A stretch of 33,973 bases of DNA, taken from a virus. A program made the position numbers and the translations under genes. Location of the stretch: the IMG/VR virus record IMGVR_UViG_3300031623_000024, positions 1 through 33,973 of that record, one strand, 5' to 3'. The notes under the pieces were generated by a model. The model saw nothing but the letters and a program-made list of their open reading frames with translations. It was not told the origin of the DNA and made no database searches. Shown here piece after piece: positions 1 through 33,973 of this stretch (position 1 is the stretch's first letter; each line of letters starts with the position of its first letter).

Positions 1-295
1 CCAGTTGCCGCAGTAACAAACAAAGGAAAACATGTGGTGTCAGAAGATTCGTCGGCCACGGTTACGGTAGTCGCAATAGTTGCCGTACCAGTTGTATCTT
101 GATTAAGAGTCGGGAACGTGCAGTTTGCAAGATTGCCAGATGCTGGCGTCCCTAATGCTGGGGTGACTAAAGTAGGGCTAGTGGCAAAGACTAATGCCCC
201 ACTTCCTGTTTTGTCCGACACTACTCCTGCTAATTGAGCAGAAGTAGTAGCAGCCATGACCGAAAGATTGTTAGTAGTATAAACGCCGTTTGTCA
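1..295 (-). repeat. Direct repeat copy A within the fibre gene
   Basis: This segment matches 895-1189 at an offset of 894 bases (298 codons), so the reading frame is kept. The two copies differ at only scattered, often third-codon, positions. Copy A is probably cut by the window edge. It encodes the module containing TVADESSDTTCFP and TNNLSVMAATT. Confidence 0.85.
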
Positions 296-3200
296 CTGAG
301 GCAGCATTCCCAGAATATCCAGAAGAAGTAATAGCCCCCAATGAAACTCCAGCGTCGGCAAACTGAATGGTTCCGCCGTCTGCGTCTAGCGTTATATTTT
401 CGCTTGAATCGACAGTAAGAGGCCCAGCAACAATTGTGTCCAAGCTGGAAATTGTTAAGTCGCCATTTGAATATGTTACATCGGACAAATCATTTAAAGC
501 ACTGGCACCGCCGCCACTGGCATTGGCCCAAGAAGGAACTCCACTAGCAAGTGTTAAAACTTGGTCATTGCTTCCCTTGGCGAGTCTTATATAATTAGTA
601 CCGTCGTAGTACATGATGTCGCCACCAGCATCTGAGCCTAGAGCGATCATCGTTCCATCGACAGAATTGGCTTGAATCGTTGCCGTGCCAGTTACATCGC
701 CAGATCCAGTGAAACTTGCAGATGTCCATACGACATCTCCTGTCATTCCAATCGTTCTACCAGTTGCCAAGGCTGTAGCGGTATCAGCATTACCTGTAAC
801 ATTGCCAGTAAGCGGGCCTGCAAAAGCAGTTGCAGTTAAAATTCCACTGCTAGAATTAAATGCTAGATTAGTGCCAGATTTTGGAGCTAAGTTACCAGTT
901 GCCGCAGTAACGAAGACTGGGAAACATGTGGTGTCAGAAGATTCATCGGCCACGGTTACGGTAGTCGCAATAGTTGCCGTGCCAGTTGTATCTTGATTAA
1001 GAGTCGGGAACGTGCAGTTTGCAAGATTCCCAGATGCGGGCGTTCCTAATGCTGGAGTAACTAAAGTGGGGCTAGTGGCAAAGACTAATGCTCCGCTACC
1101 CGTTTCGTCTGATATTACTCCTGCTAACTGGGCAGAAGTTGTAGCGGCCATGACCGAAAGATTGTTAGTAGTATAAACGCCGTTTGTCACGGTGGTGGCG
1201 TTTCCAGTAAGTGGGCCAGTGAATCCAGTTGCGGTCAACATACCTGTGCCAGCATTATATGTAATGCCTGCGTCCGTCTTTGGCCCAAGATCGCCAGTAG
1301 CGGATTCAAAAAGGGCCACAAAAGAAGTGGTGTCTGTTGTGTCGGCCACAGTAATAGCAGTTGGAGTTCCAGCGGCGGTTGCTGCCGCAGCCCAAGAAAG
1401 GGTTCCTGATCCGTCAGTAGTAAGTTGTTGTCCATCACTACCATCAACAGCGGGCAAAACATAAACTGGGCCGGTGCCGGATGGAATAGAGTCGGGTGCT
1501 TTAAGGGTAATAAAATTAGTTCCGTTAGCCGCTAACTCAACAAATCTAATTTCTCCTGTATTACCGGCACTTGTTCCGTGAGGCGTTATTTCAAGAGCAT
1601 TTTGCCCGTTTGTCTTAAAACCTGCGGCTGTGATTGTTCCGGTTGTTGTGTCGTCCGCATTGTTGACAAGAAACGCATCATCTACATTGATTGTCAAGCT
1701 ATTTCCACTCATCGCTGTTGTGGCGTTAGTCCCTCCCGCAATAGTAAAAGTTTCGCCAGGGGCGATGCCAGTAGATCCACTATCTCCTGAGACCGTAATG
1801 TCAGAGACTACAAAATTTATATTTCCATCTGTGTCGTTATAAGACACAGATATGCCTGTTTCTGTTCCGTCAAGCATTCCGCCAACATAGTCTTCTACTT
1901 GTTCTTGGCTTAGAGTGCCTGTAACAAAGCCAGAAGTCGTATTGTCATAGTTAGAAAGATCATTATCAACAACGAAGTCAAGAGTTCCATTACTATCTTC
2001 ATAAGTAACAGTGATTAAAGTTTCTGTGTTCCCTGTTACCATCCCTCCCACAAAATCTTTAACTTGTTCTTCAGTAAGTGGAGTCAATGTTGATGAAACT
2101 GTTAGTGTGTCTCCACTCATTGCTGTGGTGATGTTTGTCCCCCCAGCGATGGTGAGAGTGTCGCCAGGAGTTATGCCTGTAGATCCACTATCCCCAGCTA
2201 CCGTAGTGTCAGAAACTGTGAAATCAAGAGTCCCGTCTCCATCTTGATAAGTAACGGTAATTCCTGTTTCTGTATTCCCTGTAACCATTCCGCCAACATA
2301 GTCTTCTACTTGTTCTTCGGTGAGTTGTGTATTGTTATCAGAAGCAGCAATAGTAATTGAACCATCGCCATTAGTGATGGTGATGTTGTTTCCTTCAGTT
2401 AATGTTGCATTATCCCATAAACTAGATGAATTATCATAAATTAAAACATGGCCAGCGGCGGGACTGGATACATTTGTATCATTCATCTCTGCGATGGTGT
2501 TTTCGGTAGCTACTTGTGCGTCCACATAAGCTTTAATTGATTGTTGGGTAGCTAAGTAAGATGCACTATTAGAAGCCATATTATCTTCGTCTTTGACAGG
2601 CACCACAAAATTAATGTTCCCGCCAGTATCATCGTAGTCAACAGAGATATATGTTTCTGTTCCGCCTAACATGCCTCCAACATAATCCTGAACTTCCTCT
2701 TGAGTTAGTTGAGTATTAGTATCCGTAGAGGCAATGGTAAGTGTGTCTCCACTCATTGAAGTTGTTACATTGGTCCCCCCAGAAATGGTGAGGGTGTCGC
2801 CAGGAGTCATGCCCGTAGAACCACTATCTCCTGCAACTGTTAAGTCAGATACAATAAAGTCAAGAGTCCCATCGCCATCTTGATAAGTAACGGTAATTCC
2901 TGTTTCTGTATTTCCTGTTACCATCCCTCCCACGAAATCTTCAACTTGTTCTTCAGTTAGATTGGCGGTAATAAAGCCAGAAGAAGAGTTGTCATAGTTA
3001 GAAAGATCATTATCAACAACAAAGTCAATAGTTCCATCGCTATCGTCATAAGTAACAGTGATTAAAGTTTCTGTATTTCCTGTTACCATCCCACCGGCAA
3101 TATCTTGAATTTGCTCAGTTGTAGCACCGGCTATTGCTGTTCCGCCAATGTATACATTGTCATCAGCATAAAGGGAGCCAACTTGTAAGTCTGCGTGGTC

Positions 3201-4916
3201 ATAACCAGTTCCGCTGGTATCGACTGTGGTGGTTGGCACGGCCTGAAGTAAGTCAAATAGCTTCCACCTAGTGTCACTGGCATCTCTAAATAGTCCTGCA
3301 TATACGTCTTGCGATCCCGTTACGTCCATAAGTCCATAAAAACCGATATCTACAACATCGCTGCTGTTGTTTCCTGAAGCTAAAAAAATCAATGGATCTT
3401 CAACAGAAAGGGTGGAAGTATTAACTGTTGTAGTAGTTCCTGAAATGGTCAGGTCGCCAGAGATTGTGACGTTAGAAGGCAAGCCCACTGTTAAAGTGCC
3501 GCTTGAATTGGAGACTTCTATTTCATTTGCGGTTCCCTGAATTACAACGGTTGAGCCAGAGGCAACAGAAGTTGTGTTAGAACTGTCGCTTACTGTCCAT
3601 GTGTAACTACTTGACAAAGATGAAACATCTACCCAACTTAAAACCCCAGACCCGTCAGTTTTCAAAACCTGGTCCGCTGCACCATCGTCGCCAGGTAAAG
3701 TTAAAGTCACATTCGATGCTACGGTTGCAGGAGATTGAATAGCAATATAATTAGATGCATCTGAATCGTATAATCTAATTTGACCATCAAATCTGGCATC
3801 TCCTGAGTCTACCCATAATGAATAAGCGTTAGTAATGGTTTGATTTGTGCCAGCGGTTGGTGTTCCAGCAATATATAAGGTGGCAGCATCAGTGGTTGTA
3901 ACTGACGAATTAACTGCTCCGACAACAGACCCCTCTAAAGTAACTGTTGTAAATTTTGAAACGGTTGCAGATGCGGATGTGTTACTGTCATAAGTAAATC
4001 CAGCAGTATCAACGTGAAGCAGAGATCCGTTTCCAGTGGCAGGAGTTATCAAATTGGCATCAAGCCATAAATTTCTAGCCAACACCCCACCAGCATTATC
4101 AATATTAAACATGGTAACATCGGAAGAATCTGTAACATAAAGCAAATTACCTATTTGCCCTGCTACTCCTTTGATGTGCAGACCTTCTTCGCTAATTCCA
4201 TTTGTGACGATCTCCAACATGGCATCTGGAGATGTCGAGTTGATACCAACGAGGGTGCCTTCAAAAGCGAGGCTGCTGCTGCCAGTCAATCTGATGCGAG
4301 CGTCATAATCAACAGAACTATCATTTACAAAGTCAATATATGGCGTCCCTCCGCTGCCTCCTGAACGCAGTTCAAGTCCAACATTGGCGTCGTTATTGAC
4401 AGTAAAGTCATTGCCACTAACCCCGCCTAGGTTCCCAATGCGAAGAGGATTGTTGGGATCATTTATGCCGCCAATTGAGAGATTGCCATCTAACCTAGTG
4501 TTTCCTGAATCAACCCATAATGCATGGGTGTTAGTAATGGTTTGATTATCGCCCGCAGTTGGAGCGCCAGCAACATATAAAGAGGCAGCGTCCGTGGTTG
4601 TAACCGAAGCATTGGTGGCTGCTAACGTGGGAACTTCAATAACAATGTTTGCAAATTTGGAAGCAGTTCCAGATGCTGCTGTGGCATTGTCGGTAATGGT
4701 GGCGGCATCAATATGAAGCATGGAACCATCGCCTGGAGTGACGTTTTTGTTACCCGTAAAGATGATTCCGCCATTAGAATTCCATTTGAAGTTGACGGTT
4801 GCTTTATACTTATCTGCCGCAGAGTCGTAATAAACAAAGTTTTCAGTAGAAAACGATGCGGAATCCCAGTCTCTTAGTTGTTTCGCTTTTCGTGCGCCGA
4901 TTGGAACAATATTCAT
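1..4916 (-). CDS. Giant repetitive tail fibre / structural protein, C-terminus outside window
   Basis: The frame is open from an ATG at 4916 (N-terminus MNIVPIGARK, preceded by a GGAG Shine-Dalgarno) to the left edge, about 1,638 codons without a stop, so the C-terminal part is missing. The protein is rich in Thr, Ser, Gly, Asp, Asn and Val and is built from short beta-type repeats. These include six copies of a TEEQVEDFVGGM-type unit and blocks containing TVADESSDTTCFP and GPLTGNAT. Such Gly/Thr-rich repeats are typical of very long fibres of environmental myoviruses, which bind host surface structures. The C-terminal receptor-binding or S74-chaperone domain often found in such fibres cannot be judged. 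It is transcribed divergently from the 83-residue gene at 5027. Many apparent plus-strand ORFs here are shadows of this gene. The fibre class is likely; which fibre it is remains unknown. Confidence 0.85.
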   Translation of the reverse strand, partial: MNIVPIGARKAKQLRDWDSASFSTENFVYYDSAADKYKATVNFKWNSNGGIIFTGNKNVTPGDGSMLHIDAATITDNATAASGTASKFANIVIEVPTLAATNASVTTTDAASLYVAGAPTAGDNQTITNTHALWVDSGNTRLDGNLSIGGINDPNNPLRIGNLGGVSGNDFTVNNDANVGLELRSGGSGGTPYIDFVNDSSVDYDARIRLTGSSSLAFEGTLVGINSTSPDAMLEIVTNGISEEGLHIKGVAGQIGNLLYVTDSSDVTMFNIDNAGGVLARNLWLDANLITPATGNGSLLHVDTAGFTYDSNTSASATVSKFTTVTLEGSVVGAVNSSVTTTDAATLYIAGTPTAGTNQTITNAYSLWVDSGDARFDGQIRLYDSDASNYIAIQSPATVASNVTLTLPGDDGAADQVLKTDGSGVLSWVDVSSLSSSYTWTVSDSSNTTSVASGSTVVIQGTANEIEVSNSSGTLTVGLPSNVTISGDLTISGTTTTVNTSTLSVEDPLIFLASGNNSSDVVDIGFYGLMDVTGSQDVYAGLFRDASDTRWKLFDLLQAVPTTTVDTSGTGYDHADLQVGSLYADDNVYIGGTAIAGATTEQIQDIAGGMVTGNTETLITVTYDDSDGTIDFVVDNDLSNYDNSSSGFITANLTEEQVEDFVGGMVTGNTETGITVTYQDGDGTLDFIVSDLTVAGDSGSTGMTPGDTLTISGGTNVTTSMSGDTLTIASTDTNTQLTQEEVQDYVGGMLGGTETYISVDYDDTGGNINFVVPVKDEDNMASNSASYLATQQSIKAYVDAQVATENTIAEMNDTNVSSPAAGHVLIYDNSSSLWDNATLTEGNNITITNGDGSITIAASDNNTQLTEEQVEDYVGGMVTGNTETGITVTYQDGDGTLDFTVSDTTVAGDSGSTGITPGDTLTIAGGTNITTAMSGDTLTVSSTLTPLTEEQVKDFVGGMVTGNTETLITVTYEDSNGTLDFVVDNDLSNYDNTTSGFVTGTLSQEQVEDYVGGMLDGTETGISVSYNDTDGNINFVVSDITVSGDSGSTGIAPGETFTIAGGTNATTAMSGNSLTINVDDAFLVNNADDTTTGTITAAGFKTNGQNALEITPHGTSAGNTGEIRFVELAANGTNFITLKAPDSIPSGTGPVYVLPAVDGSDGQQLTTDGSGTLSWAAAATAAGTPTAITVADTTDTTSFVALFESATGDLGPKTDAGITYNAGTGMLTATGFTGPLTGNATTVTNGVYTTNNLSVMAATTSAQLAGVISDETGSGALVFATSPTLVTPALGTPASGNLANCTFPTLNQDTTGTATIATTVTVADESSDTTCFPVFVTAATGNLAPKSGTNLAFNSSSGILTATAFAGPLTGNVTGNADTATALATGRTIGMTGDVVWTSASFTGSGDVTGTATIQANSVDGTMIALGSDAGGDIMYYDGTNYIRLAKGSNDQVLTLASGVPSWANASGGGASALNDLSDVTYSNGDLTISSLDTIVAGPLTVDSSENITLDADGGTIQFADAGVSLGAITSSGYSGNAASVTNGVYTTNNLSVMAATTSAQLAGVVSDKTGSGALVFATSPTLVTPALGTPASGNLANCTFPTLNQDTTGTATIATTVTVADESSDTTCFPLFVTAAT
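895..1189 (-). repeat. Direct repeat copy B within the fibre gene
   Basis: This is the partner of the repeat at 1-295, with high nucleotide similarity over almost 300 bases. It indicates a fairly recent in-frame duplication inside the fibre. A third, more diverged version of the start of the module (TVADTTDTTSF) lies just beyond it at about 1300-1370. Confidence 0.85.
1801..3130 (-). repeat. Six tandem-type protein repeats in the fibre (TEEQV..GGM..TET units)
   Basis: Six copies of a roughly 38-residue unit are read on the minus strand at about 1801-1917, 1969-2080, 2212-2328, 2605-2712, 2847-2964 and 3010-3128. Each starts with a TEEQV-like segment, followed by D(Y/F)VGGM, an NTET or GTET turn, a strand, a D-x-D-G-x-(L/I) turn and a final F(V/I)V strand. 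The copies differ in sequence but share this order, which suggests a repeated beta-rich or partly helical shaft element. Confidence 0.8.
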
Positions 4917-5026
4917 AAAATCTCCACTAAAAGCTAAAAAATTAAAAATAGCTTACTTTATTTACTATAGGTAATGTAAAAAAACCTGTTTATCAATCAA
5001 CAAAACAATACGAAAAGGAGATTTTA
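4917..5026. promoter_or_regulatory. Divergent, AT-rich promoter region
   Basis: This 110-base gap separates the fibre gene (minus) from the gene at 5027 (plus), so it must hold the start signals for both unless transcription reads in from outside. A TACTAT hexamer at 4963-4968 could be a plus-strand -10 box, but no good -35 sits 17 bases upstream. On the minus strand the same stretch reads AGTAAATA, which matches six of eight positions of the T4 late promoter box TATAAATA. The region is clearly regulatory; the exact boxes are a guess. Confidence 0.35.
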
Positions 5027-5278
5027 ATGGCAGGATTAATCCACCTACAGACCCAAATTAGAACAATTTTTGGAAGAGTTGATGAAGAAGGGAATGTAGT
5101 AGAACAATACCCTTTAAATTTAAATTTAAAAGCTCTTAATGAAGAAGTGTTTACTGAATCTTTAGCTCAAATTGTAAAAGCTAGAAAAGATCTTAATGAT
5201 CAACTGGCTAATCCGACCGCCGCCGATGTTGTATCAAGCACAAGCTCTGTGGAACCTGCCGTAGACGCAGAGCAATAG
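5027..5278 (+). CDS. Hypothetical protein, 83 aa
   Basis: The start is well supported by AAAAGGAG about eight bases upstream of the ATG. The protein starts MAGLIHLQTQIRTIFG, continues through a probable short beta turn (DEEGNVV) and a helical middle, and ends in an acidic, Ser/Ala-rich tail (SSVEPAVDAEQ) that looks disordered. I do not recognise the family. It has no signal peptide or membrane segment. It is a single-gene unit: a divergent promoter region lies before it and a strong terminator follows at 5309. Confidence 0.75.
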   Translation: MAGLIHLQTQIRTIFGRVDEEGNVVEQYPLNLNLKALNEEVFTESLAQIVKARKDLNDQLANPTAADVVSSTSSVEPAVDAEQ

Positions 5279-5279
5279 A

Positions 5280-5287
5280 TATAAATA
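5280..5287 (+). promoter_or_regulatory. Perfect T4-type late promoter box TATAAATA (candidate)
   Basis: The eight bases are identical to the T4 late -10 consensus read by gp55-type sigma factors, and such a factor is encoded at 25686-26234. The site lies between genes and upstream of the gene at 5370. The weakness is that a terminator hairpin starts only about 22 bases downstream. A transcript from here would carry that hairpin in its leader. Confidence 0.3.
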
Positions 5288-5308
5288 TACCCATTATCAT
5301 CTTATTTT

Positions 5309-5340
5309 AAGATCCGCTTTTTAAAGCGGATCTTTTTTTT
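5309..5340 (+). terminator. Rho-independent terminator
   Basis: A perfect 12-base stem (aagatccgcttt with aaagcggatctt, innermost pairs probably open in the loop) runs directly into a T tract ending at 5340. It ends the transcript of the 83-residue gene. Confidence 0.9.
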
Positions 5341-5369
5341 TAATTAAGCTAAATATACTAGGAGGGATT

Positions 5370-6209
5370 ATGAGTATATCATTTGGGTTTGGCGCAGTAC
5401 TGCCGTGGAGATGGCTTCAATCATCACCAGGGTTTGGACATACTTTCGATGTTAAATTTCGTCCTGGCGACAGAGCGTATAAAAAATGCGACAAATCGCA
5501 ACACATAGTTATTGACGTTAATAGAACAATAGATAAAAATTATTATCTTTTAAGTGATGGTTCTATATTTTCAGAAATCAACCTCCTAACAGGAGGTCAA
5601 AATTCAGATTGTATTGTTAAAAACTTAAGTGATGTTCATGCGGATTTGCAAAAGTTAAAAAGTGATATTGGAGAAACAACCGATCCTCCTGCGACCACGA
5701 TTGTTTCTGCTCATAAGTTTCTTATTGGCGATAATGTTATCGTAAAAAATACAAAAGAAGTTTATGAAGTTGTTAAAATATTTTTAAACCAAAGTAATAT
5801 TTATTACGAACTTTCTAATAATGCCAAATACCATGAGTTAGATTTGTTTCTATTGTCTGGCGGGAGGTTAGTTGATAGTTATTTAAAACATTATGAGAAA
5901 ATCCAAAAGAAAAAAACCCAAATAGACGAAACAGCACCAGTTACTAATTCCACAATAACATCAAAACAGAAATTTATTATTGGAGACAGAGTAGTTCCGC
6001 AATATAAAAATCCAGTTAGTATAGGGAAGGTTTCTTTGGGATATTATGCTCAAGTAATTGGGATAGACTTTGTGGGAGGAGATATTTATTACAAATTAGA
6101 TAGTGGAGAAGTGGTTCATGAGTTGGATTTATATACAATATCTCAAAGCAACGCACAACTAAGCAGCAGGTTATATAAAAAGTTACAAAAATTGAGAGAG
6201 GATTTATAA
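5370..6209 (+). CDS. Hypothetical protein with three SH3/KOW-like repeats, 279 aa
   Basis: The ATG follows an AGGAGGG ribosome binding site. The protein contains three repeats of about 60-75 residues. Each opens with a lysine-phenylalanine and a GD pair (FRPGDRAYKK near 30, FLIGDNVIVK near 113, FIIGDRVVPQ near 206). Each then has a strand ending YY.L(S/D) and closes with an (E)LDL or EINL segment followed by G or Q. This pattern of short beta strands around a Gly-Asp turn resembles the small barrels of KOW, Tudor or SH3 domains. I do not recognise a named family. Linkers between repeats are polar and Thr/Pro-containing. Its stop overlaps the start of the next gene by one base (TAATG), so the two are probably co-translated. 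Confidence 0.75.
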   Translation: MSISFGFGAVLPWRWLQSSPGFGHTFDVKFRPGDRAYKKCDKSQHIVIDVNRTIDKNYYLLSDGSIFSEINLLTGGQNSDCIVKNLSDVHADLQKLKSDIGETTDPPATTIVSAHKFLIGDNVIVKNTKEVYEVVKIFLNQSNIYYELSNNAKYHELDLFLLSGGRLVDSYLKHYEKIQKKKTQIDETAPVTNSTITSKQKFIIGDRVVPQYKNPVSIGKVSLGYYAQVIGIDFVGGDIYYKLDSGEVVHELDLYTISQSNAQLSSRLYKKLQKLREDL

Positions 6210-6562
6210 TGGCAGATTTTAATTATTCATCAACTGGAGGCATTCACGTATTTGGGTATGGAGTAGTTGATAAATCTACTGTTTATACTCTTCCGTACAA
6301 AGAGGGGGATATTGCATTTCTAAAGTTCCGAGCAGAGGTGGGAATGATTGAAAGCATTAGGATTAAAAGAGTTTTAATGAATGTAGACGTATATGGTCTA
6401 GCATCGCCAATTTATGTTGATATGCTTAATTCTTATTATACAAAAAGAGATTTTTTAGACCACGCAGGCGCTGTCGTTATTGCCACTGCATATATTGACA
6501 AACAACAACAATATATTACGGATGCATTAGAGATTGATCAAGCAAATGAGTATACCACATAA
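6209..6562 (+). CDS. Hypothetical protein, 117 aa
   Basis: The start overlaps the stop of the preceding gene (TAATG). The sequence is Gly-rich at the N-terminus (TGGIHVFGYGVV) and has a YKEGDIAFLKFR segment. That segment echoes the GD turns of the preceding repeat protein, so the two may share a fold. There is no signal peptide or membrane helix, and the family is unknown. Pairing and overlap suggest it works with the 279-residue protein. Confidence 0.7.
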   Translation: MADFNYSSTGGIHVFGYGVVDKSTVYTLPYKEGDIAFLKFRAEVGMIESIRIKRVLMNVDVYGLASPIYVDMLNSYYTKRDFLDHAGAVVIATAYIDKQQQYITDALEIDQANEYTT

Positions 6563-6690
6563 AAAAAGCGGCACCTGCAATTAAGGGCAGGTGCCGCACC
6601 TGTGTATTCTCGATAACAACCTTCTCACTGCATCAATCATCTCAGACTAATCTCGAACCACAGGGACGCTAACTTTAGTAAGTAAATTAG
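6561..6690 (-). ncRNA. Candidate small RNA or leader transcript ending at the 6568 hairpin
   Basis: The 190-base gap 6563-6752 holds no plus-strand gene but contains a minus-oriented terminator. A small transcript is the simplest explanation. Within it, a 19-codon ORF (6640 down to 6581, starting MIDAVRRLLSR and ending CGTCP) has its stop in the terminator loop. It is very basic and has two cysteines. No convincing Shine-Dalgarno precedes it and the -10/-35 candidates upstream are weak, so the 5' end is a guess. Confidence 0.35.
6568..6597 (-). terminator. Strong GC-rich hairpin with minus-strand U tract
   Basis: An 11-base perfect stem (gcggcacctgc with gcaggtgccgc) around an 8-base loop is followed, on the minus strand, by seven T (the A run at 6561-6567). 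On the plus strand no T run follows, so it is oriented to end minus-strand transcription coming from about 6600-6700. No annotated minus-strand gene lies there. Confidence 0.6.
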
Positions 6691-6752
6691 GTATGCATGA
6701 AAGTTTATTTTTTGATTTCTTTATATGAGTTTTAATCATATATATTTGTGCC

Positions 6753-7100
6753 ATGAAATTTAAAAATTTCTTAATTAATGTAAATTCGGAAGAATTCGAC
6801 GAGCAGGAAGCTCCTCCTGCCGATCCTGCTGCCCCTGCGGGTGCAGCAGCGGCACCACCTGCTATGCCTATGGCAACTCCACCTATGGCAACTCCACCTA
6901 TGGGAGGTGGTTTAGACGCTGGGCTTGGTGCTCCTCCTGCTTCTCCTGGTGCTCAAGCTCCGCCAATTAAAATAAAAACTTCTAATGTTTGGGATGTTTT
7001 AAAAGGTCTTTTATCAGAAAAGCCGGAGGATCAGTCTACCCTTAATTCTCAAGATGTGTTAAAAAATGGCGATAAGCCAAAACACTTAATGGGAATATAA
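6753..7100 (+). CDS. Pro/Ala/Met-rich hypothetical protein, 115 aa, N-terminus like a capsid-targeting tag
   Basis: The N-terminus reads MKFKNFLINVNSEE, then a long low-complexity stretch of Ala, Pro, Met and Gly (about residues 21-72, with repeated MATPP units). A polar C-terminal part follows (SNVWDVLKGLLSEKPED) and may form one amphipathic helix. The N-terminal pattern of aromatic, Lys, hydrophobic and Glu residues recalls the T4 capsid-targeting sequence MKTYQEFIAE, which directs internal proteins into the prohead and is cut after Glu. Two other genes here start similarly (14995 and 17510). The function is unknown and there is no clear ribosome binding site. gp47 follows after three bases. 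Confidence 0.65.
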   Translation: MKFKNFLINVNSEEFDEQEAPPADPAAPAGAAAAPPAMPMATPPMATPPMGGGLDAGLGAPPASPGAQAPPIKIKTSNVWDVLKGLLSEKPEDQSTLNSQDVLKNGDKPKHLMGI

Positions 7101-7103
7101 GGT

Positions 7104-8174
7104 GTGTCAAAACTTTTGATTTTCTCGGATGTTCACATACATCCTCACAAAAGAAGCGTAGACAGACTTCAAGATTGCTTAGATGCCTTGGAATGGGTAT
7201 TTAAGACTGCTGAGGAACAGTCTGTCGATCATATTCTATTTTTGGGCGATTTATTTCATAATCGTCAACGTATTGAAATATTGACATACCATAAAGCTTT
7301 TAATGTTTTTAAAAAATATCTTAATGGCAAAATAAAACTTTGGCTTCTTTTGGGGAATCACGATTTATGGTATCGAGATAAAGGAGACATTAATAGCGTT
7401 GCTCCTCTTTCGGCCCTGCCAGGGGTCACAGTTGTAGATCGTGAGACGACTTTAAATATTTTAGGTCATTCAATTGACTTTATTCCGTTCACACTTGATC
7501 CAATTGAATCTTTAAAAAAAATAAATCAATCTAGAGGAAATGATCCTAAAAAGCTTTTATGTGCCCACATTGCCCTTAACGGAGCAAAATACAATAGTGG
7601 GATGATGGCAGATGTCGCAGTAGAACATGATGGAGAAATAACTAAAGTAGATTCTTCCTTGTTCTCTGAATGGGATCAGGTTTTTCTTGGGCATTATCAT
7701 TTGCCCCAAATTATTCAAAATGTAGAGTATGTTGGTTCGCCATTGGAATTAAGTTTTGGTGAAGCAAATCAAATAAAACATATTTTAATTTACGATTTGG
7801 AAACTCAAGAAAAAGAATATATTGAAAATGATTTTAGTCCTAAGCATTTAATAGTTCCTTATGATCAAATTGAAAATTACGATTTAAAAAACAATTTTAT
7901 TAGAATTGTTGTTGATGATATTTCAAGTTCTGATCTTATTGAAATTAAAGATACTTTGTTGAATGAAGGGGAATTAGGAAGTTTGGAAATTAAGCAAGTT
8001 GCTAATAAAGAAGACGGTCAAACTGTAGAAGATGCCAAGACAATTCTTCTTGATGAAAACTCAATGTTTGAAGAATATATTGAAACTGTTAATATTGGCG
8101 AATTGAACCGTGATCACTTATTAGAAACGGGTAAAAAAATCTGTCTAGAAAGAGGGGAAACAGAATTGCTGTGA
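7104..8174 (+). CDS. 47: Recombination endonuclease subunit gp47 (Mre11/SbcD-like)
   Basis: This is the metallophosphoesterase subunit of the phage Mre11-Rad50 complex, which resects DNA ends for recombination-dependent replication. The two-metal motifs are present in order: SDVHIH (Asp9, His11), LGDLFHNR (Asp49), LGNHDLWY (Asn85, His86) and GHYHLPQ (His197, His199). The length of 356 is close to T4 gp47. The start is a GTG with a short AAGG just upstream. Its TGA stop overlaps the ATG of the gp46 gene by one base, the usual coupled 47-46 arrangement. Confidence 0.93.
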   Translation: MSKLLIFSDVHIHPHKRSVDRLQDCLDALEWVFKTAEEQSVDHILFLGDLFHNRQRIEILTYHKAFNVFKKYLNGKIKLWLLLGNHDLWYRDKGDINSVAPLSALPGVTVVDRETTLNILGHSIDFIPFTLDPIESLKKINQSRGNDPKKLLCAHIALNGAKYNSGMMADVAVEHDGEITKVDSSLFSEWDQVFLGHYHLPQIIQNVEYVGSPLELSFGEANQIKHILIYDLETQEKEYIENDFSPKHLIVPYDQIENYDLKNNFIRIVVDDISSSDLIEIKDTLLNEGELGSLEIKQVANKEDGQTVEDAKTILLDENSMFEEYIETVNIGELNRDHLLETGKKICLERGETELL

Positions 8175-10174
8175 TGAAAAATCTAAATTTTAAATACATT
8201 TCTGCTAAAAACTTTCTTTGCTTTGGACCAGATGGTATAGAAATTAATTTTGAAGATTATGGGAATATAGTCTTAATTAGAGGAGATAATTTAGATGTTA
8301 AAGATGAAAATGGAAAGGTATCAAGTAACGGAGTGGGTAAAAGTTCTATACTTGAAATTTTATCTTATGGTCTTTTTGGCAAGACAATCAAATATCCTAA
8401 AAAAGTAAGTCACAAAGATGTTATTAATAATCAAATATGTAAAAAATTAGAAATAGAGGTCTGCTGGGATGGGTTTAGAGTAGTTAGGTCACGGAAGCCC
8501 GATGGGTTGAAGTTTTGGGAAAATAAAGACGGAGTGTGGTCAGATGAAACTGAGATTACCCTTAGTGGTATTCCGGCAACGCAAAAATTGATTGAAAATA
8601 AACTGGGATTGAATTACGAGGCTTTTATCAACACGGTTGTTTTCACAGATAATAACGCAGGGAGCTTTTTGGAGTGTGACACTCCGACAAAACGCCAAAT
8701 AGTTGAGAATTTATTATCACTTTCTAAATATCGTGAATATTCGGACATAGCAAATAAAGTTTATAAAAATGGAAAAGATTCTATAAAACTTTTAAATAGT
8801 GAATATTCCATTCTTCTTGAAGATTTAAGAGTTTCTGAAATAAGAATTAAACAAATTCGTGAAAAAGAAAACGAATGGAAAGAAGGCGTAGTTGCTCACA
8901 TTGGCCGATTAGAGGCGAAAATATCCAAAAATGAAGAAGATTTAAACGAAACGGATATAGGGGTTAAAATTATTGAATATCAAGAAATTCAGGATAAGAT
9001 AACCACCCTTAAAGAAACCATCGTTAAATATGAAAACAATAAACTAAAAGTTGAGGAAGCTTTACATTTCGCACAAGAAAAATTAGAAGGCAAAAGAGAA
9101 GAAAAGCATAGTCTGCAACTTATATTGCAAGAACAAAAGCTTAATTTGCAGGGACATGAAAATAATATATCTAAAAATGAAGCAATCATTGATGAATTTA
9201 AAGAATTAAAAAACGGATCTAATTGTCCTGTCTGTTATGGTTCTGTTGAAGAGGATAATTATAAAAACGTTTTAAAATATGCAAAAAACACGGCAGAGTC
9301 CAGCATTGAGAACAAAAAAGATCTTATTGGAAAAATTAAATTAAATTTAGACAATTTAGATGTGATCAATGAAAACCTTGCGAATGCAGAAAAGGCCATA
9401 GAATCTGCCCGCCTAAGGATTAAAGGGATTGATGACAAATTAAAGGACATGACTAAGCACGTAATAGAATTGTCTAAAGTAAAAGAGCCACAAGCCAGCA
9501 CCGAGCAAATTTTAATACAAGAAAGAATTAATGAATTAAAATCTCAAATTGAAGAAAAGAAAAAGGAAATGACTGGTGCATCTCCGTATGAAGAAATAAT
9601 CAATGTGGCTGATGCGGATCAAAATTCTAAATTAGAAACATCAAAAAACAAAAAAATAGAAGTTGAAAAAATAGAAGAAAATTTACCTTATTACGAGTTT
9701 TGGGTTAAAGCCTTTGGGGACAACGGGATTCGTAAATTTGTTATAGATGGGATAGTCCCAGCTTTAAATAGTAGGATTGCTTATTGGTTGCAATTTTTAA
9801 TTAATAATAAATTAAAATTAGAATTTAACAATCAGTTTGATGAGACTATAGAAAGATTTCCATTTGATGGCGAACCTTCTCCTTATCATTTAATGTCGGG
9901 TGGGGAAAAACGGCGGATCAACCTTGCGGTTTCGCAAGCATTTTCTTATATCATGATGCTTAATTGCGGAACGATTCCTTCTTTAGTATTTTTAGATGAA
10001 GTCTCTACAAATGTTGACCCAATAGGTGTATCAGGGGTTTACAACATGATCTGTGAGCTTTCATCAGACAGGAAAGTTTTTGTGACTAGTCATGACCATG
10101 ACTTGTTGCAAATGCTCCAAGGCTGTGAAACAATTGACCTAATAAAAAAGAACGGATTCACAAGAAAAGTTTAA
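8174..10174 (+). CDS. 46: Recombination endonuclease subunit gp46 (Rad50/SbcC-like ATPase)
   Basis: This is the ABC-type ATPase partner of gp47. The Walker A motif (NGVGKSS) is near residue 53. Two long coiled-coil arms flank a zinc hook CPVC near residue 350. The ABC signature LMSGGEKRR is near 573 and the Walker B segment VFLDEVSTNVD near 604. The length of about 666 residues is slightly above T4 gp46. I chose the ATG at 8174, which overlaps the gp47 stop (TGATG). A GTG at 8171 is also possible. In T4 this pair is needed for replication initiation by recombination. Confidence 0.95.
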   Translation: MKNLNFKYISAKNFLCFGPDGIEINFEDYGNIVLIRGDNLDVKDENGKVSSNGVGKSSILEILSYGLFGKTIKYPKKVSHKDVINNQICKKLEIEVCWDGFRVVRSRKPDGLKFWENKDGVWSDETEITLSGIPATQKLIENKLGLNYEAFINTVVFTDNNAGSFLECDTPTKRQIVENLLSLSKYREYSDIANKVYKNGKDSIKLLNSEYSILLEDLRVSEIRIKQIREKENEWKEGVVAHIGRLEAKISKNEEDLNETDIGVKIIEYQEIQDKITTLKETIVKYENNKLKVEEALHFAQEKLEGKREEKHSLQLILQEQKLNLQGHENNISKNEAIIDEFKELKNGSNCPVCYGSVEEDNYKNVLKYAKNTAESSIENKKDLIGKIKLNLDNLDVINENLANAEKAIESARLRIKGIDDKLKDMTKHVIELSKVKEPQASTEQILIQERINELKSQIEEKKKEMTGASPYEEIINVADADQNSKLETSKNKKIEVEKIEENLPYYEFWVKAFGDNGIRKFVIDGIVPALNSRIAYWLQFLINNKLKLEFNNQFDETIERFPFDGEPSPYHLMSGGEKRRINLAVSQAFSYIMMLNCGTIPSLVFLDEVSTNVDPIGVSGVYNMICELSSDRKVFVTSHDHDLLQMLQGCETIDLIKKNGFTRKV

Positions 10175-10181
10175 TATAAAT

Positions 10182-10217
10182 TTTATCTATAAAAAAAGTT
10201 CATAACACTTAGATAAA
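10182..10217 (+). other. Inverted repeat in the ribonucleotide reductase leader
   Basis: Eight-base arms tttatcta (10182-10189) and tagataaa (10210-10217) flank a 20-base AT-rich loop upstream of the reductase gene. It has no T tract. It could be an RNA hairpin or an operator. It lacks any of the size or conserved features of a cobalamin riboswitch. Confidence 0.3.
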
Positions 10218-10254
10218 GTTCCCCAAAATAGTTAAATTGTAAGAGAGGTATAGA

Positions 10255-12498
10255 ATGTCATTGAAAGCGTTACAAGATTATACATTTGTAAGCAAGTATG
10301 CAAGATATAATGAGGAGTTGAAAAGAAGAGAAACATGGGACGAAGCAGTTAGTCGTGTTAAAAATATGCATTTTGAAAAGTATCCACAAGATGATATTAA
10401 AGACGATATTGAATGGGCTTTTGAAAGAGTCAAAGAAAAAAGAGTTTTAGGTTCCCAAAGAGCACTTCAGTTTGGCGGGAAGCCAGTATTAAAGAAAAAT
10501 GCTAGACTTTATAATTGCTGTGTAAGTTATTGTGATAGACTTAGATTCTTTCAAGAATCATTTTGGCTTTTGCTATGTGGTTGCGGGGTAGGGTTTAGCG
10601 TTCAAAAACATCATGTGGGGAAACTTCCTGGTTTTTCAGCCAGAAAAGAGGAAAGCAAATTATACGTGATTCCCGATAGTATTGAGGGATGGGCTGATTC
10701 GCTTGGCGTTTTATTTAGTAGTTATTTTGGAGGAGGAGATTTCCCTAAGTACGAGGGATATAATGTTGAATTTAATTACAGTAGGATTCGACCGGAAGGG
10801 TCTAAGCTTAATTCTTCTTCGGGCAAGGCTCCTGGCCCTAAGCCACTAAAAAATGCATTAGAAAAGATCGCAGAGCTTTTAAATTCTCGCATAGAAGATG
10901 GCCAAACAGAACTCCGCCCAATTGATGCATACGATGCCGTGATGCATGCATCAGACGCCGTGTTAAGTGGTGGAGTTCGTAGAAGTGCGACTATCTGCCT
11001 GTTCAGCCCAGATGACTTGGAAATGGCTACGGCCAAAACAGGCAATTGGTTTAATGAAAACCCACAAAGGGGCAGGAGCAATAATTCGGCTCTTCTTATT
11101 AGAGATGAAACTTCTTATGAACAATTTGAATCTTTAATAGAATCTGTTAAAGAATATGGAGAACCGGGGTTTGTGTGGTCTGACAGCACAGAGCTAATGG
11201 TTAACCCATGTGTGGAAATCGGAATGTGGCCAGTTTGTGAAGTTACGGGAGAAAGCGGTTGGGAATTTTGTAATCTTTGTGAAATCAATGGCAAAAAAGT
11301 CAAAAGCGAAGAAGACTTTGCTGTTGCGGCCAAAGCTGCTGCCATTATTGGAACTTTACAAGCTGGTTATAATCATTTTGAGTATCTTGGTGAGGTCACA
11401 GATCGGATTGTAAAGAGAGAAGCCCTTTTAGGGGTTTCAATTACAGGAATGATGGATTCGCCGGATGTTTTATTTGACGCTAAACTTCAACGAAAAATAG
11501 CCAAGCTAGTCTTAAAAGTTAATGATGAGATTTCTGAAAAAATAGGGATTAACAAATGCGCCCGAGCCACTTGTGTAAAGCCCGCAGGCACAACAAGTTG
11601 CATACTTGGCACCGCTAGTGGGATTCATGCGCATCATGCTCGAAGGTATATTCGCAGATCGCAAGCCAATTATCTTGAGGCTCCATGTTCCCATTTTAAA
11701 AAAGTTAATTCAAATGCGGTGGAGAAAAGCGTTTGGAGTGCTAACGGCACAGATGAAGTGATTTCTTTTTGCATTGAGGTTCCAAAAGGTGCAAAAATAA
11801 AGAATGAATTAGATGCTATAACTTTATTGGAACATGTGAAATTAACTCAACAAAATTGGGTGTCGGCTGGGACTCGTGAAGGATTTAGCACGCATCCTTG
11901 GCTTAAGCACAATGTTAGCAATACTATTACTGTGAGGGATGGGGAATGGGAAGAAGTTTCTAAATTCATTTTTAAGAATCGCCGTCATTTTGCGGGGATT
12001 TCTTTGTTGCCTCAATCTGGGGATAAGGATTATCCGCAAGCTCCATTTACTGCTATTTATACGCCAACTGAATTGGCAAAAACATATGGAGACGGAATGC
12101 CAATGGCCTCCGGTTTAGTAGTTGATGGATTGCATGCTTTTGATGGCAATTTATGGGCTGCGTGTGATGAAGCACTTGGTGTTACCGATTTAGAGAAGCC
12201 CTCGGAAGGCCCTAATGATTCTATTGGGGATTTTCGTTACCAATTAGATTTTAAAGAATGGGAAAAGAAAAAAGATTGGTGCCGTAGAGTGCAACAATTT
12301 TCTGATCGGTATCTTGAAGGGGATATAAAACAAACTACTTATCTCATGAAGGATGTTCATAATTGGAAGTTATGGTGTGATTTAAAAAGGGAATATAAGG
12401 ATGTGGATTATACATTGTTGTTTGAAGAATCGGATGAAACTAAACTTTTACAAGAAAGTGCGTGTAGCGGAGGAAGCTGCACGATAGAATACGCTTGA
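10255..12498 (+). CDS. nrdJ: Adenosylcobalamin-dependent (class II) ribonucleotide reductase
   Basis: This enzyme reduces ribonucleotides to deoxyribonucleotides using a B12-generated radical, independent of oxygen. The length of 747 fits the monomeric triphosphate reductases, about 740 residues in Lactobacillus. The finger-loop motif NPCVE gives the thiyl Cys319 and Glu321. The CNL segment (Cys339) and an N-terminal Cys at 88 or 89 can form the active-site disulfide pair. The C-terminal CSGGSC (Cys737 and Cys742) is the redox shuttle. An extra segment of about nine residues separates NPC from CNL. AGAGG precedes the ATG. The gene lies after gp46 with an 80-base leader and before a terminator. 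It implies a host that makes or imports B12. Confidence 0.93.
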   Translation: MSLKALQDYTFVSKYARYNEELKRRETWDEAVSRVKNMHFEKYPQDDIKDDIEWAFERVKEKRVLGSQRALQFGGKPVLKKNARLYNCCVSYCDRLRFFQESFWLLLCGCGVGFSVQKHHVGKLPGFSARKEESKLYVIPDSIEGWADSLGVLFSSYFGGGDFPKYEGYNVEFNYSRIRPEGSKLNSSSGKAPGPKPLKNALEKIAELLNSRIEDGQTELRPIDAYDAVMHASDAVLSGGVRRSATICLFSPDDLEMATAKTGNWFNENPQRGRSNNSALLIRDETSYEQFESLIESVKEYGEPGFVWSDSTELMVNPCVEIGMWPVCEVTGESGWEFCNLCEINGKKVKSEEDFAVAAKAAAIIGTLQAGYNHFEYLGEVTDRIVKREALLGVSITGMMDSPDVLFDAKLQRKIAKLVLKVNDEISEKIGINKCARATCVKPAGTTSCILGTASGIHAHHARRYIRRSQANYLEAPCSHFKKVNSNAVEKSVWSANGTDEVISFCIEVPKGAKIKNELDAITLLEHVKLTQQNWVSAGTREGFSTHPWLKHNVSNTITVRDGEWEEVSKFIFKNRRHFAGISLLPQSGDKDYPQAPFTAIYTPTELAKTYGDGMPMASGLVVDGLHAFDGNLWAACDEALGVTDLEKPSEGPNDSIGDFRYQLDFKEWEKKKDWCRRVQQFSDRYLEGDIKQTTYLMKDVHNWKLWCDLKREYKDVDYTLLFEESDETKLLQESACSGGSCTIEYA

Positions 12499-12551
12499 TT
12501 TGAATCGTCATTATTGTTACAAAGTGCTTTTAATATTATAGGAAACTTAAA

Positions 12552-12590
12552 AAAGGTCAAACGTTTACACTCTCGTTTGGTCTTTTTTTT
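12552..12590 (+). terminator. Rho-independent terminator after the reductase gene
   Basis: The stem aaaggtcaaacg pairs with cgtttggtcttt over 12 positions (two are G-T pairs), with a 10-base loop, and is followed directly by a T run to 12590. It separates the reductase from the methyltransferase transcript. Confidence 0.88.
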
Positions 12591-12604
12591 ATAATAGTTT
12601 TGAT

Positions 12605-12610
12605 TATAAT
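12605..12610 (+). promoter_or_regulatory. Possible -10 box for the methyltransferase operon
   Basis: A perfect TATAAT hexamer lies 16 bases before the ATG at 12627 and just after the terminator, where a new promoter would be expected. Any -35 would fall in the T tract (CTTTTT), which is poor, and the leader would be very short. Confidence 0.3.
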
Positions 12611-12626
12611 CTCTTAAGTAAGAATT

Positions 12627-13346
12627 ATGGAACATAATAAAATTATTCACGGATGTTGCGTCGAAGAAATGCAATTGTTTTCCCCTGAAATTTTTGATTG
12701 TATTATTACCTCTCCTCCATACAATGCCCAAAAATCTTATGAAAAAGAGAGACAATCACAAGATGAATTTTGGGAGTTCACAGAAAGTTGGATACATGGT
12801 ACTTATCGAGTATTAAAGACTGGTGGGGCAATATTCATTAATACTGGATATTGGTCTGGCAGTAGAGACAGTAGGTTTTTTATCCCTTCTAAAGTAATTG
12901 AAATAGCTGAACGGGTTGGCTACAAATTTACTAGTTGGATCAATTGGCTGAAAGGGTCAGTTGAAAACCCTGTGACTAGCGGATCAGGATGGGGCGACGT
13001 TTATGGTGTGGCCCCAAGTTTCCTAAATGGGTCAGAACCGATTCTTTATTTTCGAAAAGGAAAAGGGAAACATAGGGACAATAAACATGAGGATTGGATG
13101 AAGCTTATCCGTGAGCCATGGGTTATGCCTTGCTCTAGAGAAAAAGATCATGATGCTGCATTTCCATTAGAACTTCCCGAAAGATGTATGCGAATGACCA
13201 CTTTAGAGGGGGATGTGGTTCTTGATCCTTTTGGAGGTAGCGGGTCAACAGGGGTTGCTTGTAAAAAGTGGAATCGAAACTATGTTCTTATAGAAAAAGA
13301 ACAGTCATATTGTGAATTAATTAAAAGAAGAATAGAAGAATCATAG
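12627..13346 (+). CDS. DNA methyltransferase (N4-cytosine or N6-adenine type), beta-class order
   Basis: This protein of 239 residues transfers a methyl group from S-adenosylmethionine to an exocyclic amino group in DNA. The catalytic motif IV TSPPYN lies near residue 28-33. The SAM-binding motif I DPFGGSGST is near 200, close to the C-terminus, so the order IV-to-I is that of beta-class enzymes. SPPY is common in N4-cytosine enzymes but also occurs in adenine enzymes, so the base is undecided. No restriction endonuclease partner is adjacent. In phages such solitary enzymes usually protect DNA from host restriction or mark it. It lies 9 bases upstream of CTP synthase. Confidence 0.9.
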   Translation: MEHNKIIHGCCVEEMQLFSPEIFDCIITSPPYNAQKSYEKERQSQDEFWEFTESWIHGTYRVLKTGGAIFINTGYWSGSRDSRFFIPSKVIEIAERVGYKFTSWINWLKGSVENPVTSGSGWGDVYGVAPSFLNGSEPILYFRKGKGKHRDNKHEDWMKLIREPWVMPCSREKDHDAAFPLELPERCMRMTTLEGDVVLDPFGGSGSTGVACKKWNRNYVLIEKEQSYCELIKRRIEES

Positions 13347-13355
13347 GAGGCTCAC

Positions 13356-14987
13356 TTGCCAAAATATATTGTTGTATGTGGGGGCGTCATATCCGGCACA
13401 GGGAAAGGTGTATCCGCTGCCTCGATGGGTCTATTGATGAAATTAAGAGGGCACACAGTTACCCTTATTAAATTTGATCCTTATTTTAATATAAATGCTG
13501 GAATTCTTGCCCCTCGTGAACATGGAGAATGTTTTTTATGTGACGACGGGACAGAGACCGATTTGGACTTAGGGCATTATTCTAGGATTGCTGGTATTGA
13601 CCCTAATGCAGATAACATATGCACTTCTGGCGTTTTGTATAAAGAATTGATTCAAGAACAAGAAGAGGGTAAGTGGTTGGGTCAAACGATTCAAATTATT
13701 CCTCATGTAACTGATAAGATACAAGAAAGATTAGAGGCATTAGGGGTCTCGTCGGAAATTGTCATTGCCGAAATTGGCGGCACAGTTGGGGATATGGAAA
13801 GTGGCCAGTTTTATGAGGCCCTCCGACAATTTAAACAGAAACATGGCGATGATTGCCTAATTGTTTTTGTTGCTCCCATCTTATGGGTTCCTACTATTAA
13901 AGAATTTAAAACTAAACCATTTCAAAATAGTTATAGAGATCTTCAAAGACATGGGATTCAGGCAGACATGTTGTTTTGTAGGGTAGATCGAAAACTTCCT
14001 GAAAAAATAATTAAAAAAATTAGTGATTTAACAAATGTTTCTAGGGATGATGTGTTTGATGCCCCTGACGTGGACACAATTTATCAAGTTCCAATTGAAT
14101 TTTATAATAGAAACGTAGATGATTTAATCGCAGATAGGTTTAGACTGAAAAGAAATTATTGTAAAATTCAAAAATATCGTGATTTAGTAGAGAAATATAT
14201 GCGGCTTAAAGAGGATGGTGGCCTTGAAGTCAATATTGGGGTATTTGGAAAATATGAAAACTGCGAGGAAGCTTACATCAGTTTAAAAGAAGCTCTTATT
14301 CATGCTTCATTAGACAATAATGTGCGATTCAACATAAAGTGGATTACCGCTGAAGACCTTGAATCTTACAAAGATATGCGTGGTTTAAATAAATACTTTG
14401 AGGAACTGGACGGGGTTATCATACCAGGTGGATTTGATCAACGGGGCGTAGAAGGTAAAATAAAAGCAATTAAGTTTGTTAGAGAAAAGAAAATCCCTTT
14501 CTTAGGCATTTGTTTAGGGCTTCAGTGTGCAGTTATTGAATTTGCAAGAAGTGTTTGTGGTTTAAAAGATGCAAATAGCACTGAGTTCGATAAACTTACT
14601 TCAAACCCTGTTGTTGATTTTGTAGAAGGGCAAGAAGGACTTAAAAAGAAATCAGGAACAATGAGATTGGGAGCTTATGATTGTGCTCTCAAAAAAGATA
14701 CATTGGCTCGTAAAATATACAATAAAAAGACTATAAGCGAGCGGCACAGGCATAGATACGAAGTTAACAATGATTATATAAACATCATAGAATCTAAGGG
14801 AATGGTAGTTTCTGGAACAAATCCATCATCTGGTCTTGTAGAAATGATAGAAATCAAGGAACACCCATACTTTATTGCAACTCAGGCGCATCCTGAATTT
14901 AAAAGCAGCTTAGTAAGTGCGGCACCTTTATTCTCTGGGCTAATTAATGCAGCAATAGAATATAAGAATAATGGGACTGATGAATAA
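13356..14987 (+). CDS. pyrG: CTP synthase
   Basis: This enzyme makes CTP from UTP, ATP and glutamine. The N-terminal synthetase domain has the P-loop GTGKGVSAAS, the DDGTETDLDLGHY segment and GGTVGDMES. The glutamine amidotransferase domain has GICLGLQ with nucleophile Cys386, and HPE with His512 and Glu514. The length of 543 is normal. The start is TTG, chosen because AGGAGG sits five bases upstream. Residues around the UTP/CTP-binding segment differ from the usual KTKPTQHS (here KTKPFQNS), and DPYFNINAG replaces the common DPY-N-DPG. Both could change feedback inhibition by CTP, but that is an inference. CTP synthase is uncommon in phages. Confidence 0.95.
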   Translation: MPKYIVVCGGVISGTGKGVSAASMGLLMKLRGHTVTLIKFDPYFNINAGILAPREHGECFLCDDGTETDLDLGHYSRIAGIDPNADNICTSGVLYKELIQEQEEGKWLGQTIQIIPHVTDKIQERLEALGVSSEIVIAEIGGTVGDMESGQFYEALRQFKQKHGDDCLIVFVAPILWVPTIKEFKTKPFQNSYRDLQRHGIQADMLFCRVDRKLPEKIIKKISDLTNVSRDDVFDAPDVDTIYQVPIEFYNRNVDDLIADRFRLKRNYCKIQKYRDLVEKYMRLKEDGGLEVNIGVFGKYENCEEAYISLKEALIHASLDNNVRFNIKWITAEDLESYKDMRGLNKYFEELDGVIIPGGFDQRGVEGKIKAIKFVREKKIPFLGICLGLQCAVIEFARSVCGLKDANSTEFDKLTSNPVVDFVEGQEGLKKKSGTMRLGAYDCALKKDTLARKIYNKKTISERHRHRYEVNNDYINIIESKGMVVSGTNPSSGLVEMIEIKEHPYFIATQAHPEFKSSLVSAAPLFSGLINAAIEYKNNGTDE

Positions 14988-14994
14988 ATATGTT

Positions 14995-15432
14995 ATGGAA
15001 TTTAAAAAATTTATATTAAATGAAAATAAAGCATATCTTGGAGAAAAGATTGGAGATATACTTTCTGCGCTACATAATTTAAAAGAAGTATCGCCAAATT
15101 TAGGAAGCAAACAGATTTCTAGTATGGCTTATACAATAGTCAATCAGATTAGAAGGATTTTGCATAGTGATTGGACTGGCGACAAAAAGAGTCTTAAAAA
15201 GCTTCAAAAAATTGGAACTTCCATTATGAAATCTATTGAAGAAAAACAAGACTTGTTAGAAACAATAGAATCCGCCACGCAGGAGATGGAGAAATTATCC
15301 GCCGATTTAGGAATTCCTGTAAACTCTGTAGCAACCCCTCAAGAAGCTCCGCCGGAAGCTCAAGAAGCTCCACCGGAAGCTCAAGAAGCTCCACCGGAAG
15401 CTCCTCAAGAAGCTCCGCCGGAAGCTCTTTAA
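14995..15432 (+). CDS. Hypothetical protein with capsid-targeting-like N-terminus and PEA repeats, about 145 aa
   Basis: I prefer the ATG at 14995 (N-terminus MEFKKFILNEN) because it mirrors MKFKNFLIN of the gene at 6753. In-frame ATGs at 14971 and 14980 overlap the CTP synthase gene and none has a strong ribosome binding site. A helical middle contains LHNLKEVSPNLGSKQ and LKKLQKIGTSIMKSIEEKQD. The last 30 residues are tandem PPEAQEA repeats ending at the stop. The family is not recognised. The N-terminal pattern and disordered acidic tail suggest a packaged internal or scaffold-associated protein; this is inference only. Confidence 0.65.
   Translation: MEFKKFILNENKAYLGEKIGDILSALHNLKEVSPNLGSKQISSMAYTIVNQIRRILHSDWTGDKKSLKKLQKIGTSIMKSIEEKQDLLETIESATQEMEKLSADLGIPVNSVATPQEAPPEAQEAPPEAQEAPPEAPQEAPPEAL
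15343..15430 (+). repeat. Tandem PPEAQEA-coding repeats
   Basis: Four near-identical units of about 21 bases (caagaagctccaccggaag) encode the Pro-Glu-Ala tail of the preceding protein. One unit has an extra Pro codon. Slippage could readily change the copy number. Confidence 0.85.
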
Positions 15433-15474
15433 ACTAGGCTTTATAACTAAGATGATTATTGATAAAATGAAATC

Positions 15475-16623
15475 ATGTGTGGAATTGCCGGTTTTATAGG
15501 GAAATCTAATAACCCTCATGTTTCTTTTTCTTTGGCTACAAAGCTCTTTGAGGGAATAGAATCTAGAGGCAAAGATGCTGCTGGATTTTGGGGTTCAAGG
15601 GATAATGGAGACACAATATGTTATAAGGAATCAATTACATCAAGCCAGATTATTGAGAAGGATATTTGGAATAAAGTAAGAAACTTTGATCCAAATATCC
15701 TTCTTTTGCATGCAAGGGCGTCGTCCGTAGGAGTTGGTCACGCAAGTGATAATGTAAACAATCATCCCTTTATGAGCGAAGACAATAGAGTCGCTATAAT
15801 ACATAATGGGTTCATCCCTGAATATTCTCTGTTGGAAGAAAAGTATGAAACTATTTCAAAATGCGATTCTGAAATAATTCTTAGAATGTTTGATGCTTCT
15901 GCGGGGTGTGCAGAAGATGTAATTCCAACAAGAATGAATGGATTAGAATCATTCTTTTCTTATGTCAATTATGGCCAAATGGCTGTGGCCATAGGGGAGA
16001 GAGTGAATGAGTCAAGTTATTTATGGATTTTTAGAAATCAGCATAGGCCTCTTTGGATAATAGATCTTAGAAAAGATTTAGGCCAAATTTTCTTTTGCAG
16101 CACAGAAACCATATGGAAAAGGGCCGTGGATTGCTGTGCCGATGTCTTCACTAGCGGATTTATTGGGAGGCAACGTTTATTTGAATTGCCCACAGAAGAA
16201 TTATGGGTGTTTAAAGTTTCAAAAGAACACCCAGTAGTTGACGAAGAAGATTTTTTAAAGTTTAAAATTGAAAAAAGCTATAAAGAAAATATACCATGGG
16301 ATAATAATGTTGAAAAAATTGAAATAAGAAAAGGGGAGTCTATTGGAGAGGTGATTTCTGAACCCATACCGGACAATCTCAATGAAACTTTTCAATCATA
16401 TGACTTTAAAGATTATTCTTCTTATGAACAGAATAATTATTGTTATGATGTAAATGATAAGTGCGAAAGTATAAAGAACTCAATAAACAACATTAAGACT
16501 ATTGTCGAAAACTTATCTTATGAACAATCTATTTCTGAATCTGAATTGATTAATTTATTAAGTTCTTTAGAACAAATCGACTGGGATATTACAGGGGCTT
16601 TAAAAATTTTAGAAGATTCATAA
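15475..16623 (+). CDS. Stand-alone class II (Ntn-type) glutamine amidotransferase
   Basis: The start MCGIAGFIG exposes Cys2, the N-terminal nucleophile of GlmS/PurF/AsnB-type glutaminases once Met1 is removed. GlmS-like motifs follow: RGKDAAGFWG near 31, LLLHARASS near 77, NNHPF near 95, IIHNGFI near 108 and CDSEIILR near 130. The domain covers about residues 2-220. No sugar isomerase, phosphoribosyltransferase or synthetase domain follows. The last 150 residues are polar, with coiled-coil tendency. It may supply ammonia to a separate enzyme or modify a phage product. The closest relation appears to be the GlmS glutaminase domain. The start lacks a strong Shine-Dalgarno but is fixed by the required Cys2. 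Confidence 0.88.
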   Translation: MCGIAGFIGKSNNPHVSFSLATKLFEGIESRGKDAAGFWGSRDNGDTICYKESITSSQIIEKDIWNKVRNFDPNILLLHARASSVGVGHASDNVNNHPFMSEDNRVAIIHNGFIPEYSLLEEKYETISKCDSEIILRMFDASAGCAEDVIPTRMNGLESFFSYVNYGQMAVAIGERVNESSYLWIFRNQHRPLWIIDLRKDLGQIFFCSTETIWKRAVDCCADVFTSGFIGRQRLFELPTEELWVFKVSKEHPVVDEEDFLKFKIEKSYKENIPWDNNVEKIEIRKGESIGEVISEPIPDNLNETFQSYDFKDYSSYEQNNYCYDVNDKCESIKNSINNIKTIVENLSYEQSISESELINLLSSLEQIDWDITGALKILEDS

Positions 16624-16638
16624 CTTAACTAAGTTATG
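16619..16638 (+). promoter_or_regulatory. Palindrome spanning a stop and the next start codon
   Basis: Nine-base arms cataactta (16619-16627) and taagttatg (16630-16638) are perfectly complementary with two bases between. The left arm contains the TAA of the amidotransferase gene and the right arm ends exactly with the ATG of the nuclease gene. In mRNA this would hide the start codon until ribosomes translating upstream open it. Confidence 0.5.
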
Positions 16639-17160
16639 GATAATGATGATTATATTATAGAAGATATACTTGTGACCAAAAGCAAAAAAAAGAATTCCGC
16701 TAGTAAAGGAAAACGAAGAGAACGAGAGCTTGCTGGCATTTTGACTAAAAGGTTTAAAAAAACCTTTTCAAGATCCATTGGGTCAGGAAATCGATGGTCT
16801 CAAGTAGGACATCTTCCTAAACACGCTAAAGATACGTTGACGGGGGATTTGTGCTGTCCAGAAGGGTTTTCTTTTGTTATTGAAAGCAAAGGGGGGTATG
16901 ATGATATTGACCTTAACTCTGCCTTTGTGGGGGGCCACAGAGAGATTGATGAATTTTTAGAACAAGTCACAGACGACTCAAAGAGATGTGATAAGAAGCC
17001 TATCCTTCTTTGGAAGAAGAACAGAAAGCCATGGTTGGCCATCTTGAAAACAAACGAATTAGTTGGCTTTAGTTTCGAATACAAGATGGATTATAGGGAC
17101 TGGACCATAGTCGCTTTAGATGATTTATTGAAACTAGAAGATGCGTTCTTTTTCATCTAA
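16636..17160 (+). CDS. Putative PD-(D/E)XK-fold nuclease, 174 aa
   Basis: After a basic N-terminus, KGKRRERELAGIL gives a conserved first helix with Glu. LTGDLCC supplies a candidate metal-binding Asp, and VIESKGG forms the E-x-K catalytic segment (roughly residues 70-90). This layout is that of small PD-(D/E)XK enzymes, including phage Holliday junction resolvases and DNA-end nucleases. KKPILLWKK and a final WTIVALDDLL segment are also typical of that fold. The specific role is uncertain; resolvase is plausible beside gp46/47. The stop overlaps the stop of the convergent gene by three bases. Confidence 0.7.
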   Translation: MDNDDYIIEDILVTKSKKKNSASKGKRRERELAGILTKRFKKTFSRSIGSGNRWSQVGHLPKHAKDTLTGDLCCPEGFSFVIESKGGYDDIDLNSAFVGGHREIDEFLEQVTDDSKRCDKKPILLWKKNRKPWLAILKTNELVGFSFEYKMDYRDWTIVALDDLLKLEDAFFFI

Positions 17161-17510
17161 GCAGCCTTAGCTGGGTGATTCCATTTCACATTTCCATTTT
17201 GATAAATGGCTAATGCTCTGTCCCACCAATCTGTGGGGAGTTCAATGAATCCATGAGGAACAGATTTAGATAAAGTTGTTTTTCCTGGCGCTCGCAATAG
17301 GTAGAAATCTTGGTTTGGGAGTTTGCCGTAGAACTTTGAATCTATATGGCTCAATTGCTTTTTAAGGTCTTCTTCGGGATAGTGTTCAAATTTCATATCG
17401 ATAGCAATTACTTCTTCTCCATCGACCTCAAAGGGAACAAGTTCACCATCTTCATAAATGGAGACATGATGAATTTCCTGTAATAATAACCATCTTTTGA
17501 AAGATTCCAT
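17157..17510 (-). CDS. Hypothetical protein with capsid-targeting-like N-terminus, 117 aa
   Basis: I start this at ATG 17510, giving MESFKRWLLLQEIHH. A TTG at 17534 is the only upstream option and has no ribosome binding site. The first 12 residues resemble the T4 capsid-targeting sequence and end in L-x-x-Q-E, compatible with gp21-type protease cleavage after Glu. The rest includes GEEVIAIDMKFEHYPEEDL, a LPNQDFYLLRAPGKTTLS segment and WWDRALAIYQNG. I do not recognise the family. It is the last gene of the minus-strand block. Confidence 0.65.
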   Translation of the reverse strand: MESFKRWLLLQEIHHVSIYEDGELVPFEVDGEEVIAIDMKFEHYPEEDLKKQLSHIDSKFYGKLPNQDFYLLRAPGKTTLSKSVPHGFIELPTDWWDRALAIYQNGNVKWNHPAKAA

Positions 17511-17558
17511 AAGGTTATATATTGTACTTGGCAAGATAAAACGCTCATGTTTAGAAGG

Positions 17559-18149
17559 CTATTTGTATTGCTTTTTCATATTGCGAGATCCGACAAAGCC
17601 CCACCAGAGCCTCTTCAGCCGAGTAGCTTGGTTGAGGGTGTGGAACAGTCTGCGGCAGTCTTCTGTATCCTTCTCGGCTGCATGAGCGTTCTCTAATGAC
17701 CATCCAAGATACCTTCGGCAGTTATCCATAGAAACACTGTGAAGGCCAGTAGGCATGAGGTGTTCTATGGCAAGGGTCTGAGTATCCATTGCCCTATGAG
17801 CCAGATAACGCTCTTCAATACCACCTTCTTTCAGAAGAGCATTGAGAGCCTTGATATCAAATTGGACATTGTGTCCAACGGGTATCCCCCTCTGGCAGAG
17901 TTTCTCGGCTATGATCTTAGCGGCTTCTGTTTTCGTGAGGGCATCTTTCCAGCTTTCGGAGTTATACCCATTAATTTCCAAAGCCTTGGGATGTGCAAGA
18001 TCAATCCTCGCAGGGAGAACTTTATAGGTTCCTCTGTCGATAATCCTTCCTGTTTCATCTTCAATGATGAAACAGAATTCAATCACTTCGTGATTGTCAG
18101 GGGTGACATCTAACCCTGTGGTCTCAGTATCAATAAATAAGAATTTCAT
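17559..18149 (-). CDS. DEDDh 3'-5' exonuclease (DnaQ-like)
   Basis: The 196-residue protein carries the full exonuclease set: FIDTETTGLD (Asp7, Glu9), GHNVQFDIKALN (Asp98) and HAAEKD (His156, Asp161), which is the H-x-A-x-x-x-D Exo III epsilon motif. MDTQTLA near 121 is typical of DnaQ-like enzymes. It would remove nucleotides from 3' ends, for proofreading or RNA/DNA trimming. The start overlaps the upstream stop (ATGA), so it is translationally coupled to the 236-residue gene. The C-terminus is basic (RNMKKQYK). Base composition is more GC-rich than the genes to its left. Confidence 0.92.
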   Translation of the reverse strand: MKFLFIDTETTGLDVTPDNHEVIEFCFIIEDETGRIIDRGTYKVLPARIDLAHPKALEINGYNSESWKDALTKTEAAKIIAEKLCQRGIPVGHNVQFDIKALNALLKEGGIEERYLAHRAMDTQTLAIEHLMPTGLHSVSMDNCRRYLGWSLENAHAAEKDTEDCRRLFHTLNQATRLKRLWWGFVGSRNMKKQYK

Positions 18150-18856
18150 TTTTGTGGTTGTTTGTTTTTAAGGTAGATTGTATTGTTCTGCCATTGGTTT
18201 ATGTTTCTAATTAAACCTTCTGCTTCTTCTAACTCTCTGTCTAGCTCACTTGCTTCGTGCTGACTTTCTACACATAGTTCTTTTTTTCTGTATTGCACGA
18301 GTGTCTTCTTCATAAGTCTTTTAACTGCGTGGAATTTCTCTTCGACATGATCAACTTGATCATCCAAATCAGCCCATTGGAACGGGCTTTCTTGAAGTTC
18401 TTCATCAGATTCAAATGGAGACTGATAATCATCGCCCCAATTGAAAATATCAGTTTTTGAAGCTCTGATCTCAGAGATGGTTCTGCCTTCCAGACATGCT
18501 CTCGCCGCTGTCACAGCCCGCTTGTAGACGTTTGTGGGGTTTTCTCCTTTGTTCCGCATCATCCACATCCATAGAAGGTAGGTGGGATCATTCACGCCAT
18601 CAAACATTTCATTCTTCATTTTATCACAGAAAGGTGTGATTTCTTCTTTGCTGTACTTAAGCATGCATTTGACCACAACTGCAATAACCGCACTGCTAAT
18701 GCGAGGCATATGATCAATTGCCCACTCTATGGATCGCACATGTTCTTTTTTAAATCTTGCTCGAATATGGTCATCAACCTTCAGTCTGCCTCCTTGACCC
18801 GACTTCATCATTTGATTACATGCGCCAGTTATCAATCCTTCTCGTCTTGTATTCAT
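18146..18856 (-). CDS. Paralogue of the C-terminal domain of the ParB-like protein, 236 aa
   Basis: Residues about 38-150 align with the C-terminal part (about 270-378) of the ParB-like protein at 19946. Both contain a KCxLxY-(S/G) segment, an F-D/N-x-x-NDP motif, an LLW/IWM-x-(M/L) stretch, an NVYKR/DVYQK helix with an AAxxxxEGRTI-x-(E/K)(I/V)R motif, and a D-IF-(N/E)-W-(G/E)-D end. The ParB/Srx-like N-terminal domain is absent. The C-terminus is instead an acidic to mixed coiled coil (HVEEKFHAVKRLMKK onward). AAAGGA precedes the ATG. The function is unknown; it could bind the same partner or form mixed oligomers with the full-length protein. Confidence 0.75.
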   Translation of the reverse strand: MNTRREGLITGACNQMMKSGQGGRLKVDDHIRARFKKEHVRSIEWAIDHMPRISSAVIAVVVKCMLKYSKEEITPFCDKMKNEMFDGVNDPTYLLWMWMMRNKGENPTNVYKRAVTAARACLEGRTISEIRASKTDIFNWGDDYQSPFESDEELQESPFQWADLDDQVDHVEEKFHAVKRLMKKTLVQYRKKELCVESQHEASELDRELEEAEGLIRNINQWQNNTIYLKNKQPQK

Positions 18857-18866
18857 GGCTTATCCT

Positions 18867-19844
18867 TTATTCTAAGCTTTCGAGGTCAAATCCCAAGTCA
18901 GAAGCTAACCTCCTAATTTCACGTTCTTTACTTGCCCTCTCCACACGTAGGGTATTATTTTCTTCATCAGCTTCGCTAATAAGCCTAACGAATTTTTCTT
19001 TCTGACTAACATTTTTGGTCAGTTTGGTAACAATCACCTTTAGGGCGTCACAAGCTTTCTCAAAGGCTTTCCTTGATCCATCACTAATTTGAATGGTTTC
19101 TTGGACTTCAACATTGTTGTCATCATCCATAAGGCCCTCTGAGGCCTCTGCGTCGATCTCTGACGGCATTCCCGTTGGTGTTGGGTAAAGTAGACCCAAT
19201 CCTGTCTGCGTTATCTTGTAGCCCCTTGTACGAGCTTTTGCCCCTTCTATTGTTGTTCCAAAATGCAATCGTTCAATTATTCTCAACTGGGTCAATTTGA
19301 CAAGCATTTTTTGACTCGTAGGCTCGGACATTTGCTGCCGGATGGCAGGGCCAGCCAATTTTGCACTAATTTCGTGTTCCTCATTTTTTATTTCATCCAA
19401 TGCCATCAATGCTATGGTTTCTGGGTCAGAAAGATCTTCAATCTTTATTTGCCTTTTGTTAATTTCTTCGTCTATACCTTCATCTATTTCTTTGCACAAC
19501 TTTTTGTTTTCACTTATATTCATTTCTTTTTTAGAAGTTATTTTTTCAAATACGGTTTCAACATTATGATAGCTTAAATCTGGGGTTAGATAAAATTCCC
19601 AAATTATTTCTTTAATCCTAGCTTTACCTACAATATATGTTTTTTCTGGCCTTATCCACTTTATGTCTCCTTGAAGGTTTGATAATTGTTTTATAGGTCG
19701 TATTTTCCATATTTCTTCCCTGCCTTCGGAGGCCCTTTTAAATCCGGCTTCGTCTAAAAAGTACGCTAGTGCTTTTTCGAGTCCAGTCATGAACTTTCTG
19801 GTTCTGGTGTTGACCTTGATATCAGCCATTTCTATTCTAATCAT
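18867..19844 (-). CDS. Hypothetical protein, 325 aa
   Basis: I place the start at ATG 19844 (MIRIEMADIKVNTR), which has GGAG seven bases upstream. The longer frame starting at 19886 begins inside a terminator hairpin and is unlikely. The N-terminal third looks alpha/beta (TGLEKALAYFLDEAGFKR, then IKWIRPEKTYIVGKAR). The middle (about 150-250) has helices with TQLRIIERLHFG and GYKITQTGLGLLYP, a winged-helix-like run. The C-terminal 60 residues are a probable coiled coil. It could be a DNA-binding protein, but I recognise no family. It ends 11 bases before the next gene's start and is co-oriented. Confidence 0.7.
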   Translation of the reverse strand: MIRIEMADIKVNTRTRKFMTGLEKALAYFLDEAGFKRASEGREEIWKIRPIKQLSNLQGDIKWIRPEKTYIVGKARIKEIIWEFYLTPDLSYHNVETVFEKITSKKEMNISENKKLCKEIDEGIDEEINKRQIKIEDLSDPETIALMALDEIKNEEHEISAKLAGPAIRQQMSEPTSQKMLVKLTQLRIIERLHFGTTIEGAKARTRGYKITQTGLGLLYPTPTGMPSEIDAEASEGLMDDDNNVEVQETIQISDGSRKAFEKACDALKVIVTKLTKNVSQKEKFVRLISEADEENNTLRVERASKEREIRRLASDLGFDLESLE

Positions 19845-19860
19845 TAATCCGCTCCATTTG

Positions 19861-19897
19861 AAAAAGCAGGTTGGATGAGAGTCCATCCAACCTGCTT
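19861..19897 (-). terminator. Rho-independent terminator after the ParB-like gene
   Basis: A perfect 14-base stem (aagcaggttggatg with catccaacctgctt) and 6-base loop runs into a T-rich stretch on the minus strand. It lies between the ParB-like gene and the 325-residue gene. It would end or attenuate the transcript from the promoter at 21166-21194 before the downstream three genes. Confidence 0.8.
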
Positions 19898-19945
19898 GGT
19901 TCCATTCCTTTAGGGGGTGAAGTCACATCGCTTGATGATGTGAGT

Positions 19946-21097
19946 TTATTTGGTAGGGACTACCCAACCATCTTCCCACTCGAAGATGTCTTCCGATCTA
20001 GATCGAACTTTCGCAATCGTGCGGCCTTCAGCCGCTGCAATCGTGCAGGACAGAGATTTTTGGTACACATCAACTGGTGATGTGTACGACTTGCTCGTCT
20101 TTGTCTTTTGCAGCCAGATCATCAGCAATTTCGCCGGGTCATTTTGGTCATTAAAGACCATCGTGCGGAATCGATCAGCAAAGTCGGCTATTTTTTCTGG
20201 CCCGTACCATAAAACACATTTTCCTATTGCCGCCATCACATCGGCTCTCAATTTTCCAATATTTGAATGCAACCAGATGAGGGTGTCCTGATGCTTCAGG
20301 GCAAAAGCAGCAATTTCTGATTCACTATATTTTATGTTGCTTCCATTGGTTCCTCGCATCATGGCACGGCAAACGGCAGCAGTGGAGTTGCCCATGTGCA
20401 CATCAAGAACCAATTTGAGCTTGTCGTTAACATTTCTTTTTGCGCCTGAGTCGATAGCCCAGCGACTATCGTAGGGAACATTAAACGTAAAATAAAATGC
20501 TTGACCTTTGAAGCTGGAATTCAACTTGTTTGCACGAATTATTGCCGATAAACGGTGCTGGCCATTTTGCAGGGCAGATTGAGTGTCAATGTCGATTGAC
20601 TCGCCGGTTTGCATCCAACTACCGGAGAGCATGTCTCGTGCATATGCTTCTACCGTAGGACTTTTGAGGTCTCTATTTCCATCATTGTGAAGCAAACACT
20701 GCTCTGCTTCATCGTTAGTCACAAAAATATGCTCAGAGTATTGATTGATTGTTTTCACATAATAGTGCCAAGGATTTTTAGCTCCGTCTTTTTTACGCTG
20801 TTCGGCGTAATGTACACGATTCGCTTCCGCTTCAGCGGCAACCTGCTGTTTGGCTTCGGCCTCGGATTCCTGACGTATAATAGATGGAATCTGAACAGTT
20901 GGTTTCGCAGCTTGTTTCGTCGTTGTAGGATGTTGTGTTGGTTCAGCAACAAGAATCTCGGCATCCTTCCCATCAACGAAAAGTTGTTTTACCTGATCAA
21001 GCCGAGCTTGTACGACTTCTGCGTTGCTCCGTCCGCTCGCTCCGATCAAGTGTGCCTGAGCCGTTTTGTGTTGTCTTCTCTTTTTTCTACGTGCCAT
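19946..21097 (-). CDS. ParB/Srx-like domain protein, 383 aa
   Basis: The N-terminus is very basic (MARRKKRRQHK), followed by an Ala/Gln-rich helical linker to about residue 105. Residues 125-225 form a ParB/sulfiredoxin-like core: a helix with AYARDMLSGSWMQTG, an acidic strand and the GQHRLSAI motif at 179-186, equivalent to the G-x-x-R nucleotide-binding motif of ParB. The C-terminal domain (about 255-378) is shared with the 236-residue gene. ParB-type proteins of this shape in phages are of unknown role; DNA binding and CTP or ATP use are family-based guesses. It is driven by its own promoter and followed by a terminator. Confidence 0.75.
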   Translation of the reverse strand: MARRKKRRQHKTAQAHLIGASGRSNAEVVQARLDQVKQLFVDGKDAEILVAEPTQHPTTTKQAAKPTVQIPSIIRQESEAEAKQQVAAEAEANRVHYAEQRKKDGAKNPWHYYVKTINQYSEHIFVTNDEAEQCLLHNDGNRDLKSPTVEAYARDMLSGSWMQTGESIDIDTQSALQNGQHRLSAIIRANKLNSSFKGQAFYFTFNVPYDSRWAIDSGAKRNVNDKLKLVLDVHMGNSTAAVCRAMMRGTNGSNIKYSESEIAAFALKHQDTLIWLHSNIGKLRADVMAAIGKCVLWYGPEKIADFADRFRTMVFNDQNDPAKLLMIWLQKTKTSKSYTSPVDVYQKSLSCTIAAAEGRTIAKVRSRSEDIFEWEDGWVVPTK

Positions 21098-21134
21098 TTT
21101 TGCATCCTATGCACAATGTGTTGTGGTTGGCCAT

Positions 21135-21164
21135 TCACGTATTTGCAACGTGACCCTATGTCAC
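21135..21164 (-). promoter_or_regulatory. Overlapping inverted repeats, candidate operator
   Basis: On the plus strand tcacgt (21135-21140) and acgtga (21148-21153) form one dyad, and gtgac (21150-21154) with gtcac (21160-21164) a second that shares the middle half-site. They lie just downstream of the -10 box, over the expected transcription start and leader of the ParB-like gene. That is a typical place for an autorepressor site. Confidence 0.5.
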
Positions 21165-21165
21165 A

Positions 21166-21194
21166 ACTATACGTTCGAGAAAATGCGATGTAAA
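21166..21194 (-). promoter_or_regulatory. Sigma70-type promoter for the ParB-like gene
   Basis: On the minus strand TTTACA (21194-21189) and TATAGT (21171-21166) are separated by exactly 17 bases. Each box differs from consensus at one position. It lies in the 139-base gap upstream of the ATG at 21097 and is the clearest host-type promoter in the window, suggesting early expression. Confidence 0.7.
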
Positions 21195-21236
21195 GCAAAA
21201 AAAGAAAAGACTGGGGGGTTTATTCTCTAGAATGCT

Positions 21237-21977
21237 TTATTCGTAGACTTGAAACTGCATTGTTTCACTGAGGTGGCGGGACTCTCCCACATCCAATTGG
21301 AACCAGATATCATACATTCCGGCATCCATATCGGTTGTGTCGAGAAGATAGTATCCATACTTCTTCTCCCTAAAATCCACAGCGGCGGAATCAACTAAAA
21401 GACGGAGATCTTTTTCTTCAGGGACACAATCTCCACATCTTTGTTCGATAGAAATTTTCAGACCTGCTAAGACTGCAAGGCTTTCATAGTATCTGGCTAG
21501 GTCTGTTGCTCTTGGAACATTAGGCTCAATTTCAATACACAGGTAAACCTTGCTATTTTTTCTTATTTTATTTGGTCTAAATCTGAACGAGAAATCGTAG
21601 ACTATCGGAGAAGGGGTAGTATACCATAAGTCTGGCAATATTTCGAAATAATTAGTTATTTCGCCAGAGTTTTCATTAGTTTCAAATTCTACATGCCAAA
21701 CATCTATGTATTGTCCAATTACATAAGTTGGATTAGATGTTATAAGATCAGCATAATACTTTCCTGTGTCTTCAGCCACAACACTAGAAGTAGCTACCGT
21801 TTGAATAAGTGTTCTGCCATCAGGATTAGAACCGCTAGTCAAAGTAGGATCTAGATAATATATGTCTATCTTATCTACATTTGACACATTAGTTAGATTG
21901 TTTGAATTATATGTAAACAATCTAAGCTTTATTGTGTCCCCTACAACGGGATTTTGAAAACGTTCTTTATTTGCCAT
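21237..21977 (-). CDS. Probable structural protein, 246 aa, beta-rich
   Basis: The sequence looks like two beta-sandwich-type halves. Residues 1-115 include GDTIKLRLFTYN, IDIYYLDP and QYIDVWHVEFET. Residues 125-246 include YDFSFRFRPNKIRKNS and the final AGMYDIWFQLDVGES. Regular short strands and turns recall Ig-like or baseplate/fibre accessory domains of tailed phages. One CGDC pair lies near residue 180. It follows the gp26-like gene and its frameshift extension with an 18-base gap, so it probably belongs to the same late transcript. I do not recognise a specific family. Confidence 0.65.
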   Translation of the reverse strand: MANKERFQNPVVGDTIKLRLFTYNSNNLTNVSNVDKIDIYYLDPTLTSGSNPDGRTLIQTVATSSVVAEDTGKYYADLITSNPTYVIGQYIDVWHVEFETNENSGEITNYFEILPDLWYTTPSPIVYDFSFRFRPNKIRKNSKVYLCIEIEPNVPRATDLARYYESLAVLAGLKISIEQRCGDCVPEEKDLRLLVDSAAVDFREKKYGYYLLDTTDMDAGMYDIWFQLDVGESRHLSETMQFQVYE

Positions 21978-21995
21978 TATGGGTTAATCTTAATT

Positions 21996-22211
21996 CTATT
22001 TTGATTTTCTCTTTGCAGCTTCCATCTGCTCATCTTCACGCTTCTTCTGTGCAATAAACCTTTCGATCATCCATTTTCGCTCGTTGATCGGCATTTGGAG
22101 GCATTCTGACCTTTGCATTCGCAAATGATATTGGAAAAAGAATAATTCTTCCGCCAATTGCTGCCAAAATACTAAGCTTGAGTCTTCTCCGTTTTCCGTG
22201 CCTTTGGGAAG
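21996..22211 (-). CDS. -1 frame extension, baseplate/tail chaperone-like, 71 aa
   Basis: This frame is open from the slippery site of the upstream gene to a TAG at 21998-21996. The extension contains FWQQLAEELFFFQYHLRMQ, LQMPINERKWMIERF and a charged tail. This helix pattern (aromatic, Glu, H-L, P-I, E-R-x-W) is typical of small phage tail or baseplate assembly chaperones. It has no ATG until 22118, which would give only 40 residues and has no ribosome binding site; a TTG at 22157 is equally unsupported. Ribosomes shifting -1 at 22217-22211 would make a fusion of about 413 residues with the gp26-like protein. Coding potential is good; the expression route is inferred. Confidence 0.65.
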   Translation of the reverse strand, partial: LPKGTENGEDSSLVFWQQLAEELFFFQYHLRMQRSECLQMPINERKWMIERFIAQKKREDEQMEAAKRKSK

Positions 22212-23236
22212 AAAAAATTTGATTCTAACGGTAAATCAACTTCAAATTCATGTAAACAAGAAGCACATGTAATGCCAACCATTGTGTCTACTCCAAATGG
22301 AGGCTCATTAATTGTATTCCTTAAGTGTGTTACATCACTAATGGGTAAGTTTTTAATCAGCGTAAGTAACTCGGCGGTACCCTTAAGGCCTTCTATTTCG
22401 TCGAGCAAACAAGCTGTTCGATAAGCCAATGAATCGTCAGTGGCCGTATCTCCAAATTGTTTAATTCTTCTCTCTCTGTATTCTGTCAGTTCAGTTTCAT
22501 CTTTTCCTGTAGACAATCTGTATTTGAAACTATATCCACTTGTGGGTAATGTTCCACTTTGTATATCTTGACTATAGTCGTCAGGGCAGAAGTCTACAAA
22601 TAAAGAGTTGAGATCAAGAACAGTAGAAAATTTAGTGTCACAAGAAGGGCATCCAATTTCAACTTCATATTCAGGAGAATATGAAATACCACGTAAGTAA
22701 ATTAAAAGATATGTTCTATCTTGTGTTAATAATTTCTCTACCTGAAAGGTCTCTTGCATGCAACTTTTAAAAATCATATCAATGGCTTGTCCTTTTCGGA
22801 CAAATCTAGGAGTTGCGAGAATTTGTTCTTCTTCGCCAGTCATCGGTCTAATATGAATGACCCCATCAAGTGGCCCATCGTCACCGTCATAAAATCTTCC
22901 TTTACTCGGCAGAGTGAGCGCCTCAAAAACCCTTGTGTCTCTAACTTTAGAAAGTAGATCTGCCAGTAGTCCTCCACTAGAGGAAGGCGCAATTTGCGAT
23001 GCCTGTTGTTGTGGGGCAGCACTGCCCTGCTGCTGCATTGCTTTTTTCATGGCCGGTGGAACGTTTCCTTGCATTGGTGGAACGTTTCCTTGCGAAACAG
23101 GACTTTCTCTGGGGACATGTGCAGTTTCTTCTTGCACAGACTCCCTCATAGAGGCCATTTCTTCTAATTCTTTATTGTTTTTTTCTGCAATAACTGCCTG
23201 CTCTTCTTTGGTCGGTCGGAAAGTATCGTCTGCCAT
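22172..23236 (-). CDS. T4 gp26-like baseplate hub/assembly protein, 354 aa
   Basis: After a Gln/Pro/Ala-rich, probably disordered N-terminus (about residues 1-100), the core reads LPSKGRFYDG, IRPMTGEEEQIL, an RKGQAIDMIFKSCM helix and DRTYLLIYLRGISY. Then come CPSC near 215 and CASC near 330, a likely zinc-binding pair. This order matches the T4-type baseplate protein family that includes gp26; assignment is by pattern, without a search. It would act in baseplate hub assembly. AGGAG precedes the ATG. Near the 3' end the codons TCA AAT TTT TTC hold a slippery heptamer, so a longer -1 product is likely. It is divergent from the gene at 23287. Confidence 0.75.
   Translation of the reverse strand: MADDTFRPTKEEQAVIAEKNNKELEEMASMRESVQEETAHVPRESPVSQGNVPPMQGNVPPAMKKAMQQQGSAAPQQQASQIAPSSSGGLLADLLSKVRDTRVFEALTLPSKGRFYDGDDGPLDGVIHIRPMTGEEEQILATPRFVRKGQAIDMIFKSCMQETFQVEKLLTQDRTYLLIYLRGISYSPEYEVEIGCPSCDTKFSTVLDLNSLFVDFCPDDYSQDIQSGTLPTSGYSFKYRLSTGKDETELTEYRERRIKQFGDTATDDSLAYRTACLLDEIEGLKGTAELLTLIKNLPISDVTHLRNTINEPPFGVDTMVGITCASCLHEFEVDLPLESNFFFPKARKTEKTQA
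22211..22217 (-). promoter_or_regulatory. Slippery heptamer U UUU UUC, candidate -1 frameshift site
   Basis: In the zero frame of the gp26-like gene the bases read aaT TTT TTC, the canonical X XXY YYZ arrangement. Just upstream A AAT TTT (22220-22214) is a second, overlapping match. Both shift into the frame that stays open for 71 more codons. The shift occurs 12 codons before the zero-frame stop. Confidence 0.65.
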
Positions 23237-23286
23237 TTATAACTCCTATTAAATATGTACGATGACAACTATCTTAATATAACTCT

Positions 23287-23658
23287 ATGATAGTAATCAA
23301 TATTCAAAACGTAGAAGAATTAATTTTCTTTAATAAAGAAGCACACGCACTGTTTCCTGATTCTAAAGTATATTTTGATCAATGGACGTTAGCTCAAAGA
23401 ATCCCTTCTTTAAGAAGTCTAGGAAAACGGTCAGTTATTGATTTTTTAAACTCTGTTACAGATGAGGGAATAGAAAGATTGGAGAGTTACTTTGAAGATT
23501 CTGTTGCTTTGGAGTTAATCGACTATCATATTGTTAAAACTTATTCCTTTAACGTTGAGGATACGGAAGAAAAACTTAATTCTGCATCCATAGTAGGATA
23601 TAATGATTTTAATGTATCTAGAAACAAAAACATAGTTAACATTACGTTTTGGAGATAA
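23287..23658 (+). CDS. Hypothetical protein, 123 aa
   Basis: It starts MIVINIQNVEELIFF and is rich in acidic and aromatic residues. It has an alpha/beta look (RSLGKRSVIDFLNSVTD, then LESYFEDSVALELIDYHIV) and ends with a strand-like NIVNITFWR. There is no membrane segment and no recognised family. It opens a tightly packed plus-strand run, with one base before the next gene, and is divergent from the gp26-like gene. No clear Shine-Dalgarno is visible, though the ATG is the first in frame. Confidence 0.7.
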   Translation: MIVINIQNVEELIFFNKEAHALFPDSKVYFDQWTLAQRIPSLRSLGKRSVIDFLNSVTDEGIERLESYFEDSVALELIDYHIVKTYSFNVEDTEEKLNSASIVGYNDFNVSRNKNIVNITFWR

Positions 23659-23659
23659 A

Positions 23660-23965
23660 ATGGCGGAATTAATTTTATTTATTTTAGCATCAATAGGAAT
23701 GACGCATGTGTTAGTTGATGGGTCTATATTTTCTTGGTTGAGAAATTTGGCGTTTAAGTATCTCCCTAGAAAAATTTCATCTATTTTTACTTGTTATCAA
23801 TGTGCAGGTATGTGGTGTGGCTTTTTGTTAGGGTATATTATTATAGACAAAGATCCTTTTAAAGTTTTTGCTTGCGGATGTGCATCTAGCTTCATATCCA
23901 TGCTTGCGGCCACGTATTTAAATTATTTAGAAGCACAAACAATTATAAGTTTGGATAAAGAATAA
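23660..23965 (+). CDS. Small membrane protein, DUF1360-like, 101 aa
   Basis: A hydrophobic N-terminal helix (about residues 3-17) is followed by SSIFTCYQCAGMWCGFLLGYIII. This combines a C-x-x-C-x-G-x-W motif with the second membrane helix. A third hydrophobic stretch (CGCASSFISMLAATYL) lies near 75-92. C-x-x-C-x-G-(M/F)-W placed at a membrane helix is the hallmark of DUF1360-type proteins found in bacteria and phages. The role is unknown; it would sit in the host inner membrane. Its stop overlaps the next ATG by one base (TAATG). Confidence 0.7.
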   Translation: MAELILFILASIGMTHVLVDGSIFSWLRNLAFKYLPRKISSIFTCYQCAGMWCGFLLGYIIIDKDPFKVFACGCASSFISMLAATYLNYLEAQTIISLDKE

Positions 23966-24168
23966 TGCCAGCAAGAGCTTATAAATTTTATTGTGAATTT
24001 TGTAGTTATAAGAGCATCATGGATGGTTCTGATTCTAAAAAATTGAGTGAGATAGCACTTGCCCCCGTTCCAAAAGGGCATGCAAAAAGAGGACACATCA
24101 AACGGCCAAAAATGTATTGTTGTCCAAAGTGCGGAAGAGGAATTAAAGCAGAAAGGATTGGGTTATGA
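23965..24168 (+). CDS. Small zinc-ribbon-like protein, 67 aa
   Basis: Two cysteine pairs, CEFC near residue 9 and CCPKC near residue 51, are separated by a basic linker (KGHAKRGHIKRPKM). This gives a likely zinc ribbon. The protein is strongly basic and could bind nucleic acid or a protein partner. The start overlaps the stop of the membrane protein gene, and its own stop overlaps the next start (ATGA), so expression is coupled. Confidence 0.72.
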   Translation: MPARAYKFYCEFCSYKSIMDGSDSKKLSEIALAPVPKGHAKRGHIKRPKMYCCPKCGRGIKAERIGL

Positions 24169-24539
24169 GAAAAGTAGGATTGTTAGATGTAAAGGCTGCT
24201 TTGCAAGATGAAAGATTCAGGGACACACTACCGGAAGAAATGCAAAAAGAGTTTAAAGGCATATCTTGTTCGTCTTGTCCGGCTAACACATCTTTTTATC
24301 AGCGTATACTTCGAGAACATAGAAGCCAATTACAAGAATATTTCCCCGCCAGAGAAGTAGCTGACATTAAAGAAGAAAATAGAAAACTAGCAGAAAATCA
24401 TTGGATTATAATTAATTGTCATATTGATGAGCTTGAGTCTAAATTGAAAAAATTGCCGCCGGGGAGGAAACAGCTTGATTTATCAAGATACGAAGATCAA
24501 GTTACTGTGGTGGTCAACGAGATAGATGTTTTGTATTAA
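24165..24539 (+). CDS. Hypothetical protein with CSSCPANTSFYQR motif, 124 aa
   Basis: The N-terminus is helical (LDVKAALQDERFRDTLPEEMQKEF), followed by the compact motif CSSCPANTSFYQRIL at about 35-49. A long helix continues through REHRSQLQEYFP and EENRKLAENHW, and the end (DQVTVVVNEIDVLY) is a strand. I do not recognise the family. It is the third Cys-pair protein in this run, starting in an ATGA overlap with the zinc-ribbon gene. Confidence 0.7.
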   Translation: MRKVGLLDVKAALQDERFRDTLPEEMQKEFKGISCSSCPANTSFYQRILREHRSQLQEYFPAREVADIKEENRKLAENHWIIINCHIDELESKLKKLPPGRKQLDLSRYEDQVTVVVNEIDVLY

Positions 24540-24564
24540 TGATTTATTAATAATAAATATTAAT

Positions 24565-25389
24565 ATGAAGGTGCTTTTAATTTCTCCTGACAATGATATT
24601 TTAAATTGTTTAAAAATTGACAATTCAACTGAATCTGCGCACATTGTTGCATGGTGGAACAATGTAAGAATTTCAAAAGCAAGAACCTGCCAGGAAGGCC
24701 TTGCTTTGGTTGGAAAAAAATCTTTTGATTCAATCATCATCAATCATTCCATGCCAGACTGTGATGCTATTGAATTAATTCCTTTAATTCAAAAAGTAGA
24801 TGATTTATCTAGCATAATATTTGTTACTGAAAATGGTGACGAGATGTTAGCTGTGCGGGCGCTTCAGACAGGGGCCACAGATTATGTGCCTAAAAATAAA
24901 CTTACAAAAGTAATATTATATAAAACTCTTAGAAATTCTATAAAATATCATCAAGCTAAAAAAGATAAAAGTTTTTATGAAGAATTTTACAACAATTCTC
25001 CTGTTGGCTTTTACCGTACAAGCATTAAAAATGGAACAATATTAAAAGCTAATAAGAAGTGCGCAGATATTCTTGGGTTTAAGAGTGTGGATCATATGAA
25101 GAAAAGCACTAAAGCTTCTGATCTTTATTCTTCTGAACTAAGGAGCAAACTCATTGGTATGCTGAACGACACTGGCTCTGTAACAAACTTTGAAATCCTT
25201 TTGGGCAATGGAAATTGGATCTCTTTGTCTGCCAAATCAAACCTAAAGGAAGGGTATCTGGAAGGCTCTGTAGAAGACATTACTTATAGAAAAATTATAG
25301 AAAAAAAATTACAACAACATAGAGAAAAAGAAATGAAATCTTTGAAATCAATACAAGAAAATGTTACGGCTAGGCTTTTGGATTTTTAG
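24565..25389 (+). CDS. Receiver (phosphoacceptor-less) plus PAS domain protein, 274 aa
   Basis: Residues 1-125 follow the CheY-like receiver pattern: strand MKVLLIS, then DSIIINHSMPDCDAIEL, FVTENG with Thr88, and GATDYVPK with Lys110. The phosphoacceptor position is Asn60 rather than Asp, and the acidic pair after strand one is Ser-Pro-Asp, so classical phosphorylation looks lost. Residues about 137-245 form a PAS domain (NNSPVGFYRT, ILKANKKCADILGF, GSVEDITYRK). A 25-residue helix follows and the protein ends without any kinase or DNA-binding domain. I prefer ATG 24565 because it begins strand one; ATG 24526 would add 13 residues and overlap the previous gene. Neither has a clear ribosome binding site. 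It is convergent with the sigma factor pair. Confidence 0.78.
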   Translation: MKVLLISPDNDILNCLKIDNSTESAHIVAWWNNVRISKARTCQEGLALVGKKSFDSIIINHSMPDCDAIELIPLIQKVDDLSSIIFVTENGDEMLAVRALQTGATDYVPKNKLTKVILYKTLRNSIKYHQAKKDKSFYEEFYNNSPVGFYRTSIKNGTILKANKKCADILGFKSVDHMKKSTKASDLYSSELRSKLIGMLNDTGSVTNFEILLGNGNWISLSAKSNLKEGYLEGSVEDITYRKIIEKKLQQHREKEMKSLKSIQENVTARLLDF

Positions 25390-25640
25390 TCGTCATCATC
25401 GTTCATTAAATGCGGGAAATCATCTCTTAGCAATTCACGGCATTCCGCCAATATGTCTTCAAGCTCTTTAGGCTTCCATCCTAAAACTCTACATGTCCCA
25501 CTTTTATTAAGTCGGCCTTTTTTAGTGTATACTTTTTTCTCATGACCTAAAAGTGCTTCTACCAAATCGTCAAACCCATTTTCTTTAAGTTTATCAATTA
25601 TTTCTTGTCGCTCTAATGTCTCTAGAGGGTTTGTTTTCAT
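25386..25640 (-). CDS. Hypothetical small acidic-tailed protein, 84 aa
   Basis: GAAGGA precedes the ATG. The protein starts with a helix (ETLERQEIIDKLKENGFDDLVEALL) and has a central KKGRLNKSGTCRVLGWKPKELEDIL segment that looks helix-turn-helix-like. It ends in an acidic tail (NDDDD). It directly follows the gp55-like sigma gene with a 45-base gap and the same orientation. In T4 the sigma factor gp55 works with the small RNA polymerase-binding coactivator gp33; a similar partner role is a guess from position and size. Its stop overlaps the stop of the receiver-PAS gene. Confidence 0.68.
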   Translation of the reverse strand: MKTNPLETLERQEIIDKLKENGFDDLVEALLGHEKKVYTKKGRLNKSGTCRVLGWKPKELEDILAECRELLRDDFPHLMNDDDD

Positions 25641-25685
25641 TAGTAAAGTCCTTCAATTTTCTTTATTGTAAATTATACTTAAATT

Positions 25686-26234
25686 TTATTCAAGGGTTCT
25701 TCTGCCCATTGAGCTTTTATATAGGACTCTTTCTTTACCATTGATTACGCAAACCTCTTCAAGTTGATCTTTAATATAACCACAGTATTTCTTTTTAAGT
25801 TCTTGATAATTTTTGGCGCTTCTATAAAGCTGTCTAAAATGATTTAATATACATGTGGTCATGTAATTGAAGGCTTTTCCCTTATCGGGATCAAATCGGT
25901 TGATTTTATCAAAACATATCATAACACCTTCCTGTGTGGCATCATCGCTATCGATTAAGCTAAATCTGGCGTATCTGACGATGTTTTCAGATAGTTTCAA
26001 AAACGCTGTCGCCAGACAGTCTTTTAGCTCATTGAACTCATTTTCAGAACTAGTATATTCTTCTTGCTTGCTTTCAAGTCTTTTTTTGTGATATGAATTT
26101 TTATTTTCTCTGCTTTTATAGGAAACTTTTAAATCTTCGATTATAAGCGCACATCGTTCTTTTTGCTTTTTTGTTCCCTGAAATTTCCTGATTAGGGCTT
26201 CCAATGATTTGTTGTTTAAATATTCTGTTGCCAT
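25686..26234 (-). CDS. 55: Late transcription sigma factor, T4 gp55-like
   Basis: The length of 182 is close to T4 gp55. A charged, helical N-terminal part leads into a sigma region 2-like core at about 90-150. This has DDATQEG (97-103), FDPDKGKAFNYMTT (114-127) and a following helix NHFRQLYRSAKNYQELKKK. The motif pair (D/E)DA-x-QEG and FDP-x-KG is shared by gp55 proteins and bacterial sigma region 2. No region 4 is present, which is typical of gp55. It would redirect host RNA polymerase to TATAAATA-type late promoters. It is divergently transcribed from the gene at 26314 and followed by the 84-residue gene. Confidence 0.85.
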   Translation of the reverse strand: MATEYLNNKSLEALIRKFQGTKKQKERCALIIEDLKVSYKSRENKNSYHKKRLESKQEEYTSSENEFNELKDCLATAFLKLSENIVRYARFSLIDSDDATQEGVMICFDKINRFDPDKGKAFNYMTTCILNHFRQLYRSAKNYQELKKKYCGYIKDQLEEVCVINGKERVLYKSSMGRRTLE

Positions 26235-26313
26235 ATGTTATATAAATTTAAGTTTAACTTTGAATTTAGTTTGCTTAATCCTTTCGTTGTTTACATACTA
26301 TTATAATAAGGTT
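26235..26313. promoter_or_regulatory. Divergent AT-rich promoter region
   Basis: This 79-base gap lies between the divergently transcribed sigma factor gene and the gene at 26314, so it should drive both. It contains tattataata near 26297-26307, which can serve as a TATAAT-like -10 on either strand. No convincing -35 is spaced correctly for either. Confidence 0.35.
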
Positions 26314-26502
26314 ATGAAATTTTCTGATTTATTTGCTAAAATAATAGACAAACCTCATTTGGAGGTTAACTACCGAAGGTTAAAAGACTTTTATAAGGAT
26401 GATTTAGAATTTTACGATGCCTTTGAATATCTCATCTCAAAAAAGGGAAATGCTTCCATTAACGACACAAGTATTAATTCAAAACCACGAGAAAATAATT
26501 GA
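26314..26502 (+). CDS. Hypothetical protein, 62 aa
   Basis: The ATG at 26314 has AAGG four bases upstream and starts MKFSDLFAKIIDK. An upstream in-frame ATG at 26209 would add a hydrophobic stretch but overlaps the start of the divergent sigma gene, so I reject it. The protein is charged and helical (YRRLKDFYKDDLEFYDAFEYL) with a polar tail. It is unknown. Its 3' end overlaps the glycosyltransferase start by about 50 bases in another frame. Confidence 0.5.
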   Translation: MKFSDLFAKIIDKPHLEVNYRRLKDFYKDDLEFYDAFEYLISKKGNASINDTSINSKPRENN

Positions 26503-27430
26503 AAAAACCATTAATTCTATTTCCTGTTTTAGTTCTAAAATTATAGCTGTTAATATTGGGTCTACGGACAAGACGGTAGATGTGTGTAAGAAATTAGGCG
26601 TTGATGTTATTCGTCTGTCCTATAATGGAAATAAATCTGAATTAAGAAATGTTATTGTAGATAAAACGGACACTTTGTGGCAGTTTTACATTAACCCTGG
26701 GGAGTTTTTGTTTTCAGGGATTGATTCTTTAATAAAAGAACTTTCTATAGTCGAAACCAATAAAGACATTAATTCTTATAAACTCAATGTGATTAACAAT
26801 GGCATATTGTCTAAAGAAATTAGATTATGGAAAAAGGGACGTGGGCTTGAATTTGTCAATCCTGTATTTGAAACTATTGTTGATTCAAAAGCAAAAAATT
26901 TAAATTCCTCTTTATATTCCTCTGTGCCCGTAGACCTTGAGAAGTGCATTAAAGAAATTAAGAAATGGCAAAAAGAAAGACCATTTGATAGCAGTGCGTA
27001 TTATTATGAAGCTTGTATTTTGTTGTCGAGCAGAAAGTATGAAGAGTTTATTCGCATCGCAAATCAATTTCTTTTTCATCATAAAGATAAAGGAATATCA
27101 TCTTATATGACAAGATATTATTGTTCCTTAGTATATTGTTATTTTTATAAAAATTATGATTTAACAATATCTAATTTAATGCCTTGTATTGAAAAAAATC
27201 CACTGATGGCTGAATTTTGGTGTCTTTTAGGAGATGCTGAATATTACATTTCAAAAAATTATAATAAAGCAAAAGAGCATTATGAAAATGCAATTATCCT
27301 TGGGAGCAGAAGGCCCAAGGATGACGATTGGTCATTAGAAATAGTTAAATACAAAAAATATCCTGAAAAAATGATTGAAAATTGTAATAGAATTAAAAAT
27401 AATATATCGGAATTCAAAGCGTTGGGTTAA
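26450..27430 (+). CDS. GT2-like glycosyltransferase with TPR-like C-terminus, 326 aa
   Basis: The N-terminal 170 residues follow the GT-A pattern of SunS-like family 2 enzymes: LTTQVLIQNHEKIIEKTINSI, AVNIGSTDKTVDVCKKLG (sugar-nucleotide-binding GSTD), then a strand FYINPGEFL. INPGE stands where the metal-binding D-x-D or DADE would be, so catalysis may be weak or different. From about 190, helical repeats (SAYYYEACILLSSRKYEEFI, AEFWCLLGDAEYYI.NYNKAKEHYENAI) look like TPRs. I use ATG 26450, preceded by AAGGG; ATG 26417 adds 11 residues. It may glycosylate a virion protein or DNA, or act on the host surface. Its stop lies four bases from the convergent tail tube stop. Confidence 0.75.
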   Translation: MLPLTTQVLIQNHEKIIEKTINSISCFSSKIIAVNIGSTDKTVDVCKKLGVDVIRLSYNGNKSELRNVIVDKTDTLWQFYINPGEFLFSGIDSLIKELSIVETNKDINSYKLNVINNGILSKEIRLWKKGRGLEFVNPVFETIVDSKAKNLNSSLYSSVPVDLEKCIKEIKKWQKERPFDSSAYYYEACILLSSRKYEEFIRIANQFLFHHKDKGISSYMTRYYCSLVYCYFYKNYDLTISNLMPCIEKNPLMAEFWCLLGDAEYYISKNYNKAKEHYENAIILGSRRPKDDDWSLEIVKYKKYPEKMIENCNRIKNNISEFKALG

Positions 27431-27434
27431 TTAT

Positions 27435-28031
27435 TTAAAATACTTCAAGATAAGCTCTATCATATTTTAAGGTCATTGTAATCAGAGCAACCTCTGAAGA
27501 ACCCATATCTAATTCTCCAAAATCTATCTCTGACGGCCACATACCTTCCAGAGTCCATTGTTCTAGCTTTGTGCCACATCCATCATACATCGATATGTAC
27601 GCTTGTGGCAATTTGAACTGGCTAAATGCACCATTATTCGTCCTAGTGGCTTGATTATAACGTTGTTCCCTAGAACTAACTTTACCGGAAGGGTAATAAG
27701 AAAAATCTGGTCCTCTTCCGTATAAAGATAATATCCATTCATAAATTGGATGTTTAGTAGAGCTATTTGATCCGATTTCACTACTTGTATCATACACAGT
27801 TACTGTAATAGGATTCCATACTGGCCTTCCAGGGATGGTAATGGTCTCTACTAAGTGATTTACTTGAAAATCATTAAAAGTCAATTTAGGTCTAGCTGCT
27901 GTAGTTGGGGGATACATGTTAATCCCATCCCCCACAATTCCAGGGATTTCTAACATCCATCGAAATTTTCTTTTGAATATTGTTTTTGCTAGGCCTAAGG
28001 TTCCTAACCCCATGTTCATGCATTCTGGCAT
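27435..28031 (-). CDS. 19: Tail tube protein, gp19-like, second copy
   Basis: Residues share the gp19 pattern with the neighbouring 204-residue protein: N-terminal MG-LG-(x)n-FKRKFRW, a TW/PxTVT-Y-D segment, LYDGCGT-LE-WTL-G-WP and INFGELD/IDFGELD followed by a final strand set. ATG 28031 is the start because it has AAAGGA and aligns with the paralogue. A longer frame from 28109 would begin across a terminator hairpin. At 198 residues it is somewhat larger than T4 gp19. It forms hexameric rings of the inner tube, or caps or starts the tube. A separate terminator in front suggests independent control of dosage. Confidence 0.85.
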   Translation of the reverse strand: MPECMNMGLGTLGLAKTIFKRKFRWMLEIPGIVGDGINMYPPTTAARPKLTFNDFQVNHLVETITIPGRPVWNPITVTVYDTSSEIGSNSSTKHPIYEWILSLYGRGPDFSYYPSGKVSSREQRYNQATRTNNGAFSQFKLPQAYISMYDGCGTKLEQWTLEGMWPSEIDFGELDMGSSEVALITMTLKYDRAYLEVF

Positions 28032-28043
28032 AATTGTCCTTTT

Positions 28044-28082
28044 AAAAAAAAATAGGTTCCCCCAAAGTCGGAGGAACCTATT
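28044..28082 (-). terminator. Rho-independent terminator between the two tail tube genes
   Basis: Arms aataggttcc (28051-28060) and ggaacctatt (28073-28082) form a 10-base stem with a 12-base loop, followed on the minus strand by a run of T (28050-28044). On the plus strand a shorter T run also follows. It ends most transcripts after the first tube gene. The next gene's ribosome binding site begins right after the T run. Confidence 0.82.
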
Positions 28083-28123
28083 TAGTTTTTTAGATATTAA
28101 ATGGTCCAAACATTAAGGCTTCA

Positions 28124-28738
28124 TCAGATGGTGTTGATCGATTGGGGAACAGGTCGTCCGCCACCAGATGCGTTCGCACCGCAATCCGTATCACAGCACG
28201 GTGTGATGTCGAATACGGGACATAATGGTTCATAAGCAACTTGCGAATAACGTAAGGTCAATTCGATTGTTGCTTCTTCTGACGAAGAATAATCTAATTC
28301 ACCAAAGTTGATTGCTTGAGGCCATAGGTCTCTTAAGGTCCAGAGTTCGAGTGGTACTCCGCAACCATCATACAAGGTCAACATCCCAGTACCACTATAG
28401 TCGCTTCTGTGCTTTCCTTGTGTGGTTTTGACCGGATCGGTGAAGTTGTAAACAGAAGCTAGCCACGTATAAAGTTTCGCATTTTCATTCGTCGCAACGT
28501 CATAATAAGTGACCGTTATCGTTTCCCAAGTTGCTTTGCCTGGGATCCAGGTTTTAGCATTAAGGTAATTGATTTCTGTTTCTTCAATCGATATGTTCGG
28601 ACGGCTTGCTAATTTAACAAAGTGCTTAGGAACTTCCGCCCCACCGCAAATTTCTTTAATTTCAAACGTCCATCTAAATTTTCGTTTAAATACTAGTGTC
28701 GGGCCACCAAGGACCCCCATGCCCATATTTTCTGCCAT
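28124..28738 (-). CDS. 19: Tail tube protein, gp19-like, first copy
   Basis: The protein of 204 residues begins MAENMGMGVLGG and has FKRKFRWTFEI. It then has TWETITVTYYDV, a LYDGCGVPLELWTLRDLWP segment and INFGELDYSSSEEATIELTLRYS, matching gp19-type tubes. The C-terminal 35 residues are an added Cys/Gly-rich tail (CPVFDITPCCDTDCG), not in T4 gp19, which could be exposed or bind metal. AAGGAG precedes the ATG. It lies directly after the sheath gene, as 19 follows 18 in T4, and before a terminator, consistent with high expression. Confidence 0.9.
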   Translation of the reverse strand: MAENMGMGVLGGPTLVFKRKFRWTFEIKEICGGAEVPKHFVKLASRPNISIEETEINYLNAKTWIPGKATWETITVTYYDVATNENAKLYTWLASVYNFTDPVKTTQGKHRSDYSGTGMLTLYDGCGVPLELWTLRDLWPQAINFGELDYSSSEEATIELTLRYSQVAYEPLCPVFDITPCCDTDCGANASGGGRPVPQSINTI

Positions 28739-28794
28739 TTTAATATCTCCTTAGTTTTTTTTAGGTTAGAAACGCCGGTTACGACGAATCGGTT

Positions 28795-31236
28795 TTAAAA
28801 TACGTCAGTATTTTCTGTGAAGCTTCCTGTTCTATGTAGCGAGAATTCGATGAAGATAAATTCAGCGGCTCTCGTTGGTTGAACACCAATTCTTGCACGG
28901 AATTCGTTGCGATCTACAACATCCGGCGTATTCAAATCTGCATCAGCTTGAACAATAAAGGCTGTCAAGCCACGACCAACCTGAACGTCTCTTAAAATAT
29001 CAGTTGCAATATTTTTGAAAGCTCGTTGGAAGGTTTCGTCATGCGGTTCAAAGAGCAACACTCTTGATGCTGCTCTAATTCTCTTCTCAATAACGAACAT
29101 CATTCGACGAACGTTTACACGATCAAGGGCCGTTGGTCTACGCTGCATGGTTTTTTGACCCCAAACTACAAAGTCGCTTGTGTCAGAGAACTGAACAATT
29201 GGATTGATGCAGTTTCGGTTTCCATACATTAAATCTCTTTCGGCAAGAGTCGGACGACTAAACACGTCAGAGATATTAGGCACTTGACCTCTCATAATTC
29301 CCGCTGGTGCGAACCATGGTGCGGCGAGTTGATCGCTTCTGGCATACACAGCCATAACCGAACCACTGGGCGGAACCCAGACATCAACTTTATTATGCGT
29401 ATCACGCATTCTTAGCCATGGCCAGTACAATGCTCCAAAATCACTATCAAATCTTGTACCATTAAGCGGATGTGTCCCATTTTGCCAGTCTGTGATTTCC
29501 TGAACAGTCAGGCCAAACGGAGGATCAATGATTGCCATGCAATCGTGTCTGTAGTTCTGACAAATTTCAAGCATAGCCTGAATAATAGTTGTCGAAGCCT
29601 TGCCTGGGCAACACAGAAGGTCTAGGTCAATTTGCTCCGGTTCAGATATCGTATACAAACCACTAAACGCAACAGGATTACCAGCTAACATCGTATCCTG
29701 ATCATCTGGATCGGCGGGGATACCATCTGCACCACCAGTTAATGAGTAAGTCCCATCAGCAGGAGGAGCCGAATTGCTAGTAGTATCAATAGCACGAATG
29801 TAATCAGAAACTAATACTAGGTAAGTTTCTACATAGAAACGGCTAGTTGAGTCCTTGACTAGATTTCCCCAAGATTCAAGTTGATCATCACCAAGGTTGG
29901 TATAAACATCAACTTGGAAGGTGCCTTCACGGTTATCGTTCTTAACGATAACTTGTGTCGTGTTGCCTTCGATACCAGCACTGTCAGCAGTAAAGGTGAC
30001 AGATAATGAACCGTCACTCACGCCACCAGTAAGGATTCCTGCGGTTTCTTCGGAACCAGCACCGGAAACAACGCTTGGGCTTGTACCCATTTTGGTTGTG
30101 TTTGGGAAACCAGGTGCTGTAAATCCACCGGCTTTTACAAGGATTTTCGCATCTCTACCACGATGCAACGTCGTAAGCATTAACTCCGTTCCCGCCACGC
30201 TGTCCACCTCGCCGTTTTCATCAGAGGCGACAAATCCACCAGGAATAGTCCCAGCAGTAATCTGAGCATTAATTGCGGTAACCACTTCTTGCAAAGTAGT
30301 ATCGTCGAGTGCGGCCAAAACAATGTCTTGCTGAACTTGATCAACTAAAACATTGTCAGTACCATCAACCACAACGCTTATGGTTCTGGAAGCGGCAGAC
30401 GATCCGGCTGCAAGCGAATCAGCAGTCCAAGCACCGGCAAAATCATTTACGCCAGTTACGGAAGCTTGTGTCATGCTAGTTCCCAAACCTGTTGGGTTGA
30501 CACCACTTTGTCCCGTTCCTTGAAGCGAAGCATCGGTTCCACCAGTATTATAGGCACCACCATATATGGCGTCTTGAACAGATACTAACTCTAAACTGGA
30601 GCTAGGCCCATAAGCCCAACTAGCTTTAAGGGCAAGTTTGTCGTTTGCGGGAGTTCCTGGAATTGTTGAATAGAATTCAATCCCATCAAAAGTGGTTAAC
30701 TGAGAGTTTAAATCTGCGGCGAGTTCGGCAGCCGTGTAGGTTGCGTCGAGTACGACTAAAACCTTCGAGGCCAGAACGCCATTAAGACGCCATCTAAAGA
30801 AAGCGTCTTTTGAAAATATATATGAACCGGGAGTAGCAGTCCCTGGGCCATGTTCACTTGACGTTAAGGCATCAATAGCGATTCCACCACCTGCATCTGC
30901 AACTGCTACTTGTGCGGTTGCGGCACGTTCGTGACTTGCGTTATTTGTATCGCCAACACGGACGACATATAACTGATTAGCCACCATCAAATATTGCATT
31001 GCGGCATAAATCAGATAAGGATCTCCGTCCTTAGGATGTGGAAACCCAAAACTTCTATGAAGTTCTGTTCTGTTTCTTATCATCGTTGGAATGTTAATTG
31101 GGCCTTTAGATGCAAAGCCAATCACTGCTGCCCGGTGGAAACTTTGATCCGGGGGCACGAAGCTTAGATCTTTTTCAATTATTCTAACACTTGGGCTAAT
31201 TGTGTTGGAAGGTGGAAAACCTTTTAAAATTGCCAT
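28795..31236 (-). CDS. 18: Tail sheath protein, gp18-like
   Basis: The N-terminus (SPSVRIIEKDLSFVPP, then AAVIGFASKGP and LYVVRVGD) and the C-terminal domain are standard for contractile tail sheaths. The latter has RVNVRRMMFVIEKRI, RAASRVLLFEPHDE, F-F/IA-IL and an FIVQADADLNTP segment ending in EFIFIEFSLHRTGSFTE. The 813-residue length exceeds T4 gp18 (659). The extra mass lies in the middle (about 110-480), rich in Thr, Ser, Gly and Asp, as in surface-exposed variable domains. The start has GGGAG upstream. It encloses the gp19 tube and contracts during infection. Confidence 0.95.
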   Translation of the reverse strand: MAILKGFPPSNTISPSVRIIEKDLSFVPPDQSFHRAAVIGFASKGPINIPTMIRNRTELHRSFGFPHPKDGDPYLIYAAMQYLMVANQLYVVRVGDTNNASHERAATAQVAVADAGGGIAIDALTSSEHGPGTATPGSYIFSKDAFFRWRLNGVLASKVLVVLDATYTAAELAADLNSQLTTFDGIEFYSTIPGTPANDKLALKASWAYGPSSSLELVSVQDAIYGGAYNTGGTDASLQGTGQSGVNPTGLGTSMTQASVTGVNDFAGAWTADSLAAGSSAASRTISVVVDGTDNVLVDQVQQDIVLAALDDTTLQEVVTAINAQITAGTIPGGFVASDENGEVDSVAGTELMLTTLHRGRDAKILVKAGGFTAPGFPNTTKMGTSPSVVSGAGSEETAGILTGGVSDGSLSVTFTADSAGIEGNTTQVIVKNDNREGTFQVDVYTNLGDDQLESWGNLVKDSTSRFYVETYLVLVSDYIRAIDTTSNSAPPADGTYSLTGGADGIPADPDDQDTMLAGNPVAFSGLYTISEPEQIDLDLLCCPGKASTTIIQAMLEICQNYRHDCMAIIDPPFGLTVQEITDWQNGTHPLNGTRFDSDFGALYWPWLRMRDTHNKVDVWVPPSGSVMAVYARSDQLAAPWFAPAGIMRGQVPNISDVFSRPTLAERDLMYGNRNCINPIVQFSDTSDFVVWGQKTMQRRPTALDRVNVRRMMFVIEKRIRAASRVLLFEPHDETFQRAFKNIATDILRDVQVGRGLTAFIVQADADLNTPDVVDRNEFRARIGVQPTRAAEFIFIEFSLHRTGSFTENTDVF

Positions 31237-31250
31237 TTCTCTTTTCTCCC

Positions 31251-31463
31251 TTAATTTTGATTATCCGGTACGTTACGAAGGCTAATTAAGCCCCAGTCTT
31301 TTACACGAGTTATATACTCTGTTGCTCTCTCATCTTCCAGCAAATAAACATTTTTTCCGGCACCGATGCCGGGGATGTTTAATGTGGTAAAGCTGTTGGT
31401 AGATTTTCTGGAACGAACCACTAGTTGGACTGGAAATTTTTGTCTGTTAGTAATCTCTATCAT
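31251..31463 (-). CDS. Small hypothetical virion-associated protein, 70 aa
   Basis: The start overlaps the gp15-like stop (ATGA). The sequence is a compact beta-type protein: EITNRQKFPVQLVVRSRKS, LNIPGIGAGKNVYLLEDER, and VKDWGLISLRNV. I do not recognise it by name. Position between gp15 and gp18, coupled translation and size suggest a tail or neck accessory protein. Confidence 0.68.
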   Translation of the reverse strand: MIEITNRQKFPVQLVVRSRKSTNSFTTLNIPGIGAGKNVYLLEDERATEYITRVKDWGLISLRNVPDNQN

Positions 31464-32431
31464 TCTAAACCCTCTACTGCTTCTTGTAATCTCGATAGCA
31501 CATCAGTGACCCTATCAGGATCAATACTATTTACTACTTCAACTCTCGTTTTTAATACAGCTTTGTCTCTTTTTATTGGTTGTGGAATAAATGTCTCAGC
31601 AGTTAAAGTAAATTGGTACTTAATGACTCTGACATTTTGATCTCCAGGTTCTACATCAATGTTATTTGCTATTGAATCTAATTTGACTCCAACTTCCCAA
31701 TATACACCTCTTACTTTTATGTATGCAATTGGGGAGAATTTTAGTAATATTTGCTCTAAAATCTGGTTCATGTCTTCGACATATAACGTCCAAACATATA
31801 ACGTGTATGAAACATCAACTGGCAATCCTCTAGACACACCAAAAACTGTATCTCGTTCATGTTTTTCAGAAGTGGTAAAGCCCGGTTTGTTGTCAGTCCT
31901 CATCGACCGCATGTAATCCGTGGCCTTGTGGTAAATATATCTATCTTGGTTGAACACCATGTCAGATGAATTAATGGCCATCATTGGCAATTTGATTCTA
32001 TCTACTACCAAACTATTGTCCTTGCGAACATTATCCTGCATAACTGCCGCTACTGCTTTTTCTTGAGTTGCCCAGATAATTGGGATAGGATGGGCTTTTC
32101 CGTCTTCATCAATGGCGACAATGTTTCGAAACATATCTAACATGGCTTCATCGCATCCCCGCAATGCTTTAGAATATCTATAGATCGTGCCCGTGTCGCC
32201 ATCTGGGTCATTAACAATTTGACCTGTCTGCGCCGGATCGCAGGTTTCAGCAAATCCAAGTCCTGTTTTTTTATTGCTTACATCTTCCAACCACCCTACA
32301 TCTGGCTTCCCAGCCGTTCTTTTTAGGGATTCGCTTCCGTCATCACAATATCCCGTAGTTTTATCGTCAATCCGACTATTTAATTCGAGACTTTTAGCAT
32401 CGCATTGGTTTAAATTTTTACTGCTGTCCAT
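31460..32431 (-). CDS. 15: Tail sheath stabiliser and completion protein, gp15-like
   Basis: The core (about residue 95 onward) follows gp15: a MLDMFRNIVAIDEDG strand-helix, HPIPIIWATQEKA, VVDRIKLPMMAINSSD, then VDVSYTLYVWTLYVEDMNQILEQILLKFSP and a YQFTLTAETFIPQPI end. The first 95 residues are an extra, polar, Cys-containing segment not needed in T4 gp15 (272 residues). It would form the hexameric tail terminator that joins tail to head. It lies upstream of gp18 in the same direction; the partial gp14 lies further right, separated by two plus-strand genes. Confidence 0.82.
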   Translation of the reverse strand: MDSSKNLNQCDAKSLELNSRIDDKTTGYCDDGSESLKRTAGKPDVGWLEDVSNKKTGLGFAETCDPAQTGQIVNDPDGDTGTIYRYSKALRGCDEAMLDMFRNIVAIDEDGKAHPIPIIWATQEKAVAAVMQDNVRKDNSLVVDRIKLPMMAINSSDMVFNQDRYIYHKATDYMRSMRTDNKPGFTTSEKHERDTVFGVSRGLPVDVSYTLYVWTLYVEDMNQILEQILLKFSPIAYIKVRGVYWEVGVKLDSIANNIDVEPGDQNVRVIKYQFTLTAETFIPQPIKRDKAVLKTRVEVVNSIDPDRVTDVLSRLQEAVEGLE

Positions 32432-32500
32432 ATAGACTTGGCTTTCAATTTGATTTATTATAATTAGTTAGTATGACAAACTTGTTTTTTGGTTTAGGAC

Positions 32501-33391
32501 ATGAAAACGACAAACTTAAAATATAGAACTTGGTATAAGGGAGTGCCGCCAAAACCAATCAAGTTAGAAATACCTGGTTGGGCTGGTGACTCTATGGGGC
32601 ATGATGATGGCGATAAGCCCCAACCATGGCACTGTGTTCCTTTTGTAGACGGATCAACGTATGGATTGGAATTAGTTTATCCATTTGATACCGAGTGCCA
32701 TATTGTTAATGAAAATGGCGAGATGAAAGTTTTGGGTGATTTTACTGAAGAGCAAAAAGATGTAACTAAAATAAGCCCCAATACTGTCCTGCCTCCATTT
32801 ATGCAGTTTGCACCTGGGCATTATGGGTTTACATCTTCGATAGATATTAAAACAGAAGAAGGTCACGTTGTTAGAATAGAACCGCATCCTAGATTTTATC
32901 AAGACCAGACAGACACAGTTCCACTTCCCGTTCCTGGTCATATAGGAGGGGATTTTTGGCCTCGTATATTTTTTGTAGTATTTAAACTTCCCTCTAGTGG
33001 ACGAAGACATATTTTTAGAAAAGGTGAGCCATATGCTCAAATTCTTATTTTGCCTAATAAAGTAAATTATGAAATCAAAGAAATGTCTGAAGTGGAGATT
33101 AGAGAGAGAGAATTTCAAGAATCAGAATTGGCCAGAATAGGATCAACACACATAGCGTCTCATTCATGGGTTGATCACAAAGGAAACAATTTTGATGATA
33201 AATATAAAATAATTAAAAAATTACATGCCAAGGATGGGATGGATGCTGTCAGGGGAGTTTATCAAGGAGCAAAAATAAAAGAATTGAATGCGATTAAAGA
33301 AAACGAAAGATTAAGAGTGAAAAAACAAAAGAAGATGCCTAAGAAATTAATTAAGCCTTCTTGTCCCTTTAAAAAGGATAAAGATAAATGA
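32501..33391 (+). CDS. Uncharacterised protein, DUF6065-like pattern, 296 aa
   Basis: The N-terminal 175 residues show a WHCVPFVDG-x-x-YGLELVYP segment, then FAPGHYGFTSSIDIKT, PLPVPGHIGGDFWPRIFFVVFKLP and FRKGEPYAQILILP. This arrangement (an early Pro-Phe-x-x-Gly-x-E segment and a late GEP(Y/F)-x-x-I-x-x-(L/V)P) resembles DUF6065 proteins, whose activity I do not know. The C-terminal 110 residues are charged, helical and very basic (KKQKKMPKKLIK), ending in a CPFKK tail. An AGGA lies only one base before the ATG. It is divergent from gp15 and inserted between the gp15 and gp14 genes. Its stop overlaps the next start (ATGA). Confidence 0.62.
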   Translation: MKTTNLKYRTWYKGVPPKPIKLEIPGWAGDSMGHDDGDKPQPWHCVPFVDGSTYGLELVYPFDTECHIVNENGEMKVLGDFTEEQKDVTKISPNTVLPPFMQFAPGHYGFTSSIDIKTEEGHVVRIEPHPRFYQDQTDTVPLPVPGHIGGDFWPRIFFVVFKLPSSGRRHIFRKGEPYAQILILPNKVNYEIKEMSEVEIREREFQESELARIGSTHIASHSWVDHKGNNFDDKYKIIKKLHAKDGMDAVRGVYQGAKIKELNAIKENERLRVKKQKKMPKKLIKPSCPFKKDKDK

Positions 33392-33579
33392 AATTTTATA
33401 AAATAAAAAAGAAGGAAACTGGGCACAAGCCATTTTTACTTAATGTAAGGGGAACTATTCACGCTCCCAAAATACCTAACCGATTTTTTAAAAAAATACA
33501 TAAACCAAATAAAGTAGAATTTTTTTTTGATAATGTTGATGCAAGAATATCTAATGATCTTTTAAATCATTTCTCTTAA
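33388..33579 (+). CDS. Hypothetical basic protein, 63 aa
   Basis: The start overlaps the previous stop (ATGA), so translation is coupled. It is Lys-rich (KFYKIKKKETGHKPF), has a short beta-like stretch (LLNVRGTIHAPKIP) and ends with VEFFFDNVDARISNDLL. The family is unknown. It ends six bases before the convergent gp14 gene stop. Confidence 0.6.
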   Translation: MKFYKIKKKETGHKPFLLNVRGTIHAPKIPNRFFKKIHKPNKVEFFFDNVDARISNDLLNHFS

Positions 33580-33584
33580 ATTAT

Positions 33585-33973
33585 TTATTCTTCATTTTTA
33601 ACAGAAGCTTCACCATTGTCGTTATTGGTGTTAATTGGATCGCCTGGCATGGGCTTATTTAAAGTCGTTGAATTTATTTTAAAGTCAGGTTCTTTTTGAG
33701 TGACTTTTCCTTCTCCTGTAGTTCGAGATTCCTGGAATCTTGATGACAACAATTGGAGTCTTAATTCTCCCCATAATTTAAATTCTTCAACATTCCTTTG
33801 AACTATTTTCCAATTTTCACGCTTATGAGGGGAATAAAGCCGGGCGCCAATTTTCGGAGGATGCCCCAAGGTGTTTAGAACATCCCGATAGTTAAGTTCA
33901 AACAGCATTTCGTCGGGTGCATCAAATCCAAAAGCATTCATATAATTTTGAGACGTGATAGGTTCATAAACGG
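33585..33973 (-). CDS. 14: Neck protein, gp14-like, N-terminus outside window
   Basis: The frame is open through the right edge (upstream residues read VYEPITSQNY before the first internal Met at 33941), so the gene is partial. FGFDAPDEMLFELNYRDVL, a PPKIGARLYSPHKRENWKIV segment and EEFKLWGELRLQLLSSRFQES follow the C-terminal part of T4-type gp14. In that part, G-x-x-(I/L)Y-x-P is followed by a strand and a Leu/Arg-rich helix. gp14 with gp13 seals the packaged head and receives the tail. The C-terminus is disordered and acidic. Confidence 0.75.
   Translation of the reverse strand, partial: VYEPITSQNYMNAFGFDAPDEMLFELNYRDVLNTLGHPPKIGARLYSPHKRENWKIVQRNVEEFKLWGELRLQLLSSRFQESRTTGEGKVTQKEPDFKINSTTLNKPMPGDPINTNNDNGEASVKNEE

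Follow-up and report, generated by a model that had tools for sequence, protein, structure and literature searches.

The tail assembly chaperones of phages lambda (gpG/gpGT) and HK97 (gp13/gp14) are encoded with a −1 programmed frameshift, and lambda G/GT is located between the tail tube and tape measure genes. A −1 frameshift associated with a GTTTTT motif has also been described for the tail assembly chaperones of Vandenendeviridae and Andersonviridae (PMC12846349). In a review of T4, gp26 and gp51 are both classed as chaperones for hub assembly, with gp51 reported to be absent from the particle (PMC3004832). The PRFect paper (PMC10885494) states, with reference to Vladimirov, Gautam, and Davidson (2022), that T4-like phages replace frameshifting by two genes, one short and one a longer fusion. 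Judging from the two papers that cite this work (PMC10885494 and PMC12846349), the link between gp26/gp51 and tail assembly chaperones appears to have been published there already, and we infer that T4 genes 26 and 51 are the short and long genes in question. Given this apparent publication, the gene described here would add a member to the known frameshifted chaperones.

We analyzed a 33,973-nt stretch of viral DNA (i.e., positions 1 to 33,973 of IMG/VR record IMGVR_UViG_3300031623_000024), referred to here as the window. The source phage is T4-like and probably has a large genome. On the minus strand, an ORF encoding 354 amino acids (22172 to 23236) starts with an ATG preceded by AGGAG. On the basis of sequence comparisons, this gene very probably encodes a tail assembly chaperone whose long form is produced by a −1 frameshift of the lambda G/GT type. 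Like the lambda and HK97 genes, it would have two forms, an in-phase −1 heptamer near the 3′ end, and a helical extension (predicted for the window). Unlike those genes, it belongs to a different sequence family, and its short form is much longer and carries zinc-ribbon-like motifs (i.e., two CxxC motifs). It resembles the Vandenendeviridae and Andersonviridae chaperones in having a probable poly(T) slip site where the short form ends, together with an open −1 frame of >200 bp; these are other phage families, and the likeness drawn here is that of the slip site and the open frame. With T4 gp26 and gp51 it shares the Pfam family (PF12322), but in place of the single gene and probable frameshift of the window, T4 carries a pair of genes, one on each strand. 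Marine and cyanophage-like PF12322 genes have the same two domains with a homologous extension, but they would shift at TTT TGG CCT by +1 (or −2) instead of −1.

The product of the zero-frame ORF, which corresponds to the short form (TAC-N, lambda gpG-like), matched PF12322, the T4 gp26/gp51 family (E value, 3.2e-17; 63.4 bits against a curated cutoff of 24.5), and the "baseplate hub" family PHROG_150 (1e-21). The 3′ end of the ORF reads TCA AAT TTT TTC TTC CCA AAG GCA CGG AAA ACG GAG AAG ACT CAA GCT TAG, with twelve codons between TTC (22213 to 22211) and TAG (22174 to 22172). The two overlapping slippery heptamers reported in the first-pass annotation, A AAT TTT (22214 to 22220) and T TTT TTC (22211 to 22217), are both present on the minus strand and fit the in-phase X XXY YYZ pattern; its coordinates, its count of twelve codons ahead of the stop, and its count of 71 −1-frame codons were also correct. 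A third in-phase heptamer, CCCAAAG (22208 to 22202, minus strand), is not conserved. A second contig (L002) is identical to the window over 13,062 nt, making an assembly error at this locus less likely.

To place this locus among its relatives, we surveyed phage records and viral contigs. A tblastn search of phage records yielded 36 relatives, the closest of which (53% identity) was a 595-kb uncultured phage. A single-protein search of viral contigs returned nothing beyond the identical contig, and alignment-based pattern scans of viral contigs added approximately 150 loci; a search of bacterial genomes found no relatives. After near-identical sites were removed, 141 loci were left; at each, the position of the zero-frame stop was determined and the remaining two frames were translated through it. 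The helical domain was present in one shifted frame at 135 of the 141 loci (60 in −1 and 75 in +1) and in both shifted frames at none, a count that measures consistency rather than an independent search because the frames were assigned with profiles built from the same shifted-frame peptides. At the other six loci (L044, L068, L093, L145, L153, and L161) the extension was recognized in neither shifted frame; some of these are near contig ends or are doubtful homologs. Two comparisons provided an independent test: the window-clade profile detected +1-class peptides with E values down to 5e-16, and the window-clade and marine +1 profiles matched each other with an E value of 1.8e-17. The direct profile comparison of the window-clade and jumbo-clade extensions was not significant (probability, 5.9%), and the link between these −1 peptides goes via the marine set (90%).

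An in-phase slippery heptamer was present at all 60 dereplicated −1-class loci, together with an open −1 frame; the comparison of relatives proposed in the first-pass annotation thus turned out in favor of the frameshift. None of the 60 contained a −1-frame stop between the heptamer and the zero-frame stop, which is partly so by construction. TTTTTTC or TTTTTTT occurred in 57 of the 60, and A AAT TTT was kept in 35 and was the sole heptamer in 3. Given that the FF pair is conserved in the protein, synonymous choice is the useful test. The two Phe codons were TTT TTC in 27 of 27 window-clade genes, for which the genes' own Phe codon usage predicts 25%, and in 28 of 28 jumbo-clade genes, for which it predicts 23%. 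The corresponding binomial P values (5e-17 and 1e-18, respectively) overstate the significance, given the relatedness of the loci; the direction of the preference was the same across divergent clades. Furthermore, the codon ahead of the Phe pair ended in T in 57 of 57 cases, though it encoded N, S, H, D, R, or G. This codon choice fits slippage. Pairing rules make T TTT TTC the likelier slip site of the two, since it would allow perfect re-pairing of Phe-tRNA in both sites and is more conserved than A AAT TTT. Two observations count against slippage: no conserved 3′ stimulatory RNA structure was found in the window clade (mean z, −0.24; window, −0.35), and Shine-Dalgarno (SD)-like motifs were found upstream of the slip site at only 4 of 27 window-clade loci. 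The jumbo clade had weak hairpins (mean z, −1.45).

From 22235 onward, the −1 frame has no stop before the TAG whose last base is 21996, a run of 79 codons that includes 71 past the slip. The extension itself (21996 to 22211, minus strand; 71 codons plus stop) would complete the long form (TAC-NC, gpGT-like), with a predicted fusion length of 342 + 71 = 413 amino acids. In the window clade, the part of the −1 frame past the zero-frame stop had a median dN/dS of 0.21 over 28 usable pairs, none of which involved the window sequence because it is saturated at synonymous sites, and mismatch rates at codon positions 1 to 3 were 0.36, 0.25, and 0.57. Judged by these substitution patterns, the −1 peptide is under purifying selection. 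AlphaFold2 predicted a helical hairpin for residues 16 to 75 of the −1 peptide (22002 to 22181, minus strand), with helices at residues 16 to 34, 39 to 43, and 47 to 75 (mean pLDDT for the extension, 87.6; block means, 94 to 96 over residues 21 to 70). The extension matched DUF6760 (PF20546) weakly (E value, 0.052). A Foldseek search against viral models gave nothing significant; the weak matches included tail assembly chaperones and the 53-amino-acid "Gp51" of Prochlorococcus phage P-HM1. Overall, the comparison of relatives gives good support to the proposal, first made from the window sequence, of a −1 frameshift into a helical, chaperone-like extension.

The +1 class comprises 75 loci, mainly marine T4-like contigs (L024 to L093, L155 to L160, and others), in which the PF12322 genes end in TTT TTT TGG CCT and the helical extension is in the +1 frame. 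At 70 of the 75 loci, TGG is preceded by a YTT codon for Phe or Leu, and CCT came next in 64 of these. TTT TTT TGG CCT is thus a probable +1 frameshift site in the marine T4-like contigs. We also considered a −2 slip for this class, but the variants TTC TTT TGG and TTT CTT TGG fit +1 better. SP-15, LIS04, a streptococcal phage, LR756508, and L131 deviate from YTT TGG at the +1 site. Among them, SP-15 and the streptococcal and listerial phages (L006, L007, and L008) have a +1 extension without YTT TGG and share the string CC CGA TT shortly 5′ of the stop, which might be their shift site. The TTT TGG CCT variant of the marine relatives was the least expected feature of the survey, and a +1 slip there would be a recoding site absent from the literature consulted.

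We then considered the identity of the zero-frame protein. The first-pass annotation had described a gp26-like baseplate protein fused to a chaperone-like domain. Here the comparison calls for a revision: the PF12322/gp26 protein is itself the probable short form of a tail assembly chaperone, and the PF12322 gene is best read as encoding such a chaperone and not a baseplate part. With the same model, two PF12322 genes were detected in T4 (gp26, E value of 8.8e-64; gp51, 3.9e-52) and exactly one in 20 of 21 other records, with none above the threshold in Mel-JY01. T4 gp51 consists of a gp26-like part and an extra C-terminal tail. The gp51 profile matched virtual −1 fusions from L154 (E value, 4.5e-20) and L158 (1.4e-18) over both the gp26-like and the shifted parts; T4 thus appears to split between two genes what these relatives obtain from a single gene. 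The direct profile comparison of the window-clade extension with the gp51 C terminus was not significant (E value, 0.15), and this link goes via intermediates. T4 gp26 itself lacks the extension, and none of the frames overlapping the end of T4 gene 26 contained the extension domain.

Structure and gene position were also examined. In the predicted structure of the short form (pLDDT, 84.7), the top structural neighbor was the HK97 gp13 tail assembly chaperone (Z, 5.7, a middling value; rmsd, 6.4; 98 aligned residues; third rank, Z of 2.9), a match that is suggestive only. Foldseek alone gave no significant match for the short form (E value, 2.8), and a sequence search for a solved structure of the PF12322 family found none. 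In SP-15 and LIS04, the homolog is located between the tail tube and tape measure genes, i.e., in the position of lambda G/GT. The window gene is approximately 4 kb from the tail tube genes, and T4 gene 26 is likewise not between tail tube and tape measure genes. No tape measure gene was recognized beside the PF12322 gene in the window, which is a fragment whose missing neighbors may lie outside it.

The −1 peptide might instead come from a separate small gene that yields no fusion, with ribosomes either initiating within the −1 frame (at TTG 22157 or ATG 22118) or reinitiating once they have passed the TAG. Reinitiation would suit the ATG found 2 to 5 nt past the stop in L003, L015, L023, and L142, and small distinct ORFs are annotated at this position in Mel-JY01, SP-15, Atu_ph07, and XaC1. 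In the window, the sole −1-frame start that gives at least 45 amino acids is TTG 22157, which lies 17 nt past the stop and has no SD-like motif before it; ATG 22118 falls within the conserved domain. The start position varies among relatives, and L016, L022, L140, L010, and L012 have no start giving at least 45 amino acids. SD-like motifs preceded a possible −1 start at 1 of 27 (window clade) and 0 of 31 loci, an absence that alone is weak evidence because the same test was positive for only 11 of 26 predicted window genes. The earlier remark that the −1 frame has no supported start extends to the relatives, where neither a start codon nor a ribosome site is conserved, whereas the slippery codons are. 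Relatives with a proper start and ribosome binding site but no heptamer, which the first-pass annotation had named as evidence against a frameshift, were not seen among the 60 loci. In addition, ahead of the stop the −1 reading contains an FFLP string whose FF hardly varies among relatives, and T4 gp51 carries both parts in one chain. A separate gene is consequently very unlikely.

The T run at the site raises a further alternative, i.e., that RNA polymerase slips on it and some mRNAs gain one base. The window has six T's and the +1-class loci have up to seven, as such slippage would favor. However, L094, L095, and L121 have only five T's and still keep the in-phase A AAT TTT, the run is broken in the +1-class loci L047, L067, L090, and L049, and it is the codon phase (57 of 57) and not the run length that is conserved; we regard transcriptional slippage as very unlikely. 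Finally, a slippery-looking string beside a fortuitously open frame, or an assembly error, would draw on the fact that conserved FF residues make T-rich codons expected. This explanation is strongly contradicted by the 60 loci, the synonymous choices, the purifying selection, the shared folded domain, and the identical second contig, and it is hardly credible.

Under the preferred reading of a ribosomal −1 frameshift, most ribosomes would stop at the TAG at 22174 and release the 354-residue short form. Some ribosomes would shift back by one base at T TTT TTC, possibly with help from A AAT TTT, which overlaps it. These ribosomes would continue beyond the stop for 71 more residues, which would fold as a helical hairpin, and the resulting long form would have 413 residues. 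If lambda gpG/gpGT is a guide, both forms would act jointly in covering or escorting the tape measure protein and in promoting polymerization of the tube, and neither would be retained in the virion. The comparisons establish the sequence signal with its conservation, the selection on the −1 frame, the shared domain, and the single gene copy in place of the two in T4, and from these and the lambda system we infer the ribosomal shift, its rate, and the chaperone function.

A broader proposal, for which we see the chances as even, is that one chaperone family keeps a short and a long form and changes how the long form is made (i.e., by −1 slips, +1 slips, or duplication with in-frame fusion). 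The window clade and several jumbo phages would use a −1 slip at (A AA)T TTT TTC, marine T4-like phages a +1 slip at TTT TGG CCT, SP-15-like phages that infect Gram-positive bacteria a different +1 site, and T4 the duplication. Under the chaperone reading of the window gene, the widespread "baseplate hub gp26" label in many jumbo and T4-like phages would need correcting, since these proteins are more likely tail assembly chaperones. The long form would also be missing from annotations, which show the extension as a hypothetical ORF or omit it. The −1, +1, and two-gene variants would offer a natural series for asking why the ratio of chaperone forms matters.

Several other genes in the window were also of interest. 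Two adjacent tail tube (gp19-like) paralogs (27435 to 28109 and 28124 to 28738) are 35% identical over 192 aligned columns. Another paralogous pair (18146 to 18856 and 19946 to 21097; 30% identity over 142 amino acids; E value, 2.6e-26) had no convincing Pfam match. The window also encodes a protein in which a PAS-like domain comes after a response-regulator receiver domain (24526 to 25389), here in a phage contig, and a B12-type ribonucleotide reductase-like protein (10255 to 12498). A full-length CTP synthase is encoded at 13356 to 14987, in an ORF that starts with TTG and has AGGAGG ahead of it.

Follow-up and report, generated by a model that had tools for sequence, protein, structure and literature searches.

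A phage PAS-helix protein fronted by an Asp-less receiver in a variable slot of jumbo myophages

The question raised by this locus is what a CheY-like receiver without its phospho-acceptor might do in a virus when it is joined to a PAS domain and to no kinase or DNA-binding output. The gene (24565..25389, plus strand; 274 aa) lies in an IMG/VR virus record, IMGVR_UViG_3300031623_000024, the whole of which (33,973 bases) was analysed and is referred to here as the window. The open reading frame is found where the initial annotation, made by reading the letters alone, had placed it, and it is the only PF00072 match of the record. There is an alternative ATG upstream at 24526; strand 1 of the receiver starts directly after the Met at 24565. 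The frame is open, and a second IMG/VR contig, perhaps not an independent sample, carries the same sequence with 100% identity over 17,843 bases (the gene is identical in loci L002 and L004), so the gene is not a lone assembly error and an assembly or frame error is unlikely. The gene is known from a single virus population with no non-identical allele, and a search of genome_contigs with its protein (P0001) returned no relative.

The receiver and its phosphorylation site

Residues 1–127 (24565..24945, plus strand) make up the receiver. Pfam Response_reg (PF00072) matches residues 34–111 at 2.5e-13 (50.6 bits against a cut-off of 30.2), PHROGs family 731, of function unknown, covers the receiver part at 4.5e-14, and the closest solved structures by sequence (phmmer) are receivers or proteins containing one. 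The domain was modelled alone with three relatives, and the model is only fair (mean pLDDT 70, pTM 0.70), with the helix 4 region coming out as a strand. Its best VIA-align match is 3crn (Z 14.0, 2.8 A over 116 positions); most of the 50 matches listed there have receiver or response-regulator titles, as do most of the 50 PDB matches listed by Foldseek. The CheY-like domain that had been proposed is therefore present.

The phospho-acceptor site is occupied by Asn60 (codon AAT, 24742..24744, plus strand), which faces Asp of 6oap and 1zy2 in the phmmer alignments and Asp in two bacterial receivers aligned with the window receiver. In the model, strand 3 (56–60) ends on Asn60, strand 4 begins at 83 and strand 5 spans 104–109, and these positions assign Asn60, Thr88 and Lys110 to the places of the canonical D, T and K. 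The switch Thr is retained (Thr88; 24826..24828, plus strand), as are the switch aromatic Tyr107 (K-3) and the pocket Lys (Tyr107 to Lys110; 24883..24894, plus strand) and Pro64 (D+4); the Gly at D+8 is replaced by Ala. The acidic pair DD is absent, with Ser7/Pro8 in its place in the model register. MAFFT gives another register, with Asp19/Asn20, in which the pair is not intact either; this register is less likely because helix 1 would be too short. The initial annotation had read Asn60 for Asp, a degraded acidic pocket and the retention of Thr88 and Lys110, and it was right on all of these, to which Tyr107 can be added. The structure comparison that it had suggested was carried out and finds Asn60 at the site, with no conserved Asp. 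A phosphorylatable response regulator, for which both the Asp and the acid pair are missing, is ruled out.

By the definition given in PMC12632262 (this and the other PMC papers are cited for the portions available), a pseudo-receiver lacks one of five active-site residues, and the window receiver, lacking the Asp, fits it. Loss of the Asp is uncommon but not rare, since 2.0% of the receivers sampled in that study (3,111/152,269) are without it (PMC12632262). Asn is known at this site in RitR, and the general trend among Asp-less receivers is that the Tyr/Thr pair is retained despite the loss (PMC4395418). The window receiver thus resembles RitR (Asn53), FrzS and ChxR in having a receiver fold with the Asp replaced, by Asn in RitR, and the Thr/Tyr pair generally kept (PMC4395418, PMC12632262). 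It differs from that class in being phage-borne, joined to a PAS domain, without DNA-binding output and with the acid pair lost as well.

A receiver of this kind might act as a decoy that binds a host histidine kinase in the manner of a dominant-negative substrate and so blocks phosphotransfer, with the PAS helix aiding the dimer contact. This is the main rival to the reading that we prefer, and we regard it as unlikely. A receiver fold with an unphosphorylatable residue is what it calls for, and there is a precedent in PIT4, a phage protein described as binding several host kinases (PMC10714779). However, the domain has no strong likeness to any cellular receiver, the best joint REC-PAS matches to cellular proteins being only about 20–28% identical, the acid pocket and the D+8 Gly have also been lost, which is beyond a decoy's needs, and 11 of 103 related loci carry the PAS domain with no receiver. 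Binding of a second messenger by the receiver, by analogy with the ShkA pseudo-receiver, which binds c-di-GMP (PMC7010744), would be very unlikely, that precedent being all that speaks for it.

The PAS half and its phage kin

The PAS domain, residues 137–238 (24973..25278, plus strand), is recognised from a sub-threshold Pfam signal, from a model and from homology to PAS proteins found at the same position in related phages (slot PAS proteins, below). Residues 137–213 match Pfam PAS models slightly under cut-off (PAS_8, 19.1 against 21.8 bits), and nine of the ten slot PAS relatives scanned exceed at least one Pfam PAS cut-off, the exception being L123. In a model built on an alignment with ten related phage proteins, residues from about 141 to 274 reach pLDDT >90 in nearly all blocks and form a PAS domain followed by a single 34-residue helix, 240–273 (25282..25383, plus strand), which is common to the phage PAS relatives and is a candidate output or dimerisation helix. 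The PDB matches listed for this model are PAS or LOV domains or proteins containing them. In the two-domain model the receiver part is poor and the two domains are not modelled well together. The PAS assignment for the second half, for which a fold check had been advised, accordingly stands, although the protein's own Pfam score lies below cut-off. Pfam finds no HisKA, HATPase or DNA-binding family in the 274 residues and only the helix follows the PAS domain, so the description of the protein as lacking kinase or DNA-binding output also stands.

The order receiver then PAS is shared with bacterial REC-PAS(-HisKA-HATPase) hybrid kinases and REC-PAS-GGDEF proteins (compare the title of 3h5i). 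The two bacterial REC-PAS proteins that were aligned keep the Asp and continue into a kinase, whereas the window chain ends after the PAS helix, at residue 274. The gene could be a relic, a host REC-PAS-kinase gene minus its kinase that is decaying as cargo. REC-PAS does stand at the N terminus of bacterial kinases, for example in Deinococcus aquaticus and Gloeothece, and the position that the gene occupies is accessory and patchy (eight changes for PAS on the tree described below). Nevertheless, we consider a relic quite unlikely: the frame is open, relatives are under purifying selection, and the PAS half is closer to a phage family than to the bacterial PAS domains compared.

This kinship was assessed with BLAST. 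The nearest slot PAS protein, L068, scores 102 bits (37% over 138 columns) in an alignment reaching into the C-terminal helix, and L047 (90 bits) and L037 (88 bits) come next. The best bacterial PAS compared reaches 63.5 bits and its alignment stops before the helix; some slot PAS proteins score below it (L031, 61.6; L139, 54.3; L123, 48.5 bits). Judged by sequence, the PAS half belongs to a phage PAS family with the same C-terminal helix. The PAS of the window and that of L101 had no match in the phages collection.

The receiver has a different kinship. Its sole BLAST match is a Deinococcus hybrid kinase (50.8 bits) in a set that did not include the stand-alone phage receivers; a two-sequence test against one of those, the Ser-type receiver of L046, gave 37.0 bits and 22% identity. 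Receiver matches in the phages collection are weak and largely in unannotated or bacterial-looking records. On a quick tree of gp55, its small neighbour and the 124-aa gene (102 rows), the receiver label changes twice and the PAS label eight times; the method is quick, and the window sits on a long branch with unsure placement. With two changes required on that tree, a common origin of the window receiver and the Ser-type receivers is unsupported. On these comparisons the window receiver appears to be without a close phage relative, and the Ser-type and window receivers may be unrelated acquisitions. Because BLAST kinship differs between the halves, the window protein is best described as a phage PAS-helix protein fronted by an Asp-less receiver. 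What precedes the phage PAS at the N terminus varies, since a second phage protein (L223, outside the slot) is PAS-PAS rather than receiver-PAS, its second PAS and helix aligning with the window protein at 28% over 221 positions. This 307-aa protein is encoded at L223:1402-2325 (plus strand), and a stand-alone 175-aa PAS protein is also found outside the slot, at L220:1393-1920 (minus strand).

A variable slot near the gp55-like gene

Related loci were collected as 210 sequences and reduced to 103 by removing those with central 800 bases that were also present in a retained sequence; near-copies remain. A common cassette surrounds gp55 in this group: hub, 123-aa gene, DUF1360-like gene, CxxC protein, 124-aa gene, slot, glycosyltransferase, gp55, small ORF and tail tubes. 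In the window the cassette starts with the conserved 123-aa gene (23287..23658), which is followed by the DUF1360-like gene (23660..23965, 101 aa; PF07098, 21.9 bits against a cut-off of 21), by a small protein with two CxxC pairs and no family over cut-off (23965..24168) and by the conserved 124-aa gene directly upstream of the slot (24165..24539; 88 matching ORFs in the 103 loci), all on the plus strand. The glycosyltransferase-TPR gene that in relatives lies next to the slot, identified by family match and group loci, is at 26417..27430 (plus strand).

The slot is the 3' end of the conserved cassette and its contents vary. Counting as empty a gap of <300 bases without a PAS or receiver match, 65 of the 103 loci are empty, 11 hold a stand-alone PAS, four a receiver only (three, plus one at a contig edge), one a receiver-PAS (the window) and six other genes; 16 were unjudged. 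Other cargo is seen at L008:3417 and L014:5141, presumably sugar-nucleotide dehydrogenase-like proteins. Whole-record receiver searches found 2/50 and 1/50 further positive records; each of the three receivers lies in the slot and has Ser in place of the Asp. PAS_9 was found in 14 of 50 records, 11 times in the slot (the window's twin among them) and three times elsewhere, in the PAS-PAS and the stand-alone 175-aa proteins described above and in a histidine kinase; this search overlooked two slot PAS proteins, L047 and L123. A search of phage genomes for the domain pair and the Asn substitution, proposed at the outset, therefore had a divided outcome: receiver-PAS with Asn occurs only in the window among the 103 loci, and the other receivers are Asp-less as well, with Ser.

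The slot relatives are under purifying selection. By a Nei-Gojobori type count, omega is 0.11–0.15 for the receiver-only slot genes (three distinct comparisons), 0.07 for one slot PAS pair with dS near saturation, and 0.02–0.04 for gp55. Relatives carry the PAS half or another dead receiver at the same genome position, which points to a regulatory module that can be exchanged, not to an ordinary two-component regulator of bacterial type.

The initial annotation had also linked the gene to late transcription, noting that it lies tail-to-tail with a late sigma factor pair. The layout was described correctly: the gene meets, tail-to-tail, an 84-aa ORF (25386..25640, minus strand) that adjoins a gp55-like late sigma factor gene (25686..26234, minus strand; PHROG 234, 2e-8; Sigma70_r2). 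The gp55-like member of the pair is confirmed by these matches, while the second has no match over cut-off in three family libraries, in which a T4 gp33 was sought; we take it to be gp33-like by position alone. The ORF is a neighbour of gp55 in relatives, too, the two being neighbours on one strand, <400 bases apart, in 101 of 102 loci, and together (window 25386-26234) they are a candidate late-transcription pair.

The order in relatives is slot, glycosyltransferase (minus strand), gp55 (plus) and small ORF (plus), the last two pointing away from the slot. The three genes of this block (25386-27430: small ORF, gp55-like gene, glycosyltransferase) lie the other way round in the window than in most relatives. 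L006, which matches at 92% over 1,883 bases, shares the inverted arrangement up to the end of its contig at window position 25546. This local inversion is by itself sufficient to produce the tail-to-tail layout, and since the slot is also empty in 65 loci, the layout is not read as functional; the proposed link to late transcription is not supported, as most relatives have the same gp55 pair without the gene. We thus hold a late-transcription regulator acting on the gp55-like factor to be very unlikely. The slot does lie within a few kb of gp55 across the group, and RssB, a response regulator that binds a sigma factor, is among the receiver matches, though as one of many receivers. Besides the empty slots and the inversion, a further point against this role is that TATAAATA, taken as the late promoter word of the T4 type, shows no enrichment, with 2 occurrences where 2.86 are expected.

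The contig represents part of the genome of a jumbo myophage. Its CTP-synthase and tail-tube proteins are 66% and 49% identical to those of LR756511 (595 kb), indicating huge myophages, and for the tail tube Atu_ph07 and others come next. The CTP synthase-like gene occupies window 13356-14984, near a glutamine amidotransferase-like gene. The gp55-like protein and two of its relatives as queries gave 80 loci each, including records of 532, 343 and 245 kb. LR756511 itself has neither domain in searches with PF13426 and PF00072. The sole genome_contigs match for gp55, a 4.2-kb contig in a Neisseriaceae bin, is too weak to assign a host.

A kinase partner of phage origin is not evident, because HisKA is absent from 35 of 36 records; these include the 532-kb record with a slot PAS, and in that phage such a partner is unlikely. 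A complete histidine kinase is encoded at L215:814-2253 (minus strand), on a 48.6-kb contig of the same phage group (that of L080). It combines an ethylene-receptor-type N-terminus (PF25487 ETR1_N, 3e-25) with PAS, HisKA and HATPase, each over its Pfam cut-off, and a title search of the literature gave no report of an ethylene-receptor-type histidine kinase in a bacteriophage genome.

A contact module on a PAS-helix switch

PAS proteins generally bind a ligand or partner and pass the change on through an adjoining helix. We favour, with a probability of about one half, a reading in which the Asp-less receiver makes contacts independently of phosphorylation and has been joined as a module to a phage PAS-helix switch, offering it a docking or dimer surface. 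A jumbo phage would use the protein as a small regulator inside the cell, with the PAS domain and the long helix as its functional core; this core belongs to a phage-specific family found alone at the same site in related phages. The PAS would bind a ligand or partner and relay the change via the C-terminal helix, probably in a dimer. The N-terminal receiver, without normal phosphorylation and with the Thr/Tyr switch pair and the receiver fold kept, would serve as the docking or dimerisation module that brings in a further partner, and the output would be protein contact with a host or phage partner, with no DNA binding and no kinase chemistry. The analysis establishes which domains are present, that the Asp is missing, where the PAS half has its kin, the slot itself and the selection acting on relatives, while the dimer, the signal, the partner and the effect are inferred. 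A pseudo-receiver working by protein contact had been suggested at the start; its phosphorylation-free character is upheld by the sequence and by the group's other receivers, which are Asp-less and under purifying selection, and contact would be its probable mode of action.

Phage-borne receivers, PAS proteins and kinases are already known, and Asp-less receivers are well known in cells. VqmA of vibriophage VP882, which we take to have a PAS make-up, is on the partial account available a phage sensor like the window protein, but it belongs to a temperate phage and regulates transcription by binding DNA. The view that such domains are unusual in a virus was only partly right, since PAS proteins, histidine kinases and CheY-like proteins have all been annotated in phages, for example the CheY-like CDS-30 of Alteromonas phage V22 (PMC7289586). 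That protein, the multi-sensor kinase of Atu_ph07 and the PAS protein A0A6J5KZZ3 are likewise phage-borne signalling domains, and in none of them was a combination of Asp-less receiver and PAS seen, unlike the window. The divergent Rec domain of jumbo phages (cREC), linked to NAD enzymes, is another receiver-like domain outside kinase pathways; in the text available its catalytic Asp residues are conserved and it occurs together with NAD/ADPr genes (PMC7824862), whereas the window receiver is Asp-less and has no such gene beside it. A limited search of one open-licence library turned up nothing published on this slot or on Asp-less receivers in phages.

How Asp-less receivers switch is described as an open question in bacterial signalling (PMC12632262). 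The dead receiver and PAS helix, with natural relatives bearing each half alone, form a compact set for testing the contribution of each module. A broader and more tentative proposal is that in huge myophages a cassette next to the tail genes ends in a slot dedicated to sensing, the content of which can be exchanged. The phages' own PAS-helix switch would be used by itself or behind an Asp-less receiver, and at another place in the genome behind a second PAS; the virus would thereby be able to read the state of the infected cell without phosphorylation and to act on host regulators by contact. If this is true, jumbo phages would sense the state of the cell through a protein other than a transcription factor.
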